Shown piece by piece: positions 1 through 64,000 of a stretch of 64,000 nucleotides of DNA. This DNA comes from a virus, in IMG/VR virus record IMGVR_UViG_3300048996_000065, positions 1-64,000 of that record, one strand, 5' to 3'. Each line of letters begins with the position of its first letter. The stretch's first letter is position 1. Position numbers and translations under genes: made by a program. Under the pieces are notes generated by a model, which did not search any database, was not told the DNA's origin, and worked only from the letters and a program-made list of their open reading frames with translations.

Positions 1-257
1 GCTTCGTAGATACGTTGTTCCAAAAGATCCACCTTGATGTCTTTCACTTCCTGAGATAGAGACTTGAAATCGGCCGCTGTAGCAAATCCTTCACCAAAAC
101 CGAATCTGGCTAACCACCCGCAAGCATACAGAATGTGAAACAGAAAAAGAAGACACACCGCGAATATGGATAACCTCCAACGAAGGGCTTTCGGCATACC
201 CGGAGGAAGCAACTCTTTCACAGCTTCTTTGATCACGGGAGTCTCCAGTTGAATCAT
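1..257 (-). CDS. Membrane protein with one TM helix, 3' end off window
   Basis: The reading frame starts with ATG at 257 and overlaps the stop of the preceding minus-strand gene by ATGA. It runs off the left edge after 85 codons. Residues about 28-46 form one hydrophobic segment (RLSIFAVCLLFLFHILYACG) after an amphipathic N-terminus. A charged, coiled-coil-like stretch follows (SLSQEVKDIKVDLLEQRIYE). Its place after the fibre genes would suit a lysis or membrane-associated protein, but there is no family signature. If the window is circular, the frame continues without interruption into the open frame at 63,799-64,000, giving 152 residues. Function unknown. Confidence 0.6.
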   Translation of the reverse strand, partial: MIQLETPVIKEAVKELLPPGMPKALRWRLSIFAVCLLFLFHILYACGWLARFGFGEGFATAADFKSLSQEVKDIKVDLLEQRIYE

Positions 258-727
258 CGAAAGAAAACTATCTGCATGGTACCCGCCGGGCAGGGGGTGA
301 CATATACCGGAGATGCACCTGCCCCCCATTGCCAATTCTTTAGTGTAGTACCTGTGAACGTCGCAGATGCGGAGGTAAAGATACGTACTACACTTGCACA
401 ATCGACAACACGAACATAGGTGAAGTAATTTTGAGTAACACTAGCGGCATTGAACAAAGCGATGCGAAGATCGTAATTGCCCGCAAAGGAAAGAAAACAT
501 TGAGCACCGATGTTCAGGGTGAAATTACCGCTCCAGCTACCTCCTGGAGTGTTATTTGCAACACATTGCGTGTTCCCGAGCTTAAATCCGATGAACCCTC
601 CAACGTTGGCCGTAGTCACATTGCCAGAAGCTACGACTTGCGCCGGATTCGCAAAAGACATCGACTGAGGTGTAGCTGCCGCAAATGGCAACAACAAGGC
701 GATGAGAAATAGTGTAACCTTATTCAT
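254..727 (-). CDS. Putative exported cysteine-rich virion-associated protein
   Basis: The 157-residue protein starts at the ATG at 727, in an ATGA overlap with the fibre-like gene upstream. The N-terminus MNKVTLFLIALLLPFAAA is a textbook Sec signal peptide: one basic residue, a hydrophobic core and an Ala-rich cleavage region. The mature part is Gly/Asn/Ser/Thr-rich and beta-like, with four cysteines that could form disulfides in the periplasm. No family is recognised. The same signal-peptide architecture recurs in the next gene and in the one at 50,216-50,821, which is unusual for tail-locus genes. It could be an exported fibre-like or host-surface protein. Confidence 0.55.
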   Translation of the reverse strand: MNKVTLFLIALLLPFAAATPQSMSFANPAQVVASGNVTTANVGGFIGFKLGNTQCVANNTPGGSWSGNFTLNIGAQCFLSFAGNYDLRIALFNAASVTQNYFTYVRVVDCASVVRIFTSASATFTGTTLKNWQWGAGASPVYVTPCPAGTMQIVFFR

Positions 728-2442
728 AGAACCCCCGAACCCCATGTCTGCCAAGTGCCCGGAGTGGCGAAAACCGTACAGGTCATGACTCCCCCCACGG
801 CGATCGAACGCGTACCGGTTTGATTGGATCCAGAACCGTTAAACCAGGTTAACAGGGTAGACGCTGCTAACGAGACTGCAGCTGATCCATTATTAATGAA
901 GGTTAGAACGCAATTAGCAACTGGATCAGCATCCAGGGTAAATGTCTGCGATCCAGCTCCAGTGAATACGATAACCTTACCGCAGTCGGTGGATGCTGTG
1001 TTATCGCTGACAGAGATGCTACGGATAGGCAGGGTTGTACCGCCGGCAGCAGGACAATTGGTTCCATTCGCTTGGCAAACGTTTTGACCAGCTACCGTTA
1101 CGGCAGTAGCAGCAGTAACGGTTCCTACACTCAGTGTGTCTGTACCCGCGACGTAGGTCATCCCCGCATCGCCCCCGAATGCTCCCGCGTTGTTGAACTG
1201 AACTTGGGTGGTGGATCCTCCAGGAGTGCCGGCACTGGCTTGCCAGGTTGGAGCTGAGCCTGCACCATTCGATGTAAGAACTTGCCCGGAGCTGCCTACG
1301 TTCGTACCTGCAGTTCCTACGCTCCATGATCCATCAGCCTTGATACGCAAACGCTCGGTGGTACTGGCCGCACCGTCCGCAGTTGTTAAAAAAGCAAGAG
1401 ATCCAGGCATGTCCCCGGTTCCCGGAGTGCCATCGACGAAAGCTTGAATTGACACGGCTTGAGAAGCCAGATTAGTACCATCTGCTCCATACCAGATGAA
1501 GGATCCGAGTTGATCCCCGCTTTGCACAATGGTGCTACCACCTAAACCGGCACTTCGAGTTTTGCCTAGTTTGACAATGGGGCCTGCATTGGATGCAGAG
1601 TCTCTAACAAGAGAATGAGAAGCGGAAGCTGTGTCCGTACCTTCTTGTTGAAAACGAGTGGTAGAAACGTTTCCAACACTTAACGCAGTACCACCCCCAT
1701 ATACAAAGGAAGTCCCATCAAAGATGAAGGTTGATGCACCCCCCAACGCGCCCGCGTTGTTATACTGCATCTGAGTGGTAGATCCACCAGCCCCATTGAC
1801 GGGGCAACCGGTGCCATCCGCACGACAGATGTTGGAACCATTAACCGTGGCGGTTGTTGCAGTGATCGCAACTGAATCGATAGTAGTACCAGTTCTATCT
1901 ACCAAGATGGCAGTGGTTGCCGCCGATACCGCGTCATTGACCGCTTCTAATCTCCAGGTTTCGGCTGTTGGACCGATTCTCCATCGCTGATTATTGGCGG
2001 CCCCGTCCGTCTCTTGCCAACCCAAAAGTGGGGCAGTTGATGATAGAAGAACCGCTCCGGCCCCCGTTGTATTACTGAAGATATGTTGACCCGACCAAGT
2101 GGGAGTAATCGATTGACTCAGCGCGGGTGCGCCATCTGATCGCATGAAGGTAGCCGCTACACCATTAATAGCAGTCAACCCCAAGCTGGCCGTGGGATTA
2201 GCCGGAGATACTGATGTCACGATTTGACAAGAACCGTCACCGCGAAGGAATGTGGTAGGATCGCAAGTACCACTCCACAGAGTGATTACATCGCTGGATG
2301 TGGCTGAAGTGGTTACGAAAGTATTTTCGTCACCCACCATAATGCCATCAGATGGCTGGAATAGGGGAAAAGCCGTTTGGGCATCGGCCGTACCGAAGAA
2401 CAGCGCCAGTGATAGCGCCAAGGTTTTAAGTAGAGTTTTCAT
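724..2442 (-). CDS. Tail-fibre-like protein with N-terminal signal peptide
   Basis: The 572-residue protein starts at the ATG at 2442, an ATGA overlap with the gene upstream; a start 15 bases earlier is less likely. MKTLLKTLALSLALFFGTADA looks like a signal peptidase I substrate (ADA/QT). The body is low-complexity, Gly/Ser/Thr/Ala-rich and repetitive like phage fibre shafts. GGSTTQMQYNNAGALGG recurs as GGSTTQVQFNNAGAFGG, and a Cys-pair element N-x-C-x-A-x-GT-x-CP occurs twice. The C-terminus (about 480-572) resembles a beta-rich tip domain. The position downstream of capsid and adaptor genes fits a fibre or spike role. The signal peptide is unexpected for a virion protein assembled in the cytoplasm. 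Confidence 0.6.
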   Translation of the reverse strand: MKTLLKTLALSLALFFGTADAQTAFPLFQPSDGIMVGDENTFVTTSATSSDVITLWSGTCDPTTFLRGDGSCQIVTSVSPANPTASLGLTAINGVAATFMRSDGAPALSQSITPTWSGQHIFSNTTGAGAVLLSSTAPLLGWQETDGAANNQRWRIGPTAETWRLEAVNDAVSAATTAILVDRTGTTIDSVAITATTATVNGSNICRADGTGCPVNGAGGSTTQMQYNNAGALGGASTFIFDGTSFVYGGGTALSVGNVSTTRFQQEGTDTASASHSLVRDSASNAGPIVKLGKTRSAGLGGSTIVQSGDQLGSFIWYGADGTNLASQAVSIQAFVDGTPGTGDMPGSLAFLTTADGAASTTERLRIKADGSWSVGTAGTNVGSSGQVLTSNGAGSAPTWQASAGTPGGSTTQVQFNNAGAFGGDAGMTYVAGTDTLSVGTVTAATAVTVAGQNVCQANGTNCPAAGGTTLPIRSISVSDNTASTDCGKVIVFTGAGSQTFTLDADPVANCVLTFINNGSAAVSLAASTLLTWFNGSGSNQTGTRSIAVGGVMTCTVFATPGTWQTWGSGVL

Positions 2443-3029
2443 GAGTAAGGCACCCATTTCCCGATGGAAGTAGAATATCGAAGCGTGTAACTGGAATTTG
2501 TGATCAATCCCACATTAGCTGCCAACCTGAATTGGTTTGCCGCCGCTGAGCCGGTAAGAGCGCTCAGGGTGAGCAAGTTGGGACCCAGGTTGGTGATAGT
2601 AACGATCTGACCATCAAACTGGGCTATCATTCCAGTCAGCTGGGCGATACCGGCAGCGGTACTGCAATCCAAGAACCCAGGGAACAACGGATCGGGACCC
2701 AGGATGAAATCGTGATTAGCTCCAGCCGCCAGAACCGCCGATTGAAGAGCAGTGGAAGCTCCGACGGCGGAAATCACATTTAATGACAACTCGCCACCAG
2801 GACCACCATCAACCAATTGAACGCTTAAGCTGCTAACCAGCTGACGTGATCCAGGAATGGATCCGCCCATGCCAGAAACCGTAATCAGGGAATCCGTAGG
2901 CAATACCAAATCCCGAGTTCGAATCTGACGACTGTTACCCAATTGAACTGATTCCAGCAGTTCATCACCAGATAATGGTGTCTCGGCTACAGTCAGAGCC
3001 GTAATCTTTCGTGTAGGAGCAAGCGACAT
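2439..3029 (-). CDS. Fibre-associated virion protein
   Basis: The 196-residue protein starts at the ATG at 3029, which overlaps the upstream stop as TAATG. The N-terminal third contains a short helical stretch. The rest is a beta-rich, Gly/Ala/Ser/Leu sequence ending in a pattern (YTLRYSTSIGKWVPYS) often seen at the ends of phage fibre or appendage subunits. It resembles the C-terminal segment of the fibre-like protein at 61,501-63,114 in style, but I cannot assign a family. It is probably part of the tail appendage, inferred from position and composition. Confidence 0.45.
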   Translation of the reverse strand: MSLAPTRKITALTVAETPLSGDELLESVQLGNSRQIRTRDLVLPTDSLITVSGMGGSIPGSRQLVSSLSVQLVDGGPGGELSLNVISAVGASTALQSAVLAAGANHDFILGPDPLFPGFLDCSTAAGIAQLTGMIAQFDGQIVTITNLGPNLLTLSALTGSAAANQFRLAANVGLITNSSYTLRYSTSIGKWVPYS

Positions 3030-3382
3030 TACGGTAACACCTCAGTGATTCTGTAGTCATCGTCCACTTCGCCGTCCAAATCATCACCCTGAGTCAAACG
3101 ATAGAAATCGTCTTGGGTGATTCGAAGGTCACCGTCATATTCTTCCGGATCGGGAGTAACGCCAATGTTGACGTCCGGCCGATAGTGAGGCAACGTGATA
3201 TCCTCCGTTGCACGGGCGGGAAGCCGCCAGGGGTCGAATTCATCGTTGTCCGCTTCACAAACCAAAAGACCGGGGGTGTTCCGGTCCGGTTGAAGTTCGT
3301 TAATAGGAAACTTCTTACGACAACGATCGCATATCCCGATGCCGAGATTTGAGTTTCCGCGAGTGTCTAGGAAAATAGACAC
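3029..3382 (-). CDS. Zinc-ribbon-containing small phage protein
   Basis: The 117-residue acidic protein begins at a GTG (3382) five bases after GAGG. Residues 18-21 form CDRC, followed by KKFP and a further Cys at about 42 (LVCEAD), a half-treble-clef pattern. The C-terminal half is rich in Asp and Tyr (RITQDDFYRLTQGDD, DDDYRIT). It lies between an adaptor and fibre genes. Proteins of this shape occur in podovirus structural operons, where their role is generally not known. I do not assign a function. Confidence 0.5.
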   Translation of the reverse strand: MSIFLDTRGNSNLGIGICDRCRKKFPINELQPDRNTPGLLVCEADNDEFDPWRLPARATEDITLPHYRPDVNIGVTPDPEEYDGDLRITQDDFYRLTQGDDLDGEVDDDYRITEVLP

Positions 3383-3384
3383 GA

Positions 3385-4440
3385 TTACCTCGTGTATGGC
3401 GAGATGTTGATTCGAAGCATCACTGCAGATCCATCGCTCTGACTATCCCAAGCAATCTTGAGTTGATTGCTAGCCTCCTGCTCCAAGCTCGGCATGACCT
3501 CCGCTTTCACCTCAGGGATTGAATACCCCAACTGCCGGGCCAGCTCGCATACAATTGCAAGGAACCAGTTCTGAGGAACCTGGATTTCTTGGGTCATCGT
3601 TCCAACATCTTGGATATAGCGTTGAACGCGAGCAACGATCTGGTAGTAAGTGAACTCCGGAGCTGGCGCAGGCCAGAGCCCCATCGAAGGCTGAGTGCGT
3701 TGCTTGTCAAACCAATATTCGGTTGGGCGACTAGCAAAGGTCTTGTCCGGCTGGCTATCGTAGTCATCCCGATTGATGAGAGCCAGGGGAATCTCGTTAG
3801 GCGTATTAGCCGCAACGAATTCGGCCACGTCCAGAACCGTAGCGGAACCACCGCGAATCCGGCAGTAGTTGGTGGGATAGATACCGGAGAGATCGAACCA
3901 GAACCATTCTTGCTCGATCATCTCTTGCGCTACAGCGGTGTAGACGGTATCCCAAGTCACCCCATCTTCGGAAACCTCGATGAAGTAATCCCATTCCTCG
4001 GTTACCTCCGGAAGAATACCGAACGTGGTCAACCGGGTTTCCGCTTCGAATTGAATCGTGATATTGCCCCCAGGGTTGGTCTGAGTGCATGCCGTCATGA
4101 TGTCACTGTCGAAAGCGTTGTCTGCCGTTCCTTCCGATGATGAATAGGTACCCGTCGGGCGCATCACGCTACGGATGTTGGCATCGAGCAAATCGATGGT
4201 TCCTACCGGTAAGGGGACATCAGGAACGTAACCGTAGATAGGAAGAATCTCACTACCGACGGCCCAAAGGGCTACACCCTTGGATGAAATCGTGGAAAGA
4301 AACAGGTAAAGAAGATCCTTAGCCGTCTCGATGTTCTCGGACGTGATCTGTTGGGGGCTCAGTTTACAACGACGAAAGGCATGGTCAATTACCTTTCTCG
4401 TGTTAAAAAGAGTCTGCGATACGGTACCCGACGTGGCCAA
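3385..4440 (-). CDS. Head-tail adaptor-like protein with discoidin-like insert
   Basis: The 351-residue protein starts six bases after GGAG. The N-terminal region (about 1-80, helical, SPQQITSENIETAKDLLYLF) and the C-terminal region (about 215-351, with IVCELARQLGYSIPE) resemble the helical bundle of podovirus connector or adaptor proteins such as P22 gp4. Between them, about 92-205, lies a beta-rich stretch (AFDSDIMTACTQTNPGGNIT, YFIEVSEDGVTWDTVY, NYCRIRGG) with the spacing of an F5/8 type C (discoidin) carbohydrate-binding domain. I infer a neck protein carrying a surface-exposed lectin-like module. Adaptor assignment is moderate; the inserted domain is more evident than the scaffold around it. 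Confidence 0.55.
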   Translation of the reverse strand: MATSGTVSQTLFNTRKVIDHAFRRCKLSPQQITSENIETAKDLLYLFLSTISSKGVALWAVGSEILPIYGYVPDVPLPVGTIDLLDANIRSVMRPTGTYSSSEGTADNAFDSDIMTACTQTNPGGNITIQFEAETRLTTFGILPEVTEEWDYFIEVSEDGVTWDTVYTAVAQEMIEQEWFWFDLSGIYPTNYCRIRGGSATVLDVAEFVAANTPNEIPLALINRDDYDSQPDKTFASRPTEYWFDKQRTQPSMGLWPAPAPEFTYYQIVARVQRYIQDVGTMTQEIQVPQNWFLAIVCELARQLGYSIPEVKAEVMPSLEQEASNQLKIAWDSQSDGSAVMLRINISPYTR

Positions 4441-4500
4441 AGCTTTCTCCTATCAGAAAACAGTTAGCCCGCCGGGTGTAGCAGACTCGATGTTAATGCG

Positions 4501-4517
4501 CCGCCATTATAAGGCGG
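4501..4517 (-). promoter_or_regulatory. Possible minus-strand -10 box in a small hairpin
   Basis: On the minus strand a perfect TATAAT lies at 4511-4506 inside the loop of a 5-bp hairpin (CCGCC/GGCGG), 66 bases before the adaptor start. The 91-base gap here is one of few real gaps in the late operon. No convincing -35 hexamer is seen at 16-18 bases, so this is a weak promoter call; the hairpin could also be an RNA processing site. Confidence 0.25.
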
Positions 4518-4531
4518 TGAACTCTAATCGG

Positions 4532-4765
4532 CTAATCTTCAAATTTTGGGACCTTGCCGCCTTTGGCAAAATCGGTCCAGCCGATTGAATGGGGGGTGTT
4601 GGATGCGAGACCTCCAATGGCTTTCTTCATGACGCGCTTTGGAGCACGACGGGAATAGCCTGACACCTGTTTCACCCCCCCAGAACTGGGACCGAAGCCA
4701 GCCTTTGAAGGAAAAGTGAAGTTTCCGTACTTTGGGCCATTGCCTGTTTTCTTGAAACCTTTCAT
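4532..4765 (-). CDS. Small basic virion-type protein with C-terminal GGKV
   Basis: The 77-residue protein starts at the ATG at 4765, just after the upstream stop (4767-4769). It is Gly/Lys-rich (MKGFKKTGNGPKYGNF) and ends with FAKGGKVPKFED. The AKGGKV element is the same one that separates modules in the internal virion proteins at 50.8-53.7 kb, suggesting a common processing or targeting role (inference). No enzymatic motif is visible. Confidence 0.5.
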   Translation of the reverse strand: MKGFKKTGNGPKYGNFTFPSKAGFGPSSGGVKQVSGYSRRAPKRVMKKAIGGLASNTPHSIGWTDFAKGGKVPKFED

Positions 4766-4766
4766 A

Positions 4767-5048
4767 TCATGACCCCGCCACGCCGCCTTGCTGCGACACA
4801 GAGAATACGTCAGTGGGCGCCATGCCCGTGGCCCTAACCGCTCGCGTACCTTGAGAGAAGATACCGAACCCAGAGGTAAGGGTGATGGTCCCGAAACGTG
4901 GAGTGATCGACAGATCAAACACATTGTCGGCGGTGAATTCAACTGCCCCAGCGCCATCAAGCCAGACGCCACCGGGGAACCCGGCATAAGTATCAACAGG
5001 GACCCATGGTGTGGTCCCCGTGACACCCGTAATTCTTACGGGACGCAT
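4767..5048 (-). CDS. Small capsid-region protein
   Basis: The 93-residue protein starts at 5048, directly after the neighbouring stop at 5050. The sequence is beta-rich (MRPVRITGVTGTTPWVPVDT, GVWLDGAGAVEF, FGTITLTSGFGIFS), which suits a small decoration or head-completion protein. It sits three genes after the major capsid gene in transcription order. No family is recognised; a structural role is inferred from location. Confidence 0.5.
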   Translation of the reverse strand: MRPVRITGVTGTTPWVPVDTYAGFPGGVWLDGAGAVEFTADNVFDLSITPRFGTITLTSGFGIFSQGTRAVRATGMAPTDVFSVSQQGGVAGS

Positions 5049-5049
5049 C

Positions 5050-5769
5050 TTAACGCTCCTGAGCGAACATCAGGTAGTCGACCGTCGCAGTCTTCGCAAC
5101 AGCTTCACCGTTCTTCAGGGAGATGATCGGGGCGCACTCCGTATTGGGCAGCAATGCCGCCGATACGGTGATGTAACCCGTGACCGTGCCATTGACCGAG
5201 TAGTAGAGTCGATCGACACCGTCGAAGAAACAAGCAACTTCCATCATCGTCGCTGCCACGACTGTAGCAATGGCCCCGGAGTTAACCGAGCCCGTTGTAT
5301 TGTCCTGACGCGAGTAAAGAGCGATGGTAGCAGCCGCAGTGGCTTTCAGAAAGAAAATACCGTCGAGCGCCGTCGCCAGTGCGGTACCGTCGGCGTTAGC
5401 CACCTGAATGCCGATAGCGAAAGCTGACAGGGTTGCATCGGAGATAGCGAACCGAGCCTTCATGAAGAATTTCTTGCCGACGACCGGCAAGTAGGATTCA
5501 CCAATCTTCTGAACCTGATTGATATCAGCAGCGCCAGCCGAGTTGGTCAGCAACAGAAGACCGTTGTTACCATCGAGCAAAGCCTGTGTGGCACCCGCCT
5601 GCGTTTCCGTCACGGTCCAGTTGGCAGCCGTGAAGTAATCGAAGTCCTCGAAGAACTCGTGGAAAGGGGTTGGATCGATGTAGGGCATCGAGCCACCCCA
5701 GATCGTCCCGTCGGGGGAGGTATTGATACCACCCTGAAAGCGTGTTACCGCCAATGAATTGAGAGGCAT
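5050..5769 (-). CDS. Capsid-proximal virion protein, beta-sandwich-like
   Basis: The 239-residue protein lies one gene downstream of the major capsid gene with a GGAG ten bases before the ATG. The middle (about 50-235) alternates hydrophobic and polar residues, with phrases such as KKFFMKARFAISDATLSAFA and DRLYYSVNGTVTGYI. This looks like a concanavalin- or jelly-roll-type beta sandwich. The likely role is capsid decoration or an attached surface protein, an inference from position and predicted fold. No catalytic residues are evident. Confidence 0.5.
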   Translation of the reverse strand: MPLNSLAVTRFQGGINTSPDGTIWGGSMPYIDPTPFHEFFEDFDYFTAANWTVTETQAGATQALLDGNNGLLLLTNSAGAADINQVQKIGESYLPVVGKKFFMKARFAISDATLSAFAIGIQVANADGTALATALDGIFFLKATAAATIALYSRQDNTTGSVNSGAIATVVAATMMEVACFFDGVDRLYYSVNGTVTGYITVSAALLPNTECAPIISLKNGEAVAKTATVDYLMFAQER

Positions 5770-5860
5770 TTGTGCAAGTCTCCTAAAACCAGTTACGTGT
5801 GGTAGATACGAGAGGGCCCCGTTGCATAGGGGCCCCCAAGGGAATCAATTCCAAATCCGG

Positions 5861-6778
5861 TTAGAGTCCCGGAGTTCCGTAAAGGATGCGTGGATCCGTC
5901 CAGCCCGGGATATAACGCTCTGTGGCCTTGTAGCGCATGCTATCCGTATTGAAGTCGCCTTCCATGCTGCGTTCGAGCTTACGGCGCGTCAGGAGCTTCA
6001 ACCCCTGCGGAGCGTCGGTCTCGATCCACCAAGCCGTTGTCGAAGTGATGCGGCTGATATTCGCCTGACCATCCTTCAACATGTTCATCGACTTGATCGG
6101 ATTGATGTCGTTGTTGCCCGTGCCAGCTCGGAGAATGCTCTTCAGCAGCACTTCCGCCTGGAAGACGTTCGATGGGCCCGTGACGATACGCATCGGCGTG
6201 AGACGGATGCGCTTACCGTTGTTGTCAACGGCATTACGAATCTGAATCAGCATCTGCTCCAGCGAAGTTTGCGACAGAGCAGCAGCAGTCGTGAGCAGGT
6301 TGCTGAAGGTACCACCGATGATCGGATGGTTCGTGGCGTTCAGAGCAACACCGTCACCACCCACGAAAGCGCCGCCCGTGAACGAGCGGTTGATGATATT
6401 TGCCGTCAACGTTTCTTTCGTCTCGATCATCGACTGAGCGAGATGTTCAGAATACGTCGTACCGATCTTGATGTGATCACCGTCTTCGACCAGCACCTTC
6501 GTGAGAGCGAAAGCGAGACCGAATACCTTGTAGACGTAGCGCTGAATGAACAGCACGCCGCCAGACTGGTAGGTGACCGGAGCACCATCGGGCAGCTCAG
6601 GAGCCGCACCGAAGCCGTAAAGAACCGGCTCTTCGTGGTAGTTGCGAGGCGTACCACGTTGTTCGCGGAAGACTGGCTTCCACTCGTCGGCACGTTGATC
6701 GTAGATACCGTCAAACGTTTCGTTCAAAATCGGTTCGACGATTGAACGAAAGTCTGTACTGCGCATTGGCGTAGCCAT
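5861..6778 (-). CDS. Major capsid protein (HK97-fold type)
   Basis: The 305-residue protein has the features of a major head subunit. There is an N-terminal helix (DFRSIVEPILNETFDGIYDQ), a central domain including SGGVLFIQRYVYKVFGLAFA, and a typical A-domain phrase LTPMRIVTGPSNVFQAEVLL. It ends with a terminal beta segment, DAPQGLKLLTRR, then MRYKATERYIPGWTDPRILYG. It lacks a long N-terminal delta domain, consistent with the separate scaffold gene at 8,001-9,077. GGAG lies eight bases before the start. It sits in the standard order portal, scaffold, capsid. I judge it the only plausible major coat gene here. Confidence 0.85.
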   Translation of the reverse strand: MATPMRSTDFRSIVEPILNETFDGIYDQRADEWKPVFREQRGTPRNYHEEPVLYGFGAAPELPDGAPVTYQSGGVLFIQRYVYKVFGLAFALTKVLVEDGDHIKIGTTYSEHLAQSMIETKETLTANIINRSFTGGAFVGGDGVALNATNHPIIGGTFSNLLTTAAALSQTSLEQMLIQIRNAVDNNGKRIRLTPMRIVTGPSNVFQAEVLLKSILRAGTGNNDINPIKSMNMLKDGQANISRITSTTAWWIETDAPQGLKLLTRRKLERSMEGDFNTDSMRYKATERYIPGWTDPRILYGTPGL

Positions 6779-6791
6779 GAATTATTCTCCG

Positions 6792-7370
6792 TTAAGCGAA
6801 GGCAGGCCGCGCACCAACGAGCTGGTGACGAGCAATTTGAACCTGTACGATGGTGAACGCATCACCCCAGTCGTTATCAGGGCCCTTGGTGATACCGACG
6901 ATCTGCAGCTGATCTTGCGCAGCCAGAATCGTGGCAGTATCGAGCGTAACGGTAGACAGACCCGTTCCCGTATCACCCGACTGAGCCGTGAAGCTGCCGA
7001 TGAGACCGAGAGACGTACGCGCCACCACGCCATTGGCTTGGATCTCGTACGTGATCCATGGATCTTGCGTGTAGTACACGACCGTACCCGGGTCGTTCGC
7101 CAGCGCAACCGTGCCGGTAGGCCACCAGTTGCTGACAGTACGACGTCCCTGCGCGTTCGTGTATTCTACGCCTTGCATGACGCCGATGAGTGGATTGGCC
7201 GCGCCAGCCGTAGCCGGACGGATATCACCCGTTGCTGAGTCGATGAGAACTGGAGCATTCATGAACATGTTCACGGCTGCACCAGACGTAATTGTTCCAA
7301 CCGAGGGGCGGATGTCGCCCGACGGGTGGAAGCTTGGCCGGAGGCCAAACGCTGCACTTACTGAAGACAT
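6792..7370 (-). CDS. Capsid accessory/decoration-like protein
   Basis: The 192-residue protein is immediately upstream of the coat gene in the same transcript. Its N-terminus (SAAFGLRPSFHPSGDIRP) and internal beta-strand phrases (PLIGVMQGVEYTNAQGRRTV, QDPWITYEIQANGVVA) resemble proteins encoded beside podovirus and myovirus capsid genes, often called head decoration or stabilising proteins. That assignment comes from position and general resemblance; I see no catalytic motif. GGAG precedes the ATG by about 11 bases. Confidence 0.55.
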   Translation of the reverse strand: MSSVSAAFGLRPSFHPSGDIRPSVGTITSGAAVNMFMNAPVLIDSATGDIRPATAGAANPLIGVMQGVEYTNAQGRRTVSNWWPTGTVALANDPGTVVYYTQDPWITYEIQANGVVARTSLGLIGSFTAQSGDTGTGLSTVTLDTATILAAQDQLQIVGITKGPDNDWGDAFTIVQVQIARHQLVGARPAFA

Positions 7371-7406
7371 TTTGAGAAGATCTCCGCGTTAGCGAAATGT
7401 TCCCCG

Positions 7407-7973
7407 TCAGTCTTCCCCAACCAAAGAACCAAAGTTGGGGACCTTACGGGACCTCCCCAGTTCTGCGTTGCCTTCGTACTCCATGATCTTGGTCTTGCGC
7501 GATAGCCCCTGCTCTTCCAGGGACTGATTAGCCATATCAACCGCGACCCGAAGCTTCAACTCCTCATCCCTAGGCTGAGTGTAGTGAGCTTCTTTCATAT
7601 ACGCCTGATAAAGCGAGAGCGGCAGCTTGAAAGCCACCATCTCATTGACACCAATACATCCCTGGAGTTCGCCGGACGTAACTCTCAGCTGTTCATACCC
7701 GGGGACTTCGTGGGACTTGATCGGAGTATATCCAATGCGCATGCGCCCATGGATGGGATCGCGCGAATTAGTCGTCGTCAACCAGCAGACGTGATAACCC
7801 GGAATCTTGGGAAGGTCAGGCAACGAAGCCTGGAAAAATTGCTTTCTGAACGTTTCAAGACGCTTGGAGTCAGACAATCTCCGATTTTTCTTGATCACCC
7901 GCTTTTTCGAGTGGCGATCAGCACGGGAATCTTCTGAAGCTCTCTTCAGTCTCGAGTCTTTTAATTTAGCCAT
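7407..7973 (-). CDS. Conserved-looking capsid-module protein of unknown function
   Basis: The 188-residue protein has a Lys/Arg/Ser-rich N-terminus (about 1-45) and then a compact domain (PGYHVCWLTTTNSRDPIHGR, VTSGELQGCIGVNEMVAFKL, LSLYQAYMKEAHYTQPRDEE). The sequence lies between scaffold and capsid genes and starts eight bases after GGAG. Proteins of this type are found beside scaffold genes in several podovirus groups but lack a known function. A minor structural or assembly role is inferred. Confidence 0.55.
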   Translation of the reverse strand: MAKLKDSRLKRASEDSRADRHSKKRVIKKNRRLSDSKRLETFRKQFFQASLPDLPKIPGYHVCWLTTTNSRDPIHGRMRIGYTPIKSHEVPGYEQLRVTSGELQGCIGVNEMVAFKLPLSLYQAYMKEAHYTQPRDEELKLRVAVDMANQSLEEQGLSRKTKIMEYEGNAELGRSRKVPNFGSLVGED

Positions 7974-8000
7974 CTAACTAGCTCCTATATAGCCAGCGGT

Positions 8001-9077
8001 TCAGCGGGAACGAGAACTGGGATTCTCTTTATCCCACTTCTGATAATTTTTGAGGTAACGGTTCCGAAGCTTGGGATCATCCCAAACACCCAAATCCTTC
8101 AGGGCTTGCTTGCGCTCGGAACTGACGTAAACCTCGTTCTTACGAAGTTGACGTTCGCGACCTCCCGTAGAGAAGCGAGGACCGGACTGCCGTTTCTTCG
8201 GCTCGGGGCGCTCGTCCTCGTCACCGTCGTCATCATCATCGTCGGCATCGCGACGACTATTGTAGACGTGAGGCAACTCCTTCTTGCATCTTCGCGTGAA
8301 TTCATTCCAATACGCGGGAGTACGAGGGTCGTACCCCTCGCGGGTCAATCGTGCGTCGATCGCAGTAGCCTTACGCGAATCCCGGTCTCCACCCTGAGGG
8401 TCGTACCAGTCGTTGGTGGCCATCCACTGTTGCGCATGATAAACCAAACGAGAATCGACTTCTGGATCGCTTTCCTGCTCTTGAGCCTTTCGATTCATCT
8501 CGTTTTTGTAACTCGTGAGCTTCGTCTCCTGCTCCCGGAGTTTGTCACGAATCGCCTGGGCTTCGACGATATCCACGCCATCGCCACTATCATGCGCCTT
8601 GGCAAGAACTTGGTCAGCTACCTTCATCTGCGATCGAACGCTGTTGATTCGCTGATCGATCGAGTTGGCTTCGTTTTGAACCGTGCGCTGCTCAACGTTG
8701 TTTAGACGTTTCTCCAGCGACTCGTTTCGTTGACGGAGGAAGTTAAGTTCCAGCTCGTTACGACGTTTCGCTTGGCGCTGACGCTCGCGTCGGTCCTTAC
8801 GGGACTCACGTTCACGGGGTTTCTTCTCGTCGGATTCCTCGTCTTCTTCCTCTTCTCCATGACCAACCCGCTCGTCGTCCTCGTCGGAATCGCCAGGGTC
8901 CTCGTCCTTTTTCTTCGCTTTCTTGCGAGGCTTTTCCTCTTCCTCCTCTTCTTCCCCCGAATCATCGTCCTCTTTGTCTACCGGACGATCATCCTCGTCA
9001 TCCTCAGGGGTTTCGGCGCCATCGCCAACCATGACGATGTCATCATCCAATTCTTCGGTCGATTTTTTCTTAGCCAC
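8001..9077 (-). CDS. Scaffolding protein candidate
   Basis: The 358-residue protein starts with GTG at 9077, eight bases after GGAG. Residues 1-90 are strongly acidic with Lys islands. Residues 100-210 form a long charged coiled coil with heptad-like Leu/Val spacing (LELNFLRQRNESLEKRLNNV). The C-terminal third is basic and helical (KALKDLGVWDDPKLRNRYLK). Such a highly charged, coiled-coil, low-complexity protein between portal and coat genes is typical of internal scaffolds, whose basic C-terminus binds coat protein in P22-like systems. The function rests on composition and synteny. Confidence 0.65.
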   Translation of the reverse strand: MAKKKSTEELDDDIVMVGDGAETPEDDEDDRPVDKEDDDSGEEEEEEEKPRKKAKKKDEDPGDSDEDDERVGHGEEEEDEESDEKKPRERESRKDRRERQRQAKRRNELELNFLRQRNESLEKRLNNVEQRTVQNEANSIDQRINSVRSQMKVADQVLAKAHDSGDGVDIVEAQAIRDKLREQETKLTSYKNEMNRKAQEQESDPEVDSRLVYHAQQWMATNDWYDPQGGDRDSRKATAIDARLTREGYDPRTPAYWNEFTRRCKKELPHVYNSRRDADDDDDDGDEDERPEPKKRQSGPRFSTGGRERQLRKNEVYVSSERKQALKDLGVWDDPKLRNRYLKNYQKWDKENPSSRSR

Positions 9078-9103
9078 GTTTCAAACTCCTTACAGCTTGA
9101 AGA

Positions 9104-9565
9104 TTAGTCGAGATACGCTTTCACTTTGAGCGGATCGCCTCGGTATCTACCCAGCAGATCCAGATCACGGAAAACGATGAAGATCGCAAACTCGCGGTCG
9201 TTAGTACCCGGAATCGGTAAACGCCACCGATCCCCGCCGTACTTCGTCACGCGCACGAACTCTCCCGGTTCACACCAATCTCCTTCTTTCCAAGATTCCA
9301 GGGTGTCCTGGTTCTTGAAAGCGGTGTCGCCGAGAGCAAGAACTTTAGCAACCTGCGTGCTCCACTGATCCGTCTCTTGAGCATCGTCAGGAATGATGAT
9401 ACCGCCGTCAGACATTTTCTTTGACGTGCGGAGCTGAACAAGAACCCGGTCGCCAAACGGCTCGAACTCCGGGTCTATTGCAGGGAAGGCTGCCGCCAGG
9501 GCTGCCGCATACGCGGCACTAACCTCTTGGGCGGGGAGGCTTTTCAATCGGGTTTGGTTGCTCAT
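9104..9565 (-). CDS. GroES-like co-chaperonin
   Basis: The 153-residue protein contains a Cpn10 core after an unusual 30-residue Ala-rich N-terminal helix. Residues 36-45 (PFGDRVLVQL) match the first strand of GroES. They are followed by a mobile-loop-like segment ending in GGIIIPDDAQE (54-64), and then VAKVLALGD, like the G-V-x-VG-G strand of Cpn10. The C-terminal half is extended compared with the roughly 97-residue host protein. In T4 the analogous gp31 replaces GroES for folding of the large coat protein. Its place between portal and capsid genes supports a capsid-folding job with host GroEL. The start-site Shine-Dalgarno is weak. Confidence 0.75.
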   Translation of the reverse strand: MSNQTRLKSLPAQEVSAAYAAALAAAFPAIDPEFEPFGDRVLVQLRTSKKMSDGGIIIPDDAQETDQWSTQVAKVLALGDTAFKNQDTLESWKEGDWCEPGEFVRVTKYGGDRWRLPIPGTNDREFAIFIVFRDLDLLGRYRGDPLKVKAYLD

Positions 9566-9737
9566 CTTCTTTAATGGACTCGCTTAGTAATTGCTCGGCC
9601 AGCGACAGGCCCTCTTGAATGCCTGCCAGCCGACCGAGTTCGTATGAATCTTTCGAGCGTGGCGCACGTAACCCTTCGACAGCTTGATTGACCTTCTCTT
9701 TTTTGAGTCGGCCCAAAAACTTCTCTACAGCGGCCAT
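9519..9737 (-). CDS. Small helical protein
   Basis: The 72-residue protein is mostly helical and charged (FLGRLKKEKVNQAVEGLRAP, LGRLAGIQEGLSLAEQLLSE) with a Pro-rich tail. It overlaps the co-chaperonin start by 47 bases in a different frame. The Shine-Dalgarno (GGTAG) is weak. No known family. It may be a minor assembly factor, judged only from its location. Confidence 0.45.
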   Translation of the reverse strand: MAAVEKFLGRLKKEKVNQAVEGLRAPRSKDSYELGRLAGIQEGLSLAEQLLSESIKEDEQPNPIEKPPRPRG

Positions 9738-9779
9738 ATACTACCACGCTCTTGTATTTGTTGCAAAACGCCTACAGGG

Positions 9780-9938
9780 TTAGCACTTACCCTTTCCGCC
9801 GCGCATTCCCTTTCCGCTTGCCACTCTTCCGCCTCCCTTGAATTTCTTCGCGCTTCCCGCGTTGCTCTGACCCGGTCCCTTGGTCTGGCTCTTGCTTCCC
9901 GTCGCCAGCTGGTATCTCTGTCGTGTCGCTTCGCTCAT
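9780..9938 (-). CDS. Nested small Gly/Lys-rich protein
   Basis: A 52-residue frame starts at the ATG at 9938 preceded by GAGGA at an eight-base spacing. It ends KKFKGGGRVASGKGMRGGKG then KC, the Gly/Lys/Arg style of small phage structural proteins. It lies inside the 3' half of the gene at 9,787-10,200 in another frame. There the other frame is only a low-complexity basic tail. Either both frames are used, or the acidic protein is joined to this tail by a frameshift; the sequence alone cannot decide. Confidence 0.4.
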   Translation of the reverse strand: MSEATRQRYQLATGSKSQTKGPGQSNAGSAKKFKGGGRVASGKGMRGGKGKC

Positions 9939-10200
9939 CGGTTTCGTCCTCGGTGGTTTCGTCGTCATCAGTTTCATCTGTGTCGACATCGGTTTCATCT
10001 TCGTCATCATCGTCATCATCCGGCAGAAGATTGGCACCGTCGGGATTCAAACCAGTTGCTGGGAATCCCGCTACCTTCAAATCCTCGAGCCAAGACTTCC
10101 CATCCCAGACCCTTCGCCACACGGGCGAATGTCCGTCGGGTGAAAGCCATTCCATCCCCTTCGCGGGGTTTGTCGGTTCGATCAAACTTTTCTGACGCAT
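9787..10200 (-). CDS. Acidic capsid-module protein with Asp-rich tract
   Basis: The 137-residue protein starts four bases after GGGGAG. The first 60 residues look ordered (GHSPVWRRVWDGKSWLEDLK). An Asp/Glu/Thr tract occupies about 61-92, and the C-terminal 40 residues are low-complexity and basic. The ordered N-terminus suggests a bona fide gene, but the C-terminal region may be shadow translation of the nested frame at 9,780-9,938. Unknown function within the portal-scaffold interval. Confidence 0.5.
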   Translation of the reverse strand: MRQKSLIEPTNPAKGMEWLSPDGHSPVWRRVWDGKSWLEDLKVAGFPATGLNPDGANLLPDDDDDDEDETDVDTDETDDDETTEDETDERSDTTEIPAGDGKQEPDQGTGSEQRGKREEIQGRRKSGKRKGNARRKG

Positions 10201-10210
10201 CTTGCTCCCC

Positions 10211-10444
10211 TTATCGAGTGATATGCTTCGTGGCCCACATGACCGCTTCTTCTACCTTCGTCTTAGCGGACGAAAGCTCGCGGGATACACCGAAGCTTTC
10301 GATCAACTCGAAAAGCTCCAAGCCCTTATCCTTAACGGCTTGCATCTGAAGTTTCTCTTCGGGGGACAACACGCGGTAAGCGTGACGCATGACGTTGTTG
10401 ACAACGCGCTCGTCAGAGGTTGAATTCACGGTTTCGAGAGGCAT
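10211..10444 (-). CDS. Acb2/Vs.4-like small helical protein (possible cyclic-nucleotide sponge)
   Basis: The 77-residue protein reads NNVMRHAYRVLSPEEKLQMQ, then a second helix (DKGLELFELIESFG), then SRELSSAKTKVEEAVMWATK. The pattern Y-R-x-L-S-x-E-E-K ... K-x-x-G ... S-R-E ... T-K-x-E-E-A-x-M-W is what I remember for small phage proteins of the Acb2/Tad1 hairpin superfamily. Some members sequester cyclic oligonucleotides and block CBASS or Thoeris defences. It lies between portal and co-chaperonin genes, so it would be made late unless separately promoted. The family match is from memory and needs an HMM test; activity is inference. Confidence 0.5.
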   Translation of the reverse strand: MPLETVNSTSDERVVNNVMRHAYRVLSPEEKLQMQAVKDKGLELFELIESFGVSRELSSAKTKVEEAVMWATKHITR

Positions 10445-10450
10445 GCTTAG

Positions 10451-13021
10451 TTACCTTTGTGGGTTGGGGTTTACGCCACCGCCGGTTTCTAGACGAGTGT
10501 TCCCGTCTTCTTCGATCTCGGCGGAGGCAATCGTCATCGCGGTCAAATTGTCCTGCTGATTCATACGCTCGCCCGTTTCGTTATCCTCGGTATTGCGAGC
10601 ATTCGCATTCTGTTCCTTGAATTGCGCACGAGCGATCTCGCCTTCCTCTTGGCGCTGATCGCGTGCCTCGCTGGCTTGCTCCTTAATAGCCGCACGCTGC
10701 ATGGAGCCTTGCTCCTTCGCCTGGGTGTCCTGCTGGCGACCCGCAATTTTCTTGTCCTCGATGCGCTCCTGGATCTGCGCAACGGCCAGAGCCGGATCAA
10801 CCGGGGGCGGCGCATATGCTTTAGCGACTTCCATCGCCTTCGCAACGATTCCAGGGAGCTTGGCGAATACTTTCGATCCCCGCTGAATCAACCCGGGAGA
10901 TGCAGCAGCCAGGAATTTGTCGAGGTCCGCTCGAACACCCGGATCGCGTTCCTTCATGATTTGATCGAGTTTCATCTTCGATCCAGATTTGATAAGCAAG
11001 TCTTCCGTTACTTCAAAGGCTTCGTTCACGTACCAGAGAACGATGTGCTCCCTGAGGTGGGACAGGATCGTCGGCACGAAGTTAGGAGCGATGACGGCCA
11101 GATAACCGAAGTATTCGCTCTGCAAGAAGTCCATATGCGTTTGGATATGCGCCAGATGGTCTTGCTCAGGGAATGCAGCGATTGGCCTACCCAGGGATGC
11201 AGCAACATTCTCGTTGACCGCATTCATTTCCTCCGCTTTCGGTTCAGGGATGAGCAGCTCTTTCGCATTTGGTATCTTCGTACGCTCGAGGATCAGCTCC
11301 TCGACTTTCCGTTGATCGTATAAAGGGTTGCCGGCGGCACGCGCGGCCACCATTTGGATCTGAGCGAAGCGTTGTACGTCGCTGAAGATCTGGGGGTCAG
11401 AGACGGGGATGACGTCGAGGGGGGCTTGGAAATCCTTTCGCAGAGCCATCACCTCGCCAGTCTCGTCCTTGATTTCCTCGGTTGTGACATACAGCTTATT
11501 GATCCGGTGAAGGATCTTAATAACCATGTCCATCGAGGCGTGCAGCCGCATGTGAATAGCAGCGAGCACCTTGAGTCCCTGTTCAACCACTGCCATCGTC
11601 GTGCCAACCGGCATGTTGGCAACATTGGCATCGCTCAGATTATCCAGTGCAGTCTTCGCAGCGTCGTCGCCTTCCTTAACCAGCAGACCGAGCAATTCAA
11701 CCAGAACTGTCGAAGGGGGATTAAACGGAATCGGCATGATCAGCTTACGAATATCATCCGTAGCGATCCCGCCCTCGATCTCCGTGATCTGAGTAGCGGC
11801 TAGAGAGATCGATTGACCCGTGAAGTTCGTTCCTTTCAGCTTCAACAGGGTTGGCAGGTTGTTGATGTGCGCCGAATCGAGCAATGCGCGCAAAGCCCCG
11901 GTGGCTGCCGCACTGATCCAGCCGATCATATGCCCCAGACCGATATGGTACACGCCGCGCCACGGCACGAACCCGAACTCGGCCATCCAGAACATCATCT
12001 CCTTCTTATCGTCGTCCTGTTCCCAATTGCGTATCACGGCCAGCACCTTGTGCGAGTGAGCGCAAATGCTAATCAGGTAAGGAGCGAACCCAAGGTCATC
12101 CTCCAGCTCCGCATACGTCGACACCTCGTAGATATCGCGCAAGCCGTCGATGTTGTAAGCGCTCGAGGATTTCCCTTCGATTTTCTCGGTGGCCTTTTCC
12201 GAGTCGGTTTGTTCCGGCACCTGAGCTGTACTCGGTCCGGTCTCGATCGAGTCGATGTCGCGATATTGGCCGGAGTCGACGCGATTCTCATACTCGAATT
12301 TCGTGATGTGCTCGACATACGTCTGCCGTTCGGCGGAATAGAACGAGCTGGCCGCGAACGGTAGATAGACGTCATCGACGGGAACGAAGATGGGGACCGG
12401 TCGTTTCTTGCGATGGTCGTAGACGAGCCGCATATACTGTGAGCCGCCTAAGGGGAGCTGGGTGAGCAACTGCTCTAACTCGGCTCGGAACTCTGGCATC
12501 TGTTGCTTGAACTGCCAGTTCATGTACGTTTTCTTGCGTCGGGCCTTTTCGACGCGAGCCTTCGTTGACTCCCCCGGGATATAATCCTTTACTGGCCCCT
12601 CCGGTGGCATCAGCTCGCCGATAGCCCGCGATTCGAATTCCACCGTCGCTTTGGTAAGCATAGGATGGACGACGCGGCTTGCTCCCTCAAAGTCCGCGCC
12701 TCCGGGTGCGTCGTCGCCGAGGCCAGTGCGACGAATCGCCAACGCCTGCTGTGCATCACGTTCCTTGCGAGAGTCCTTGTCGTAATCGATCTTCTGAATC
12801 AGCTCGATCGCGATTGCCTCGAGGTCCGTCTCTTCGATATCGTCGGCGATGTTGCGATAGAAATCTTCTTCGTCTACTGGATCGGGGGTTTCTTCATCGA
12901 CAGCTACGATAGCCCCCCCATCATCCGTATCTTCAACATCGTCGAGTACGGTTTCTTCCAAATCGACGACTTCACCGTCTTCTTCATCGTCGTCAGAAAA
13001 ATCCTTGGGATTAGCTGCCAT
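10451..13021 (-). CDS. Portal protein
   Basis: I chose the ATG at 13021 (856 residues), preceded by GGAG, over an upstream start without Shine-Dalgarno. The first 80 residues are acidic. The core has portal-like elements: DFEGASRVVHPMLTKATVEF, DVYLPFAASSFYSAERQTYV, a long wing region, and GLGHMIGWISAAATGALRAL. There is a helical barrel and a Gln/Glu-rich C-terminal coiled coil (about 740-830). It is very large for a portal (P22 gp1 is 725 residues). Gene order TerS-TerL-portal supports the call. It would form the dodecameric DNA channel at one capsid vertex. Confidence 0.8.
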   Translation of the reverse strand: MAANPKDFSDDDEEDGEVVDLEETVLDDVEDTDDGGAIVAVDEETPDPVDEEDFYRNIADDIEETDLEAIAIELIQKIDYDKDSRKERDAQQALAIRRTGLGDDAPGGADFEGASRVVHPMLTKATVEFESRAIGELMPPEGPVKDYIPGESTKARVEKARRKKTYMNWQFKQQMPEFRAELEQLLTQLPLGGSQYMRLVYDHRKKRPVPIFVPVDDVYLPFAASSFYSAERQTYVEHITKFEYENRVDSGQYRDIDSIETGPSTAQVPEQTDSEKATEKIEGKSSSAYNIDGLRDIYEVSTYAELEDDLGFAPYLISICAHSHKVLAVIRNWEQDDDKKEMMFWMAEFGFVPWRGVYHIGLGHMIGWISAAATGALRALLDSAHINNLPTLLKLKGTNFTGQSISLAATQITEIEGGIATDDIRKLIMPIPFNPPSTVLVELLGLLVKEGDDAAKTALDNLSDANVANMPVGTTMAVVEQGLKVLAAIHMRLHASMDMVIKILHRINKLYVTTEEIKDETGEVMALRKDFQAPLDVIPVSDPQIFSDVQRFAQIQMVAARAAGNPLYDQRKVEELILERTKIPNAKELLIPEPKAEEMNAVNENVAASLGRPIAAFPEQDHLAHIQTHMDFLQSEYFGYLAVIAPNFVPTILSHLREHIVLWYVNEAFEVTEDLLIKSGSKMKLDQIMKERDPGVRADLDKFLAAASPGLIQRGSKVFAKLPGIVAKAMEVAKAYAPPPVDPALAVAQIQERIEDKKIAGRQQDTQAKEQGSMQRAAIKEQASEARDQRQEEGEIARAQFKEQNANARNTEDNETGERMNQQDNLTAMTIASAEIEEDGNTRLETGGGVNPNPQR

Positions 13022-13511
13022 GACGTTTGATATCTCCGCGAATGAAAGCTTCAGCTTTGCGGTAGGCATCTTTCATTGTCTTTACGTAAGGGTTGTCCCC
13101 GTGAAGATTGAAAGACGCTTCAATACCGCCCATCATCTCAGATCTACTCTCGCCAATGGGGTCGCCAGTATTTGGCCGCACCTGTACGCATCGGTCATCC
13201 CACAGGGTGATCATCTGAGTATCCTTGCAACAAGTGATGGGTAATATAACCCCCAAGTGCTTTATGCACCATTTTTCAATGGCTACCCGACCGAGCTGTG
13301 CATCCCGATATCGATCACCCGCCGGTTCTCCGCTTTCTCCGCAATACACCCGGGCTGTCATTATCTTTACTTTTCTTCCTTCTGACAACCACTTTTTTAC
13401 GCGGTCCCGCATCGCTGGAATCGGGTCTCCGATCTCCGTCACTCCCTTCCACCCGTCGTATTGGGCTAAGGTCTGGTCCAAGTCCACTCCGATCCAGCCG
13501 TTCTCGCTCAT
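13011..13511 (-). CDS. HAD-superfamily phosphatase-like protein
   Basis: The 166-residue protein starts seven bases after GGGAG. Motif I is D10-L-D12-Q-T14 (the DxDxT nucleophile loop). Motif II is IMTARV (50-55, Thr52), and a motif IV-like pair D105-D106 occurs in LWDDR. PIPAMRDRVKKWLSEGRKV is typical of HAD proteins that act on nucleotides or small phosphates. Similar genes occur in phage head modules, where the substrate is unknown. Its 3' end overlaps the portal start by 11 bases, and its 5' third overlaps the zinc-ribbon frame at 13,315-13,665. Confidence 0.65.
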   Translation of the reverse strand: MSENGWIGVDLDQTLAQYDGWKGVTEIGDPIPAMRDRVKKWLSEGRKVKIMTARVYCGESGEPAGDRYRDAQLGRVAIEKWCIKHLGVILPITCCKDTQMITLWDDRCVQVRPNTGDPIGESRSEMMGGIEASFNLHGDNPYVKTMKDAYRKAEAFIRGDIKRHGS

Positions 13512-13665
13512 AGCTATTCTCCCGAATGATTTTGGCGCCGCACACCCGGCACTTCTTAACGTCTTGAACGGATCCTAATAAACACTTGCCGCAAGTCCAA
13601 CGCCAGCCATCATCCCTACATACGTAGCGGACGTCTTTGACTTGGGCATAGATATTAGTGATCAC
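13315..13665 (-). CDS. Zinc-ribbon protein overlapping HAD gene
   Basis: The frame opens at a GTG (13665) in a GTGA overlap with the gene upstream. The N-terminal 52 residues look real: YVCRDDGWRWTCGKCLLGSV followed by CRVCGAKI gives two CxxC knuckles of a zinc ribbon. The remaining 60 residues, coded inside the HAD gene in another frame, are low-complexity and basic. The 197-base overlap is long for this genome. The first half is probably functional; the tail may have little constraint. Confidence 0.45.
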   Translation of the reverse strand: MITNIYAQVKDVRYVCRDDGWRWTCGKCLLGSVQDVKKCRVCGAKIIRENSYERERLDRSGLGPDLSPIRRVEGSDGDRRPDSSDAGPRKKVVVRRKKSKDNDSPGVLRRKRRTGG

Positions 13666-14270
13666 TGCAATGCTTTCAGCTGTTGACGAACGGCATCCTT
13701 CATTGCACCTGCGATCTGCCCGAGAAAATCGAACTTGCTCAACGCGCAGACCGGACACCGGTGAAAGATGACGCCTTCAGTTCCTACCGTGTGAATGGCA
13801 AGCTTGATCAGGGCTTCACAGGATTGGAATAGCGGTTCGATACGCTTGGCGCGCAATCGAGCTACCAGCTTGCTCTCGTCAGTCAGGATCAGCCCGCTGA
13901 TTCCATGCAGGGTGAGCTTACGCACTAGCTCGTCATGATGCCGATCGCAAAACTCGATCTTCGCCTGCTCCCCCGGTTGAAGCATCTTCAGGATGTTGTC
14001 GGTGGTGATTACCGTCTTGCATCTTTCTTTAACGTCAAGTAGAGGCCACGTTCGCTCAGCGGGTGCTGGATCGCGCCGCCGAGCGGAAACCTTGACCCCG
14101 GCATCAGCCCCACTTGCTTCGCTTTCGTCGTCGTCACCGTGTCCTTTCGCTTCATCAGCTGGCGCTTTGGCACGGGCTTCTCTAGCAAGCCGTCGAGCCT
14201 TGCGCTTTCTTCGCGCGATTTCTTCCGGAGTGCTTTCACTTTCTTTGCGTTCACGCTTCACCTTCTTCAT
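13662..14270 (-). CDS. Unknown protein in terminase-portal interval
   Basis: The 202-residue protein starts in an ATGA overlap with GAGG five bases upstream. Residues 1-75 are highly charged and low in complexity. The folded part (about 78-202) has CDRHHDELVRKLTLHGISGL and ends HRCPVCALSKFDFLGQIAGA. The latter gives a CxxC that together with the upstream Cys-x3-HH could bind metal. No family recognised. It may assist packaging or head assembly, judged only from its neighbours. Confidence 0.5.
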   Translation of the reverse strand: MKKVKRERKESESTPEEIARRKRKARRLAREARAKAPADEAKGHGDDDESEASGADAGVKVSARRRDPAPAERTWPLLDVKERCKTVITTDNILKMLQPGEQAKIEFCDRHHDELVRKLTLHGISGLILTDESKLVARLRAKRIEPLFQSCEALIKLAIHTVGTEGVIFHRCPVCALSKFDFLGQIAGAMKDAVRQQLKALQ

Positions 14271-14776
14271 GTCAGCCTCTTCACTTCGCTTAGTTTATTG
14301 AGCAATCGATCCGTTCTCTGCACGTCTTCTAGTTTTTTCGTTCCATCTTTACGTACCCAACCGCGCCTCTCCTCGACGCGTTCGTACTCGGGCCACTCAC
14401 CGAGCGCCGTTAGATCCGGGATGAGATCGAAGTCGTTGTGAGCCCCGTAGCACCAATGACCATTCAGGGTTGAATCGTAATCCATCTGGCCGACGACTAC
14501 TCCGAATCCCCAGTGTTGGAAGATGGGGAATCGCAAGCTTCCATGCTTTTCTTGGTCGACGGTTGACAAGAAAAACTTTCCGCGTTTAACTCGTCGAACT
14601 TGGGATGGAACATCGGAGTGTGTTCCTGAAGGTGCGTTGGCTTGCTCACCTCCGCCCAAAGCCTTTGCCAGAAGGTCGGTGCGTTTGAAACCCTGACTGA
14701 CTGCAACCGCCGTAGACGTCGACGGTCCCGGATCGTTTGGAACAGTTTCATCGGATTCTCCAGTGTCATTGTGCAT
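14267..14776 (-). CDS. Unknown protein downstream of terminase
   Basis: The 169-residue protein has a disordered Ser/Thr-rich N-terminus and an aromatic-rich centre (FPIFQHWGFGVVVGQMDYDS, HWCYGAHNDFDLIPDLTALG). The C-terminal helix is charged. It overlaps the 3' end of the large terminase gene by 11 bases. I recognise no family. The dense Trp/His/Asp content suggests a small folded domain, and the position suggests expression with packaging genes. Confidence 0.5.
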   Translation of the reverse strand: MHNDTGESDETVPNDPGPSTSTAVAVSQGFKRTDLLAKALGGGEQANAPSGTHSDVPSQVRRVKRGKFFLSTVDQEKHGSLRFPIFQHWGFGVVVGQMDYDSTLNGHWCYGAHNDFDLIPDLTALGEWPEYERVEERRGWVRKDGTKKLEDVQRTDRLLNKLSEVKRLT

Positions 14777-16286
14777 ACGGGTTCCCAGATTTCTTCAATC
14801 GAGCTATCGCACGCTGGCGCATGATGTCTTCGATATCCGGTTTGAATTCCAGAGCGCCGAAGAACTTGTCCATCGCCAGACGCAGAGCTTGGGTCGTCGT
14901 ATCCAGCAAGTCGTCATGCTCGATACTCCCCTCGCCAACAAAGGAACAGACTTGGGAGATCGTTGGATTCGCCCATGTCTTCGGTTGGCCCCTGCGTACA
15001 TCCGATTCTACGCACCAAACGCGTCCGTGCGCAAATAGCGGACTCACATAGTGAAGTCGAGTGAGTTTATCTTCCCGTCCAGGATTGTATGCCTCCGTTA
15101 AAACATTCTCGATCGCCAGCGCTTGGCGCAACGAGATACCGCTGCCTTTCTCCTCGATGAGAATGCAATCCGGTTTCCGTCCTGTATGCCCCGACGTGCG
15201 CTCGCGACCGTCGATGATCGGTCGTAGCTTCGGCTCGTTATAGTCGCCGTAGGTCAGCAACCGCTCTTTCTTTACGCGTTTCATCAACGCGGGGAATCCC
15301 AATCGATCTTCCCACGCATCAAGAAGCATGATGTTCAGCTTCTTCTCGTACTCGAACAAGCCCCACACCGTGCAAGCCGTCGGATCATTCTCCTGCTTCT
15401 TCTTGTTAAACGTATCGTCCGTGAACGCCGTGTCCAACGACATGATGATGAACTTAAACTTAGGCAGCGGTCTGCCTGCTTTCCATAGCCGCCACTGCGA
15501 TCGCTTGACGAATCCGGCTTCTTCTGGGTCTAACAGCTCGCCCCATAGCTCCTGGCGTCCGACGTTCGTGCCTTCGTACTTCGCTACGTTCTGGAAGTAA
15601 ACGTCGGGAAGGTTAGCGCTATTCTCGTAGGTGCTGCCCGTTATAAGGACCGTACGCGGGTCCTCGGATAGCATGCGCACGAACGGCTTAGGCTTCGGCG
15701 TCGATGTCCAGCACACCTGGGGATTCGTTCCCAAGCGCAAGCCGAACATCAAGTTATCCCAAGCAAGCTCCGGGTATTTCCAGCTGGCAATCTCGTCGCA
15801 CCATGCCGCGTGATGCTGAGGTCCGCGCAAGCGCTCCGGGCTATCGCCGGCGAAGCCGCGAATCATCGCACCGTTTATCAGGGTGATGCTGGGAAGCGAA
15901 AGCGACGAGTTAGCTTTATCAATCAGCTCCGGTGGAATCACATTCCATAGTCCGGTCTCGCCCTCGAAGCACGTGAACCGCACGTCGCCATATGTCGGAG
16001 CTACGACAGCGAAGTAACCGTTCGGAGTATTCGCGGCGAGCTGACCAATCCAATTCGCAGCGGTCAGCGTCTTGCCAAAGCCACGTCCCGATCGGATGCC
16101 CCATACGGTCCACAGCCCGGTTGGCTGAAGTTGTTTTGCCCGTGCCTTAGCTCGCCACTGAAGTCGCCACCGTAGAACGCTGAGTTCGTAAGCCGTGAAG
16201 CTTTCGAGCGTTTTTCTAAGAGCGCTTCTTGTTAATTTTGCGAGCTGAAGATTTTTCGGAGCTTTGACTAGAGCTGTCGTCGCCAT
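14766..16286 (-). CDS. terL: Terminase large subunit
   Basis: The 506-residue packaging motor carries an ATPase domain with a Walker A variant GIRSGRGFGKT (63-73). The Walker B/catalytic Glu is WCDE (162-165), and the coupling motif is WTSTPKP (193-199). The RNase H-like nuclease begins at MSLDTAFTD (Asp285) and includes LIEEKGSG (about 386) and EHDDLLDTTTQALR near 465, giving the acidic triad. It translocates DNA through the portal and cuts concatemers. The ATG at 16286 lies within the 3' end of the small-subunit gene (71-base overlap) and has no clear Shine-Dalgarno, suggesting translational coupling. Confidence 0.9.
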   Translation of the reverse strand: MATTALVKAPKNLQLAKLTRSALRKTLESFTAYELSVLRWRLQWRAKARAKQLQPTGLWTVWGIRSGRGFGKTLTAANWIGQLAANTPNGYFAVVAPTYGDVRFTCFEGETGLWNVIPPELIDKANSSLSLPSITLINGAMIRGFAGDSPERLRGPQHHAAWCDEIASWKYPELAWDNLMFGLRLGTNPQVCWTSTPKPKPFVRMLSEDPRTVLITGSTYENSANLPDVYFQNVAKYEGTNVGRQELWGELLDPEEAGFVKRSQWRLWKAGRPLPKFKFIIMSLDTAFTDDTFNKKKQENDPTACTVWGLFEYEKKLNIMLLDAWEDRLGFPALMKRVKKERLLTYGDYNEPKLRPIIDGRERTSGHTGRKPDCILIEEKGSGISLRQALAIENVLTEAYNPGREDKLTRLHYVSPLFAHGRVWCVESDVRRGQPKTWANPTISQVCSFVGEGSIEHDDLLDTTTQALRLAMDKFFGALEFKPDIEDIMRQRAIARLKKSGNPYAQ

Positions 16287-16776
16287 CAGGTTTTGGTTTA
16301 ATCAGGTTGACGATATCGTCGATCAAACCGGCACGACTGGCTTCAATCTGGATAGCTTTTCCGCCAGGCCCGCTCTGTTCGACAGCTGACCGTTGTTGCC
16401 AATGTTCTCTCTTCCGATTGTTCAGCCAGTACTTGGCCGCTTCTACATCGGGAGGGTAGTGAACGTTGACATCGAGAGTTTCGTAATCGTCCTTGTACTT
16501 GATGATCTTCGTTTCCTTGATCTTGAATTTCCCTGTAGCTCGTTTCCATAGCGCAGCTACGACTTCCGTGTCGGCGCGCATTCGCCCCTTCTCGAGCGCA
16601 TCTTTAAACGAGGGATACGTCTTCTTCCATTTCTTGAAGAGATCGTATTGAATGCCGAAGCACTGTGCTATCTCGCGATCATCGAGCCCACGCATCGCCA
16701 CCATTTTTACTTCCGTCAAGTAGTCGGGAAGGAAAAGACCGTTGGCAGGTTTGAGCTTGCGTCGGGGGCGGATCAT
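16216..16776 (-). CDS. terS: Terminase small subunit
   Basis: The 186-residue protein starts about six bases after GGAG. Residues 18-60 (YLTEVKMVAMRGLDDREIAQ, then FGIQYDLFKKWKKTYPSFKD) form a homeodomain-like HTH of the kind in terminase small subunits that bind the packaging site. A central helical oligomerisation region follows (VAALWKRATG; YPPDVEAAKYWLNNRKREHW). The C-terminus is a charged Ser/Lys tail. Position directly upstream of terL supports the call. Confidence 0.8.
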   Translation of the reverse strand: MIRPRRKLKPANGLFLPDYLTEVKMVAMRGLDDREIAQCFGIQYDLFKKWKKTYPSFKDALEKGRMRADTEVVAALWKRATGKFKIKETKIIKYKDDYETLDVNVHYPPDVEAAKYWLNNRKREHWQQRSAVEQSGPGGKAIQIEASRAGLIDDIVNLIKPKPDGDDSSSQSSEKSSARKINKKRS

Positions 16777-16818
16777 CGATACTCCGAGCCTTGTACGCCC
16801 TGGATAATATCGATGACG

Positions 16819-17151
16819 CTACGTGCTGGCTAATTCCCTGAGCAACTCCGCATAGCATCGCGGCTTATAGCTCGACTCGTAAAGATAGAATTGCGGGCAA
16901 AGCCTGTACAGAATCCGTTGAAACTCGATGCCATGCCCTCCCTTGCCTCTTAAGCCATGAGCCAACTCGTGCGCAACATAGTACTCAACGAATCCCGACG
17001 GCGGATCTTTGAATATCCAATCGGGCAGGGTGATGCGATTCGTACGAAAACTATAACGACCGCGTTTGACCGGCTTGACGATAATCTCGGGAATCTTACT
17101 GCGTATCTTCGCACGCTTGTAGATCATCCGAGCTATTTCATCGGGATTCAT
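16819..17151 (-). CDS. SprT-like zinc metallopeptidase-type protein
   Basis: The 110-residue protein starts at the ATG at 17151 (ATGA overlap). It has H61-E-L-A-H65 with a downstream GGHG-IEF (His73, Glu76), the HExxH plus H/E pattern of SprT-like and related minimal metalloproteases. A short beta part precedes it (RYSFRTNRITLPDW). SprT-family relatives can act on proteins bound to DNA. A phage role is unknown and could include removal of host or DNA-bound proteins. It ends the small-gene cluster just upstream of terS. Confidence 0.6.
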   Translation of the reverse strand: MNPDEIARMIYKRAKIRSKIPEIIVKPVKRGRYSFRTNRITLPDWIFKDPPSGFVEYYVAHELAHGLRGKGGHGIEFQRILYRLCPQFYLYESSYKPRCYAELLRELAST

Positions 17152-17474
17152 GCAACGTCGGTAGGATCTTTCGGCTTCATGCCGTCTGTATTCACCGTCC
17201 ACAAGTTGCCCGCGTTTGCGATGGCCGCTAGCTGACGGGTGGTTTGCGCCAGCAGCGATAGACTGGCGTCTATGTTGATATCGCCCCAGCCGTAAATGTT
17301 CAATCGCCCCGTCTTCGAATCACGAATGATGCAAACGGCTTGATCGATCGTTACTCCTTTCACCGGCGGAGTCTCGACCTCGCTCGCCAGCTTACGCATC
17401 ATCTCAGGGATACGACGTGCGTTCGACTTATACAGCGTCTTAACACTGGCAAGCTTCGGCTTATCGTCACTCAT
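17148..17474 (-). CDS. Small phage protein, unknown
   Basis: The 108-residue protein begins at the ATG at 17474 with AAGGA about eight bases upstream. It has an N-terminal helix (LYKSNARRIPEMMRKLASEV) and a strand pair (VCIIRDSKTGRLNIYGWGDI) before a second helix (SLLAQTTRQLAAIAN). The pattern is consistent with a small alpha/beta fold, but I know no family. The stop overlaps the SprT-like start as ATGA. Confidence 0.5.
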   Translation of the reverse strand: MSDDKPKLASVKTLYKSNARRIPEMMRKLASEVETPPVKGVTIDQAVCIIRDSKTGRLNIYGWGDINIDASLSLLAQTTRQLAAIANAGNLWTVNTDGMKPKDPTDVA

Positions 17475-17745
17475 CGAATGCATCCTTGAATAAATCTTTG
17501 TGATCAAGGTAGATGATATCGAATTGTTCGCGTAACGGATCGTAAAGAATCTTGGCCCATTCCGCGTGGGGGTTGTAAAGCCTAGCTGCGATCATCTCCC
17601 GCGTCTGTAGCATCGATGCGTATAGCTGGTTAGCCCACGCCTCGCTAGCAGCCACTAGCTTGGGATCGACGACATCGAGCTTGATCAGTTCGGTAGGCGC
17701 GAGCGCAGCGCTAACCGCGAGAGTTACGAAATTTCTTCTGTTCAT
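17467..17745 (-). CDS. Small protein with Tat-like signal
   Basis: The 92-residue protein starts at the ATG at 17745 (ATGA overlap). Its N-terminus MNRRNFVTLAVSAALAPTEL has a twin-arginine motif (RRNFV) with a mildly hydrophobic Ala-rich core, as in Tat signals. The rest is helical (LVAASEAWANQLYASMLQTR, YDPLREQFDIIYLDHKDLFK). A Tat-exported phage protein would be unusual. A chance match to the short motif is possible. Confidence 0.45.
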   Translation of the reverse strand: MNRRNFVTLAVSAALAPTELIKLDVVDPKLVAASEAWANQLYASMLQTREMIAARLYNPHAEWAKILYDPLREQFDIIYLDHKDLFKDAFDE

Positions 17746-17909
17746 CGAAGTGTTTTCCAACGGTCGCTCTGTCGGTTCTCGATATTGCGTCGAGTCTCAT
17801 TAATGCCCGCACGCAGCTTCCCGGTGTGCTCGTCCGGAGTGCGATCCTTGATCCAACGATGCCACATCGCCACGTCGAAAGGCTTACGACGATTACTCTT
17901 GCTCTGCAT
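17742..17909 (-). CDS. Small basic protein, unknown
   Basis: The 55-residue protein starts at the ATG at 17909 after GGAG at a nine-base spacing. MQSKSNRRKPFDVAMWHRWI and RRNIENRQSDRWKTLR show a basic, Trp-containing sequence. No family. It overlaps the upstream gene by 17 bases, and its stop overlaps the Tat-like gene start. Confidence 0.4.
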   Translation of the reverse strand: MQSKSNRRKPFDVAMWHRWIKDRTPDEHTGKLRAGINETRRNIENRQSDRWKTLR

Positions 17910-18105
17910 GTTTGCGTTTCTCCATGCGCCGTTCGCGCTTCGCTTGCGCCACCTGTCGCTTGTCCCGTTGTTCATACGACGAAGGCGCAGCGGTACTGCG
18001 AGGAGCGGCATGCGCAGCCTTCATTACCTTATCGATCATGAACTGATTGCCCACGTAACGATCGGAGCTACGCGAGTCTTTCGTTGGTTTACGGTGTTTC
18101 TTCAC
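17893..18105 (-). CDS. Small basic protein, unknown
   Basis: I place the start at a GTG (18105) preceded by GGGGA, giving MKKHRKPTKDSRSSDRYVGN and about 70 residues; ATG codons further upstream lie inside the previous gene. The C-terminus is a charged helix (QVAQAKRERRMEKRKHAE). This composition suggests nucleic-acid binding, but there is no recognised domain. Confidence 0.4.
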   Translation of the reverse strand: MKKHRKPTKDSRSSDRYVGNQFMIDKVMKAAHAAPRSTAAPSSYEQRDKRQVAQAKRERRMEKRKHAEQE

Positions 18106-18331
18106 GGCATTCCCCGTTTCGGTGATAGATGCAAATGCCATCGCCATGCGGCGTGTCGCGTTGGAAGTAGCGGCAATATGCGACGGTCATATCTGCGGGC
18201 TCGTGCGGTGTCGTGTGCATCACCCCGCGCATATCCGTCCAGCCGTACGTGTAACGTTCTTTGAATCTGTAACGGATGTTGCCCGTCTCAAAGTCGCCCG
18301 TGCTCAATTCCTTCATCAGCTTATCGGTCAT
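18089..18331 (-). CDS. Small protein, unknown
   Basis: The 80-residue protein starts at the ATG at 18331 in an ATGA overlap with the NADAR gene. It contains FETGNIRYRFKERYTYGWTD and later YCRYFQRDTPHGDGICIYHR with two cysteines and histidines that might bind a metal. No family is recognised. It appears co-transcribed with NADAR. Confidence 0.45.
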   Translation of the reverse strand: MTDKLMKELSTGDFETGNIRYRFKERYTYGWTDMRGVMHTTPHEPADMTVAYCRYFQRDTPHGDGICIYHRNGECREETP

Positions 18332-18771
18332 TGCCGTGTCTCCCGCCAAGCGTTGTTGTCCTGTAGCTCCAAGCGCAGCTTCATCAGCAGTTTGCCCAAG
18401 TGGTTCTCGCCGACGCCTTTGCACACGCCCCAATACACGTCGTTCCATACGTTGCCCTCGACTAGCTCCGCACCCCCCGTGTTGATGAGCGCATCGCGAA
18501 AGGGATTGATCGCAAATTTCTTGCGCAGCAAATCCTCCATCACATTCAGCTTAATGCCCTCCCACTCCGGTCGCATTGGTACACGCTTGCCCAGCTGCTT
18601 GGCGTACGCCGACGTTGGAGCGCAGCGTATCTTCTCGCGCTTGCGCAAGTTAGATGTCTTCGCAGCCTGATACGCGTGCTCAACGCTCGGATACACCCAG
18701 CCATCGTACTTGATCGGCACCATCGCGAAGTTGCTAAGAAACGCGTACTTCCCCCGAAAGCTCGTGATCAC
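18328..18771 (-). CDS. NADAR-family protein
   Basis: The 147-residue protein shows the NADAR (YbiA-like) signature. FLSNF is at 11-15, YPSVEHAYQAAK at 27-38 with Glu31, and a C-terminal GNVWNDVYWGVCKG (106-119). Family members cleave N-glycosidic bonds in riboflavin intermediates or remove ADP-ribose from nucleobases. In phages they are suspected of countering ADP-ribosylation or NAD-linked defences. Here it lies in a small-gene accessory cluster, which fits a host-takeover or counter-defence role. Family assignment is strong; substrate is inference. Confidence 0.8.
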   Translation of the reverse strand: MITSFRGKYAFLSNFAMVPIKYDGWVYPSVEHAYQAAKTSNLRKREKIRCAPTSAYAKQLGKRVPMRPEWEGIKLNVMEDLLRKKFAINPFRDALINTGGAELVEGNVWNDVYWGVCKGVGENHLGKLLMKLRLELQDNNAWRETRQ

Positions 18772-18986
18772 GACAGCTTTACCTCACGTGCGGGATTGGC
18801 TTTCAGCTTGACGCGCGCTTTTCGTAGCTCTTTGATTAACACTTCGATATCATCCGCGTTTAACGTAGCTACACACTGCAGCACACTATCCATGAACCAG
18901 CCGAGATTAACCCGTTGACCGAGCGTATCGAATCCTACTTCCAGCTGATCAGCGATGAATACTTCTAGCTGGTTGGCAATGATCAC
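18768..18986 (-). CDS. Small helical protein, unknown
   Basis: The best start is a GTG at 18986 (GTGA overlap) six bases after GGAG, giving 72 residues. The protein is helical and acidic/hydrophobic (LGQRVNLGWFMDSVLQCVAT, DDIEVLIKELRKARVKLKA). No family. The stop overlaps the NADAR start by ATGA, so the two are probably translated together. Confidence 0.45.
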   Translation of the reverse strand: MIIANQLEVFIADQLEVGFDTLGQRVNLGWFMDSVLQCVATLNADDIEVLIKELRKARVKLKANPAREVKLS

Positions 18987-19198
18987 GAGAATCTCCGAAT
19001 GCGTAAGCCGAGAACGCGCCAGTATTCGTGCATTGCCGTCCACTGAGCTTGCAGCAACACTTGATCTTCCTTATCCAACGTCGCGAATACTTGCCCTTCG
19101 AGGAATGCTGTTAGCTTCGTCAGCTTCTCTTCCAGCTCAGTGTTCTCGTCGACGACGCGTTGTTGAAACGCTTTGTACGGAACTCTATCTTCGCTCAT
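18983..19198 (-). CDS. Small coiled-coil protein, unknown
   Basis: The 71-residue protein (MSEDRVPYKAFQQRVVDENT, then ELEEKLTKLTAFLEGQ) is a charged helical hairpin-like sequence resembling small phage early proteins. It overlaps both neighbours by four bases. No function can be given. Confidence 0.45.
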   Translation of the reverse strand: MSEDRVPYKAFQQRVVDENTELEEKLTKLTAFLEGQVFATLDKEDQVLLQAQWTAMHEYWRVLGLRIRRFS

Positions 19199-19527
19199 AT
19201 AACCCCCATCGATCCAAAGAATTCACCGTTGGCAGCAACGCACCACTCACCGCGTTTCAATCCGGGACGTGGCAACACGTTGACCCAGAACGAACACAAG
19301 TTGACGCAATGTTTCGCCACGCTGCGCGCTATCACCACGTCCTCAGGGTTGACGTACAAGTAGTAGACCGAGGCATCGCCACATTGGGACGCAGCTTCGC
19401 ACACGCCGACATAGCTCAAATCGCACGTCATGCCGGGTAGCACGGGCTTGTAATGCATCGGCTGGCACTCGTGCCCATGCTTCGCGTCGTATTGGCGCTG
19501 GCAGATATCGCATTTGACCATGCTCAT
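19195..19527 (-). CDS. Cys-rich zinc-binding-type protein
   Basis: The 110-residue protein begins at the ATG at 19527. Residues 4-8 (KCDIC) with a later HGHEC form a zinc-finger start. Further cysteines occur in GMTCDLSYVGVCEAASQCGD and KHCVNLC. The hydrophobic middle (ASVYYLYVNPEDVVIARSVA) suggests a small folded domain. No family recognised. Confidence 0.45.
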   Translation of the reverse strand: MSMVKCDICQRQYDAKHGHECQPMHYKPVLPGMTCDLSYVGVCEAASQCGDASVYYLYVNPEDVVIARSVAKHCVNLCSFWVNVLPRPGLKRGEWCVAANGEFFGSMGVI

Positions 19528-19721
19528 GCTGGCTCCAGATTCTTGGCGAAGTACTCGGGAGCGATGTACCACTGGTCCATATGGTCCGTCGGGTTGCGTG
19601 CGATCATGCCGCCTTCCTTCGGTACGTCGGTGTTGCTGACCGAGATACCGATCATACTCTCGCCCGGTACATACGGACGTGCTTCGGTCAAACCCTTGCG
19701 CTTGTACTGAGCCCACTTCAT
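19524..19721 (-). CDS. Small protein, unknown
   Basis: The 65-residue protein is bracketed by ATGA overlaps on both sides, the main support for it being a gene. It contains PGESMIGISVSNTDVPKEGG and an aromatic C-terminus (DHMDQWYIAPEYFAKN). No family recognised. Confidence 0.45.
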   Translation of the reverse strand: MKWAQYKRKGLTEARPYVPGESMIGISVSNTDVPKEGGMIARNPTDHMDQWYIAPEYFAKNLEPA

Positions 19722-19900
19722 GCCGATTCTCCAGTCAGAAAGATGCTTTGGTCGGGGTGTTCAGGGTTATCCACCTGTGCAAGCGCGCTCTTGAGCATGA
19801 GATAACGCGAAATATCGCCGTTCTTCTCGCACAGCTGATCTAACCGTTCGACCTGTTCTTGCGTTAGCGTGGTGGTGACGCTGATTCGGGGTAAGGGCAT
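19718..19900 (-). CDS. Possible ribbon-helix-helix DNA-binding protein
   Basis: The 60-residue protein begins MPLPRISVTTTLTQEQVERL, a beta strand of alternating polar and hydrophobic residues, then helix (QVERLDQLCEKN), turn, and helix (DISRYLMLKSALAQ). This is the general layout of MetJ/Arc repressors. A transcriptional role in the accessory cluster is plausible but unproven. Confidence 0.45.
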   Translation of the reverse strand: MPLPRISVTTTLTQEQVERLDQLCEKNGDISRYLMLKSALAQVDNPEHPDQSIFLTGESA

Positions 19901-19909
19901 ATCGTTCTC

Positions 19910-20119
19910 CTAAGGTTCGATGATTAAAGGATTGCTCATCAGCGTTTCCCATTGCGCGAGAGCTTTGCATCGCTGGCATTGCGCTGTGATCTCCCGCTTC
20001 ACGGCGCTGTCCGCGTACGGGACGTTGTATTGGCACGTACATGCGGTCGTTACCTTCAGCACGCGGTACAGCTCGTGAGCCGCTTCTGCGATGCTTACGC
20101 CTTGCGCAACGCTGGTCAT
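19910..20119 (-). CDS. Small Cys-containing protein, unknown
   Basis: The 69-residue protein starts at the ATG at 20119 (ATGA overlap). An N-terminal helix (GVSIAEAAHELYRVLK) is followed by CTCQYN and CQRCKALAQWETL, two CxC/CxxC pairs that could bind zinc. No family recognised. Confidence 0.45.
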   Translation of the reverse strand: MTSVAQGVSIAEAAHELYRVLKVTTACTCQYNVPYADSAVKREITAQCQRCKALAQWETLMSNPLIIEP

Positions 20120-20772
20120 GGCATAACCCAACGTCGTACAGGGAGAGCAACCGATCCAAGGGCCTCGACGTAGACGCGCAACGCATCTTTGACCGGTACG
20201 TACGTTGGCGAGTCCCACGTGTTGCGTTCGATCAACCCTGCCTCGCACAGCTCGCGCTGAATGTTCTCGATAGCGAACGATCCAATTGGGTTGAATCCTG
20301 GCTGCCAGTAGTAGCGCATCGCAATCTCGATGAAGAGCGGTGATCGATGCCAGAATCCTACATCAAAACGCGATTCAGTTGAGAACACGTAACGCTTCGC
20401 CTGCTCAACCATCGAGGGATCTGGATCCATGACCGCTTGTCGAACGCCGCCATCGATCTCAACCTCTTCGAATGCGCGAGGTGTAGTCATGAACGAGTTA
20501 ACCTGGACCACGGCTTCCTCGCCGGGTTTGATATCGAGGGCCGGCATGTTCGACTCTGGTCCAAGATGACCGTCGAATACGTCGTGGATATTCCGTTCAG
20601 GGATGCGTGCTTCATCTACCATCGTAACCGCACCAGCGCCGCTCAATGCGGCAGCGTAACCGCTAGCGACGTCCACTCGATCTCGCCATAGTCGATCACG
20701 CTCCTTCTCTTTCAGCTGATCGACGGCGCGTTCTGCGCAACGAGAACATGGGTTGGTTTTATCGTCGGCCAT
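20116..20772 (-). CDS. Unknown protein with N-terminal CxxC
   Basis: The 218-residue protein starts at the ATG at 20772, seven bases after GGAG. Residues 9-12 form CSRC. The centre is beta-rich (DIKPGEEAVVQVNSFMTTPR, REFEEVEIDGG-like) and the C-terminal half has FRFDVG-type strands with YYWQPGF, then a helix (FAIENIQRELCEAGLIE) and a final strand (YVPVKDALRVYVEA). It is the first gene of the left accessory run after the 364-base gap. I do not recognise it. Confidence 0.5.
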   Translation of the reverse strand: MADDKTNPCSRCAERAVDQLKEKERDRLWRDRVDVASGYAAALSGAGAVTMVDEARIPERNIHDVFDGHLGPESNMPALDIKPGEEAVVQVNSFMTTPRAFEEVEIDGGVRQAVMDPDPSMVEQAKRYVFSTESRFDVGFWHRSPLFIEIAMRYYWQPGFNPIGSFAIENIQRELCEAGLIERNTWDSPTYVPVKDALRVYVEALGSVALPVRRWVMP

Positions 20773-20877
20773 ACCGCATCTCCGAGTAGTAATTCTAGTT
20801 GGGAGTCTGCGAGCGATCGCGACATCCACTCGTTGAGCATCGCAACGAGAAATGGTAGGATGCGCGAGCGCCGCATT

Positions 20878-20945
20878 AGAAAGCGCTTGACATGCCGTTG
20901 CTATTGCAAGGGTGTTCGTAGCGGTCGATGATCGAAGCGCTTTCT
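20878..20945. repeat. 11-bp inverted repeat with palindromic arms
   Basis: AGAAAGCGCTT at 20,878-20,888 is perfectly repeated in inverse at 20,935-20,945 with a 46-base spacer. Because both arms contain AAGCGCTT, a dimeric protein could bind each arm separately, and the pair could also form a stem in RNA. Confidence 0.5.
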
Positions 20946-20960
20946 GATGCAGCCGGTAGA

Positions 20961-20987
20961 ACGCTCGCCCCTGCGATGAACGAGCGT
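20961..20987. terminator. 7-bp hairpin, possible terminator or processing site
   Basis: ACGCTCG at 20,961-20,967 pairs with CGAGCGT at 20,981-20,987 around a 13-base loop. No U-tract follows on the minus-strand transcript, so it is not a canonical intrinsic terminator. Confidence 0.3.
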
Positions 20988-21136
20988 CCTATATCATCTA
21001 TGGAAAGTCCGTCTTTGTGGTTATGCGTGCTAGAGCATTGGGATCACCTCCAAACGTTTAGGTGAGTTGCTTTAAGCCGATCGAATCGTCAGGGCGGGGC
21101 ATATCGTCGCGCTACACGAACGTGCGCGCAACTTTT

Positions 21137-21358
21137 CTATTCACCGGCTCGAATAGCGTCGATCTGTTCGCGTGTCACGGTGCGCTTGCAATCCATGCAG
21201 CGCGGAACATTGCAGCGAATCAGCCGTAAGAATTCGTTATCCTCGTCGTGACCGCTCCACGTCTCTGAGTGTAGCTCTTCGATGCGCCACTTGTACTCGA
21301 CGCCATTGACGCCACCGCAATACGGGCAGACTAATTGCTTTTGTTTCTTGGCGGGCAT
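21137..21358 (-). CDS. Zinc-ribbon protein
   Basis: The 73-residue protein has CPYCGG (11-16) and a second pair CNVPRCMDC (about 49-57), an arrangement of a zinc ribbon with 35 intervening residues. The C-terminal helix REQIDAIRAGE is acidic. The start lies inside the end of the upstream gene. Such small ribbons are common in phage early regions and can bind nucleic acid or protein partners; the target is unknown. Confidence 0.5.
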   Translation of the reverse strand: MPAKKQKQLVCPYCGGVNGVEYKWRIEELHSETWSGHDEDNEFLRLIRCNVPRCMDCKRTVTREQIDAIRAGE

Positions 21359-21528
21359 TTGCGAGCGATTCTCAGGGTGGTGTGCTCGTCCAGCGGTATC
21401 TCGATGATCGATGCGCCGCCCGAATGTTCGAGCACGGCCAGGGCTGCACGCTTTAGCCCGTCCATCAAGGCTTCGTTCTTATCAGCCCACACCGGATCAT
21501 CGAAGTCCGGTATTACCGTCGGCGGCAT
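21331..21528 (-). CDS. Small acidic protein, first minus-strand gene
   Basis: I place the start at the ATG at 21528 because GGAGG lies at the ideal eight-base distance; an ATG two codons earlier is too close. The 65-residue protein has a helix (EALMDGLKRAALAVLEHSGG) and a strand pair (ASIIEIPLDEHTTLRI). It is the promoter-proximal gene of the leftward cluster. No family. Confidence 0.45.
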   Translation of the reverse strand: MPPTVIPDFDDPVWADKNEALMDGLKRAALAVLEHSGGASIIEIPLDEHTTLRIARKCPPRNKSN

Positions 21529-21601
21529 GTGCATGTCCTCCAGCCGTACGCAGGTCGAGTACAGATGCAGCGCTTGCGTGTTCGCATCGGGATTTCCTCA
21601 G

Positions 21602-21724
21602 GTTAGGAGCAAAGGCGCCAGGAGCGGGTCTGTCGTTGTACTGGCTCGCGTAAACCAGTCGTCACGATCGTATGCGTTGAGCCGCGTTGCAACTTGGCCC
21701 GCATTTTAAAGACCCGCTCCTAAC
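21602..21724 (+). ncRNA. Candidate structured noncoding RNA or processing element
   Basis: AGGAGCGGGTCT (21,620-21,631) is perfectly complementary to AGACCCGCTCCT (21,710-21,721). GTTAGGAGC (21,602-21,610) offers a competing complement to GCTCCTAAC (21,716-21,724), so two alternative closing stems share one 3' arm. Inside, ACTGG/CCAGT (about 21,640-21,659) forms a hairpin with a 10-base loop. No coding frame explains it. Such mutually exclusive pairings are typical of a regulatory RNA or attenuator, but conservation is untested and the strand is uncertain. Confidence 0.35.
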
Positions 21725-21793
21725 TGCACGGTTGAATTTGGAAGGACGTTTGGAGGTTCGCTCAGGTTGCAACCCGATTGAATCGCGTGCGGT

Positions 21794-21820
21794 GTTCCAG
21801 GCGGCCGCTAGAACTGGAAC
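21794..21820. repeat. 7-bp inverted repeat around a GCGGCCGC loop
   Basis: GTTCCAG (21,794-21,800) pairs with CTGGAAC (21,814-21,820). The 13-base loop contains the palindrome GCGGCCGC. The site lies at the edge of the AT-rich section of the divergent region and could be a protein-binding site or hairpin. Confidence 0.4.
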
Positions 21821-22404
21821 CGAAATGCACTTGCACCAAACGCCCAGAGCAGCATATTAGCACGAGCTAATCTTGGTGGTTAAAATCTACTCAACAGAGA
21901 ATTGGTTAAGATTTGATCAGCGCTATGAGAATAGAAGATAACGATCATGTATAGTTCCGGAAAGTATGTGAGGTTGAGTACGTGACCACACGTCCGCAAG
22001 ATGATCGTAAAGAAGATGACAAATAACCCCTAAAACCTCTCTTATGCATAGTTTTATATGCACAAATTATACATAGTCCAAGCAAATGTAAGATTTAAGT
22101 TATTAATTAATATAGCATTCCATATATATAAGCATCGAATAGGATACGGATTTAGCGTTTTAAGAATCGTGCGTTATATAGCTATCTTATTCTTTCGTCT
22201 ATTTTCTTTCGCGCGTGTGCGCGTCCGCGCGAGCACGTATGCACACATGAGCAAATGCCGTAAAACGTAGCACTTAAATCTATTTGTCCACACAATTGTG
22301 CATAGGTTGTACGTACCAATGTACGCATAAAGAATAAATATTTCCTCACTTAGCGCTCGTTCTTATAGCATGCATACGATTTATTGCGCATATGAGGAAT
22401 AGAA

Positions 22405-22794
22405 ATGGCTGAACGAAAAATACTACGCTACCTTCCGAGCGGTGAGCCCGTCTACGAACGCAAGCCGCAGAAGAAGGATGACGCTTGGTATGCCGAGCAG
22501 GAGCGCATACGCAAAACCGAGATAACCGCAGAGCGTGCGGCTCGTGCGCGTCCGCGCTACTCGATAAGCGTGCCCAGCTCCACGATGCAACAAGCGCGCG
22601 AGATAGGTAACGGCAATGCCAGTAGGGGAATAGAAATCGCATGCGTCTCCTATCTATCCACTGGCGTGAAACCCAAATCGATTGCACGCGCGCGGCTATT
22701 AGAAGCGCTCGCTCGCATGGATGCGCCGCGCAGGCATGTCGCACGCAGGAATTGGAATCGCAAACACAAGGGAGGCCGTCGTGTCAAAAAATAA
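22405..22794 (+). CDS. First rightward early protein, unknown
   Basis: The 129-residue basic protein starts six bases after GAGGA. The N-terminus (ERKILRYLPSGEPVYERKPQ) is followed by a region with the phrase SISVPSSTMQQAREIGNGNA and a basic tail (RRHVARRNWNRKHKGGRRVK). A middle segment could be a small helical DNA-binding domain, but no family is recognised. As the first gene after the divergent region it is probably expressed immediately on infection. Confidence 0.5.
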   Translation: MAERKILRYLPSGEPVYERKPQKKDDAWYAEQERIRKTEITAERAARARPRYSISVPSSTMQQAREIGNGNASRGIEIACVSYLSTGVKPKSIARARLLEALARMDAPRRHVARRNWNRKHKGGRRVKK

Positions 22795-23035
22795 ACGACC
22801 GCTGCAGGTGAAAGGGGATAAACAACGACCGGGTGGGCTTCTGCTCGTTCAGGGAATACGCATCGTGGCAGACGTGCGCATCGTGCCGGTACCCGCGCGC
22901 GGTCGCAAGACCAGGGACGAGTGGTCGATTCATTGCCGCGAACGATACTGCACGTATGCGGGCCAATCCTCGCCGGCTCTTGCTCACGCTCTATACGTTG
23001 CTCATTACGGGGAAGAACATGACCACCACAAATAA
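22781..23035 (+). CDS. Small early protein, unknown
   Basis: The start is a GTG at 22781, five bases after GGAGG, inside the end of the previous gene. The 84-residue protein has a beta-rich centre (LLLVQGIRIVADVRIVPVPA) and ends HALYVAHYGEEHDHHK, a His-rich tail. No family recognised. Confidence 0.45.
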   Translation: MSKNKRPLQVKGDKQRPGGLLLVQGIRIVADVRIVPVPARGRKTRDEWSIHCRERYCTYAGQSSPALAHALYVAHYGEEHDHHK

Positions 23036-23954
23036 GGCTGAGATTCTACGATCCGCTGCGAACATCCTACGATCGTTCCTTGACGATTTCGAGCTGATGA
23101 GTACGTTCGCGAACGAGATACGCATGGAGCGCACAATCACGCTATTGAACGAGATTGCGGATACGCTAGCAAACCCTGCACGCATGAAGCGCCGTCCACC
23201 CGTGCGTCGCTTGATCACGCCGCAGATGCTAGCGATGGGTGAATCCATGAGCCTATCGATCGCACCCGACAAATCGTTGTGCTTACGCGTGACCGGAGAC
23301 GGTGCGCTGAACGTTCAGGGTTCGCATGTTCTGACCATATACCCGTTGCACTCCAACTCGTTTGACGTGCGCTTCCCACGCAAGCATATGCAGCCGTACG
23401 CGCTCGAATCGATGCCACCGCTAGGGACCGAGAGCCCGCAGGCAATACTCGAATCTGCGATCATCAAACCGTTGACGCAACGCGACAGTCCGGGCGTCCG
23501 CATTGCCAAATCCCTGGGCATACCCGAGATTACCCGAGAGATACGGTCCCCAAAGAGTGAAGCGGCATTTATCGAGCGCGAGCTAGAAGCGGCTGGCGTA
23601 GCACGTACATTGCAACCGGGCTGGAAACGCATGGACGGCATAGCCGAGGACGACGAATGCTCCTACGTGCATCGAGGATCCCAGCAGCAGTGTCTCTTGC
23701 CGTTGGGGCATAGCGAGCGGCATTCGACCGTACGACCGTCGGACGTTCCTATAAAGCCCGCACGCACGTGCTTATGCGAGCCCGACGGCCAGGGCATCGC
23801 TTCGAATTGCCCGGTTCATCCGATGCGTGCGCGCAAACCCAAGCCCGGTACAAAGGATTGGCAACGTCAACAAGTCTCCGAGATTCGCAAGTGGGCACGT
23901 AAGCCCGCAAAGAAAATAAGCGTGGCGCAACGCGCCGCACGGAGGAAGAAATGA
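23019..23954 (+). CDS. Early protein with C-terminal Cys/His motifs, unknown
   Basis: The 311-residue protein starts at the ATG at 23019 after GGGGAAGAAC. It has an N-terminal helical region (AEILRSAANILRSFLDDFEL) and a beta-rich middle (MSLSIAPDKSLCLRVTGDGA, SHVLTIYPLHSNSFDVRFPR). Two possible zinc segments follow: a Cys/His stretch (DECSYVHRGSQQQCLLPLGH) and CLCEPDGQGIASNCPVH. The C-terminus is Lys/Arg-rich. It may be a nucleic-acid-binding early protein. I do not recognise a family. Confidence 0.45.
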   Translation: MTTTNKAEILRSAANILRSFLDDFELMSTFANEIRMERTITLLNEIADTLANPARMKRRPPVRRLITPQMLAMGESMSLSIAPDKSLCLRVTGDGALNVQGSHVLTIYPLHSNSFDVRFPRKHMQPYALESMPPLGTESPQAILESAIIKPLTQRDSPGVRIAKSLGIPEITREIRSPKSEAAFIERELEAAGVARTLQPGWKRMDGIAEDDECSYVHRGSQQQCLLPLGHSERHSTVRPSDVPIKPARTCLCEPDGQGIASNCPVHPMRARKPKPGTKDWQRQQVSEIRKWARKPAKKISVAQRAARRKK

Positions 23955-24151
23955 ACGCATTCATAGACTCGGAAGGGACGCTGTATATCACGGCGAATGC
24001 CATCGGTACCAGCGAAGGCTTCGCTCTGAGCTGTTGGCACGAACGGTGGTTGGCAGGAACGTCCAAGCTCGTGATCACGCCGACGTTCGATAAAACGATC
24101 ACCCACCACTCGATTCGTCCCGACCCGCATCCAGAGGAGCGCAAGCGATGA
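23951..24151 (+). CDS. Small early protein, unknown
   Basis: The 66-residue protein lies between two ATGA overlaps. It has beta-like segments (GTLYITANAIGTSEGFALSC, KLVITPTF). The sequence gives no functional clue. Confidence 0.4.
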   Translation: MNAFIDSEGTLYITANAIGTSEGFALSCWHERWLAGTSKLVITPTFDKTITHHSIRPDPHPEERKR

Positions 24152-24348
24152 GAAACCGTCCGCCACCGGGTTCGTTGGTTTGGTGGAGATTTATATCCGC
24201 CGATTCGAAGGCGTACCGCTTCGGCTATTGCACCTATGAGCACGGTCACAACCTCGTGCGCATGGGCAACTACAACGGCGATACGACCGGAGGGCAGGTT
24301 GTGGATGCGGACGATATCGAATGGAAACCGTGGAGCAGCCAGGCATGA
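24148..24348 (+). CDS. Small early protein, unknown
   Basis: The 66-residue protein begins MRNRPPPGSLVWWRFISADS and contains YCTYEHGHNLVRMGNYNGDT, an aromatic small beta-barrel-like sequence. It is in ATGA overlap with both neighbours. No family recognised. Confidence 0.4.
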   Translation: MRNRPPPGSLVWWRFISADSKAYRFGYCTYEHGHNLVRMGNYNGDTTGGQVVDADDIEWKPWSSQA

Positions 24349-24599
24349 GCAACCCGCCGACCTTAGTTGAATTGACCGATATGTTGCGCGATGTGATTGG
24401 GCTGACCAAGAGCGCGATTGCCGAGATGAGCGAGCGCATCACGGCGTTGGAGGAAACCGCGCGCAAGTACAACGAGCTGGTGCAACGCATCGAGGGAGCT
24501 ATCGCATATCACGACACCCAACAATCGTTCGCGGATGCGATGGGAATAAAGACCGCGCACGTAACGGTTCGCAAGCAACTAGAGGAGCTGCTGAAGTGA
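24345..24599 (+). CDS. Small coiled-coil early protein
   Basis: The 84-residue protein starts at the ATG at 24345 (ATGA overlap). Its heptad-rich sequence (LVELTDMLRDVIGLTKSAIA, EMSERITALEETARKYNELV) predicts one long coiled coil and so an oligomer. No function is evident. Confidence 0.45.
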   Translation: MSNPPTLVELTDMLRDVIGLTKSAIAEMSERITALEETARKYNELVQRIEGAIAYHDTQQSFADAMGIKTAHVTVRKQLEELLK

Positions 24600-24910
24600 G
24601 CAAGGATTTCAAGTTGATTGCGAAGCCATGTCCGTGCGGTTGCTCGAAGTTTATTGTGGGTCCGCTCTTCGGCTGCCAATGCTCCTCCCTGCACAAAGAG
24701 GATGCGGACGAGTTGGTCAAGCGCTGGAACGAGCACGAGGTGATATGCGGGCGGGTCAAAACGCGCGTCGCATTTCACAAGCAGCGCATTGCAGACTGGA
24801 GCAATCCGAAGATGGCCGTGGTTCCCGCTACTCGTTCGGTTCGCAAGGGTGCAATCGAATTCCATGAGAGTATGATACGAGAATTGGAGAGTTTATGCGA
24901 TTCGTTCTAA
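24596..24910 (+). CDS. Lar-like zinc-ribbon protein (possible anti-restriction)
   Basis: The 104-residue protein starts at a GTG (GTGA overlap). Its N-terminal 50 residues match the general layout of Lar-type restriction-alleviation domains: KPCPCGCSKF, then FGCQCSSL, then an acidic helix ADELVKRWNEHE. The usual first pair CPFCG is here CPCGC. Lar from Rac modulates type I restriction. The rest of the protein is a basic helix. The match is by pattern only, hence moderate to low confidence. Confidence 0.35.
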   Translation: MSKDFKLIAKPCPCGCSKFIVGPLFGCQCSSLHKEDADELVKRWNEHEVICGRVKTRVAFHKQRIADWSNPKMAVVPATRSVRKGAIEFHESMIRELESLCDSF

Positions 24911-25083
24911 TCGTTTGGGTCTATGCTAATGGAACGCTTGTGCCGCACGTGCGCCCGGGCATATACCCAGACGAGACGACGTGCATGACCGTGGCGAAGA
25001 TTGAATTCGATAAAGCTGGAAAGCGTTACCGTACACCATCGCCCACCACTTGTGAACCGTTAAGCAACGACAGGGAGAGCTGA
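24895..25083 (+). CDS. Small protein with hydrophobic N-terminus
   Basis: The 62-residue protein starts at 24895 after GGAGAGTTT. Its first residues (MRFVLIVWVYANG) may be a short membrane anchor or buried strand, and two cysteines follow (TTCMTV, TTCEP). It overlaps the previous gene by 16 bases. No family. Confidence 0.4.
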   Translation: MRFVLIVWVYANGTLVPHVRPGIYPDETTCMTVAKIEFDKAGKRYRTPSPTTCEPLSNDRES

Positions 25084-25084
25084 G

Positions 25085-25231
25085 ATGATCAAGGTTTTAA
25101 TTGCGTTACTTATTCTCGCGGTAGAAGCGCCGCTCGTCTATTGGCTAGCGAAAACTCAGAAAAGCTTATACCTGGTTCTATTGGTATCGGTGATCTGCGG
25201 CTTGCTGCTAGGAGCGCTGGCATGGGTATGA
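25085..25231 (+). CDS. Small two-helix membrane peptide
   Basis: This 48-residue peptide begins MIKVLIALLILAVEAPLVYW and has a second hydrophobic run (LYLVLLVSVICGLLLGALAW), separated by AKTQKS. The start is right after the previous stop, and the next gene starts within its last codons with GGAG placed properly. Two predicted TM helices suggest an inner-membrane early protein such as a superinfection-exclusion or membrane-modulating factor; this is inference. Confidence 0.5.
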   Translation: MIKVLIALLILAVEAPLVYWLAKTQKSLYLVLLVSVICGLLLGALAWV

Positions 25232-25428
25232 ATTCGCATCGCGTCACACTGCTGGTAACGCTCGATGTAGAAACCGTTCGATCAGCGGGGGGTGTAGGTT
25301 ACGCGTTACGAAACTCCAAACCGTTGCGCGAATCGGTGGAGAATTTCGTAGCGCTCGAAATGACGCTCCCTAGCGCGCGAGTGTTCGGAAAGGCCAAGAT
25401 GAAAAAGCTGAAGGTGACCGTATCATGA
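25222..25428 (+). CDS. Small early protein, unknown
   Basis: The start at 25222 has GGAG seven bases upstream; an in-frame ATG at 25228 overlaps the previous stop. The 68-residue protein is strand-helix-helix-strand-like (SHRVTLLVTLDVETVRSAGG, VENFVALEMTLPSAR, KKLKVTVS). No family recognised. Confidence 0.4.
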   Translation: MGMNSHRVTLLVTLDVETVRSAGGVGYALRNSKPLRESVENFVALEMTLPSARVFGKAKMKKLKVTVS

Positions 25429-25727
25429 AATTCAAGGGCTGGCGTACGAAAGGCAAGCTGCACACCTACGACGTGCGGATCAACTGCGATTGGATGGGAG
25501 ATGCCGTTGCTCGCGTCTACGTCGTAGCTCCGCGTCGGTGGTTTCCAGGGTTACACTGGAAGCACGTTTATACGTCGTACGACGGTCGCGGCTGTCCACG
25601 CGACCCAGCGGGATTCAAGCGCGTTGCAGAAGCCGCTGTCTTTAACTATGAGCATTGGAAGCTGGCATGGGAAAAGCACGAGAACGAACAAACCTGGAAT
25701 GAAACCGTAGAGAGAAACATTAAATGA
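25425..25727 (+). CDS. Small early protein, unknown
   Basis: The 100-residue protein (ATGA overlaps) is beta-rich with several Trp residues (INCDWMGDAVARVYVVAPRR, WFPGLHWKHVYTSYDG) and ends in a charged helix. No catalytic pattern is obvious. Confidence 0.4.
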   Translation: MKFKGWRTKGKLHTYDVRINCDWMGDAVARVYVVAPRRWFPGLHWKHVYTSYDGRGCPRDPAGFKRVAEAAVFNYEHWKLAWEKHENEQTWNETVERNIK

Positions 25728-26131
25728 AGAACGTACACTTGACCTTAGAATACCCGCGTCTGCGCACGCTGCGACGATTGCTGGATTACGCTTTCGAAAA
25801 CGCGCCACGCGAATGGTATGCGGATAACGCGGAATTCATCGAAGCCACGAAACTAACGCTTCAGGTGGACGAGCTGGCGAAGGTTGGAAACGAGCCCGCC
25901 CCAGGTGCGGAGGAGCTGACCGACGAAGAGCCCGCATCCCACCACAGTCTGAGCCCTCGCGAGTTCGGCGTGATGACGCGCATTGCTCACGGGGTCAGCC
26001 CGGCCACGATCGCCAGGGAGCTGGGGCTATCAGTCAAAACGGTTAGCACCTATCGCGCTCGTACGCTTACAAAGATGCGCATGCGCTCGAATGCGGAGCT
26101 GGCGATTTATTGCGAGCGTCACAACATATAA
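25724..26131 (+). CDS. LuxR-type HTH regulator
   Basis: The 135-residue protein has a helical N-terminal part and a clear GerE/LuxR DNA-binding domain at 75-131: LSPREFGVMTRIAHGVSPAT, then IARELGLSVKTVSTYRART. Four-helix spacing and the recognition helix (SVKTVSTYRARTL) fit. There is no receiver or ligand domain. As an early phage regulator it could control phage or host promoters. The single-domain architecture and the middle-of-operon location are notable. Confidence 0.75.
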   Translation: MKNVHLTLEYPRLRTLRRLLDYAFENAPREWYADNAEFIEATKLTLQVDELAKVGNEPAPGAEELTDEEPASHHSLSPREFGVMTRIAHGVSPATIARELGLSVKTVSTYRARTLTKMRMRSNAELAIYCERHNI

Positions 26132-26143
26132 GGAGAGATTCGA

Positions 26144-26449
26144 ATGTCCCGACGAACCTTTATGAGCTGGCGCGTGTATAAGGACGAGGACGGCGATACC
26201 AGCCAGGATGCATGCTTGCAATCGGTTGCGTTGATCCGAAGTAACGTCCAAACGAAAGAGCAGCCGATATTCACACGACGCTGGGTAACCGTCGCACGCG
26301 GTGACCCGGAATCGATGCTGGAGATTGCACGTGCGCTGAACGCCGCGCGCTTTTCGATGTTCGATTTGAATCCGCCGTCGATGCCAGGGAGCAAGGATGA
26401 AACCGTTCTACCTACAAAATCGCGCAGGAAAAGCGCACGCAAAACTTAG
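26144..26449 (+). CDS. Small early protein, unknown
   Basis: The 101-residue protein has a beta-rich centre (SWRVYKDEDGDTSQ, ALIRSNVQTKEQPIFTRRWV) and an Ala-rich helix (PESMLEIARALNAARFSMFD). The C-terminus is basic. No family recognised. Confidence 0.4.
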   Translation: MSRRTFMSWRVYKDEDGDTSQDACLQSVALIRSNVQTKEQPIFTRRWVTVARGDPESMLEIARALNAARFSMFDLNPPSMPGSKDETVLPTKSRRKSARKT

Positions 26450-26591
26450 AGCAATAGCCCAACAGCTGGAGAAAGAGCATGCCGTCATACATCGATCTGA
26501 CTCGTCGAGCCCAACGGTTTCTAGCCGACAACCCGGAGATCAAGTCCATTACGATGCAGCGACCGGGGGAGAAGCCGGTCAAGTACTGTAA
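26397..26591 (+). CDS. Possible small overlapping gene
   Basis: A 64-residue frame starts five bases after GGGAG and covers the 29 bases between two better genes. It overlaps both. The first 40 residues (MKPFYLQNRAGKAHAKLRAI) look plausible; the rest is low-complexity. Support is the Shine-Dalgarno alone. Confidence 0.25.
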   Translation: MKPFYLQNRAGKAHAKLRAIAQQLEKEHAVIHRSDSSSPTVSSRQPGDQVHYDAATGGEAGQVL

Positions 26592-27045
26592 TCCGAATCA
26601 GGAAAGCTTTCAGCGCATGCCTGAGTCGTGTCCGACCGTTCAGGAAATTCTCAATCAACATTTACCCGGCGATGATAAAGAGATTCTACGTAAAGAAATT
26701 TTCGCGGACCTTCACGACCGGGTCACCGATAAGTTTCGCGATGCATTGAACGAAGCGATTCAATCGAAACATTATCTGCTACGCGTTGTAGAGAGTGTGA
26801 TAGACGATTTGAAACGCGGAGAACGCGAGGCCCGATTGGCGATGGAAATGACCGAAGCGAGGAGAGACAATGAACGATCCAGAGAAGAACGAGCAAACCC
26901 CGTTCTCATCATCGAGCCCGCCCAAGCCGATGAGAGCGAAGACGGAGAAGAAGACGACACCGTCGAGGAGATCGAGGACACCGCAGTCGAGGGGCTCGAT
27001 TTCGTCCGAGCGCCCCAACGCGCGGCCTCGCGGCGCAGAAGATAA
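26479..27045 (+). CDS. Helical acidic early protein, unknown
   Basis: The 188-residue protein starts seven bases after GGAG. Residues 1-120 are ordered and helical (YIDLTRRAQRFLADNPEIKS, EIFADLHDRVTDKFRDALNE). From 145 an acidic tract (ESEDGEEDDTVEEIEDTAVE) precedes a basic tail. It could be a DNA-associated protein. The last 59 codons overlap the next gene in another frame. Confidence 0.5.
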   Translation: MPSYIDLTRRAQRFLADNPEIKSITMQRPGEKPVKYCNPNQESFQRMPESCPTVQEILNQHLPGDDKEILRKEIFADLHDRVTDKFRDALNEAIQSKHYLLRVVESVIDDLKRGEREARLAMEMTEARRDNERSREERANPVLIIEPAQADESEDGEEDDTVEEIEDTAVEGLDFVRAPQRAASRRRR

Positions 27046-27238
27046 ACGATTCTTGCGAGCGTTGCAGGTCGCATACGGTCAACAGGCTGAACGCTTGAAG
27101 AAGATCGGTTACATGATCGAAGCTATCGAGAATCGAGCGATGGCTGTCGACGGTCCCGTAGATCCGACGTACAAGCACGTGACCGACGACGATCTACGAT
27201 ACATTTACACATTGGCAACGGGGAGAAAAATTCGATGA
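26870..27238 (+). CDS. Early protein with basic disordered N-terminus
   Basis: The 122-residue protein has a proper Shine-Dalgarno (GGAGAGACA). The first 60 residues are Ser/Pro/Arg-rich and low in complexity, coded within the previous gene. Residues 60-122 look folded (FLRALQVAYGQQAERLKKIG, DDDLRYIYTLATGRKIR). The long overlap suggests the N-terminus is under constraint from two frames. Unknown function. Confidence 0.45.
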   Translation: MNDPEKNEQTPFSSSSPPKPMRAKTEKKTTPSRRSRTPQSRGSISSERPNARPRGAEDKRFLRALQVAYGQQAERLKKIGYMIEAIENRAMAVDGPVDPTYKHVTDDDLRYIYTLATGRKIR

Positions 27239-27423
27239 ACGTTTGCGAGTGCTGTGGGGGAGAGGCAGCTGGTACGACATGTACTTCTTGCCGCTCATCC
27301 CGCTACTATTGGAAAAGCCGAACGCCGCGTCAGCGCATCAAGCGACGCGAACGTCTGGAGCTTTTCCGATCCCGATTCGATCATTTTTTCGCTGGCGATG
27401 TTAAGAAGGAGAAATCGAAATGA
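27235..27423 (+). CDS. Small zinc-ribbon protein
   Basis: The 62-residue protein has CECCGG (4-9) and CTSC (16-19), a compact two-knuckle ribbon, followed by basic helical residues (RQRIKRRERLELFRSR). Probably nucleic-acid binding. ATGA overlaps on both sides. Confidence 0.45.
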   Translation: MNVCECCGGEAAGTTCTSCRSSRYYWKSRTPRQRIKRRERLELFRSRFDHFFAGDVKKEKSK

Positions 27424-27713
27424 GTCATCCGTTAAAAGGCCGCAAGCTTACTAAGAAGCAGCTTGCTCAACGAGCTGCTACGCGTGCCGCAAATAAGGCA
27501 GCACCCCCTGAACCGAAACGCAAGGCCAAGGAAGGCGCTAGAACGGTCGAGCAAGTGCTGGCCGATATGAAGGAGGCGCATTACTACGTGGACAAGGCCG
27601 TCGGATACGTGCGCCGCGAAATTCGTGCGGGTCAGCGCAAGCTGAACGAAGTAACAGACTTCGAGGTTTGCATGTATATGGCGAAGCGGTACTTGGAAGG
27701 AGGCATGCGATGA
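27420..27713 (+). CDS. Small basic early protein, unknown
   Basis: The 97-residue protein has a Lys/Arg/Ala-rich N-terminus (KGRKLTKKQLAQRAATRAAN) and a compact helical C-terminus (MKEAHYYVDKAVGYVRREIR, VCMYMAKRYLEGG). The pattern suggests DNA binding but no family can be named. Confidence 0.4.
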   Translation: MSHPLKGRKLTKKQLAQRAATRAANKAAPPEPKRKAKEGARTVEQVLADMKEAHYYVDKAVGYVRREIRAGQRKLNEVTDFEVCMYMAKRYLEGGMR

Positions 27714-28027
27714 TTACGCTAGATAGATACGGCAGAACCGGAGCGCTGCTGATTACGTTCGCGCTTGCGTTCGCATTCACAACGCTATTGCAGGGATGCA
27801 AGGTATCCACGAACGAGCCGTCGACGCAACCCGAGACCGGCAATGATCCGAAGATGCTTTGGGAAGTTGGCGATACGGCGGCGTGGGAGTTCAGGGATTC
27901 GATGGCGCGCGTATGCGTATACGTGGAAGCGAACGGGATCAAGGAACGATCGGGAGCGCTCGATTGCGGCTATCCTCCGGATTGGGGCAAGCCACCAACC
28001 ACGTATGAGAGTTTGAAACCAGAGTAA
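27710..28027 (+). CDS. Putative lipoprotein
   Basis: The 105-residue protein begins at the ATG at 27710. Its N-terminus MITLDRYGRTGALLITFALA and FAFTTLLQGC form a signal ending in LQGC, a type II lipobox variant (Gln at -2 is uncommon). The mature part is Asn/Pro-rich and then folded (TAAWEFRDSMARVCVYVEAN). Two additional cysteines follow. Surface exposure in infected cells is possible. Confidence 0.5.
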   Translation: MITLDRYGRTGALLITFALAFAFTTLLQGCKVSTNEPSTQPETGNDPKMLWEVGDTAAWEFRDSMARVCVYVEANGIKERSGALDCGYPPDWGKPPTTYESLKPE

Positions 28028-28292
28028 AGCGCTATTTCACATAATATGCGGGTTTCTTATCGGTAATGCACGGGCGGGGCGTCGGGTTCCGTCCGTCAGA
28101 ATAAATCGGCTCGCAGCAGAAAAAAGCATTGGATTTTTTGCAATTATGTGAAAACGGACCCTACAAAGACTAAAAATCTTTTAGGATAGCTCCACGGTAA
28201 GCGGTAACGCGGACCGGACGGGAAGCGGGGATAGCTCGCAGCCCGTAGCCCGAAAAACCGAAACGATCCTTTTCTACCACTGGAGTTTTACG
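28028..28292 (+). promoter_or_regulatory. 265-base regulatory gap with inverted repeat
   Basis: This is the first real break in the rightward run. TTTCACATAAT (28,035-28,045) is repeated in inverse (ATTATGTGAAA, 28,143-28,153). Just after the second arm, TTGCAA followed at 18 bases by TACAAA is a weak sigma70-like pair. GGAG precedes the gene at 28,293. A regulated promoter for the next genes is plausible; no gene is seen inside. Confidence 0.35.
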
Positions 28293-28595
28293 ATGGAAAC
28301 GAATACCGAAACGACCTCATCCACCCCTGCCAAGGTTCCGCGCAAGGTTTCTGCGAAGCCTCCGAAGAAGGTGGCGAAGAAAGGCGCGAAGCTCGTCAAG
28401 AAAGTCGCGAAGTCCGTGAAGCCCGACGCAGACGGCAAGGTCGCGCTCAAGACGATCTGCGCCAAGCTCGACATCGAGCCGCGTTTGGCACGTCGCAAGC
28501 TTCGCAACGCGGAACTCAGCTTTCACGACAAGCGCGACCGCTGGAATTTCACGACCGCGCAGGCCGCGAAGGTGCAGGAAATCCTGAGCGCCTAA
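28293..28595 (+). CDS. H1-like basic tail fused to a small HTH-like domain
   Basis: The 100-residue protein has a histone-H1-like Lys/Ala/Pro N-terminus (KVPRKVSAKPPKKVAKKGAK). A C-terminal domain follows, LKTICAKLDIEPRLARRKLR then NAELSFHDKRDRWNFT. The same C-terminal pattern (L-x2-L/I-A-x4-G/I-x4-AR-x-KLR-x-A) occurs at the C-termini of the proteins at 48,644-49,045 and 30,000-30,734. I infer a DNA-compacting or sequence-reading protein. Tandem hairpins follow its stop. Function untested. Confidence 0.5.
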   Translation: METNTETTSSTPAKVPRKVSAKPPKKVAKKGAKLVKKVAKSVKPDADGKVALKTICAKLDIEPRLARRKLRNAELSFHDKRDRWNFTTAQAAKVQEILSA

Positions 28596-28604
28596 CAAGC
28601 CGAA

Positions 28605-28649
28605 ACGCGCCCCCGTTCACGGGGGTTGCGTCCGACCGTATCGCGGTCG
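28605..28649 (+). terminator. Two tandem hairpins after the H1-like gene
   Basis: ACGC-G-CCCCCG-TTCA-CGGGGG-TT-GCGT (28,605-28,631) forms a strong GC stem with a tetraloop. CGACCG-TATCG-CGGTCG (28,633-28,649) follows at once. No U-tract is present, so these may stabilise a 3' end or terminate only partly. Confidence 0.45.
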
Positions 28650-28665
28650 CTGATGAGGCTTTAGT

Positions 28666-28950
28666 ATGCGACTCCCCGACGGAAACCCGCCCGAGACTGT
28701 GGCCGCTTATTTCGAGCGCGTGCTGGGAGCGAAGCTCGAACCGGGCAAGCCGCATTGCCCCCCGGAGCACGCTGCAAGCCCGTCGCACCCGAGTTTCACA
28801 ATCGATACGGCGTGCGGTGAAGAATGTGTCGCCGCTATCGATGCCGCTGCGCCCCTTCAAGGGCATGCTCGGTTGGCTTTCGGTGAGCGTTACGACGCTC
28901 AGTTAATTGATATCACGCGTCACATCGTGCTTTGCTATATCTACGGGTGA
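28666..28950 (+). CDS. Small early protein, unknown
   Basis: The 94-residue protein starts after GAGGCTTTAGT. It has a short ordered N-terminus (PETVAAYFERVLGAKLEPG) and a later Cys pair (TACGEECVAAIDAAA). The end is hydrophobic (LIDITRHIVLCYIYG). No family recognised. Confidence 0.4.
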   Translation: MRLPDGNPPETVAAYFERVLGAKLEPGKPHCPPEHAASPSHPSFTIDTACGEECVAAIDAAAPLQGHARLAFGERYDAQLIDITRHIVLCYIYG

Positions 28951-28954
28951 AGTG

Positions 28955-29215
28955 ATGAGTGTTCGTAATTCGCGAACTATTAAACCCTCGGACGTGGTGA
29001 TTACCGCCGAGAAATTTTTTCAGCTGGAGAAAGAGAACGCTGCTGATCGACCGTCGGCGTTCTTGCACTACTGTTCCTTAATGCGGATCCGTTGCACGCG
29101 GGAGCTGTCTTTGCGCGAGCTGGAAGAAAGTGAGATGGATTTCTTGGAGAAATTTTTCCGGAAACTTGATTCTTCGATTCCCCCCGCACTGATTAGTAAC
29201 GATTGGGATACATGA
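28955..29215 (+). CDS. Small helical early protein, unknown
   Basis: The 86-residue protein starts at the ATG at 28955. It is helical (AEKFFQLEKENAADRPSAFL, SLRELEESEMDFLEKFFRKL) with two cysteines. No family recognised. Its stop overlaps the DUF6011-like gene start. Confidence 0.4.
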   Translation: MSVRNSRTIKPSDVVITAEKFFQLEKENAADRPSAFLHYCSLMRIRCTRELSLRELEESEMDFLEKFFRKLDSSIPPALISNDWDT

Positions 29216-29742
29216 TGAGTGACGCGCATCGAATCTCAGACCCGGCATTCGTCCGCGAGTTTATGCTGGCGGGCAACGCGGTCTTCACGCTGCGATCGAA
29301 GCGTACCGGCACGCGGTTCACGTATCGCATACGCAAGCCCGACGAGGGCAAGCCGCATTTCGTCGGGGTTCTAACCGGAGTGGATAACCACAGCTCCTAC
29401 ACGTTTCTGGGTTCGATCTTTCGCGAGACCGAATACCGGCTTGGGCAACGCTCCAAGATCGCATTCGATGCACCGTCTGCACGTGCGTTCAGTTGGTTTT
29501 GGAAAGCGCTTTCGCGCAACGTGCTCCACCCCAAGCTTGAAGTGTGGCACGAAGGCACGTGTGGCCGATGCGGGCGCAAGCTAACCGTACCTGAGTCTAT
29601 CGCGTCCGGGCTCGGTCCCGAGTGCGCGCGTCGTCGCAAGCATAAGCGCGAGCCGTTACCCGCCCAGGAACGTGAGTTAGATTACGAACACGAAAAAGAA
29701 CTTGATCAGTTGTACGAACTTGACGGCTGGGGAAATTCATGA
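29212..29742 (+). CDS. DUF6011-type zinc-finger protein
   Basis: The 176-residue protein (ATGA overlap at 29212) has an N-terminal beta domain (GNAVFTLRSKRTGTRFTYRI, VLTGVDNHSSYTFLGSI). It ends in the pattern VWHEGTCGRCGRKLTVPESI-ASGLGPECA. I remember this as the hallmark of DUF6011 proteins, widespread in phages, with a treble-clef-like C-x2-C...C. Biochemical role unknown; nucleic-acid association is plausible. Confidence 0.65.
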   Translation: MMSDAHRISDPAFVREFMLAGNAVFTLRSKRTGTRFTYRIRKPDEGKPHFVGVLTGVDNHSSYTFLGSIFRETEYRLGQRSKIAFDAPSARAFSWFWKALSRNVLHPKLEVWHEGTCGRCGRKLTVPESIASGLGPECARRRKHKREPLPAQERELDYEHEKELDQLYELDGWGNS

Positions 29743-29891
29743 TTCACTTTCTTCTTTTCACCATCGCCTGCATCATGCTCTTTGGAGTCGAGCCCGTGCG
29801 AACCGTCTTCTGGTTCTTCGTGAAATGCACGTTCTACCTGACGCTTGCAGGGATTGCCGGGGTTACCTGGCTGACGATGCGCGGTGGCTAA
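29739..29891 (+). CDS. Small two-helix membrane peptide
   Basis: The 50-residue peptide (MIHFLLFTIACIMLFGVEPV, then VFWFFVKCTFYLTLAGIAGV) starts in an ATGA overlap. It has two predicted TM segments separated by a short charged loop. It resembles the peptide at 25,085-25,231 in size and topology but not in sequence. Membrane function unknown. Confidence 0.5.
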   Translation: MIHFLLFTIACIMLFGVEPVRTVFWFFVKCTFYLTLAGIAGVTWLTMRGG

Positions 29892-29922
29892 AGCGTTCGA
29901 CTCCCGGAACGATCGAGCGTAA

Positions 29923-29928
29923 TATAAT
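29923..29928 (+). promoter_or_regulatory. Perfect TATAAT upstream of the 30,000 gene
   Basis: A consensus -10 hexamer lies 72 bases before the start at 30,000 in a 108-base gap. The nearest -35-like word (TTCGAC at 29,896-29,901) is 21 bases away, too far for a standard sigma70 site. Confidence 0.25.
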
Positions 29929-29999
29929 TCCCGACGCGCGACGATAACGCGCGCCCCAGCGGCTTTCTCTCTCGATGATTTCTAATTTGAGGAGGTTGT

Positions 30000-30734
30000 T
30001 TGAAAAAAGCGAAGAAACCGGTGAAACGTAGCGCGCCCCTAAAAGCTACGAAGCCCGCGACGGTTAAAGTCAACCGCGCGGAAATCAAAAAGCAGAACGA
30101 CCGAACCCACGAAGCGATTGCGCGAGCTGCTAAAGCGACCGCACCCCCTGAACCCCCGAAGCCAGAGATCACCGTTCGTACGATCTACTACGACGATCAA
30201 CACCTACCGGCCCTATGCATTCGCCCGATTGACGGGCTGTATACCCAAGCCATTATAGGAGACCGCGTTAACGGCATCCGAGTCGTTAAGGTTTCCGTCC
30301 GCAATCACGACCGCTCAGAGCTTACGATGCACGGGGCGGGAACGTTTCGCGAGCCGTACCCGGTCGCACTATTCGCGAAGCATATGCATACGCTTGCGCA
30401 TAACGGCGTTACGATCGAGCCCGAGGCGCGAGCGTTGCTCGCCCCGCTCGTTCCGTCCGCGCTCCCCGCAATCGCTCCCCCGCCCGCTAATACGCTTCTG
30501 ACCGAGCCCGAACGCATGCAACGCGATACCGAAGCCGCGCGCAGCATTACGACGGCGATGCGCAAAGCCGCAACGGGACCGAGCCGTACGGGCGGGAAGG
30601 AGCTTATACGAACGCTCGCCGAGGAATACGGGCTCCCGCCCGAAAAGGTCCGAGCGAAGCTCCGAGGAGCCGGGCTTAAAGCCCCCTACACTTCTGAGAC
30701 CGAATGTCGCAAGGCAATGGGAGGAAAGAAATGA
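30000..30734 (+). CDS. Basic-tailed protein with HTH-like C-terminus
   Basis: The 244-residue protein starts with TTG at 30000 behind a strong GGAGG. The N-terminus is Lys/Ala/Pro-rich. Residues 55-120 are beta-rich (VRTIYYDDQHLPALCIRPID). The C-terminal 45 residues (LIRTLAEEYGLPPEKVRAKL then RGAGLKAPYT) repeat the pattern seen in the H1-like proteins at 28,293 and 48,644. I infer a DNA-binding early protein with an added central domain. No named family. Confidence 0.5.
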   Translation: MKKAKKPVKRSAPLKATKPATVKVNRAEIKKQNDRTHEAIARAAKATAPPEPPKPEITVRTIYYDDQHLPALCIRPIDGLYTQAIIGDRVNGIRVVKVSVRNHDRSELTMHGAGTFREPYPVALFAKHMHTLAHNGVTIEPEARALLAPLVPSALPAIAPPPANTLLTEPERMQRDTEAARSITTAMRKAATGPSRTGGKELIRTLAEEYGLPPEKVRAKLRGAGLKAPYTSETECRKAMGGKK

Positions 30735-30859
30735 TCTGGGAGATTGTTCAATATGGTTTAGCGCAAGCCCTAACTGCCACTCAAGCTTTCACCGTGGGGG
30801 TGTGCGTGGGTTTGGTGTTCGGCTTGGTAGAATGGAAACGATTAGGAGATGACTTTTGA
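30731..30859 (+). CDS. Small membrane peptide
   Basis: The 42-residue peptide (MIWEIVQYGLAQALTATQAF) contains one hydrophobic segment (FTVGVCVGLVFGLVEW) and a charged tail. ATGA and TTGA overlaps connect it to both neighbours. One TM helix; function unknown. Confidence 0.45.
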   Translation: MIWEIVQYGLAQALTATQAFTVGVCVGLVFGLVEWKRLGDDF

Positions 30860-31041
30860 AAGCTCCACCGCCACTCGACCGAAGGCCTTGTCCAGGGACG
30901 GGCAAGCCAGCGATGAAATCGGAGGAATGGGGCGGTCCTCCGATGTGTCCGCATTGCACTCGTTACGTTAGTGTTGAAATAGGAAAGCCTACCCCCGCTC
31001 ATCAAACCGTTTACGACAATCAACATCCGAGCGTGTCATGA
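30856..31041 (+). CDS. Small Pro/Cys protein, unknown
   Basis: The 61-residue protein starts at a TTG (30856) seven bases after GGAG. It contains CPGTGKP and CPHC, which could be half of a zinc knuckle. No family. Confidence 0.4.
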   Translation: MKAPPPLDRRPCPGTGKPAMKSEEWGGPPMCPHCTRYVSVEIGKPTPAHQTVYDNQHPSVS

Positions 31042-31529
31042 AAACTACACCACACACCATATTCATTTACTCTTGGGGAAATTTTCTTCGCATCGTTCGC
31101 GGAGAACACACCGTACCGGAAGCGCAGACGAAGCCGCGCGTATACCCGGACCTTGAAAGCGCGATTCAGGGTGAACGCAAACGTCCTAAGATCGTCGCAC
31201 GTCTTAACTTGTTTCCATCCGACAAGCACCTGAACAAACGGTTGAAAGCTATCAAAGCTCCCGTGAAGGTGGCGCAGCATCGAACCTTGGCCGATGCGAT
31301 CCGTAGCAGCCTATTCCTGTATGCCCAGGCGGGCTACGATTCCGAGCACAAGGAAATCGCTTACATCTACCATCGCAGCCCAGCTAACCATACCGGATTG
31401 GTGATGGCAAAGAGCGGACCGATCAAAGCCGCTCGACAGCTTTTGAAAAAGTATAAGAAGCCGCCGATGCGTGATTTCAATTACCGTGATCCTACCAAAC
31501 GCAAATTCACCCTGGGAGAAGTAGCATGA
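31038..31529 (+). CDS. Early protein of unknown function
   Basis: The 163-residue protein has an alpha/beta appearance (HTIFIYSWGNFLRIVRGEHT; RPKIVARLNLFPSD) and a basic C-terminus (AARQLLKKYKKPPMRDFNYR). It is followed by an ATGA overlap. No family recognised. Confidence 0.45.
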   Translation: MKTTPHTIFIYSWGNFLRIVRGEHTVPEAQTKPRVYPDLESAIQGERKRPKIVARLNLFPSDKHLNKRLKAIKAPVKVAQHRTLADAIRSSLFLYAQAGYDSEHKEIAYIYHRSPANHTGLVMAKSGPIKAARQLLKKYKKPPMRDFNYRDPTKRKFTLGEVA

Positions 31530-32305
31530 AGAATGTAATTCGAGAGACCAGCGAAACCGAGGCCCATTTCAAGAAGGGCGATCGTGTGAAAGTACGAAAT
31601 TTAGTCCATCCTTACGAGGTCGTATTCATCACCCACAATCTGGGAAAGAAATTGGCACATCGCTACTACCTGAAATGTACCGTGGACGGAGTGCTCCAGG
31701 ATTTAGCGGAGGCGTACGCGGCCGATATGGAGCTTGCTCCGGTCGTATCCGAGCCCGCACAGGAGCTTACGTTGGTGCTCGAACCGGATGCCCCGAACGA
31801 AGCTCCTAGCGCTCCTAGCGACGGCGTAGCTATGCACCACGCGCATGTTCCCGGACGCTTGGACCCGGACGAGCGCATGCCCGCAGGGAGCTTCGGGGGT
31901 GATACCGACGAATACTCGGCCGCTGGCCGCTCCGAACCCGACTTGATTTTCGGCGATATGGTAGAAGTCTTAAAGCCGAAGGAACGTCGGTACTTTCCTC
32001 AACGCACGTCGATGAATCCGCAGAGCGTTGTGTATCGATCCTACTTTAAGGGAATGGAGAACGTGAAAGCTCCCGAAGACGATGAAATGGTCCCCAGGGA
32101 GGTAGTGGTAACGAAAGAAACCAATGGATACGCGGTGTGGATAGAAATCGCTGGATTCGAATGTTACGAGGTAGTTTTAGAAGAATTCTACCCGGCCGCA
32201 CTCAAGTCCAGAGAAGGTGCGATCGAACATGGGGTTCTGCTAGCATTGCGAAAGATTTCCCCGCAGAATGAAGACATTGCTATTGAGTTGTCCCGATATA
32301 TCTAA
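31526..32305 (+). CDS. Acidic early protein of unknown function
   Basis: The 259-residue protein begins with a KOW/Tudor-like beta segment (AHFKKGDRVKVRNLVHPYEV), continues through a Pro/Ala-rich acidic linker (about 75-115), and ends with a folded beta-alpha region (VVVTKETNGYAVWIEIAGFE). The N-terminal pattern suggests an RNA/DNA-associated SH3-like fold. No specific role. Confidence 0.45.
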   Translation: MKNVIRETSETEAHFKKGDRVKVRNLVHPYEVVFITHNLGKKLAHRYYLKCTVDGVLQDLAEAYAADMELAPVVSEPAQELTLVLEPDAPNEAPSAPSDGVAMHHAHVPGRLDPDERMPAGSFGGDTDEYSAAGRSEPDLIFGDMVEVLKPKERRYFPQRTSMNPQSVVYRSYFKGMENVKAPEDDEMVPREVVVTKETNGYAVWIEIAGFECYEVVLEEFYPAALKSREGAIEHGVLLALRKISPQNEDIAIELSRYI

Positions 32306-32330
32306 AGCCGACTTAACCTAGGAGACCTTC

Positions 32331-32660
32331 ATGGAAAAGAAACCAGATTACACCCGTCTGCGCGATACGTTGATTGATGCAAACGGAGCGCGTGAAAAGT
32401 TCCCGTCAATCGGCGCAGCCAAACGTCGATCGCGGTTCTTACAACAACAAGGAAAGATTGTTGTCGTCGATCGCAGCGAAGACCCCGTGGCCAAACCGCT
32501 GAACTTCGGCCGCAAGCATCGCTCCGTGTCGTTCGCCGAGGAACGCCGCATTCAGCGCTACAACGAACGAGAAGAACGCATGCGTCAGCGACAAGCGGAT
32601 GATCCGTTGAACAGCCGCAAGGTTGCGATTCTGAGTCGTCGCATGAAGGTGGCCCCATGA
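32331..32660 (+). CDS. Small basic early protein, unknown
   Basis: The 109-residue protein is highly basic and helical (AAKRRSRFLQQQGKIVVVDR, RRIQRYNEREERMRQRQADD). A nucleic-acid-binding role is plausible. ATGA overlap with the next gene. Confidence 0.4.
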   Translation: MEKKPDYTRLRDTLIDANGAREKFPSIGAAKRRSRFLQQQGKIVVVDRSEDPVAKPLNFGRKHRSVSFAEERRIQRYNEREERMRQRQADDPLNSRKVAILSRRMKVAP

Positions 32661-32845
32661 AATATCTCATCGTGATTCTATCGTGTTTGAACATCGACCC
32701 GTCGAAGTGCACGGACGAGTATGTTCAGCACGTAGAGCAAACCCTGACCGAGTGTCAGGAGCTGATCAGCACCGTCAATTGGAATGTTACGAAGCATCCC
32801 CAGGGAACGCATGTACGGCCGATCTGCCGCAAGGTAACCCCGTGA
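32657..32845 (+). CDS. Small protein with signal-like N-terminus
   Basis: The 62-residue protein starts MKYLIVILSCLNIDPSKCTD, a short hydrophobic stretch followed by cysteines. Later cysteines (TECQELIS, ICRKV) could form disulfides if exported. No family. Confidence 0.4.
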   Translation: MKYLIVILSCLNIDPSKCTDEYVQHVEQTLTECQELISTVNWNVTKHPQGTHVRPICRKVTP

Positions 32846-32943
32846 GATTCGAATATAAGTGCAAGCATTGCCATAAAATCTATCGGGTCAATTACAACCG
32901 TTGCCCATGGTGCGGTGGACCCCTAGAGGAGAATGTATCATGA
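32842..32943 (+). CDS. 33-residue zinc-ribbon peptide
   Basis: The GTG at 32842 overlaps the previous stop (GTGA). The peptide contains CKHCHKIY and CPWCGGPL, a complete two-knuckle ribbon within 33 residues. The next gene starts in its last codons (ATGA). Probably a structural or nucleic-acid-binding mini-protein. Confidence 0.5.
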   Translation: MRFEYKCKHCHKIYRVNYNRCPWCGGPLEENVS

Positions 32944-33584
32944 TCGGTCGTCGATTCTATGATCTGCTGGAAATCAGCGAGGATGCCACGCAGAAGGATA
33001 TCAAGGACGCATATCGTCGGCTGTCTTCCCGGTACCACCCTGATAAGCAACACGGTAAGTCGCAGGATGAGGCGGAAGAAAATGCCAAGCGCTTCGTGGA
33101 TGTGAAAACCGCTTACGAGTGTTTGAATGATCCCGAGAAGCGGGTCATCTACGACGAGAGTGGCGATGACTCGTCCGGCCCTAAAGCCGATCCCGTAGAA
33201 GACTTGTTCATGACCATGTTGAACGAGCTGATCGAAGATTCGGATAGCATCGCGGAGCTACTAGCTAAATGCCGGCATGCTACCGAAGCCTTGATCAGCG
33301 ACGTGGATGTTCGTAAAGCCGAACAGAACAAACTTATTTGGCGGCTCGAGCGGATCATGAAGAAAGTCAAATACAAAGGTAAAGGAGCTAACCTAATCGA
33401 AGGGGTGTACGCGGATAAGATAAAGAATGCAAAAGCCGGGTTGGAGGACTTGGTAGACGCTGGCAATGCCGCTAACGGCCTCTTAACCTTGCTGAAGGAT
33501 TATGAGCCGTTGGATCGATACGACGGGAAGCGGGATTCCATAATCGATCCCGCCCAGCTTCTTCGTGACTTTACTAGGATTTAA
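32940..33584 (+). CDS. J-domain (DnaJ-like) protein
   Basis: The 214-residue protein starts at the ATG at 32940. Its N-terminal 65 residues form a J domain: YDLLEISEDATQKDIKDAYR, HPD at 33-35, then AYECLNDPEKRVIYDESGDD. The C-terminal part is helical and acidic/basic mixed, unlike DnaJ's Gly/Phe and zinc domains. It would recruit host DnaK, perhaps for replication-complex remodelling as in lambda P/DnaJ systems; that partner role is inference. Its 3' end overlaps the convergent primase gene by 11 bases. Confidence 0.8.
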   Translation: MIGRRFYDLLEISEDATQKDIKDAYRRLSSRYHPDKQHGKSQDEAEENAKRFVDVKTAYECLNDPEKRVIYDESGDDSSGPKADPVEDLFMTMLNELIEDSDSIAELLAKCRHATEALISDVDVRKAEQNKLIWRLERIMKKVKYKGKGANLIEGVYADKIKNAKAGLEDLVDAGNAANGLLTLLKDYEPLDRYDGKRDSIIDPAQLLRDFTRI

Positions 33585-35721
33585 CCCAGAAGACTTCGGT
33601 GTCTTTTGATTCACCGCATGCGACGATGTCAGCTACTGTGAGCTGAGCTATAACGTCCTCCAAATCCCTCGCGGTCAGATGCCGGCACAGACGAGTAAGG
33701 ACACTTCGCGGCATCATCCCCGTAGTCATCAGTTCGATGGCTTTCTTATCATTCTTCGCACGACTGACGAATTCTCGACAGTGCCGGATATAGCGCTCCA
33801 CCGTTTTGGAGCGTTGCTCGACGATCGTACGCGATGAACTCTCCTCGACCCGTACGCGCCAGCGCTCTGTGCTCCAGCGGATGAATTTAAGCGACCACTC
33901 GGCGATCGATTCCGTAATGCGGGGCTGCTTAGGATTCACCCCCACCGCCACGATGCCCGCAAGGATGATAGCATTCTGGTTAGCTCGACCCCAAACACCC
34001 GCACTATCATTTTGAAATGCATTGGTGCGAGACTCGTAGTCGAAATCTCGGAACATGTTATAGACGTCGGTCGTATCGAATCGTATACGTCGGAACGGTC
34101 CGTCCCCGTTAGTAGGGGTAGACATCCCCTTTATGACTTTATAGAAATCGTCGAACTTGGAAGGGAAAACGGTTTGGCGATTTAAGTTGGCTTGTGGTAC
34201 GCGGTCGCCAGAGTCGAATAGAACGAACCGATTAACGAACCCCTGAGCGATATCCGAATCCGTCAGGGCTTCGAGCATCTGAGCGGGTTGGGACGCCGCC
34301 ATGCATAGGAAGAAGGGGTTTTCGATTGCGCTAATAGCGTTCTTGCGAGCCGGAATCCCTGGCGAGCTGCCGTTAGCCCGTCCGTATAGCGAAAGCAGCC
34401 AGGTAAGAATCGAGAAGTCCTGCCCGCCTTGCGAGCGGTTAGCGGAACGCATCTTACGAGCGGCCTCATCCCAGAGCCAACAGGCTACGTTGGGAGCTGA
34501 CGATAATCGATCGAGCATCGCGTGGTAGGATTGAAACCCCTGGAAAGCGTAATCACCCAGGCCAAGCTTGCGAGCGAATTGATAAACCGATTCGAGCGCG
34601 GATTCTTTACCGCCGGCTGTTGGCGCCAATAGCATGAAGTAGGGTTGCAGTGGTGTATCCCATCCCTCTACAACATATCGATTCATGGTCATCAGGGATG
34701 CGGACATCAATCCAACGGACAAATCGAAGGTGGGTTGTGTTAGAAATGATCGTCGCGCGGACCATGCAGCAATCTCGCCTACGATGCCAGGAACTTTACA
34801 CAGGGATTCGATATCTTCCTGTTCTTTTAATCGGATCTTGGGCTTGAATCCTTTCTGTACCACCTCGTAGTTCTTACTAAGGCTTAACCAGGATTTGATG
34901 AGCCGCATATCCTCACCATGCATCCATTGCGATAACGTGCGCCAGCCGGCAATGCGATTTCCCTCGCGAAAATGCGTGATCGTATTCTCAATGGTGCGCT
35001 CGCGTTGCGGCCGATCGTTTTCCTTGTTATATACCGCGTCCAGAATCGCACGTCCGAACGAACGCACCTTATCTTCTTCCCAACCCTCCCAGAGCAGTGC
35101 GCCCGCAATCGCATGAATGTAGTCGTGACGACCGCCCTTCTCAGGGTAATAGCGTGCGAAGAGTGCAGCGGCTGATACTTGATTTACCAGCAGTTCGAGA
35201 TTTTTCTTCGTGATCGTCCGGATTTCGATATCGTGATTGATCTCGTACCGTTCCTTATCTGGGTGCATCGATGGCGGCAATACGGATTGGGCACCAGAGG
35301 CACGAACTTCCGAAATGACGGAACGTTTCGCAGAATCCCCCGCACCGCTGTCATAACGTTTATATCCTGCAGCTCCCTCCACCCGATACAAGTAGTGCGT
35401 GCTGGGGCGACTTCTTCGACCGTACACAAAGGTTTCGGGAAGGATACGGGGGGCAGCTCTGGAAGCCTCGTCCCAATCAAGATCAACGTCGATGATCCCG
35501 TTAGACGGAGAACCCCATAATCCACCAACATTATCACCTCGTTGAAAGAATCGTGGGATTGTGTCATGGGTCACCTTTAATTTGTTCCAGCCCTTGCCAT
35601 CCTTCGGCTTCTTCGATCGAGGGGCTATAGGAACAGGCATGATGCCGCGTTCGAGCCAAGACCGGGCGATTGAAACACTGTCAATTTTACGCGAAGGGAT
35701 TTTTCCCTTAAGCTTAGGCAT
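33574..35721 (-). CDS. Primase-polymerase/helicase-like replication protein
   Basis: The 715-residue protein joins an archaeo-eukaryotic-primase-type domain to a C-terminal ATPase. The primase part has GIIDVDLDW with Asp78-x-Asp80, STHYLYRV (His109), and EVRASGAQSVLPPSMHP (138-154), the three prim-pol signature regions. The ATPase part has a Walker A variant APTAGGKES (366-374) and WDEA (417-420), like DUF3987-type helicase partners. It would prime and unwind during phage replication. It is oddly on the opposite strand from the other replication genes, sharing only the HTH gene as neighbour. Confidence 0.75.
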   Translation of the reverse strand: MPKLKGKIPSRKIDSVSIARSWLERGIMPVPIAPRSKKPKDGKGWNKLKVTHDTIPRFFQRGDNVGGLWGSPSNGIIDVDLDWDEASRAAPRILPETFVYGRRSRPSTHYLYRVEGAAGYKRYDSGAGDSAKRSVISEVRASGAQSVLPPSMHPDKERYEINHDIEIRTITKKNLELLVNQVSAAALFARYYPEKGGRHDYIHAIAGALLWEGWEEDKVRSFGRAILDAVYNKENDRPQRERTIENTITHFREGNRIAGWRTLSQWMHGEDMRLIKSWLSLSKNYEVVQKGFKPKIRLKEQEDIESLCKVPGIVGEIAAWSARRSFLTQPTFDLSVGLMSASLMTMNRYVVEGWDTPLQPYFMLLAPTAGGKESALESVYQFARKLGLGDYAFQGFQSYHAMLDRLSSAPNVACWLWDEAARKMRSANRSQGGQDFSILTWLLSLYGRANGSSPGIPARKNAISAIENPFFLCMAASQPAQMLEALTDSDIAQGFVNRFVLFDSGDRVPQANLNRQTVFPSKFDDFYKVIKGMSTPTNGDGPFRRIRFDTTDVYNMFRDFDYESRTNAFQNDSAGVWGRANQNAIILAGIVAVGVNPKQPRITESIAEWSLKFIRWSTERWRVRVEESSSRTIVEQRSKTVERYIRHCREFVSRAKNDKKAIELMTTGMMPRSVLTRLCRHLTARDLEDVIAQLTVADIVACGESKDTEVFWVKS

Positions 35722-35775
35722 GTCCGATTTACTCCAGTGGGTTGGACTATTAGGCGGGTTAAGACTTAGGGTGTC

Positions 35776-36024
35776 TTAGCTCGCCTTTTTCTTTCGTCCA
35801 CGTTTCACTGCGTTGATTTTGAGAGCGCGTTTCACACGCGAATAAGAATTAGCTTCGATTAGGACCGCGTACCCGTGACGGGAAACGGGAATCTCTAACG
35901 CTTTCAAGTAGCGGCTCAATCGCTGAATCGAAACCCCCAGGCTACGCGAGGCCGTGCTTAGATTCATAGGAAAGCGTGCGCGCGTGCGTTCGTTATATGC
36001 GGCATCCGCCGATATAGTGCTCAT
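35776..36024 (-). CDS. Small HTH DNA-binding protein
   Basis: The 82-residue protein carries an HTH (about 20-55: STASRSLGVSIQRLSRYLKA) and a basic C-terminus (NAVKRGRKKKAS). It is the promoter-proximal gene of the minus-strand island and is divergent from the nucleotide kinase. An autoregulator or excisionase-like switch protein for the divergent promoter is plausible. Confidence 0.6.
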   Translation of the reverse strand: MSTISADAAYNERTRARFPMNLSTASRSLGVSIQRLSRYLKALEIPVSRHGYAVLIEANSYSRVKRALKINAVKRGRKKKAS

Positions 36025-36134
36025 CGTTGAATTTACCTGTACGTTGTAAAGCCCGCTGGGCTATTATGTTGAGCGATCACGATAGCCCGAAAATCCCTAA
36101 ATTAAAAATAGTCTTTTCATCTGGAGCACACTGC
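36025..36134. promoter_or_regulatory. Divergent 110-base promoter region
   Basis: Between the HTH and kinase starts, both directions need promoters. The sequence has AGCCCGCTGGGCT, a short palindrome near the HTH side, AT-rich words (TATTATG, AAATTAAAAATAG) and the kinase Shine-Dalgarno. No clear -35/-10 pair can be fixed by eye. Confidence 0.35.
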
Positions 36135-36650
36135 ATGAGCATAGTATGCGTGGAAGGTTGTGATGGTAGCGGCAAAACAACTCTCATCGAAAAAGCGCGC
36201 GGGTCTCAGAAGGATCGTTACTTCCTTACTGTTCGAGCGTCACGTTATCCCCCCGACGTGTCCACGGCCGTTCGTTATCTGAACTTTGTTACGAGAACAC
36301 ACAGTCGACTTGATGTGGTTCTCGATCGAATTCATTTCATCTCCGATCGCATCTACGGACCCGTTCTCCGTAATGCCGACATCTTCAAAGACTTTTCGAT
36401 CGTCTACGGTTTATCCGAAGTCGACATAGTCGTATATGCGCGACCCCCGCGTGAAGTGATTCTGGAAAACGTTCGCAAGGGAATGCAGCTGGGTGGCGTA
36501 ATCGAAAACGCAGAAGCCATCATCGATCGTTACGATGAACACATGGCCAAGTTGCGTAACGAGGGAGTAACTGTGATGGTTTACGATTACACCTCGGACG
36601 ATCCGGTGGTGTTCTGGAATCACGTCTGGCAAAAAGCCCAAGGGGAATAA
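36135..36650 (+). CDS. P-loop (deoxy)nucleotide kinase, TMK-like
   Basis: The 171-residue protein starts eight bases after GGAG and has a P-loop GCDGSGKT (8-15), a DR-like lid (VLDRIHFISDRIYGPVL) and a thymidylate-kinase-like core. It would phosphorylate a deoxynucleoside monophosphate. In this neighbourhood it could supply dNDPs for normal or modified pyrimidines. Exact substrate unknown. Confidence 0.7.
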   Translation: MSIVCVEGCDGSGKTTLIEKARGSQKDRYFLTVRASRYPPDVSTAVRYLNFVTRTHSRLDVVLDRIHFISDRIYGPVLRNADIFKDFSIVYGLSEVDIVVYARPPREVILENVRKGMQLGGVIENAEAIIDRYDEHMAKLRNEGVTVMVYDYTSDDPVVFWNHVWQKAQGE

Positions 36651-36651
36651 C

Positions 36652-37242
36652 ATGAGCGAACCTTTCAAAAGAATCATGCGCCATCAGGCAATACTAATGG
36701 CCAACTTCCGGGAGATCGAATTCGGGAACGGGTTCAACTTCCCAGGATGGCCGGTCGACCCGGCAAGCATGCAGGGACAGCACGAGATCCGTCGACTCGC
36801 GTGGTGCATTCAGGAGGAGCTGTGCGAGGCCGATGAAGCATCGGACATCGAATCCCACCTGGAGTCCAGACATAAGCTCCTGACGCACAAAGAGATGATC
36901 GATGCGTTGCACTTCATTGCCGAGCTGATGCTAACGCTCGGTTACTGGCCCGAGGATCTGCCGCCGCAACCCGCCATCTTCATGACAGAGATATACACGC
37001 TTCCAGCTCATCTGTATATCACCATGACGGATTTGGGGAAAACGATCAATCTCTGCAAATCAAAACCCTGGAAGCAGTCGTTGAAAACGTTCGATGAGGA
37101 TCAGTTCAAACAAAAGCTTTCTCGCTTCATCTGTTCGTTCTTCCGCACGTGCTACGCCCTGGGCCTGAATGACGAGGTCATTGAAATGGTGTATATGGGC
37201 AAAGCTTACGAGAATCAAGAACGAATCGACGCAGGGGTATGA
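36652..37242 (+). CDS. All-alpha NTP pyrophosphatase (dUTPase/MazG-like)
   Basis: The 196-residue helical protein has the metal-binding pattern EELCEADEA (about 56-64) and EMIDALHFIAEL (about 81-92), like dimeric dUTPases and MazG-type pyrophosphatases. Its length and second helical half favour dUTPase-like dimers over single-domain MazG. It would hydrolyse dUTP or a noncanonical dNTP, fitting the surrounding nucleotide genes. Confidence 0.65.
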   Translation: MSEPFKRIMRHQAILMANFREIEFGNGFNFPGWPVDPASMQGQHEIRRLAWCIQEELCEADEASDIESHLESRHKLLTHKEMIDALHFIAELMLTLGYWPEDLPPQPAIFMTEIYTLPAHLYITMTDLGKTINLCKSKPWKQSLKTFDEDQFKQKLSRFICSFFRTCYALGLNDEVIEMVYMGKAYENQERIDAGV

Positions 37243-37243
37243 C

Positions 37244-38053
37244 ATGTCCTTCTATGCCCGAGACTTTATCGTCGATCTGATCAAACGTGAAGCCTTTCTA
37301 TATGCGGGAGTGCGCAAGATTGTTCAGGGTGTTTCGTGGACGGCTCCGAACCCGTTTCCAACCCTGAAATTCGATGAGCTTGGATATGGAAGTAATAAAT
37401 TCAAGCAACTCCAGAGAAATTACTTCGATCAGGAAGAAGTAAACCGCGTAAAATCGCAGCTAACAAAAAGGAAGCGCGCGGCGTTCACGGCCGTAGCGAT
37501 GAACATGAAAGCGGGTAAGAAAGACTCTCGGAGCATGGGACACTGCATGCAAACGTTGGTGATCAATCGTACACCGAAGGTGACTACGGTTGAGTTGCAA
37601 TATCGATCCACCGAAGCGATCCTAAAGTTCGGTGGCGATATTTGTTATCTTCCGTGGGTGTTCAACCAGCTGGAAATCGAGCCGTCAACGGTGCGATTCC
37701 ATTTCGCTAATGCTTTTATAAGCGGCGTGTATTTCCCTACGCTATTTACGACGTGGAACCCGATCAGCTACCTGGAGCTGCTATGGGCTCACGATCGTAA
37801 GCTCTTCGCCGGCGGTACGCGCTTCCTGTTGCGGAGCGCGTATAAGCGGGACCAGCATTTCCCGTATAGCCCGGAAAACCTGCAACATCGATTTTTGTGG
37901 GAACGAGTCGGACCTCCGACGATCAAGCGAATCAAAGATTACTTGGAAGAAAAACATAAGCTCTTCGGTAAGCCGCTCCCGAAGTTGCATCACAAAAAGG
38001 ACGGTTCTTATATTCCTCGCGGTAAACGAAAACACACTGGAGACGACGAATGA
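37244..38053 (+). CDS. Thymidylate-synthase-fold protein, paralogue 1
   Basis: The 269-residue protein starts six bases after AGGGG. Cys101 (GHCMQTLVI) is followed exactly 20 residues later by Arg121-Ser122 (YRSTEAILKF), the same C146-to-R166 spacing as E. coli TS. Glu124 corresponds to Asp169, and Asp132 lies where TS has Asn177. The C-terminal half has FHFANAFISGVYFP. TS and dCMP hydroxymethylase (T4 gp42) share this fold; Asp at the 177 position is the dCMP-accepting state. Its partner could be the paralogue at 40,139-40,819. Confidence 0.6.
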   Translation: MSFYARDFIVDLIKREAFLYAGVRKIVQGVSWTAPNPFPTLKFDELGYGSNKFKQLQRNYFDQEEVNRVKSQLTKRKRAAFTAVAMNMKAGKKDSRSMGHCMQTLVINRTPKVTTVELQYRSTEAILKFGGDICYLPWVFNQLEIEPSTVRFHFANAFISGVYFPTLFTTWNPISYLELLWAHDRKLFAGGTRFLLRSAYKRDQHFPYSPENLQHRFLWERVGPPTIKRIKDYLEEKHKLFGKPLPKLHHKKDGSYIPRGKRKHTGDDE

Positions 38054-38523
38054 AAGTTGCATTGTGCGGATCTACTCGGTACATGGACCAATTCAACGCT
38101 GCTAACGTAGCGCTCACGCTTGCGGGCCATGTGGTTTATTCGGTTGCTACGTCCACGAAAGGGGACTTCATACCGACGGATGACCAGAAGCTTCTACTCG
38201 ACATGGTTCACTTGCGTAAAATTCACGAAAGTGACATGATCGTGGTCGTCGGTCGTCAAGAAGACGGTTCGTTCTATATCGGCGATTCCACACGACGCGA
38301 AATGATGTACGCGGCCGTGTTTGATAAGGAAATCGTTTTCTACGAACCGAATGGCCACGCTCATGGAGCCAATTGCGAATTCGAGAAAAGAATCAAACGA
38401 GCGAAACAAACGGATGCAGAGCGTGAGTTGTTGGAAAAGGAACGCGAAGTTCGGATGTCCCAGATGATGGGCACATTCGGTTTGGAGGTTTCCCCAGACG
38501 CTGAGAATCCAATCACGAACTAA
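38050..38523 (+). CDS. Nucleoside 2-deoxyribosyltransferase/DNPH1-like hydrolase
   Basis: The 157-residue protein begins MKVALCGSTRYMDQF, with a Rossmann-like alpha/beta layout (LAGHVVYSVA; SDMIVVVG) and YIGDSTRREMMYAA containing the Glu of the NDT family. Relatives cleave deoxynucleoside or nucleotide N-glycosidic bonds, including 5-hydroxymethyl-dUMP in DNPH1. Between two TS-fold genes it may degrade or transfer an unwanted base. Family moderately supported; substrate unknown. Confidence 0.6.
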   Translation: MKVALCGSTRYMDQFNAANVALTLAGHVVYSVATSTKGDFIPTDDQKLLLDMVHLRKIHESDMIVVVGRQEDGSFYIGDSTRREMMYAAVFDKEIVFYEPNGHAHGANCEFEKRIKRAKQTDAERELLEKEREVRMSQMMGTFGLEVSPDAENPITN

Positions 38524-38537
38524 GATTGTCTGGCCCC

Positions 38538-38580
38538 CCTCCAACTCGCTAGCTAGCCTCAGGGTTTGCTCGGTTGGAGG
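38538..38580 (+). terminator. Hairpin upstream of thyX
   Basis: CCTCCAAC (38,538-38,545) pairs with GTTGGAGG (38,573-38,580) across a 27-base loop in the gap between the hydrolase-like gene and thyX. It may reduce read-through or regulate thyX translation. Confidence 0.35.
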
Positions 38581-38605
38581 ACGGGGCTGGGCTTAGGAGC
38601 TGTGT

Positions 38606-39322
38606 ATGAAAGTTGACGTATTGGACCACGGCTACGTGGAGTTCATCGAAGCCTGGGGTACTGGAAGAGACGGGCATGGTAGCGAAGTCGATATGGAACC
38701 CCGCGACTACGAAGTTGGAATCATCGAAGCCGCACGCCAATCGACGCAGGGGTCTTTCAGAGGGTGGGAGGAGGATTGGAAGCTTCTGACATTTCTTTAT
38801 AACAATACCCCACCGCACGCGGGGCCATTCGAGTTCGCCGGCATGACCATCGAAGTACAGGCGCCAATCTTCGTCTTCCGCGAATGGCATCGACACCGAA
38901 CGCAGAGCTACAACGAGATGAGCGCTCGATATACCCCGCTCCCCGACTTGTATTACTATCCTACCGTCGAGCGGATTTTGCGGGATGGTGGAAAGAATAA
39001 GCAGGCTCAGGGAATTGTCCCGTTAGAACGGGGAGACGCCGAAGGAGCAATCCATGCGATTGCCGAAGCTTACGCAGATGCCGAGAGAATCTATCAACAC
39101 CTATTGAAGAAAGGTGTTCCAAAAGAAGTTGCTCGTGTCGTGATGCCCGTTGGGCATTATTCCCGGATGCGTGCGACGGGCAACCTACGAAATTGGCTAG
39201 CGTTTCTGACTCTGCGCTGCGATCCCAACGCTCAATGGGAGATTCAACAATACGCCAACATCGTCGCATCAATCATCGCGAAGAATTTTCCTCGCACGTA
39301 TTCTCAGTGGGTGAAAAAATGA
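38606..39322 (+). CDS. thyX: Flavin-dependent thymidylate synthase ThyX
   Basis: The 238-residue protein starts six bases after GGAG. It has the diagnostic ThyX motif RHRTQSYNEMSARY (96-109) plus the C-terminal active-site region GNLRNWLAFLTLRC. It makes dTMP from dUMP using FAD and CH2-THF. It is embedded between genes for TS-fold proteins that are not ThyX, so dTMP supply and pyrimidine modification appear to be separate functions. Confidence 0.9.
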   Translation: MKVDVLDHGYVEFIEAWGTGRDGHGSEVDMEPRDYEVGIIEAARQSTQGSFRGWEEDWKLLTFLYNNTPPHAGPFEFAGMTIEVQAPIFVFREWHRHRTQSYNEMSARYTPLPDLYYYPTVERILRDGGKNKQAQGIVPLERGDAEGAIHAIAEAYADAERIYQHLLKKGVPKEVARVVMPVGHYSRMRATGNLRNWLAFLTLRCDPNAQWEIQQYANIVASIIAKNFPRTYSQWVKK

Positions 39323-40149
39323 CTATATATCCATCTTTCGAAGCGGCAGTCAATGCTGCACGTCAACGGCTAATCACCGTTGGCCAGTGGGTGAAGGGCG
39401 ATCAGTGGCAAAGCATGGATGTGTCTGACAAGCCCGAAATGGTAACGAGAGAGGTTTTAAATTTCTCGTTCCAAGTCCCCGTTCAGGGTGAATCGCTTAA
39501 AGCACTGCGAGCTGACATTAAACCGAATCTGCCGTGGGCCGATGACCATTTCTCGGAACGTGTTAGCGGCCAACCCGCAAACCCCGGTGAGCAGTGGGCG
39601 AAGTGGCCATGGGGAAATAGCGCCGATAAGTTCAGGGTTGAGCAAGGCGGGCAATTTTCGCATACGTATATGGAGCGCTTCTGGCCGAAGTTTGCGAATG
39701 TAGCTGGCGACGGTCCGAACGGCGAGCCGCTGGAGCACCAGATAAAGCGGGGCATTCGCTATCGGTACGGGGATCTTCGAGACGTCGTCAAGCATCTTCG
39801 TAATCACCCGCTGTCCCGTCAGGCTTATCTTCCGATCTGGTTCCCTGAGGATACCGGAACCGTGCACAAGGAAAGAGTCCCATGCACCCTGGGTTATCAC
39901 TTCATTCAGCGGAGCGGGTTTCTTCACACCAATTACTACATTCGATCCTGCGACGTTGTCCGGCATTTCCAGGACGATATCTATCTGGCCGTTCGATTGA
40001 AGCTTTGGCTGCTGGACGAGCTGCGCAAGATCGATCCAATGTGGAAAAAAGTTAGTCCAGGGTTCTTCACAATGCATATCACGTCGTTGCATTGCTTTAA
40101 GAATGATATCACCAAATACGTGAAGGACGGCAAATGGTGTGTTGAATAA
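39319..40149 (+). CDS. dCMP hydroxymethylase-like TS-family protein
   Basis: The 276-residue protein (ATGA overlap at 39319) contains VPCTLGYHF with Cys189. Twenty residues on comes Arg209-Ser210-Cys-Asp212 (YYIRSCDVVRHFQDDIYLAV). Asp220, 11 after Arg, is where TS has Asn177 and T4 dCMP hydroxymethylase has Asp179. Like gp42, the catalytic Cys is followed by Thr, and RS-x-DVV and F-x-x-D recur. It therefore looks like a deoxynucleotide hydroxymethylase acting on dCMP. The N-terminal half contains WADDHFSERVSG. Activity is inference. Confidence 0.7.
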   Translation: MTIYPSFEAAVNAARQRLITVGQWVKGDQWQSMDVSDKPEMVTREVLNFSFQVPVQGESLKALRADIKPNLPWADDHFSERVSGQPANPGEQWAKWPWGNSADKFRVEQGGQFSHTYMERFWPKFANVAGDGPNGEPLEHQIKRGIRYRYGDLRDVVKHLRNHPLSRQAYLPIWFPEDTGTVHKERVPCTLGYHFIQRSGFLHTNYYIRSCDVVRHFQDDIYLAVRLKLWLLDELRKIDPMWKKVSPGFFTMHITSLHCFKNDITKYVKDGKWCVE

Positions 40150-40819
40150 ATTCAATCAAGACGTGCATCTCTGGGAACACGAAAGTATCGCCGATTTTTG
40201 GAGAACCCATGTCCCTACCTACAAATCCAAAAGCATTAGACCCTTCTTTGCTCGATTCCCTTTCGAAGGATTGGAAGGATATGCCAAAGCGATTCGAGCC
40301 GTCTCTGCGAAGAGATCAGATAACCGCATCCGAAACTATGTTGACTCATCGGAGATGTTACGGGTGCGGCAACGTCTTCATGGTGGATCCTCGCAGTTCT
40401 CAAAAGGAGTGCGGTCCGGGATGTCAGTACGAGACGGTGAGATTAAATCAAAAAAGAGAAATGGAGCTAAAGACGTTTCAATCCGTTTCGGAGTCAGTAA
40501 GACAGGACATGGTTATTCGGGTGAACGAGGCGATTTCTGCCTCGTTTCGGCAGTTTACAGCGGAAACACCCTCGCCTTCTTTTACCGTTCCATCGAGCTT
40601 ATCGGCGGATTCGCTTTTGACACGGTTCTCGTCGACCACGTCTGCAAGGAACTCGGGATCAAACCGAAATTCATCGAGATCTGGGCCACCAAAGCTTTTG
40701 TGTTCGCCCTCAAAGGCAACAGCAACGAAAAACTTTACCCCAAACTCAAAAGGATCTTTCGAACAAAGGAAGGACCAAAAGCAAAACCCCTAACTTTTGA
40801 TGGCAACTACGATGGCTAA
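40139..40819 (+). CDS. Thymidylate-synthase-fold protein, paralogue 2
   Basis: The frame from a GTG at 40139 encodes 226 residues; an ATG at 40421 would give 132. Cys134 (GDFCLVSAVYSG) and Arg150-Ser-x-Glu (FFYRSIELIGGFAFD), with Asp161 eleven residues after Arg, parallel paralogue 1 (YRSTEAILKFGGD). NYVDSSEMLRVRQRL upstream also matches its NYFDQEEVNRVKSQL, favouring the longer start. KAFVFALKGNSNEKLYPKLK ends the core. Much of the gene overlaps the zinc-finger frame at 40,209. It may form a complex with paralogue 1. Confidence 0.55.
   Translation: MLNKFNQDVHLWEHESIADFWRTHVPTYKSKSIRPFFARFPFEGLEGYAKAIRAVSAKRSDNRIRNYVDSSEMLRVRQRLHGGSSQFSKGVRSGMSVRDGEIKSKKRNGAKDVSIRFGVSKTGHGYSGERGDFCLVSAVYSGNTLAFFYRSIELIGGFAFDTVLVDHVCKELGIKPKFIEIWATKAFVFALKGNSNEKLYPKLKRIFRTKEGPKAKPLTFDGNYDG
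40209..40793 (+). CDS. Treble-clef zinc-finger protein overlapping TS paralogue 2
   Basis: The ATG at 40209 has GGAG at a five-base spacing. The N-terminal 100 residues look real: RRCYGCGNVF, then PRSSQKECGPGCQYETVRLN, giving C-x2-C-x13-C-x3-C followed by a basic helix. After about residue 125 the frame becomes Ser/Thr/Arg-rich low-complexity that shadows the TS-like protein in the other frame. No stop occurs until 40,793. Either an independent small zinc-finger protein with a neutral tail, or dual coding. Confidence 0.45.
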   Translation: MSLPTNPKALDPSLLDSLSKDWKDMPKRFEPSLRRDQITASETMLTHRRCYGCGNVFMVDPRSSQKECGPGCQYETVRLNQKREMELKTFQSVSESVRQDMVIRVNEAISASFRQFTAETPSPSFTVPSSLSADSLLTRFSSTTSARNSGSNRNSSRSGPPKLLCSPSKATATKNFTPNSKGSFEQRKDQKQNP

Positions 40820-41282
40820 GGTTGTAAGTTCGCTGAAATTTAACCTGATCTTCGAAGCCGCCAACTACGACGGTTCGATAGTCAGGGAATGGCAGTGCGT
40901 GAAGTACCCGTCACTGTATTGCCGAACTTTGGCAAAATCCAAATTGCCTTTGATCCGAGCCTATTACGTGAAGAAGCCCGATAATCACATAAAAGACTTC
41001 GGAACGCTGGAAGGCGCTTTACCGATGGCTAGAAAAACTACTGGAGAATTGCATGAAACGGTTAATGTTCGACATCGAAACTCTGTCAACGTTCCCAAAC
41101 GCGGCTCTGCTGGCCGTAGCGATCGTAGTGATGGACGACAAAAAACCAAAACAGCAGGACTGGATGGCGCGCGGGTGGTTCATCGATCCCAACCTGACGA
41201 TCGGCCACGTAAATCCCGAGACGATGGATTTTTGGAACGATCAACCAAACCAAGTAAAAAGCCTGGTCTTCGCCGGAAATGA
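40800..41282 (+). CDS. Small protein, unknown, with overlapping 3' end
   Basis: Starts at 40800 or 40812 are possible; none has a strong Shine-Dalgarno. The first 75 residues look folded (SSLKFNLIFEAANYDGSIVR, SLYCRTLAKSKLPLIRAYYV). The remaining residues are basic low-complexity inside the exonuclease gene in another frame. Probably a small TS-neighbour protein with an unimportant tail. Unknown function. Confidence 0.35.
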   Translation: MATTMAKVVSSLKFNLIFEAANYDGSIVREWQCVKYPSLYCRTLAKSKLPLIRAYYVKKPDNHIKDFGTLEGALPMARKTTGELHETVNVRHRNSVNVPKRGSAGRSDRSDGRQKTKTAGLDGARVVHRSQPDDRPRKSRDDGFLERSTKPSKKPGLRRK

Positions 41283-41619
41283 TACGCCGCGTGAAGTGCT
41301 GCAATCGATCAACGGATTTCTAGGGTCCGCTATCGACGATGTGGAGAACGGCGATTATCTCTGCTACGCTGATCCTGCCGCCTTCGACTTCCCCATCCTA
41401 ATCTATCAGTATCAGCAGTGCGGAATGATTCCAGGCTGGCATTGGCGTAAGCAACGCTGCATGGGCGCAATGCGTAAAGCGCTGGAAGAAGAGGCGGAGT
41501 GGGAGATCGATCGAGTTGAAGCTGAGCTCAAGCATCACCCGGTTCACGACGCGCTGGCCCAGATGCACGAGCTGAAGAACGTGCTGAAGGCTTACCATTC
41601 AATCAAGGTGCTGAAATGA
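41053..41619 (+). CDS. DnaQ-like 3'-5' exonuclease
   Basis: The 188-residue protein starts six bases after GGAG. It has FDIETLSTF (Exo I Asp6-x-Glu8), an Exo II-like DPAAFDFPIL and an Exo III-like VHDALAQMHELKN. The layout resembles RNase T/Rv2179c-type DEDDh exonucleases. It would degrade DNA or RNA ends during replication or host-nucleic-acid turnover. ATGA overlap with dCMP deaminase. Confidence 0.7.
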   Translation: MKRLMFDIETLSTFPNAALLAVAIVVMDDKKPKQQDWMARGWFIDPNLTIGHVNPETMDFWNDQPNQVKSLVFAGNDTPREVLQSINGFLGSAIDDVENGDYLCYADPAAFDFPILIYQYQQCGMIPGWHWRKQRCMGAMRKALEEEAEWEIDRVEAELKHHPVHDALAQMHELKNVLKAYHSIKVLK

Positions 41620-42059
41620 AAACCAAACGCATTAGCCGTGAGCAAGCGCTAATGGAGATGGCGATTTCCGCTTCAAGACGCTCAACCTGTCAACGACGCG
41701 ATGTAGGGGCGTTGATTGCAATCGACGGGCGTCCCGTGGTGACCGGGTATTCGGGAGCACCCTCTAAGATGATCGATTGTTTAAAAGGCGGATGCATCCT
41801 CGGACCCGACGGTGGTTGTATCAGAACCGTGCATGCCGAAGCAAACGCTATCGTGTTCGCAGCTCGCAAGGGAATTGCGTGCGAGGGAGGAACGCTATAC
41901 ACCACCCTTAGTCCTTGCCCCGATTGCGCTAACATGATCATCAATGCGGGCATCACTCGAGTGTGGTATCTGGAACCCTACCGTATAGTAGATGGTATAA
42001 CCATCCTCCGTGAGATGGGGATTGGTTGCGATCACCTGTTGTTCGATTTCGATCTATGA
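41616..42059 (+). CDS. dCMP deaminase
   Basis: The 147-residue protein has HAEAN (73-77) and SPCPDC (99-104), the zinc site of deoxycytidylate deaminases, plus TCQRRDVGALI. It converts dCMP to dUMP, feeding ThyX. It could also compete with the hydroxymethylase-like enzyme for dCMP. The stop overlaps the polymerase start. Confidence 0.85.
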   Translation: MKTKRISREQALMEMAISASRRSTCQRRDVGALIAIDGRPVVTGYSGAPSKMIDCLKGGCILGPDGGCIRTVHAEANAIVFAARKGIACEGGTLYTTLSPCPDCANMIINAGITRVWYLEPYRIVDGITILREMGIGCDHLLFDFDL

Positions 42060-44596
42060 ATCGCAATCCTAAGTGCACGGATTGCAAATTTCACGAAACG
42101 GCTAAAACCGTGTGTCTTCCGGGGGAAGGACCGAAGAACGCACGAGTGATGATTATCGGAGAGTCCCCCGGCTTCGATGATGACCATACTGGAAGACCCT
42201 TTCAGGGTAAAGGCGGACGCTTGCTCAAGGAGGAGCTGGTCCGAGCTGGAATTGCACCGGAAGAGTGCTATATAACGCACACCGTTAAATGCGCTCCGCC
42301 CGGTGACTCGGAACCGAAGGCGCCAGAACTCAAAGCATGCCGCAAATACCTGGAATCCGAGCTGGCCGAGGTGAAACCCGAATACGTGATAGCGCTCGGC
42401 CGCATTGCATCGAAAGCGGTTCTAAAGGAAACGAAGATAACCGAGGTACACGGACAGATCAAGGAATTTAAAGATCTCCTGGGATCTTTCAAGGGCATGG
42501 CAGCATTCAGCCCCAACTTTTGTTTACGTGATCCGTCGAAGCTCCCGATTCTCCGTAAAGATCTGGGGCGAGTCATCGGAGAAGTGCTCGGTAAGAAAAA
42601 AGAAGTACGTGCGCCGTTTAAATGGCGTGAGGTCAACGACGAAAATATCCATGAATTCTATCGAGCGTTGATCAATTGCGAGTGGTTCTCATTCGACTTA
42701 GAAACGTCTGGGCTCGACTGGTTCAATCCCAAGGGTTGGATTACATGCTTGAACATGTCGTTCGATCGGGACGGTGGAACCTGGGTTCTGCCGATGACTA
42801 TGCCATTCTCGCCATATGCATTTTTCGATAGACAGAAATTCATCATTCGCAAAATTGCGAGACTGCTTAAGGACGGTAAGAAGAAAGGATGCGCACATAA
42901 CGGCAAGTTCGATAATCACTGGCTCTGGCGTATCTTCGGGGTCCTATTTCCGCTTCACTTCGATACCATGCTGGCGTCGCATTGCATCGATGAGAATCGA
43001 GCTCACGCCCTGGACTCGCTTGCTACGTCCTACCTCGATGCCCCGTACTACGATATCCCGCTGCATTGGAAGCAGGGGCAATGGAAACCCGGCGAAGGAA
43101 CGCGCGCAAACGTGCGTACGGTTTACCGTTACGGCGCTAAAGACGCCTATTACACGCTTACGATGCGTCCGATCATGGAGAAGGAGCTTCGTACCGATCC
43201 GCAGGTGTTCAGACTTTTCCGACGTTTGGTGATGCGCGCCGCCCGTGCTTTCCATCGTATCGAAGACAACGGATTGTATGTGATCCGCAAACGCTTCGTG
43301 GATACCCGGAAGCAGGTGGTGATCGATCGAGATGCGGCATTGGTTGATTTAAATTGCATGGCCGGCAAGGTTGATGTCCGATCCGGGGTGAAGCGCAAGA
43401 TCAATTGGAATTCACCGCAACAGGTAGCAAAGCTTTTATTTGAGAAGCTAAAGCTGCCCGTGATCGAACGTACGGAAACCGGAGCACCCTCCACCGGCGA
43501 GAACACGCTGATTGCATTGAAGAATAAGCACCCGGTTGCGAATGCGTTGGTAAAATATCGGGAGTTAGATAAATTTCTGGGAACCTACCTGGATGGTTGG
43601 AAATCGCTGATGCATAAGGATCGAGTGTACTTCAGTTATAAGTTGCACGGAACCGTAACAGGGAGATATTCGTCTAGGTTGCATCAGACACCACGAGATA
43701 AGCGCATCCGTACAACGGTGTCCGCTCCGGACGGGTGGACATTCGTTCAGGGTGACTTCTCGCAAGCTGAGTTGCGCATCGCTGCAATTCTATCCGGCGA
43801 CCTAGAAATGTTACGATGCTTCGCCGAAGGTATCGACATCCATTGGAAAACCCTGATGTATGTCATTCAATCCGGGGGCGTAGGGGAGTATGTCAAGCAT
43901 GTCAAAAAGACCGCTCGTGTACTTGCGGGCAAGAAAGTCGGGTTTAACGATGCTATTGAGCTTGTGCTCCAAGCCGGACATAAGCGTTGCATTGAGATCT
44001 GGGACGGATGGAAGGAAGCTCGTAAAAAAGCGAAAGGCATCAACTTCGGCTTCGTGTACGGCATGCGAGAAAATAAGTTCATCGAGTACGCAAAGGCTAA
44101 TTACGACTTCGAGCCCACTCAGGAAGAAGCTCGATTGATTCGACGTGCCTACTTCCAGCTGTATCGCGGATTGGAGCCGTGGCATGAGAAAATGCGCAAG
44201 CTTGTACGGCTCGACGGCTCGGTTAGGAGCTTAAGCGGGCGACTGCGACGATTGCCCGGGGTTAGCTCCTCGGACCGTTCGCTACGCTCCGAATGCGAAC
44301 GGCAAGCGATAAATAGCCCCGTACAGGGGTATATCGGCGACCATAAAGCGATGGCGCTAGTAGAGTTGGCCGATAAGCTGGATTGGAATCGTTCGCGTCT
44401 GGTCGGTGAGGTACACGATTCCCTGCTGTTCTGGGTACGTACCGAGCTGCTAGCCGAGGAGCTGCCGAAGATCGCCGCAATCATGCGAGACCCCGAATTG
44501 CTCAAAGAATTCAAAATCGATCTCCCCGTGAAAATCGAGCCGGAACTGGAAGTAGGTGACTGGGGTGCGGGTAAGGAGTGGAAAATGGCAGCGTGA
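42056..44596 (+). CDS. UDG-domain DNA polymerase I fusion
   Basis: The 846-residue protein starts at the ATG at 42056 (ATGA). Residues 1-190 form a family-4/5-type uracil-DNA glycosylase with Fe-S cysteines (CTDC, THTVKC, LKACRKYL) and GESPGFDDDHTGRPF. Next comes a DnaQ-like 3'-5' exonuclease (FDLETSGLDW, CAHNGKFDNHWL, YGAKDAYYTL), then a family A polymerase with GDFSQAELRI (motif A), RKKAKGINFGFVYGM (B) and GEVHDSLLF (C). All catalytic motifs are present. SPO1-like phages carry similar UDG-polymerase fusions. It replicates phage DNA; the UDG part may inspect or edit uracil. Confidence 0.85.
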   Translation: MNRNPKCTDCKFHETAKTVCLPGEGPKNARVMIIGESPGFDDDHTGRPFQGKGGRLLKEELVRAGIAPEECYITHTVKCAPPGDSEPKAPELKACRKYLESELAEVKPEYVIALGRIASKAVLKETKITEVHGQIKEFKDLLGSFKGMAAFSPNFCLRDPSKLPILRKDLGRVIGEVLGKKKEVRAPFKWREVNDENIHEFYRALINCEWFSFDLETSGLDWFNPKGWITCLNMSFDRDGGTWVLPMTMPFSPYAFFDRQKFIIRKIARLLKDGKKKGCAHNGKFDNHWLWRIFGVLFPLHFDTMLASHCIDENRAHALDSLATSYLDAPYYDIPLHWKQGQWKPGEGTRANVRTVYRYGAKDAYYTLTMRPIMEKELRTDPQVFRLFRRLVMRAARAFHRIEDNGLYVIRKRFVDTRKQVVIDRDAALVDLNCMAGKVDVRSGVKRKINWNSPQQVAKLLFEKLKLPVIERTETGAPSTGENTLIALKNKHPVANALVKYRELDKFLGTYLDGWKSLMHKDRVYFSYKLHGTVTGRYSSRLHQTPRDKRIRTTVSAPDGWTFVQGDFSQAELRIAAILSGDLEMLRCFAEGIDIHWKTLMYVIQSGGVGEYVKHVKKTARVLAGKKVGFNDAIELVLQAGHKRCIEIWDGWKEARKKAKGINFGFVYGMRENKFIEYAKANYDFEPTQEEARLIRRAYFQLYRGLEPWHEKMRKLVRLDGSVRSLSGRLRRLPGVSSSDRSLRSECERQAINSPVQGYIGDHKAMALVELADKLDWNRSRLVGEVHDSLLFWVRTELLAEELPKIAAIMRDPELLKEFKIDLPVKIEPELEVGDWGAGKEWKMAA

Positions 44597-44657
44597 AAAT
44601 AGATGTTGCTAGTTGAATCGATTGCTTTAGAATAATCAGCCCAATTAGGAGTTTGCC

Positions 44658-45632
44658 ATGCCTTCGGTAAGCTTTAGCAGAATCAAGACCTGGCGGCGCT
44701 GTCACTATCAGCACCATCTGAAATACAACGAACGTCTCGCACGTAAACGGCGAGCCATCCCCTTGCTACGGGGACAAATTCTTGGTGAGATGCTCGATGC
44801 GCGAGCCATGCCCATTCTGAAACAGGACCCTTACAAGATTCTCAAAAAATATGAAAAGGAGTATTCGCGTCTGTTCGAGGAGGAGCGCGAGAAGTGGGGG
44901 GACGTTCCCGGAGATACGCGTAAGCTTTTCGAAGGCTATATGCGCAAGTATGCGAACGAGGGATTACAATACCTGACCCACGAGGAATTCATCGCTCTGG
45001 ACTTAGTGAAGGACATCCGCTTTATCGGGTATATCGACAAGCGCGTTACGAACGAGCGCAACCTGATGTTCTTGATGGATCACAAATCCAACCGTATGAT
45101 CCCGAACGAGGATCAACGATTCTCGGATCTGCAAAAGGTTTTCTACGTCTGGGCTTTCAACAGTCAGAACGCTACGAAGCAGGTAGCGGGGTTTATCTGG
45201 GACTACATTCGAACAAAAGCGCCGACGATCCCTCAGCTACTAAAAAGCGGCGAGCTGTCCCAGGCGAAGAACATCGATACGGACTATTGGACGTATTTGC
45301 TTGAAATCAAAAAGCATCGTCTGAACGTCAAGGACTACACGGAAACGTTGGCGCGCTTGAAAAAGCAGGAAGACCGCACGTATATCAGGATCACGAATGC
45401 GGCCCCGTCGAAAGCGATGATCAACAATCTCGTGCAGGATTTGAAGGATACGGCGAAGGAAATCCACACGTCGAAGGCCCGCGATCGTAACATGACACGC
45501 ATGTGCCCTAGCGATTGCGATTTCTACAACCTATGCCGTGCGGAAGTTTGCGGACTCGATTCCGCATTCGTACGTAAGGCCGAATATGAGGAGCGCGAAC
45601 CAAGTGAGCGTGAAGAAGCTGAAGAAGATTAA
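44658..45632 (+). CDS. PD-(D/E)XK nuclease, Cas4/RecB-like
   Basis: The 324-residue protein starts six bases after GGAG. The active-site region is GYIDKR (124-129) and FLMDHKSN (138-145; Asp141, Lys143). Cys15 plus CPSDCDFYNLC near the C-terminus could form the Fe-S cluster of Cas4/AddB-type nucleases. It likely resects DNA ends for recombination with the RecA-like ATPase encoded next. Confidence 0.75.
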   Translation: MPSVSFSRIKTWRRCHYQHHLKYNERLARKRRAIPLLRGQILGEMLDARAMPILKQDPYKILKKYEKEYSRLFEEEREKWGDVPGDTRKLFEGYMRKYANEGLQYLTHEEFIALDLVKDIRFIGYIDKRVTNERNLMFLMDHKSNRMIPNEDQRFSDLQKVFYVWAFNSQNATKQVAGFIWDYIRTKAPTIPQLLKSGELSQAKNIDTDYWTYLLEIKKHRLNVKDYTETLARLKKQEDRTYIRITNAAPSKAMINNLVQDLKDTAKEIHTSKARDRNMTRMCPSDCDFYNLCRAEVCGLDSAFVRKAEYEEREPSEREEAEED

Positions 45633-46446
45633 ATCGGTGGGGAAGAAGCATGCAGATATTAGCGATGAGATCATGCCTCTTTCTGAGATGCCAGACTATT
45701 CGTCCATACTGCTCTACGGAGAAGCGGGAACGGGTAAGACGGCACTCTCCGGTACATTCCCGAAGTCAATGCTTGTGCTGGACATCAAGGAGAAAGGCAC
45801 CAAAACGATTCGCAAGACTCCTGGCATTCAGGGAATCTTGATCAAGGAATGGGAGAAGCTTGAGGACGTGTATTGGTACCTTAAGGAAGGCAAGGGCAAC
45901 GGTCGATTCAAAACGGTCAGCTTGGACCAAATCACGGCTCTTCAGGATTTGGCGATCGACAAGGTACGTCGCGACCGGAATATGAAGGAGCATGAACCGA
46001 TGTCGCAACGACTCTGGGGTCAGGCATCAGGGTTGCTAAAGACCTGGCTGGGTAATTTCCGGGATCTGCAAGACGATAACATGTATATGTTGTTCATTGC
46101 TCACCAGCGCACCTTTGGCGGAGGGGACGAAGAAGACGACAATCGGATCGACCCCACGATTGGCGCACGGCTGATGCCTTCCGTTACGTCCTACCTGAAC
46201 GGTGCGGTTTCCACGATCGGGCACACGTTCATCCGGGAACGTTTCGTCGGTAAGGGGAAAGATAGAATCAGGAAAGTCGAATATTGCTTGAGAGTCGGGC
46301 CTCATGCGATGTATCATTCGAAAATTCGGAGACCGGTGGAAGCCGGGTTATTGCCGGATGTCATTGTGAACCCGACCTTCGAGAAAATCGAAAGGGTTTC
46401 TCGGGGAGAGGAATTGTCAACTAAACCCAAGATGAGGAAGAAGTAA
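45586..46446 (+). CDS. RecA-like ATPase, Sak4-type recombinase
   Basis: The start could be the ATG at 45586 or a GTG at 45604 with better GGAG spacing. Walker A is GEAGTGKT (45-52) and Walker B FKTVSLDQ. The sequence resembles single-domain RecA/Sak4 (AAA_24) proteins that anneal or pair ssDNA with the phage SSB. Location between the nuclease and SSB-like genes supports this. It overlaps the nuclease 3' end. Confidence 0.75.
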   Translation: MRSANQVSVKKLKKIKSVGKKHADISDEIMPLSEMPDYSSILLYGEAGTGKTALSGTFPKSMLVLDIKEKGTKTIRKTPGIQGILIKEWEKLEDVYWYLKEGKGNGRFKTVSLDQITALQDLAIDKVRRDRNMKEHEPMSQRLWGQASGLLKTWLGNFRDLQDDNMYMLFIAHQRTFGGGDEEDDNRIDPTIGARLMPSVTSYLNGAVSTIGHTFIRERFVGKGKDRIRKVEYCLRVGPHAMYHSKIRRPVEAGLLPDVIVNPTFEKIERVSRGEELSTKPKMRKK

Positions 46447-47288
46447 TGGCACGTTCAACCCGTAGCAAGAAAAAGAAGACGGTATCGGTGGATTTAACTG
46501 GCGTGGAAGCCGGCGGTAGAAGTTGCCCGGATGGTACGTATCGGTTCTCGGTTACGGAGGCTGAGAAGACCGAATCCAACGAAGGCAACGATATGTTCAA
46601 AGTCAAGCTGAAGGGCTTGACCGGCAAAGCGAAGGGTGTCACCATTTACGACAACCTGTCGTTGCTGCCCCAGGCGCTCTGGAAGCTGAAGGGATTCCTG
46701 CTCTCGCTTGGAGCTGATGCTGAGGGCGAGGTCGACATCGATTGCTCGGACTGGATCGATGAGGAACTTACCGCCGTCATCGTGAACGAAACGTATGAAG
46801 GCAAGCCTCGGCCGAAGGTGGTCGAGTATTCCCTGTCGGATGCGAGTGACGATAGCGGTGAGGAAGAGGAAGAAGAAGAAGAAGAAGAAGAAGAGGAAGA
46901 GACTCCAAAGAAACGCGGTAAGCGTTCCGCGAAGAAGGACGAGGAGGAAGAAGAGGAAGAAGAAGACGAGGACGAAGAGGAAGAGGAAGAAGAGGAAGAA
47001 GAAGAGGAAGAGGAAGAGGAAGAAGACGAGGAATCCGACGACGACTCCGAAGAAGAGGAGGAAGAAGAGGAGGAAGAAGAGGAAGAGGAAGAAGAAGAGG
47101 CCCCAAAGAAACGCGGTAAGCGTGGCAAGAAGCCGAAGTTCGATATCGGTGCGAAAGTGAAGTTCAAGGACGAGAAGGGAAAGAACGTTGCCGGAGTCGT
47201 CATGGCCGTCGACGGTGATTCACTGACCATCGAAGACAAGAAAGGTCAGGAATGGGAAGTCGAAGCGGACGAGGTTGCGGCAGCGTAA
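46446..47288 (+). CDS. ssDNA-binding-like protein with extreme acidic tracts
   Basis: The 280-residue protein starts in a TAATG overlap. Residues 1-128 form a beta-rich OB-like domain (DUF669-like: CPDGTYRFSVTEAE, FKVKLKGLTGKAKGVTIYDN). Three acidic tracts follow at about 137-153, 166-202 and 203-219, almost uninterrupted Glu/Asp, with the repeated linker PKKRGKR (two copies). The last 50 residues (DIGAKVKFKDEKGKNVAGVV) form a KOW/Tudor-like SH3 domain. The acidic C-terminus resembles an exaggerated SSB tail for partner recruitment. SSB role is inferred from its neighbours. Confidence 0.6.
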   Translation: MARSTRSKKKKTVSVDLTGVEAGGRSCPDGTYRFSVTEAEKTESNEGNDMFKVKLKGLTGKAKGVTIYDNLSLLPQALWKLKGFLLSLGADAEGEVDIDCSDWIDEELTAVIVNETYEGKPRPKVVEYSLSDASDDSGEEEEEEEEEEEEEETPKKRGKRSAKKDEEEEEEEEDEDEEEEEEEEEEEEEEEEEDEESDDDSEEEEEEEEEEEEEEEEEAPKKRGKRGKKPKFDIGAKVKFKDEKGKNVAGVVMAVDGDSLTIEDKKGQEWEVEADEVAAA

Positions 47289-47301
47289 CTAAGCGATTCT
47301 T

Positions 47302-48762
47302 ATGCTGATAAAGAAACTACGAGTCTCGCAGGAAGAAGCCGTCAGCCGTGCTATGGAGCACGATGGCTTCTTTCTTTTCATGGAACAACGTACCGGCAAG
47401 ACACTAACGGCTTTGGCCATAGCGGAGAAACGTAAGCCGGCGGTGATTTTCATTATCACCATTCTGAAGGGAATTCGAGTCTGGAAGGAAGAAATAAAGC
47501 AATCCTTGAAAATCGATTGGCCGTGCCAAGTCGTGATAACTCACTATCAGGGGTTGTACAAGCATCGGAAGACTTGGCGTGCTAAATTTCGCGAGTGGAA
47601 AAAAGCGAGTAAGGATGCAATCATTATTTGCGACGAATCCCACTTCATCAAGAAACGCGGATCCAAAATCGGTCGCGTCGTTCGCTCCATCGGTAAGCTC
47701 GCACGGTATCGGCTAGCGCTTACAGGAACGCCGCTATCCCCCCGCTCATCCGTAAAGCGTCGCAAGCGGACGGCTCCTAAGCTCACCGTATTGAGCGGCA
47801 TGCAGGATGCTTGGGCCCAGTTCGATTTCATTAACCCCGCCGTATTCGGGAAGTACGAGAAATTCCAAAAGAAATATTTGTTGTTAGGCGGATTCCGAGG
47901 TTTCCAGGTTATTGGATATCGGAACCAGAAACACTTCAACAAAATTCTTCATCAATACTCTTATCGAAAGCTGTTGAAGGAAATACAAGAAAAGCAAACG
48001 AAGATCCGACGAATCAAGGTATCGTTCAAGTTGGATAAGCGAACCCGGAAAGCGTATGACCTGATGGATCGCAAGATGTACACGATCGTTAACGGTCGTC
48101 GCATTGCAATCCCGCTACTGGTATCCCGTACGATCAAGCTCCAGCAAATCGCGGGAGGCTTCATTAAAGACACCGAGGAGAACGAGATCCTGGACATCGG
48201 CCTATCGAAGCTCGAACGGCTCGAACGGCTCCTTGAGAGAATAGTTTCAAAAGACCATGGAGAAAAGGTTGTGATCTGTGCTAAGTTCATCCACGAGCTA
48301 GATCTGATCGAAAGATTGTGCTCATCGATGGGTTTAACCCACCAAACGATCAAAGGCGGAGTCGAGTTCGATGGCGAGTTCAATGTTCAGGTTATGCTGA
48401 TTCAGATTCAGTCGGGGGTTGCCATTGACCTGGCTAAAGCGAATAGCTTCATCTTCTATTCCCTGAGCCATAAGCATATCGACTATGAACAAGCCAAATT
48501 CAGGATTCTGTCTTATTCGAAGCAGCGGGCGACTTACTACTACCTGCTGGCTAAAGACACCATAGACGAGTTGGTGTACGAGGCATGCACAAAGAAGAAG
48601 GATCTCATAACGTTAATACTTGACCACTATCGGAGAAATCAGAATGAACAGTTTGCTCGCACTCGCGGCAGCCGCCGCATACAGCCTCTCTCTCAGCGCG
48701 GCGACCGACGACGAAGACGAAGAGGACCAGGACAACGACGATGGCAGCGAGTCGGCCAGTGA
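47302..48762 (+). CDS. SNF2-type DNA helicase/translocase
   Basis: The 486-residue protein has Walker A EQRTGKT (28-34), DESH (111-114), a SAT-like LTGTP and a C-terminal helicase lobe (VVICAKFIHELDLIERLCSS; SLSHKHIDYEQAKFRI). It fits small phage SF2/SNF2 helicases for recombination or replication forks. The last 40 residues overlap the next gene in another frame and are basic low-complexity. The Shine-Dalgarno is unclear. Confidence 0.75.
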   Translation: MLIKKLRVSQEEAVSRAMEHDGFFLFMEQRTGKTLTALAIAEKRKPAVIFIITILKGIRVWKEEIKQSLKIDWPCQVVITHYQGLYKHRKTWRAKFREWKKASKDAIIICDESHFIKKRGSKIGRVVRSIGKLARYRLALTGTPLSPRSSVKRRKRTAPKLTVLSGMQDAWAQFDFINPAVFGKYEKFQKKYLLLGGFRGFQVIGYRNQKHFNKILHQYSYRKLLKEIQEKQTKIRRIKVSFKLDKRTRKAYDLMDRKMYTIVNGRRIAIPLLVSRTIKLQQIAGGFIKDTEENEILDIGLSKLERLERLLERIVSKDHGEKVVICAKFIHELDLIERLCSSMGLTHQTIKGGVEFDGEFNVQVMLIQIQSGVAIDLAKANSFIFYSLSHKHIDYEQAKFRILSYSKQRATYYYLLAKDTIDELVYEACTKKKDLITLILDHYRRNQNEQFARTRGSRRIQPLSQRGDRRRRRRGPGQRRWQRVGQ

Positions 48763-49045
48763 GACCGCTGAGAAGCCCGCGAAGTCCAAGAAAAGCAAGA
48801 AAGTGAAGAAAGTAAAGAAAGGCGGAAAGAAGACGGTAGCTGCGAAGCCCGCCAAGAAAGAGGCGAAAGCCGACAAGAACGTGGTCCGTTTGAAGGACTT
48901 GGCCAAGCAGGCGAAGATCGGCGAAGCGTCCGCCCGTAAGAAGCTCCGCGACGCCAATGTCGAACGTGGCGAAGGCCGCTGGAGCTGGGATCTCGGCTCG
49001 AAGGGTCTGAAGCAGGCCCGCAAAGCTCTCGGCCTCGCTGGCTAA
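48644..49045 (+). CDS. H1-like tail protein, paralogue of the 28,293 gene
   Basis: The 133-residue protein starts eight bases after GGAG. After an Ala-rich hydrophobic N-terminus (MNSLLALAAAAAYSLSLSA) and an acidic stretch comes a Lys-rich H1-like tail (KSKKSKKVKKVKKGGKKTVA). The C-terminal domain (VRLKDLAKQAKIGEASARKK-LRDANVERGEGRWSWDL) aligns with the C-terminal part of the proteins at 28,293 and 30,000. The odd N-terminus could be a signal or a hydrophobic contact. DNA binding is inferred. Confidence 0.5.
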   Translation: MNSLLALAAAAAYSLSLSAATDDEDEEDQDNDDGSESASETAEKPAKSKKSKKVKKVKKGGKKTVAAKPAKKEAKADKNVVRLKDLAKQAKIGEASARKKLRDANVERGEGRWSWDLGSKGLKQARKALGLAG

Positions 49046-49046
49046 A

Positions 49047-49616
49047 GTGTCCCGAGAATCGAGCTTTTGGAAGTGGCTCCGAGGTGTCATGCCTCGGGGC
49101 CATTTTTCTAGGATAGAGTCCGAAACCTCGCCAGGGATACCCGATGTCTATTACGCGCTCGATGCTGTCGACCGTCGTACTGATGGCTGGATCGAGCTGA
49201 AATCCTTAGCCGCTCCAAAGCGAGCTAACACCCGACCATTGAAACGTCGCGGTCTTCGCGATGAACAAATTTTTTGGATCAACTCCCACTACCTATGCGA
49301 TGTGAAGGTTTGGATTTTCGTTAAGCTGGGTTCTCAGGTTTATTGTTTTACCGGGGCCCACGCACTTGTGCTGAATTCATATACCTTCCGGGATATCCAA
49401 GACAAGGCAGAACATACGATCCCCCTGAGGAGGAATAAAGCATGGACCCGATTACAATTCCTGAACGTGTTGACCCGTTACCAGTTGGAAAATCCGTATT
49501 CATCCCGTTCGACAGCATTAATCTTCGAACGATTAAAGGAGAATGCCACTTCGACAAAAAACTTGCAACGGACCTGCCGCCCGCTGAAACGATTGAAGCG
49601 GCTAAGCTCTACATGA
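49047..49616 (+). CDS. VRR-NUC/PD-(D/E)XK nuclease-like protein
   Basis: The frame begins at a GTG (49047). Residues 20-60 contain SRIESETSPGIPDVYYALDA and GWIELKSL, the GxPD...ExK pattern of VRR-NUC-type nucleases. The helix RDEQIFWINSHY fits that fold. These can resolve branched DNA. The last 60 codons overlap the next gene. Activity is likely but the substrate is unproven. Confidence 0.6.
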   Translation: MSRESSFWKWLRGVMPRGHFSRIESETSPGIPDVYYALDAVDRRTDGWIELKSLAAPKRANTRPLKRRGLRDEQIFWINSHYLCDVKVWIFVKLGSQVYCFTGAHALVLNSYTFRDIQDKAEHTIPLRRNKAWTRLQFLNVLTRYQLENPYSSRSTALIFERLKENATSTKNLQRTCRPLKRLKRLSST

Positions 49617-49741
49617 TGAATCATCGCGAGCTGGGGAGCCGCCCACTAACCTGGGAGGAGTATTCGTATTTCGAGGTTTCTCAAAACAAGGTTATCCTAG
49701 AATACCTGAGGAGACACAATGAACGAGTTCAAGGCGTCTGA
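49442..49741 (+). CDS. Small protein, unknown
   Basis: The 99-residue protein has a strong GAGGAGG eight bases before the ATG. It contains IPERVDPLPVGKSVFIPFDS and a helix (PPAETIEAAKLYMMNHRELG). It overlaps both neighbours. No family recognised. Confidence 0.45.
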   Translation: MDPITIPERVDPLPVGKSVFIPFDSINLRTIKGECHFDKKLATDLPPAETIEAAKLYMMNHRELGSRPLTWEEYSYFEVSQNKVILEYLRRHNERVQGV

Positions 49742-50147
49742 AATCATCGAATGGCATCAGAGTCAAGGCGGAGCGGGAATCAATCCCGCCGGCCACGCCT
49801 GCCGGTTACTCAGGGAGGTAGTCGAGCTATGCGTGGCTTCTGGAGCTTCGACGCAGCAGATTCAAACGGCGGTGGAAGCCGAGATCATGAAAGCGATCAT
49901 GCGTGAGGAACTAGGGAAGAAGAACGAGGATGATATGCACGAGGAGTTTGTCGACGTGTATATACTGATGTCTGTATTCCAATCCTACTTCCTGAATTGG
50001 TACAAGACCATCGATTGGCTGGATTCGAAGATCCAAGCATGTAAAGCCCGGTTATGGGAGGCCGACGCGGACGGTGTGCTATGGCGCCCAGGCACGTCAG
50101 GAGCACCGACAGCGGGGGTAACGACGGGTGATGGCGAAAGCTCCTAA
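49719..50147 (+). CDS. MazG-like NTP pyrophosphohydrolase
   Basis: The 142-residue protein starts five bases after GGAG. It has the helical metal-binding pattern ACRLLREVVELCVA and EEFVDVYILM, typical of all-alpha MazG-like proteins, which hydrolyse noncanonical NTPs or alarmones. The C-terminal Gly/Thr region is probably flexible. It is the last gene of the rightward block. Confidence 0.65.
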   Translation: MNEFKASEIIEWHQSQGGAGINPAGHACRLLREVVELCVASGASTQQIQTAVEAEIMKAIMREELGKKNEDDMHEEFVDVYILMSVFQSYFLNWYKTIDWLDSKIQACKARLWEADADGVLWRPGTSGAPTAGVTTGDGESS

Positions 50148-50207
50148 AACCGTGCGAGCTTTCTTAGAATGAGCGCTCCCGATACCGTCCGTGGCGTCGG
50201 GTAGCGC
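50136..50207. terminator. Convergent terminator hairpins
   Basis: Between the convergent genes, GAAAGCTC/GAGCTTTC (50,136-50,143 with 50,156-50,163) is followed by TTAG on the plus strand. GCGCTCCCGA pairs with TCGGGTAGCGC (50,173-50,182 with 50,197-50,207; one bulged base). Together they probably terminate transcripts from both directions. Confidence 0.55.
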
Positions 50208-50215
50208 CAAGCTCG

Positions 50216-50821
50216 TTATTCGACGGTTAGGTTGGTAACCGCGTTCGGACGCGGGTTCACCGTGATTCCCACCGTTCTTGAAGTATTCGATGCGGCCTTC
50301 GTAGTTTTCTGAACCGTCGGACTCGCCGCCGACTCCACGTCGAACGAATTCACCGCCCACACCTGGAAGAAATAGGTGGTGTTTGGGTTCAATGCATTCA
50401 CGACGTAGCTCGTGGGGGTAGGCAACGGCGGGGGCAGCACATCAGTCGTTTGAGTGAGCTGAGCAGCCGATAGACCGTAACGAATCCGAATGGCTTTGGC
50501 ATTCGAGTAATCGGATCCATCCGTGTTCTTGGTTGGGTTACTCCAGCTTAGAGTTGCTTTCAAATCACTGGCCCAGCTGCAAACCATCACGAAAGTCTTG
50601 GTGGCAGAGATAGCCGGAAGCGTTTCGCTACCGCTAGCCGTCTTCGTACCTGTCCACCCGTCGGATGCAACGCAAGCCGTGGCCACGGGATTCGTGCTCC
50701 ACGTAAGCTTAGGTACAACCGATTCCACCCCGGTTACGGTCTCGGCCGTAAACGTCAATGTCTGAGCTGACAGCAGCGGAGCCGCCAGCAGCAACAATAC
50801 AGCAATCGCAATTCTTTTCAT
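50216..50821 (-). CDS. Exported fibronectin type III-like protein
   Basis: The 201-residue protein starts at the ATG at 50821 (GAGG eight bases upstream). MKRIAIAVLLLLAAPLLSAQ is a Sec signal peptide. Residues 90-190 resemble an FN3 domain (KATLSWSNPTKNTDGSDYSN, TTYFFQVWAVNSFDVESAAS). It is the last gene of the late minus operon. It could be a surface-binding protein or a virion adhesion domain exported from the cell. Confidence 0.6.
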   Translation of the reverse strand: MKRIAIAVLLLLAAPLLSAQTLTFTAETVTGVESVVPKLTWSTNPVATACVASDGWTGTKTASGSETLPAISATKTFVMVCSWASDLKATLSWSNPTKNTDGSDYSNAKAIRIRYGLSAAQLTQTTDVLPPPLPTPTSYVVNALNPNTTYFFQVWAVNSFDVESAASPTVQKTTKAASNTSRTVGITVNPRPNAVTNLTVE

Positions 50822-50832
50822 CTTAGTCACCT

Positions 50833-51489
50833 CTAGGATCCTTCGTCATCGTTGATAACATCATCAGGGTCAACACCTTTGGATTTAATTTGTTCTCTAA
50901 TCTTTTCTTGTCGATCGATTAAAGCATCGATCTCCGCGTTGGTCATTTTCTCATTTTTATGTCCGGGAGTACCCGCATGATCTAACTCATTTTGCAACTT
51001 TTTCATTTTTCGAACCAGCGCGATAACTCCCGTTACTTTACCCCCTTTGGCGAAGGTAGCAACTTTCTCTTCGGCGACTTCCAGCTCAGCCGCATTATCA
51101 TCCGTCTGTGAGCTGCCACGTTTCATCAATTCCATTTGACGCTTCAAACGTTTCGCCAAGGCGTTGTCACCGGAAGCTAACGCTTCTTCCACTTTCTTGG
51201 CAAGAGCTTTCAAAGCCATCATGCCGGTTTCGACCTTTCCGCCTTCCTTGTACCCCTTACGGATCTTACCGCCCTTAGACGCTAGGCGCGTACGACTTCC
51301 GATACGGCCAATGGTACGACGCAACCCGTCACCGGTATTCGCCAAGGTTTGATCGGCTTCACCCAGGGGGTTTACGATCGGCCGCTTCATGGGACCAGCT
51401 GGACGCACCGAACGGGCTTTGGCGATCGGCGCTGGAGCAGCGCGACGAACCGCATTGGCAATAGCGCCAGATACTCGGGATTTAAACAT
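50833..51489 (-). CDS. Virion-type protein with GGKV elements
   Basis: The 218-residue basic protein starts seven bases after GAGGA. It contains SKGGKI (72-76), EGGKVETGMMALKALAKK (82-99) and AKGGKVTGVIALVRKM (148-163): GGKV followed by an amphipathic helix, as in the next gene. The remainder is helical (MELMKRGSSQTDDNAAELEV). Probably part of the ejected or internal virion proteins. No enzyme motif. Confidence 0.5.
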   Translation of the reverse strand: MFKSRVSGAIANAVRRAAPAPIAKARSVRPAGPMKRPIVNPLGEADQTLANTGDGLRRTIGRIGSRTRLASKGGKIRKGYKEGGKVETGMMALKALAKKVEEALASGDNALAKRLKRQMELMKRGSSQTDDNAAELEVAEEKVATFAKGGKVTGVIALVRKMKKLQNELDHAGTPGHKNEKMTNAEIDALIDRQEKIREQIKSKGVDPDDVINDDEGS

Positions 51490-51490
51490 C

Positions 51491-53671
51491 TTACTTTCCT
51501 CTTGCCTTGTCGGTGATAGCTTTCTGAATCTTAGCCGGGTCGTCGCTTTCGTCTAGTCCCATGTCGTTCAGCAAGTCTTGAACTTCTATCTCGCCTTCGA
51601 TCATGTCCTCGTAAGCTTCTTTAGCTTCCTCGAGGTTTAAGGTACCGTCGTCATTCCAAAGATCGGACCAATCTTTGTGAGTGATATCGATATCATGAGA
51701 TTTGAAAAGCTCGACTAACCTTTGCGTAATCCCAGATACCTTACCGCCCTTCGCTTTCTTCGTGCCCTTCATAAGCATTTCCTGAAACTCTTCGTTGGAC
51801 ATCAACCCGTGTCCGTTGACCGGGGCGCGATAGTTCCTAGTGTTCGTTTCCTGGAAAACGTTCTGGTTCACTACGCCCTGGTCCACGACCGGGGTTATTT
51901 TACGCGCATCCTCGGGAGTAGGAAATAACTTCTGATGCAATCGAAGAAGAGCATCGGCAATTAAACTCTCGTCGTCGCTCAAAACCTGTTGACGAATATT
52001 ATTGGCTTCCTCGGGTGCCAGAACGCCAGCTCGCTGAGCCTCGTTCGTCGAGTATAGCACTTCCTCCAGTTCTTCGCCGATTTGGTGATTCTTCTGTTTC
52101 AGGGTGGAATCGGGGTTGATAGAGATCATCTTGAGCAATCCCTTCAACCCGGATACCTTACCGCCCTCGGCATAGTCCCCGTAACCGGGCTTCATGTCAG
52201 TATCCGGACCCACCGCGTAAACATCCGATCGATAAGAATACCGCATATCAGGATCTAACTCTCGAGATGCGCGAGGACCAGCATCATAAGCATTACGAGC
52301 TACCAACAATTGTCCGCGCTTTAACTGATGAGCTTTCTTATCAAACTCAAATTTATCAAAGGTTCCGTCTTCCTTTACAGGAAATTCGATCACTTCGGAT
52401 GGATAAACGTGAAATGGGGCGATAGCTCCCACTTGATTGGATTCTAGATCGGGGTTTCCGTAACTAGCGGCAACATCCGGAGAATTCGACATGAAGGTAG
52501 AATACCCATCGCGAGATTTTCCCATCAAGGATTCTTCCGAGATCCCGGATTTAGAATCTCCAATCAAACCTCGAAACAGCCTTAAAGCCCCTTTGACTTT
52601 TCCTCCTTCGGCTAAATCATCACCATAAAGCCAGTCATCATAATCCGAAGGGTGAATTGGAGTGTCCGACATCTCTTTCCATAAATTCTCACGTTTCATA
52701 CCGAGTTTCTTAAGAACCCAGTCATGAACTCCTTCTCGCGCATCCCAGACATAGCTATTTCCTTGCTTATCTACCATCATCCTTAAACTTGGAATCTCAT
52801 CCCCCGCGAACCGAAGAACCTCGGATTGATCTGGATTTTTCAACACGGTAATGGGAACTGGTTTTCCATCCTTGCGGACATTCATGTTGAAATCTAAAAT
52901 CTCAGATCCTTTGTCGATTTGCGAAGCTACTAGATTTTTCATCTCCTCAGGATCAATTTTTAATGCTGACCGGATAGCCTTGACTTTCCCGCCCTCACCC
53001 CAACCTCCATACTCGGGCTCGTCGCTGAGCATGCCCAGAGCGCCACCGGCGAGTGTCCCCATCCCGTAGTTGGAGAACGATGGCTCAACCGTTGGTAAGA
53101 AAAATTCAGCCGGGCTTGCTACTGCCTTCTTCATGTAATGCTTGGCAAGATTCAATGCACCTTTGCCCGCGTCGACTTTGGCTTTCCCAGGGATTGGAAG
53201 CTGTGCCAGCATTTGCCCGCCGGCATTCGCGGCGTTCTGACGAAAGCCCCGGGGTGGGGCGAGATCCATTGCCTCATTTACCCCCTCATGCGTAGCGTCG
53301 GCCACGATCTGCATTTTCTCTGACCAAGCCGGACCGTTCCCCATGATATTAGGAAGCGACAACGTGTCGGTGACCAACCCAGGATACACGGTATTAGGGT
53401 TCGGCTTACCCTGACGACGGTTTTCTTCGAGATTCCAGGCTCGAGTTAGATTGGCAAGAATGGGATTGACCACTTCTCCGTCATCGTCGATACCCATGTA
53501 TTGGGAAGCAAAGCCACTACCCAGCCGAGACAGCGTATCGTCGATAGTGTCATAATTCTCTTCATCGAGCCCCGGCACTGCATGCGACAGGGATTTAACT
53601 GCTGCGCGCAACAACTGCAGCGACTTATTCTTCCGTCGCTTCTTCCGAGGCTTTTCGTCAGAGTCGGCCAT
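51491..53671 (-). CDS. Modular internal virion protein with GGKV separators
   Basis: The 726-residue protein has GGKV at 227-230, 356-359, 503-506 and 642-645, each followed by an amphipathic helix (KAIRSALKI, KGALRLFRGLI, SGLKGLLKMI, SGITQRLVELF). This divides it into five modules. Module 2 (about 231-350) has LRMMVDKQGNSYVWDAREGV. Module 3 (about 372-490) resembles phage ADP-ribosyltransferase-like domains (GYSTFMSNSPDVAASYG; RSDVYAVGPD). An N-terminal basic patch precedes. Such proteins are packaged and ejected with DNA. The GGKV elements may be processing sites or targeting motifs. Confidence 0.55.
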   Translation of the reverse strand: MADSDEKPRKKRRKNKSLQLLRAAVKSLSHAVPGLDEENYDTIDDTLSRLGSGFASQYMGIDDDGEVVNPILANLTRAWNLEENRRQGKPNPNTVYPGLVTDTLSLPNIMGNGPAWSEKMQIVADATHEGVNEAMDLAPPRGFRQNAANAGGQMLAQLPIPGKAKVDAGKGALNLAKHYMKKAVASPAEFFLPTVEPSFSNYGMGTLAGGALGMLSDEPEYGGWGEGGKVKAIRSALKIDPEEMKNLVASQIDKGSEILDFNMNVRKDGKPVPITVLKNPDQSEVLRFAGDEIPSLRMMVDKQGNSYVWDAREGVHDWVLKKLGMKRENLWKEMSDTPIHPSDYDDWLYGDDLAEGGKVKGALRLFRGLIGDSKSGISEESLMGKSRDGYSTFMSNSPDVAASYGNPDLESNQVGAIAPFHVYPSEVIEFPVKEDGTFDKFEFDKKAHQLKRGQLLVARNAYDAGPRASRELDPDMRYSYRSDVYAVGPDTDMKPGYGDYAEGGKVSGLKGLLKMISINPDSTLKQKNHQIGEELEEVLYSTNEAQRAGVLAPEEANNIRQQVLSDDESLIADALLRLHQKLFPTPEDARKITPVVDQGVVNQNVFQETNTRNYRAPVNGHGLMSNEEFQEMLMKGTKKAKGGKVSGITQRLVELFKSHDIDITHKDWSDLWNDDGTLNLEEAKEAYEDMIEGEIEVQDLLNDMGLDESDDPAKIQKAITDKARGK

Positions 53672-53674
53672 ATC

Positions 53675-56600
53675 TCACCCTAACCGTGCTTGGAGGGATG
53701 ATAGAGCGTCGTCGCTACCGAAGAGAGTGCTATCGATCACGCTCTCCGCGATACGACGCCAACCGGGGGTACGCACCAATCCGCCGCGTGCCTTCTTCAC
53801 CGGCTCCTCGTCGTCTTTCATATAGTCCTTGATGAACGGGAATGCCGCCCCAGCCACCCCGCCTAGGATTGCCGCTTTACCCGCCCGCTTCTTGCGAGCC
53901 GCGACACGACCGAATTTGGAAGTCAAATTTGCTTCGATCTTTTTGATTTCCTTCGGATCGGACGTTTTCAGGATACGCAGAATTTCAGCGGCTTCCTTCG
54001 GCTTGATCGGTTCTTGACGACGCAGCCAGCTGACTGCCCAAGACGTTGGGCTCCAGATGTTGAATGGAACCCGCTTGGCCGTTCGGCGCATCACGTTGTC
54101 CTGAGCGTCCCGTGTGCTCATCAGCTTTGTACGCCCTCGGGAGATCGTAGACTTCGAGTCCTCGTAGATGCGTTGCTCCAAATCGAGCGCAGCTTTGAAG
54201 ATTTCGAACTCCTTAGGTTTATCGAATAGAAGCTGAAGACGTTTCACGTTGTCGGGAGTATCGACGATCTTAGCCGCCGAGTTCTGCCGACTACCCGTCT
54301 TGCCGATTTGCTCGAATAGGTTTTGAGCAACACCCGTACGCAGCGCATCCTTCTCGCTGAAATTCATATCCTTGATATGCTCCGAGATCTCCTTCGGATC
54401 GAGTTTCATGAAATCCTCGCGACCGAAGCGCAAAGCGTCACGTAGCTCCAGACCGCCCGAATGTGTATCCCGTGCAGTCTTGTAAGCCGAGACCCCCGAC
54501 TTATCCGTGGTCAATGCATCCATCTCGTCACGGAGAGCGTTTCGAATCGAACGCATGCGTCGACCCTTACCGGTAGGCTTATAAGCGCCACCCTGGGTTT
54601 CCTCGGCATTGATCAAATCATCCAAGTCTTGCTTAACCTGATCGAGAAATTCCAGGGATGGGCGCGTAACCATGCCCGTGGCATCCGCCTTGCCGATCGT
54701 AGAACCCGGCTTATCTCGAATGGACTTAGTAGCAGATTTAACTGCTTTAGCCCCGCTGGGAGTATTCATCAGCTGCATGAGCTGTTCAGATCTCAGGTTG
54801 GGAAATTGCTTGTACAGCTCCCTGTAAGCATCCCCAGAACCCTCACGCATTTGCTCGAGTAATTTCTTCTCGGTGTCGAAGTAATCATCAGGCTTGAGTC
54901 CCTTATTGACCTGGTCGACTACTCGATCACGCGAACCTCGCTGACGTTCGACGGTTTCACGATACAGCTGGCGGGTCTCGGGGTTCTCAGGGTTCATTGC
55001 CTGCTCGCCTAATGCGCGCATCTCGATTCCACCCATATCCAACCCATTGACGGGAACACCCATGCGTTGAGCTTGAGTAACGAGCTTTGCCCATTCCGTA
55101 GGGTTCAGACCCTCGTTTTCGAGCGCTCGCAATACCCGGCTTTCCGCTTTCGTCGATTTATGACCAGGTACGCGGTCCGCTAGGAAGTGCGATAGCTTCG
55201 CCCCGTAACGACCGCCACCGGCTCCTGCGGCCCCGTATCCGAGCGCTGCAAGCATCCCCGGGTCACTTCCGGCGACATCGACAACGTCGGCAGCCGGCAT
55301 GTTAATGGCCGGTTCTTCCTGCGGAGAAGGCTCTTGCGGAATTTCCTGTGGAGCTTCCTGTGGAGCTTGCAAAGGTGATCCAGCCTTTTCCATCGCCATC
55401 GAATAGCGACTTAGCACCTTCTCGTAAGGAACACCGGGCTTGGCGTATACCACCTGACCGTCGGGCATCGTGAACGGCGTGCGTCCAGAAGAATCGATTT
55501 CTTCGTCAGCCCCAACCATACCGCCTTCGGCAAATCCCTCTTCCTCTTCGCCAGCAGGAACCAAATCCTCGTAATACAGGGGTGGCTTGCTAGGATCCGG
55601 CTTGTACTGTTGCGGATCCTGCTTCGGCGCAGCAGACTTAGCAAGAAGCGGATCACCCTTCAATCCAGTTCCGTACTTATCGTCGTCACGAGTCCAGATG
55701 TCGTCTACGTTGAATCGGATTTGGCCATCGAAGCCTTCCAGGGTTCCATGTTCGCGGAAGTAATCAGCCGCTCCAACCTTAGCCTCGTAAGCACGGGTCA
55801 TCTGTTCGATCAAATGTCGCAGACGATTCGCATTGGTCCTTTCGTCCAACGCGGGATTGTACACGCGGCTGATCAAACGTTCGCCTTCGTCTTTCGTAAA
55901 CTGGGAACCGAGGATGGGGCGTAACGACCGTTGAACCGTATACTCCACCATTTCTTGGGTATCGGCTGATTCGGGCATAGTCACGTCTTGGACGGTTTTA
56001 CCGATCCAAGGAATACGACTGATAATGCCCACCAGCGGTCCGGTCAGATTATCAGGTCTTGGTGCCTTAGGATCAGCCGGATCCAAGCGTTCTACCGCCG
56101 TGTGCAAATCCTGGAGCCCCTTCGCAGCATCCGATGCACCCGTCTGGATGAACTCTACATAATCCTTCGAGTATTCTCGATCGACCGCTTGGGTGGCAGC
56201 ATCGCGCTTCTTCTGTTGCGGTGAAGGCTGTCCAACCCGACGACCCAAGGTCTTCATAGCCTCGACGGAGAGTTTCGTGTCCTGCTCCTGACGCATTTTC
56301 ATCAGCTGTAGCTGAGCGGCCAAGTACTCATCGTCGACGTTACTCAGAGCCAAATCAAGGTCCAGAACCCCTTTATCTCGGCCCTCGTTCCATTCCCGTT
56401 GACGACGACGAGGCTCGATAAGGGCTCCGGGAACCCGGCCCAGAGCTTCTCCAAAGTGACCCGTGCGTGTAGGAGCCCCGAGTGCCGCTGATGCCGCCAG
56501 CCACTGCTCGGAGTTACCGTACTTAGCTGCCGCGAGATGCTTGCGAGCATTGCGCAACGCCATACGCGCTGAGTCAGCATTGGATTTGACTTTGTTCAGG

Positions 56601-56761
56601 TATGCATCGGTTCCGGCACTCGACGGATTGTCGACCGTGCGCCCCAGGATTTTCCTGGCGTATGCCAAAGCCTCCGGAGTCGTGTATTGTTCTTGCATCC
56701 CAACTAAAGCGAGCGGAGAACGTCCGCCGCTGTAGTCGTCATCATCGTATTCATCGGCCAT
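53675..56761 (-). CDS. Large internal virion protein
   Basis: The 1028-residue protein starts eight bases after GGAG. It is mostly helical with disordered Pro/Gln linkers (about 445-490). A hydrophobic Ala/Gly stretch follows at about 510-530 (MLAALGYGAAGAGGGRYGAK), and the C-terminus has another hydrophobic stretch (AGKAAILGGVAGAAFPFIKD). GGMV and GGLV elements occur near the disordered regions. Size, helical content and position fit a podovirus internal or ejection protein forming a DNA-entry channel. No lytic transglycosylase motif is seen. Confidence 0.6.
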   Translation of the reverse strand: MADEYDDDDYSGGRSPLALVGMQEQYTTPEALAYARKILGRTVDNPSSAGTDAYLNKVKSNADSARMALRNARKHLAAAKYGNSEQWLAASAALGAPTRTGHFGEALGRVPGALIEPRRRQREWNEGRDKGVLDLDLALSNVDDEYLAAQLQLMKMRQEQDTKLSVEAMKTLGRRVGQPSPQQKKRDAATQAVDREYSKDYVEFIQTGASDAAKGLQDLHTAVERLDPADPKAPRPDNLTGPLVGIISRIPWIGKTVQDVTMPESADTQEMVEYTVQRSLRPILGSQFTKDEGERLISRVYNPALDERTNANRLRHLIEQMTRAYEAKVGAADYFREHGTLEGFDGQIRFNVDDIWTRDDDKYGTGLKGDPLLAKSAAPKQDPQQYKPDPSKPPLYYEDLVPAGEEEEGFAEGGMVGADEEIDSSGRTPFTMPDGQVVYAKPGVPYEKVLSRYSMAMEKAGSPLQAPQEAPQEIPQEPSPQEEPAINMPAADVVDVAGSDPGMLAALGYGAAGAGGGRYGAKLSHFLADRVPGHKSTKAESRVLRALENEGLNPTEWAKLVTQAQRMGVPVNGLDMGGIEMRALGEQAMNPENPETRQLYRETVERQRGSRDRVVDQVNKGLKPDDYFDTEKKLLEQMREGSGDAYRELYKQFPNLRSEQLMQLMNTPSGAKAVKSATKSIRDKPGSTIGKADATGMVTRPSLEFLDQVKQDLDDLINAEETQGGAYKPTGKGRRMRSIRNALRDEMDALTTDKSGVSAYKTARDTHSGGLELRDALRFGREDFMKLDPKEISEHIKDMNFSEKDALRTGVAQNLFEQIGKTGSRQNSAAKIVDTPDNVKRLQLLFDKPKEFEIFKAALDLEQRIYEDSKSTISRGRTKLMSTRDAQDNVMRRTAKRVPFNIWSPTSWAVSWLRRQEPIKPKEAAEILRILKTSDPKEIKKIEANLTSKFGRVAARKKRAGKAAILGGVAGAAFPFIKDYMKDDEEPVKKARGGLVRTPGWRRIAESVIDSTLFGSDDALSSLQARLG

Positions 56762-57824
56762 TTCTTGTACTCCGATAGATTTCCAACGCGCCTCTTCGAG
56801 GTGCGGGCAATCGCTTTATACTTCCGCCTCGAGCTTTTCCTTGACCCTGGATTCCTTGCCACAGGGAGAAGATAGATCCGAGTTGCTCCAATCCGCTAGG
56901 ACCGTAAACCTCCGCTGGCCCCGTATCCGTGGTCTGAGTAGACGACGAGTAAGGGATGCCACGAATAATCGAGGATAGCCAGTCGGTGGTGTTTCGATCG
57001 AAATTCGTTTGATTCTGGAAGTCACCATAGGCAAGATCCAGATTTCGTTGATTCTGGTTCTGTTGATCCTTGCCCGCCGTTGCTAGTTGCGTGATATCGC
57101 CCGCGTTCATTCGTTGCTGAGCCTCGGCGAGCGCGCCAAGCCCCTGACCGGCTTGCAAACGATTGCCGGCATCACTCGCGGCCAGGTTACCGACAGTCTG
57201 CCCCGCTTGGAGCTGACGACTCATATCCTGGTTGTAAATGTTGGCACCGGATTCGTATGCACCAGCCAGAGCCGCATTGGCTTGGCTCTGAACGCCTTCC
57301 GTGATATCCCTCAGCCCTCGACCTACCGCGCGCTGTTGACCGGCAGACCCGTATGTACCCGCTTTGATGAAATTGCTGTTGATCGCCGGCATCAGCTTTT
57401 CTTGCAAAGCTCGTTGAGCCAAATCCGTCGATCGATCAATCACGTTTTTCGTATACGGGTTCATGTACTGTTCGACTGAATCCGTATATGACCCACCCGC
57501 TTTATTCAGGAATGGTTGAGCTTGCTGAAGCGCTCCCGGACCCGAGGCGACACTATTGAACGCACCCTGAGCGGCATTCATCCCGGGTTTCCATGCTCCC
57601 GCAGTACTGCCCGCCTGATTCTGCGCCGCTTGTTGCAGGGGTGTGAATCCCGCAATACGTGGACCCCCATACTGCTGGTAGGGTTCGGCAGCCACGGTAT
57701 TAGCGCGAGCAACCAACCCCTGCGTGTAGTCGTTCAGCCAGGACGGGACGTTGGTTGTGCTAGAGCCATACGTCGTGACGCTGGCTGGCGGACGTCCTTC
57801 AAATAAGAAATCTGTGATACTCAC
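56751..57824 (-). CDS. Gln/Ala-rich internal virion protein
   Basis: The 357-residue protein is Gln/Ala/Asn-rich and helical (SQANAALAGAYESGANIYNQ), like the smaller internal or DNA-injection proteins of podoviruses. The C-terminus (KARGGSIKRLPAPRRG) carries a GG-element. It sits between two other internal proteins. Probably released into the host during ejection. No enzyme motif. Confidence 0.55.
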   Translation of the reverse strand: MSITDFLFEGRPPASVTTYGSSTTNVPSWLNDYTQGLVARANTVAAEPYQQYGGPRIAGFTPLQQAAQNQAGSTAGAWKPGMNAAQGAFNSVASGPGALQQAQPFLNKAGGSYTDSVEQYMNPYTKNVIDRSTDLAQRALQEKLMPAINSNFIKAGTYGSAGQQRAVGRGLRDITEGVQSQANAALAGAYESGANIYNQDMSRQLQAGQTVGNLAASDAGNRLQAGQGLGALAEAQQRMNAGDITQLATAGKDQQNQNQRNLDLAYGDFQNQTNFDRNTTDWLSSIIRGIPYSSSTQTTDTGPAEVYGPSGLEQLGSIFSLWQGIQGQGKARGGSIKRLPAPRRGALEIYRSTRNGR

Positions 57825-59311
57825 AGGTATTCCTCCGGATTCTTTGCACTAGAACTGAACTTTCCCTTGGATAAAGCTTTTCCCTTATGCATACGTAATT
57901 TCTTACGTAACGCATCTAAGCGACGAGCCCCCTCATCGGTACTTCCGTCGCCTAGCAATGCCACGGTCTCGGCATCGAAGACATATTCACCGTCAGAAAG
58001 GCGGGCAGGAATATCATCACTCCTGCCCGTGCCTGGACCCCGGACGAGACGACTAAGCGCGCCTCCTCCTTGACCATAGCCAAGATCGATGCCTCCGCCT
58101 CTCGCAGCGCCGACAGGACGGGGCTCTCGGTCATAGAACTGAAACTCAGGACCCGCTCCATACGAGTAGTAATCAGAAATGTCTCCGGTTCTGGATCGAC
58201 CCAAATAATCGACCGGAGCCATCGAATTGGTTCCTTGGTTGAAACCATCGGGAGGAGCGGGAGGACCACCGCCACCAGCACCACCTCCACCCATAAGAGT
58301 TCCGATAGCACCTACGCCACCCGCAATATCTTTCCAATTGCCCATATCGGAACCGTAGGCAAGAGTTCGATCCCACAGACTCGGCTCCGGCGGCAAGGAC
58401 GGCTCAGGGATTCCCAGCTCCTCCGCCGTGGGAGCGTTCGGATCTTTATACGTATCTCGGTACTCCTTCACCTCGTTCGGGTTCTGGTAGCTGTCTACCC
58501 CATGAGCAACTTGACCCAAGGCTCCTAAACCAGCGGCAGCATCGGCGGCTGATAGACCGCTTCCAAGACCAGAAGCGGTAACGGTGACTCCCTCAATTCC
58601 TGCGGGTATTGCCGAACCCGCTCCACCCGCGACGTTAGCAACGGTGTTAAGAGCCCCACCAGCCTCTCCGGCGGTTCCTAAAGCTCCGCCGGCATCTGCC
58701 GCATTACCAGCAGCCCCAGCAGCCCCTAAACCGGCCGTGGCAATGGCCATCAACGGGATCTTGTTCTCTTTCACCGCATCCTGGATGTAATGGTGATTGT
58801 CTTTGTAAGTATTCTTTAAGTGTTCTTTCGAGAACAGCTTTTCACCGTTCCTCAGACGATCCACTCGATCTTTGATATGGTAAGTGGGCGATAACGCTTT
58901 GTGAGCGGAATAGCCAGCCGAGAGACCATGTAAGGGTGTGCCGACTCCAGCAATACCCTCCCCATGCTTGATATCCTCGATGTCCTGTTTATTGATCGTC
59001 CAGGGTGTTGCACTTTTCACGATGGACTTACCAATGCTTTTCACGGCCTTCTTCAGCTTCGACATGAAGCCGTACTCGGGAAGACCCGTATGAGGGTTGT
59101 ACGAAGGCTCTCCCCAGATTTTCTGGAGTTGCTGGAATTCTTCCGGGTTGATATGAATCAACACGTCGTCTCCCATCCGGCCACGACCGCGTACGGCTTC
59201 GGCCGCACGAGCGAGCCCGCCTTCCGCGAATCGAGCCACCGGACGGGGCTCATACACGCGAACGGTGATTACCTCACCATCTCCAAGATTCGCGCTGCGA
59301 ATGCTCTTCAT
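57821..59311 (-). CDS. Internal/ejection virion protein
   Basis: The 496-residue protein starts eight bases after GGGAG. It contains AEGGLARAAEAV near 34, a Gly/Ala-rich central region (about 195-275) that may be membrane-active, and RGPGTGRSDDIPARLSDGEY (about 421-440). The latter is a motif I recognise from injected or internal virion proteins of several phages. The ATGA overlap links it to its neighbour. Role in DNA entry is inferred. Confidence 0.6.
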   Translation of the reverse strand: MKSIRSANLGDGEVITVRVYEPRPVARFAEGGLARAAEAVRGRGRMGDDVLIHINPEEFQQLQKIWGEPSYNPHTGLPEYGFMSKLKKAVKSIGKSIVKSATPWTINKQDIEDIKHGEGIAGVGTPLHGLSAGYSAHKALSPTYHIKDRVDRLRNGEKLFSKEHLKNTYKDNHHYIQDAVKENKIPLMAIATAGLGAAGAAGNAADAGGALGTAGEAGGALNTVANVAGGAGSAIPAGIEGVTVTASGLGSGLSAADAAAGLGALGQVAHGVDSYQNPNEVKEYRDTYKDPNAPTAEELGIPEPSLPPEPSLWDRTLAYGSDMGNWKDIAGGVGAIGTLMGGGGAGGGGPPAPPDGFNQGTNSMAPVDYLGRSRTGDISDYYSYGAGPEFQFYDREPRPVGAARGGGIDLGYGQGGGALSRLVRGPGTGRSDDIPARLSDGEYVFDAETVALLGDGSTDEGARRLDALRKKLRMHKGKALSKGKFSSSAKNPEEYL

Positions 59312-59313
59312 CG

Positions 59314-59568
59314 TTAATCTCCCGCAAAGACCGCATCATTAAAATCTATTGCCCAATCCTCGAATTCTTCCTCTTCATACTGATCCGGGTTGGGGGGATC
59401 AAAGATCGAAAGTTCAGAAAGCTGAATCACGCCGCGAGCCCAGTCTTTCCAAGACATCCCCGGTACTAGGATAGGGATAGTGCCGAAGGAGTCCAGTTCG
59501 AGCACCATTCTATCACACCAGTCCTCCGGTGTCGTGCGACGTGGATCAATGAGCTGGATAGTGCTCAT
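59314..59568 (-). CDS. Small acidic virion-operon protein
   Basis: The 84-residue acidic protein (PILVPGMSWKDWARGVIQLS; EEEEFEDWAIDFNDAVF) overlaps the tail-hub-like gene by ATGA. Its length and position suggest a chaperone or small neck component. No family. Confidence 0.45.
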   Translation of the reverse strand: MSTIQLIDPRRTTPEDWCDRMVLELDSFGTIPILVPGMSWKDWARGVIQLSELSIFDPPNPDQYEEEEFEDWAIDFNDAVFAGD

Positions 59569-61100
59569 TGGGTAAGACGTCCATCGTTTTCACCCAGATG
59601 AGCCATGACTTTACCCATCTCGTAATTACCGCCCGTAGTATTCGACTCGAACCTAAATCGTAGAATACGTCGGACTGCATCCTTTAGATCAACCAGCTGA
59701 AACTCAGCTGTAGCCGGGCCGGGCGCAAACGTCTTAGTGGCCGCATCAATCGTGGCGGATCGAGTATTCGCTTCTCCTACTACCGTCAAGTTCAAATTCC
59801 CAACCTGAACGAAGTCCGGTTCTACCCGAGACACTCTCAGGGAATTTGAAGACGGTTTATCCGAATCCATCAGGGAGATATCCCCAGTTTCGAAGTAGGA
59901 CCGAATCGGTTGAACCGAGCTGGCTACGATCTCGTCCGTACCAATTTCATGCTGCCACAAGCGGTAGGCGGGAGCGGCTGTTGGGGTAAGCCCGGTCATG
60001 AACGGACGATTATAAGTCTTCGCATAGATGCCGTCGGTGCGACCAGAATTGGGTAACGGAGTGTCATACCAATAGTTTTCTCGGTAGTTATAGATCACCG
60101 CATGATTGCACTCGGTAGCATTACCCGATGGAAAGCACCACCATATCTCAGCAAACCGAGGAACCTTGTAAGCGAAGACTTTCTGACGCTGATTGAAATT
60201 CAGGTTGTCTAGGAAGAAATTCACGTTCATGGTATTTGGGATTTCTCGAACCACGCCGTTGAACATGTAAAAGGTATCTACTCCCGCCCAGTAGTAGATA
60301 CCCGCATGGGAGATGATCGAACGTGACGACATCACCGAGATAGAGTCATCGATGGTATCGAAGGCAAAAATACCGTCAGCGGGGTCCGCGCTATTGAACG
60401 TGGCCCGAATCAGGGAATCCAACGACCAGAGCAATCCAGCTGGACCACCGCCGCCACCGCGTAGCGATAGCCCGCGAATAAGTTTAGAGCCCGTGACAAA
60501 AGCACTATCCACCGGAGGCACCGATAGATCTTCCAGATCCGAGATATCAACGCGTCCCGCATTACTGAAAGCCAACAGGTAGGGGTATAGAACGAGGATA
60601 CCACCACTGACAGGATCCATCGCCGTAGCGGTCAGGACTCCCGTTGCCGTCATATCGCCAACGAAAATGTCGGTTTCAACCGCATTGTCGATGTCGGAGA
60701 GATTTTGACCCGGATGTGCAATCAATCGAGCGTTACCGCCAGTGGGGTCTGCCAGAGTATCGAATTGCCAGAGATTGGTGGCATTCGGCGCAAAGGTACC
60801 CGCAGGAGTGCGATCTGATAACCCTAGAAAGTTACCGGTGAAATTCGATCTAACCTGATTCAACTCGGTAGCTGATCCTAGATGTTGAAAGATAGTGCCG
60901 CTTTGCGAAAACGACGTCATGCCATAAACCAGCTCAGGGAGGGTTTCGGTCAACGCTTGATAGCCCGCCATCTTGCGAGGTAGTCCGCGTTGAAATCGGC
61001 ACCACAACCCATCGGAATAGGCATCACTTGCAAACCGGGTTCCATCCCGTTGGATACCCGGAGCTGATCGAATTGGTGTAGGAGCTGTTTTGCTAGTCAT
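59565..61100 (-). CDS. P22 gp10-like tail hub / DNA-stabilisation protein
   Basis: The 511-residue beta-rich protein has propeller-like phrases (GIYYWAGVDTFYMFNGVVRE; AVIYNYRENYWYDTPLPNSG) typical of podovirus tail-hub/closure proteins, which close the portal channel after packaging. It lies with adaptor and fibre genes. P22 gp10 is 472 residues, so the size fits. The Shine-Dalgarno is weak. Confidence 0.65.
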   Translation of the reverse strand: MTSKTAPTPIRSAPGIQRDGTRFASDAYSDGLWCRFQRGLPRKMAGYQALTETLPELVYGMTSFSQSGTIFQHLGSATELNQVRSNFTGNFLGLSDRTPAGTFAPNATNLWQFDTLADPTGGNARLIAHPGQNLSDIDNAVETDIFVGDMTATGVLTATAMDPVSGGILVLYPYLLAFSNAGRVDISDLEDLSVPPVDSAFVTGSKLIRGLSLRGGGGGPAGLLWSLDSLIRATFNSADPADGIFAFDTIDDSISVMSSRSIISHAGIYYWAGVDTFYMFNGVVREIPNTMNVNFFLDNLNFNQRQKVFAYKVPRFAEIWWCFPSGNATECNHAVIYNYRENYWYDTPLPNSGRTDGIYAKTYNRPFMTGLTPTAAPAYRLWQHEIGTDEIVASSVQPIRSYFETGDISLMDSDKPSSNSLRVSRVEPDFVQVGNLNLTVVGEANTRSATIDAATKTFAPGPATAEFQLVDLKDAVRRILRFRFESNTTGGNYEMGKVMAHLGENDGRLTQ

Positions 61101-61102
61101 GT

Positions 61103-61501
61103 TTAATAGAACTCAACTCGACGATCCAAACCGATCGCAGTGTTCCAAACGGGGTTAGATCCGGTTCCGAATGACCAAGAGCTGGTGCCAGCACCAGAGT
61201 ACGTTGCATCTTTGCTGAAATATCGACGCATAGTATTCGAGTCATCCCAGATTCTCAACTCAGTCCAAAATCCCTGGGTTCGGTCCGAGTTGGTAAACCA
61301 AATCTGCAAGTCGATCGAGCCGGGAAGACAGAGAATACGCCTAATCGGTGCCCCCCAAGCGGGGTTTCCGATCAACTGTGTATAAGAACCGGTAGGGCCA
61401 ATTGGAAAGGCGGCAGCAAATCCACGCGCCCCGGAGCTTGAACCAATGTTTATGGTAGCTGCGTTTTTCAACCCACCCATTGATGCGGCCATGATTAGCA
61501 T
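61103..61501 (-). CDS. Small beta-rich tail-appendage protein
   Basis: The 132-residue protein starts in a TAATG overlap with the fibre-like gene. Gly/Ser-rich N-terminus, then beta segments (FTNSDRTQGFWTELRIWDDS, WSFGTGSNPVWNTAIGLD). Likely a fibre tip, chaperone or small tail subunit. No family. Confidence 0.45.
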   Translation of the reverse strand: MLIMAASMGGLKNAATINIGSSSGARGFAAAFPIGPTGSYTQLIGNPAWGAPIRRILCLPGSIDLQIWFTNSDRTQGFWTELRIWDDSNTMRRYFSKDATYSGAGTSSWSFGTGSNPVWNTAIGLDRRVEFY

Positions 61502-63114
61502 TATGCGACTCCTGGTCCGCCAATCACCCAGGTTGTTGATGCTCCCTTTACAAGAGTAGCGATACCGTTTTGACTCAACGTTCTAGTACCCGTCAGTGTC
61601 GAACCCGCGAGATACATCGTATCTGTTGTGATCCCGATGCTAAGAGACGCCGCATCGAGATTAACGATAAGAATGATAGTACCGATGGGGAACGCTACCG
61701 ACGCGTTTGAGGGGATCGTATACGTATCACCAAAGCCCGCGCCATTCGCATGCAAAATCATCAAACCTCGGTCGGTGATGATGATTCCATAGTTTCCAGC
61801 CTGAATATTCGGCGGAGCATCAAGATATCCGACTTGACTGCCGTCCGTACCCGTCCTATCAACGGTCAGGGTTCTGTCGGCAGAAAGATCTCCACCTCCA
61901 AGTAATCCGGTAGACGTGGATACCAGTCGAGCTGTACTTACCGCCGCGATAGCTGCACGAGCTGCCGCCGCATCCACGGCCGTAAACAGAGCCGCACCCG
62001 TGACCGTAGCCCCCAGGTTCGTTCGGGCTGACGCCGCATTAATAGCACCAGTACCGCCTTGATTCACTGCCACAGGAAATGAAATCGTAGCGGTTTCTGC
62101 CGCCACGGCGTTGGTGCCATCGCAATAAAGGATGTTGCGGGCGGTTTGTTGAACCTCGACTCCCGGAACCTGAGCGATGGTTTTGACGAACAGACTGAAG
62201 GCTCCACTTGTCTGATTGTCAACCCAGTACTCATCGGTGGTATTAGGAACAATGATGTTTCTAGTTCCTACCAGCGCTCCCGTAAAGCGGTACCCGATTT
62301 GTCCCAGTTCTGCACCCGTCAGAGTATAGTCGCCGCTGCCGGCCACGTTGATGGTGATGAAACCAAATCCGGTTCCGCCCCCCCCGCTGCTATTACCGAA
62401 ACCGATCGTGAAGTAGTCGATACCATCGCAGACAACGAATCCCGAGTCACCCGGAGCAAATGTGACAGAAGCCGCTCCATTGATAGTACCAGATGGTGGC
62501 GCTACTGTTAGATCACCACTACCGGAATTTCGGATGATCGTGTACCAATCAGCACCGACACCCGCCGCAGAGGGTAGATCGAAAGCGCCGACACCGCTAG
62601 TCCAGACTAGAGCTAGGGCTCGATCCGCGTCTACGATCGAGTAATTGACTGACTTGGGTGAGACAGCAATTCTGGCATTCAGGGTTGTCGTAATGGCCTT
62701 TAAACCTGCCCCAGCCAGGGCGGCAGCATTCGATACGGATACTGATGCGCCAAACTGGAAGGTTCGCCAAAGTCCTGCCGCTGTCGAATTATCTCTCAGG
62801 TAAATCATCCAGGTTGATCCGGATACCAGAGAAATGATGGTGGCTCCGGTCGAATCTCGGATAGTCACAGTGTCGGAGCCAACGTTATTGAACAGTACAT
62901 TGGTACCCGGGGATACCAAAGTGGCATCCGGCATATCAACATTCAAGCCGGGATTGCCGGCATTCAAGTCAATGATGTCCGCTACCACATTGGCCCCACC
63001 GAAGGACTGCTCTAATGGCCAGGTTAGAACCGCATCGGCGGAAATCGTCAGCGCCAAGTATGATAGCTGCGACGGCGAAACCGGTTGACCACCAAATACT
63101 TCATCGAAAGGCAT
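61501..63114 (-). CDS. Tail-fibre-like appendage protein
   Basis: The 537-residue protein starts seven bases after AAGGA. It is a Gly/Ala/Thr/Val beta-rich shaft-like sequence with NQGGTGAINAASARTNLGAT (a well-known phage fibre repeat) and TGLLGGGDLSADRTLTVDRT. It lies between the adaptor and tail-hub genes. Probably a fibre or spike subunit. No catalytic motif. Confidence 0.65.
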   Translation of the reverse strand: MPFDEVFGGQPVSPSQLSYLALTISADAVLTWPLEQSFGGANVVADIIDLNAGNPGLNVDMPDATLVSPGTNVLFNNVGSDTVTIRDSTGATIISLVSGSTWMIYLRDNSTAAGLWRTFQFGASVSVSNAAALAGAGLKAITTTLNARIAVSPKSVNYSIVDADRALALVWTSGVGAFDLPSAAGVGADWYTIIRNSGSGDLTVAPPSGTINGAASVTFAPGDSGFVVCDGIDYFTIGFGNSSGGGGTGFGFITINVAGSGDYTLTGAELGQIGYRFTGALVGTRNIIVPNTTDEYWVDNQTSGAFSLFVKTIAQVPGVEVQQTARNILYCDGTNAVAAETATISFPVAVNQGGTGAINAASARTNLGATVTGAALFTAVDAAAARAAIAAVSTARLVSTSTGLLGGGDLSADRTLTVDRTGTDGSQVGYLDAPPNIQAGNYGIIITDRGLMILHANGAGFGDTYTIPSNASVAFPIGTIILIVNLDAASLSIGITTDTMYLAGSTLTGTRTLSQNGIATLVKGASTTWVIGGPGVA

Positions 63115-63117
63115 AAG

Positions 63118-63780
63118 TTAATCCTTCGTCCGTACGACTGAACGATCGATAATTCTTTGGATATCCTCTCCATCAAGAAGAGACATCGCCGTGGTGAACA
63201 GATTACCCCAAGTGGTCATGCGCTCGTCGTTCTTTAGGAACGGTTCGCATTCCAACAGGGTTCGATAGAGTAACGCGTCGGGCGCAAGCTCAGTGAGCCA
63301 GTTAGTCTGATTTGATAGGTCCAAGAAAGCTGGCTGCTGATAATACAGGATTTCCCAGGGATAGGTCAGCACCGGAGTGGGTACAACCAGCCAATGGTAG
63401 TAATCGTAGTCGCAGTAAAACTCAGGAACATCTCGCTCATCCGAGTCCGGCCAATAAGCTCGGCAGTATTCATATGAGCGAGGGAAAAGAAATTTTCGAC
63501 TGTTTTGGGTCAATCCCGTTCCGAAGTTCATGCTGACCGTATTGCGCCATCGATCGGGCTTCTGATAAACGGATGTACCCGCAACCAACCCACCCGTCGG
63601 GGGAACGCTTTGAACCACATTCTGAGTTCCTAGAACTTTCAATCCACGAGCAATGTTACGCTCAGCCAGATTGATCAGGGAAGGGAGCTGAGCGTATACT
63701 TCCGTATCCGTCACTCCCCCCCGTTCGAGGTATCTCTTAAGGTCAACCAAAAGAGAATTGAAAGTCATTGCCGTAGCCAT
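63118..63780 (-). CDS. Head-tail adaptor/neck protein
   Basis: The 220-residue protein starts eight bases after GAGG. The helical N-terminus (LVDLKRYLERGGVTDTEVYA, QLPSLINLAERNIARGLKVL) and the C-terminus (LAPDALLYRTLLECEPFLKN) match the phage adaptor family found between portal and tail hub. Its presence with the hub and fibre genes supports this. The window also encodes the adaptor-like protein at 3,385, so two neck rings are likely. Confidence 0.65.
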   Translation of the reverse strand: MATAMTFNSLLVDLKRYLERGGVTDTEVYAQLPSLINLAERNIARGLKVLGTQNVVQSVPPTGGLVAGTSVYQKPDRWRNTVSMNFGTGLTQNSRKFLFPRSYEYCRAYWPDSDERDVPEFYCDYDYYHWLVVPTPVLTYPWEILYYQQPAFLDLSNQTNWLTELAPDALLYRTLLECEPFLKNDERMTTWGNLFTTAMSLLDGEDIQRIIDRSVVRTKD

Positions 63781-63798
63781 CAGAGATACCTCAGCCGA

Positions 63799-64000
63799 TT
63801 ACTCAGAGTCCGTTGGAACTTCCGGAGCCGGCGGATTGAACAACATCTCGGCCGCATCCGCTCGCGCTTTGAAATCGTGCCAGACTTCTCGCGGGGGGTC
63901 TTCACCAACTGCCAGGGATTGGATGAGATCGTGAAGCTCCTTGAACTCGTTCCGAGCTTCGACCCCACGCTCCACGGCCGTGGCTGCAAAATTCAAACTG
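63799..64000 (-). CDS. C-terminal part of a small helical protein, 5' end off window
   Basis: The frame is open to the right edge and ends at 63799. Residues such as ATAVERGVEARNEFKELHDL and WHDFKARADAAEMLF are helical. A TTG at 63996 could be a start, but joining the window ends puts this in frame with the membrane protein at 1-257 (152 residues in all). The first reading is equally possible if the genome continues beyond the window. Confidence 0.5.
   Translation of the reverse strand, partial: SLNFAATAVERGVEARNEFKELHDLIQSLAVGEDPPREVWHDFKARADAAEMLFNPPAPEVPTDSE

Follow-up and report, generated by a model that had tools for sequence, protein, structure and literature searches.

Why would a phage that already encodes a flavin-dependent dTMP synthase, ThyX, carry three further proteins of the thymidylate synthase (TS) fold? 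The question is raised by a viral sequence of 64,000 nucleotides (positions 1 to 64,000 of IMG/VR record IMGVR_UViG_3300048996_000065; hereafter, the window), in which a sequence-only reading had recognized such proteins, designated P1, P2, and P3 here, and had proposed that they make a modified pyrimidine for incorporation into phage DNA.

Gene content of the cassette

All of the genes named in that reading were confirmed in position by the open reading frames, and were found to form a tight run on the + strand, to which all coordinates below refer; Pfam and PHROGs matches support the kinase, dUTPase_2, ThyX, P3, and dCMP deaminase assignments. The run begins with a P-loop nucleotide kinase (36135..36650; phrog_761 thymidylate kinase, 2.8e-18), the Pfam matches of which are confined to the P-loop, and an all-alpha dUTPase/dCTPase-type pyrophosphatase (36652..37242; Pfam dUTPase_2, 3.9e-8; phrog_12184, 4.2e-9). 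The ThyX gene (38606..39322; Pfam Thy1, 6.2e-40; phrog_85, 1.4e-48) sits between the gene for P1 (37244..38053) and those for P3 (39319..40149) and P2 (40139..40819, with a GTG start), and overlaps of 4–11 bases occur at the P1/NDT-like, ThyX/P3, and P3/P2 junctions. Downstream lie a dCMP deaminase (41616..42059; Pfam, 5.6e-22; phrog_174, 1.5e-46) and a family A DNA polymerase (PolA) with an N-terminal UDG-superfamily domain (PF00476, 1e-67, and PF03167, 8.6e-28, among the members scanned), whose open reading frame spans 42026-44596 and whose likely ATG start gives a gene at 42056..44596. An Rv2179c-like 3′-5′ exonuclease (41053..41619; Pfam, 2.5e-20) precedes the deaminase; a clustered homologue was found only in loci L007 and L091, and the exonuclease is probably a neighbor outside the pathway. 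Within the window, neither a glycosyltransferase nor a carbamoyltransferase was detected by Pfam, and no other tailoring enzyme was recognized; numerous genes, here and in related loci, have no known function, so a further tailoring enzyme could be present.

The small NDT-like protein (38050..38523), whose gene shares 4 bases with the end of P1, had been labeled NDT/DNPH1-like, a label that the searches did not confirm: the window protein had no match in Pfam at E=1 or below and none in the PDB, one relative matched DUF4406 weakly (0.032), and the F-L-(G/A)-(G/A)-P-F-(R/K) motif of MilB is absent. The protein carries conserved CGSTRF and YxGxSTxRE motifs—the Glu of the latter being invariant and a candidate counterpart of the catalytic NDT Glu—and has homologues in seven P1 loci. 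It is regarded here as a putative nucleotide N-hydrolase.

Three proteins of the thymidylate synthase fold

P3 (Pfam TS, 2.3e-6; phrog_160, 1.3e-29) had been described as dCMP-hydroxymethylase-like, and its residues agree with that description. TS position 177, which selects between uracil and cytosine, is Asp (D220 in P3) in 86 of 87 P3 sequences, and position 147 is Thr or Ser, also in 86/87; Asp177 and residue 147 are marks of the TS homologues on modified-cytosine contigs in the MetaGPA survey (PMC8670742). The nucleophilic Cys (C189, 86/87) and, for the phosphate Arg, R209 and R167 (87/87 each) are retained; Gln (86/87) takes the place of R127 of TS, the second interface Arg. The equivalents of catalytic Glu58/60 (E80) and of the folate residue Asp169/171 (D212) are present in all 87 sequences and, more broadly, E80, W96, Y117, R167, C189, R209, D212, D220, and H258 are kept in 86–87 of the 87. 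E80 was assigned by its spacing to Tyr, whereas the MAFFT alignment puts it elsewhere; the MAFFT reading, with Asn as Glu60 of P3, was rejected because E80 is invariant and the Glu–Tyr spacing (36 in 66/87) is the same as in the E. coli and T4 enzymes. With these folate-enzyme residues intact, P3 appears to be the folate-competent member of the three. The relatives of P3 are mostly annotated "thymidylate synthase"; that candidate function, with Asn177 and His147 as its marks, was rejected on the residues found at the two positions. P3, the nearest PDB entries of which by profile are MilA and TS, is thus best read as a cytosine-type enzyme, a dCMP hydroxymethylase, although from its sequence a hydroxymethyl product cannot be told from a methyl product.

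The structures of P1 and P2 predicted by AlphaFold2 came out TS-fold, as had been claimed, and their membership of the fold holds on these models. The P1 model (pLDDT 90) is of a reduced TS-fold protein with a helical C-terminal extension, and the P2 model (pLDDT 82, with 150 residues above 90) is of a short paralogue, the two proteins being homologous to each other. In Foldseek searches against the PDB, both gave a probability of 1.00, and the 50 matches listed for each all belong to the TS superfamily; those of P1 include TS, T4 dCMP hydroxymethylase, and AfhB, and, among the matches listed for P2, the AfhB dCMP hydroxylase comes first and TS next. Compared with known enzymes, both proteins score only about 0.4 by TM-score; against a protein of phage PMBT14 in BFVD, P1 reached 0.77.

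Conserved residues in P1 are Cys101, Arg121, Asp132, and an invariant Tyr60, and in P2 Cys134, Arg150, and Asp161, plus a KGNSNEKL motif. The nucleophilic Cys and the Arg are found in 38/38 and 38/38 sequences of P1 and in 13/13 and 14/14 of P2, and the acidic selector is preserved in essentially all sequences of both; the P1 profile pairs its Arg with TS Arg166 and its Asp with position 177 in 87/87 aligned TS sequences. An acidic residue at position 177 in all three proteins narrows the proposed "pyrimidine" to cytosine. In P1 and P2 the folate-side region is down to about 30 residues from about 73, neither a Glu nor a Trp is strictly conserved in it, and the Asp169 position holds Glu or Tyr. 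Judged from spacing and residues, the folate-side region appears to have been lost from P1 and P2; a role for either as a folate-dependent TS or hydroxymethylase was rejected, a folate-side region with Glu58, Trp80, and Asp169 being absent. No functional match was found for either protein in Pfam, PHROGs, or NCBIfam, profile searches against PDB sequences gave only chance-level matches, and hhalign comparison with P3 was not significant (probability 0.6% for P1 and 0.3% for P2). P1 and P2 are families without functional annotation. The hhalign P1–P3 alignment, though of low probability, fell in the catalytic register.

Distribution and known systems

Members of the P1 family, mostly annotated "hypothetical protein", are present in some 100 sequenced phage records, among them that of the therapy phage Muddy, in which gp47 is P1 and gp46 the TS; a literature search on DNA modification of Muddy, PMBT14, and Serbin returned nothing usable. 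All 40 of the 40 P1-bearing loci have P1 upstream of P3, usually directly and often with overlapping genes; a kinase homologue accompanies it in 32, dCMP deaminase in 38, the pyrophosphatase in most, and PolA nearly always. The recurrence of this core set indicates that the cluster did not arise by chance. ThyX or ThyA adjoins P3 in the window, in loci L083 and L090, and in phage Triscuit, where ThyA supplies dTMP as ThyX does in the window. One large clade of P3-bearing phages lacks P1, which was not found anywhere in 23 records (many of them large contigs, some possibly fragments) by a search that detected three positive controls. P1 as an obligate subunit of P3 is weakened by this absence. 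In locus L008, a second copy of P3, with Cys changed to Thr and Asp177 to Asn, lies between P1 and an intact P3.

The cassette is expected to provide the set of activities known from the T4 hydroxymethylcytosine pathway (the gp42 dCMP hydroxymethylase, the gp56 dCTPase, the gp1 kinase, and dCMP deaminase); to our knowledge, P1 and P2 have no T4 counterpart, and no glucosyltransferase was recognized in the window. The Cys, Asp179-type selector, Glu60, and Asp171 of gp42 (PMC6400193) all have equivalents in P3, at an identity of only about 22%. AfhB (phage HY126/RB69 ORF048c; 9iqu, 9iqc), which acts on dCMP, has the TS fold and an altered Asp169 in common with P1 and P2; RB69 carries sugar genes too, none of which was seen in the window. 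In mildiomycin biosynthesis, a TS-type hydroxymethylase can pair with an NDT-type N-glycosidase (PMC4081090). MilA, which in profile comparison is the closest relative of P3 with a solved structure, prefers CMP via Ala176 and Lys133 (PMC5175136); at these two sites P3 carries Ser and Arg, like deoxy-specific enzymes, and the NDT-like gene of the cassette lacks the motif of MilB. The MetaGPA contigs (PMC8670742) resemble the cassette in having TS homologues with Asp177 and an altered residue 147 near pyrophosphohydrolase and dCMP deaminase domains, but differ in pairing TS with a carbamoyltransferase, none having been found in the window. P1 and P2 have no Pfam family and would therefore be missed by surveys that rely on Pfam.

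A candidate pathway and competing readings

We propose, with confidence and doubt evenly weighed, that the cassette is a phage pathway whose modified deoxycytidine nucleotide is made ahead of DNA synthesis, with P1 and P2 acting in a further, folate-independent step; from the gene content, homology, conserved residues, and linkage observed, and from the predicted fold of P1 and P2, we infer all of the reactions as well as the product and its occurrence in the DNA. With methylene-tetrahydrofolate, P3 would modify dCMP at C5, the one-carbon group added being most likely hydroxymethyl. P1 and P2 would bind the cytosine nucleotide covalently via a Cys–C6 bond, with the acidic residue placed at the base. 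The step that they add would need no folate and could, for example, replace the 5-hydroxymethyl OH via an exocyclic-methylene intermediate. The kinase, which presumably phosphorylates the modified dNMP, would raise it to the diphosphate, the pyrophosphatase would clear dCTP and dUTP, dCMP deaminase (through dUMP supply) and ThyX would provide dTTP, and PolA would incorporate the modified nucleotide. The modified-pyrimidine pathway of the sequence-only reading stands as the best explanation, narrowed to cytosine, but its three TS-fold proteins are not alike, one being folate competent and two reduced. Points noted for the pathway are the residues of P3 at positions 177 and 147 and its retained folate-enzyme residues, the fold and conserved residues of P1 and P2, the linkage of P1 to P3, the dTMP already covered by ThyX here and ThyA in Triscuit, and the lack of another recognized tailoring enzyme in the window; points noted against it are the TM-scores of P1 and P2, the non-significant comparison with P3, and the clade with P3 and without P1.

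A bolder claim, which we consider rather doubtful, is that P1 and P2 form a new folate-free class of the TS fold in which the conserved Cys attacks a 5-hydroxymethyl or otherwise 5-substituted dCMP and, still on the nucleotide, exchanges the 5-substituent for a new group; the lineage, Muddy and the other records of the roughly 100 included, would then have a previously unknown cytosine hypermodification that involves no glycosyltransferases. If true, a widespread "hypothetical" family of actinobacterial and proteobacterial phages—one member occurring in a phage given to patients (Muddy)—helps to alter the C of phage DNA, with a bearing on phage resistance to restriction and CRISPR and on engineering, and the well-studied TS fold gains new chemistry. 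Since cultured relatives that bear P1 exist on laboratory hosts (Muddy on M. smegmatis mc2 155, Cleo on G. rubripertincta, and PMBT14 on P. fluorescens), the idea of cytosine modification is directly testable.

In TS, an active site is complete only with an Arg contributed by the neighboring subunit, which suggests a partner role for P1 and P2: P3 alone might make the final base (5-hydroxymethyl- or 5-methyl-dCMP), with P1 and P2 as structural or regulatory partners, for example hetero-oligomer subunits. This reading, to which we give perhaps a minor share of belief, fits the usual position of P1 directly upstream of P3, often with overlapping genes, as for subunits, and the dead second P3 in L008 indicates that non-catalytic TS-fold partners occur; a purely structural partner, however, needs none of the Cys, Arg, and acidic selector strictly kept in P1 and P2, and a whole P3 clade manages without P1.

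It is quite unlikely that P1, P2, or both work as flavin-type dCMP 5-hydroxylases in the manner of AfhB from RB69-type phages, yielding 5-hydroxycytosine instead of a 5-hydroxymethylcytosine derivative. Among PDB matches, AfhB ranks first for P2 and is also listed for P1, and, acting on dCMP, it likewise lacks Asp169 (RSQN); yet its folate-side region is of normal length, the constant presence of P3 beside P1 would be left unexplained, and the P1 and P2 profiles score at background against RB69 ORF048c, so that identity of P1 with AfhB was rejected as having no sequence support. Ordinary nucleotide supply, with P3 as thymidylate synthase, ThyX as back-up, P1 and P2 as decayed relatives, and unmodified DNA, would account for the dUTPase, dCMP deaminase, ThyX, and kinase and would accord with the usual annotation of P3 relatives. 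We consider it very improbable, given that position 177 is Asp and not Asn across the P3 family, that ThyX or ThyA stands next to P3 in the four loci named above, and that P1 and P2 are strongly conserved rather than decayed.

The gene block and its content

The window, 64,000 bases out of a 65,459-base IMG/VR virus record, contains a compact + strand block (36,135 to 42,059) in which many genes touch or overlap. The order is a kinase, dUTPase_2, P1 (37,244-38,053), a small NDT-like protein (38,050-38,523), ThyX (38,606-39,322), P3 (39,319-40,149), P2 (40,139-40,819), an exonuclease, and dCMP deaminase, followed directly by a family A DNA polymerase with an N-terminal uracil-DNA-glycosylase (UDG)-superfamily domain (42,056-44,596). 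The gene calls showed the positions assigned to the cassette genes by a sequence-only reading to be correct. In a different reading frame, a small ORF (40,797-41,282) extends over the 5' end of the exonuclease gene, and the first half of this ORF is similar, by eye, to a small protein between TS (thymidylate synthase) and dCMP deaminase in two relatives' loci (L001 and L003).

With ThyX in the window, and a canonical ThyA adjoining P3 and P1 in phage Triscuit, dTMP is already provided for; dCMP deaminase would supply dUMP for its synthesis. The functions of hydroxymethylcytosine supply in T4 are well established, and the cassette corresponds to this supply in function, although its parts are distant or unrelated and P1 and P2 are extra relative to the T4 set. 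The block is probably a cytosine-nucleotide modification cassette. Pfam recognized no glycosyltransferase, carbamoyltransferase, or sugar pathway in the window, and the same tailoring genes are absent from the deposited annotation of the complete Lebethron and Cleo genomes, in which many genes are hypothetical. The NDT-like protein, with an invariant Glu within a YxGxSTxRE motif, matched no family and lacks the MilB motif (PMC4081090); clearing of dCMP, or of a deaminated by-product, is no more than a suggested role.

Elsewhere, the window encodes a NADAR-domain protein in the early region (18,328-18,771; Pfam 6e-22), of a family tied to ADP-ribose chemistry, and a phage-encoded Cpn10-like co-chaperonin adjoining structural genes (9,104-9,565; Pfam 2.5e-9).

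P3 as a candidate cytosine enzyme

P3 was assigned to the TS fold from sequence (Pfam TS, 2.3e-6; phrog_160, 1.3e-29). By profile, its closest relatives of solved structure are MilA, a CMP hydroxymethylase, and thymidylate synthases; entry 1njc, an Asn229-to-Asp mutant, comes first among the latter. In the TS superfamily, Asn177 selects uracil and Asp177 cytosine. Asp177 and a changed residue 147 were the best markers, by MetaGPA, of TS homologues on modified-cytosine contigs (PMC8670742), and in T4 dCMP hydroxymethylase the nucleophile is Cys148 and specificity is set by Asp179 (PMC6400193). Among 87 P3 sequences, 86 have Asp at position 177 and 86 have Thr or Ser at 147, with the Cys, Arg, Asp169, His207, and the folate-side candidates E80, W96, and Y117 (P3 numbering) each present in 86-87. 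The E80-to-Y117 spacing is 36 residues in 66/87, equal to that of Glu58-Tyr94 in E. coli TS and Glu60-Tyr96 in T4. Because of these conserved residues and this spacing, P3 is read as a complete folate-dependent cytosine enzyme, probably a dCMP hydroxymethylase or methylase; by analogy, hydroxymethyl would be preferred over methyl as the product group.

The single outlier at Cys, Asp177, and Tyr is a second, apparently dead P3 paralogue in one relative (L008:7283-7999), with the nucleophile Cys changed to Thr, Asp177 to Asn, and Tyr94 to Leu. Located between P1 and the intact P3, it adds a fourth type of TS-fold protein next to the cassette.

Fold and possible chemistry of P1 and P2

Neither P1 nor P2 matched any functional family. 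AlphaFold2 models, with input alignments made of the window and relatives' loci only, gave pLDDT 90.2 and pTM 0.85 for P1 and pLDDT 81.7 for P2 (150 residues at 90 or more). In Foldseek searches against the PDB, the best 50 matches of each were all of the TS superfamily, headed by TS and T4 dCMP hydroxymethylase for P1, and by 9iqu and 9iqc (AfhB, a flavin-dependent dCMP hydroxylase), then TS, for P2. The TM-scores to these matches were ~0.4, which may be expected of a fold with a part missing. The earlier proposal of three TS-fold proteins was thus borne out, for P3 by Pfam and PHROGs and for P1 and P2 by AlphaFold2 and Foldseek.

P2 of the window was hit at 6e-7 by a P1 profile built without P2, a P2 profile in turn hit a P1 at 4e-9, and hhalign of P1 versus P2 gave 97%; judged from these profiles, the two are homologous. 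The register was also checked independently from sequence: P1-profile scores on TS-family sequences were shifted up (median 1.4 bits; reversed, shuffled, and unrelated controls gave -1.65 to -1.9), and in 87/87 TS-family sequences aligned by the profile, including E. coli TS, T4 gp42, and RB69 ORF048c, the P1 Arg and Asp align with TS Arg166 and position 177.

The Cys and Arg are each kept in 38/38 P1 sequences, with an acidic selector (36 Asp, 2 Glu), and P2 retains Cys in 13/13, Arg in 14/14, and the acidic selector in 14/14. Asp169 holds folate in TS; P1 mostly has Glu or Tyr there. From the second strand to the helix before the Cys strand, the P1 model has about 30 residues, compared with about 73 in the E. 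coli TS sequence, where they carry Glu58 and Trp80; P1 has a helical C-terminal extension instead. Together, these features suggest that P1 and P2 retain the ability to bind a cytosine nucleotide through a Cys-C6 adduct, without the conventional use of folate. There is precedent in DNA C5-methyltransferases, which can swap the hydroxyl of 5-hydroxymethylcytosine for thiols via the same type of adduct. That P1 and P2 are catalytic, acting after P3 and without folate, is put forward tentatively, its chance being about even or somewhat less.

Linkage and distribution of P1

Viral contigs and phage genomes yielded 40 P1 loci, all with P3 downstream on the same strand within 2 kb. The dCMP deaminase and PolA were present in 38/40, one of two pyrophosphatases in 36, the kinase in 32, P2 in 12, the NDT-like gene in 7, and ThyX in 3. 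In annotated phages, P1 is a 'hypothetical protein' directly ahead of 'thymidylate synthase', as in the therapeutic Mycobacterium phage Muddy (gp47, L100:4033-4926, before gp46, which carries the position-177 Asp), Cleo (gp42), BigChungus (gp49), and Zuko (gp75); one small gene intervenes in Triscuit (gp64), and Lebethron CDS0045 lies ahead of an unnamed P3. All six were identified as P1 at a profile E below 1e-46. The window P1 retrieved 18 records by tblastn and Cleo gp42 retrieved 85, spanning different genera and including some GenBank/RefSeq duplicates. Two of the former are labeled 'pyrimidine hmase synthase', so an automatic pipeline had apparently seen the TS fold before.

In a P3 tree of 91 rows, P1 presence was explained by only three changes, with 47 of the 48 P1-less rows forming one clade (100/99). 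P1 was found nowhere in 23 records of P1-less phages, and three positive controls were found. Given the 40-locus linkage, the three changes, and these P1-less records, P1 has long and stably accompanied P3 in the cassette, yet P3 is able to do without it. The P1-less clade (L012-L062) consists mostly of contigs of larger phages, up to 434 kb, with a quite different P3 neighborhood, and its cytosine chemistry may differ from that of P1-bearing phages.
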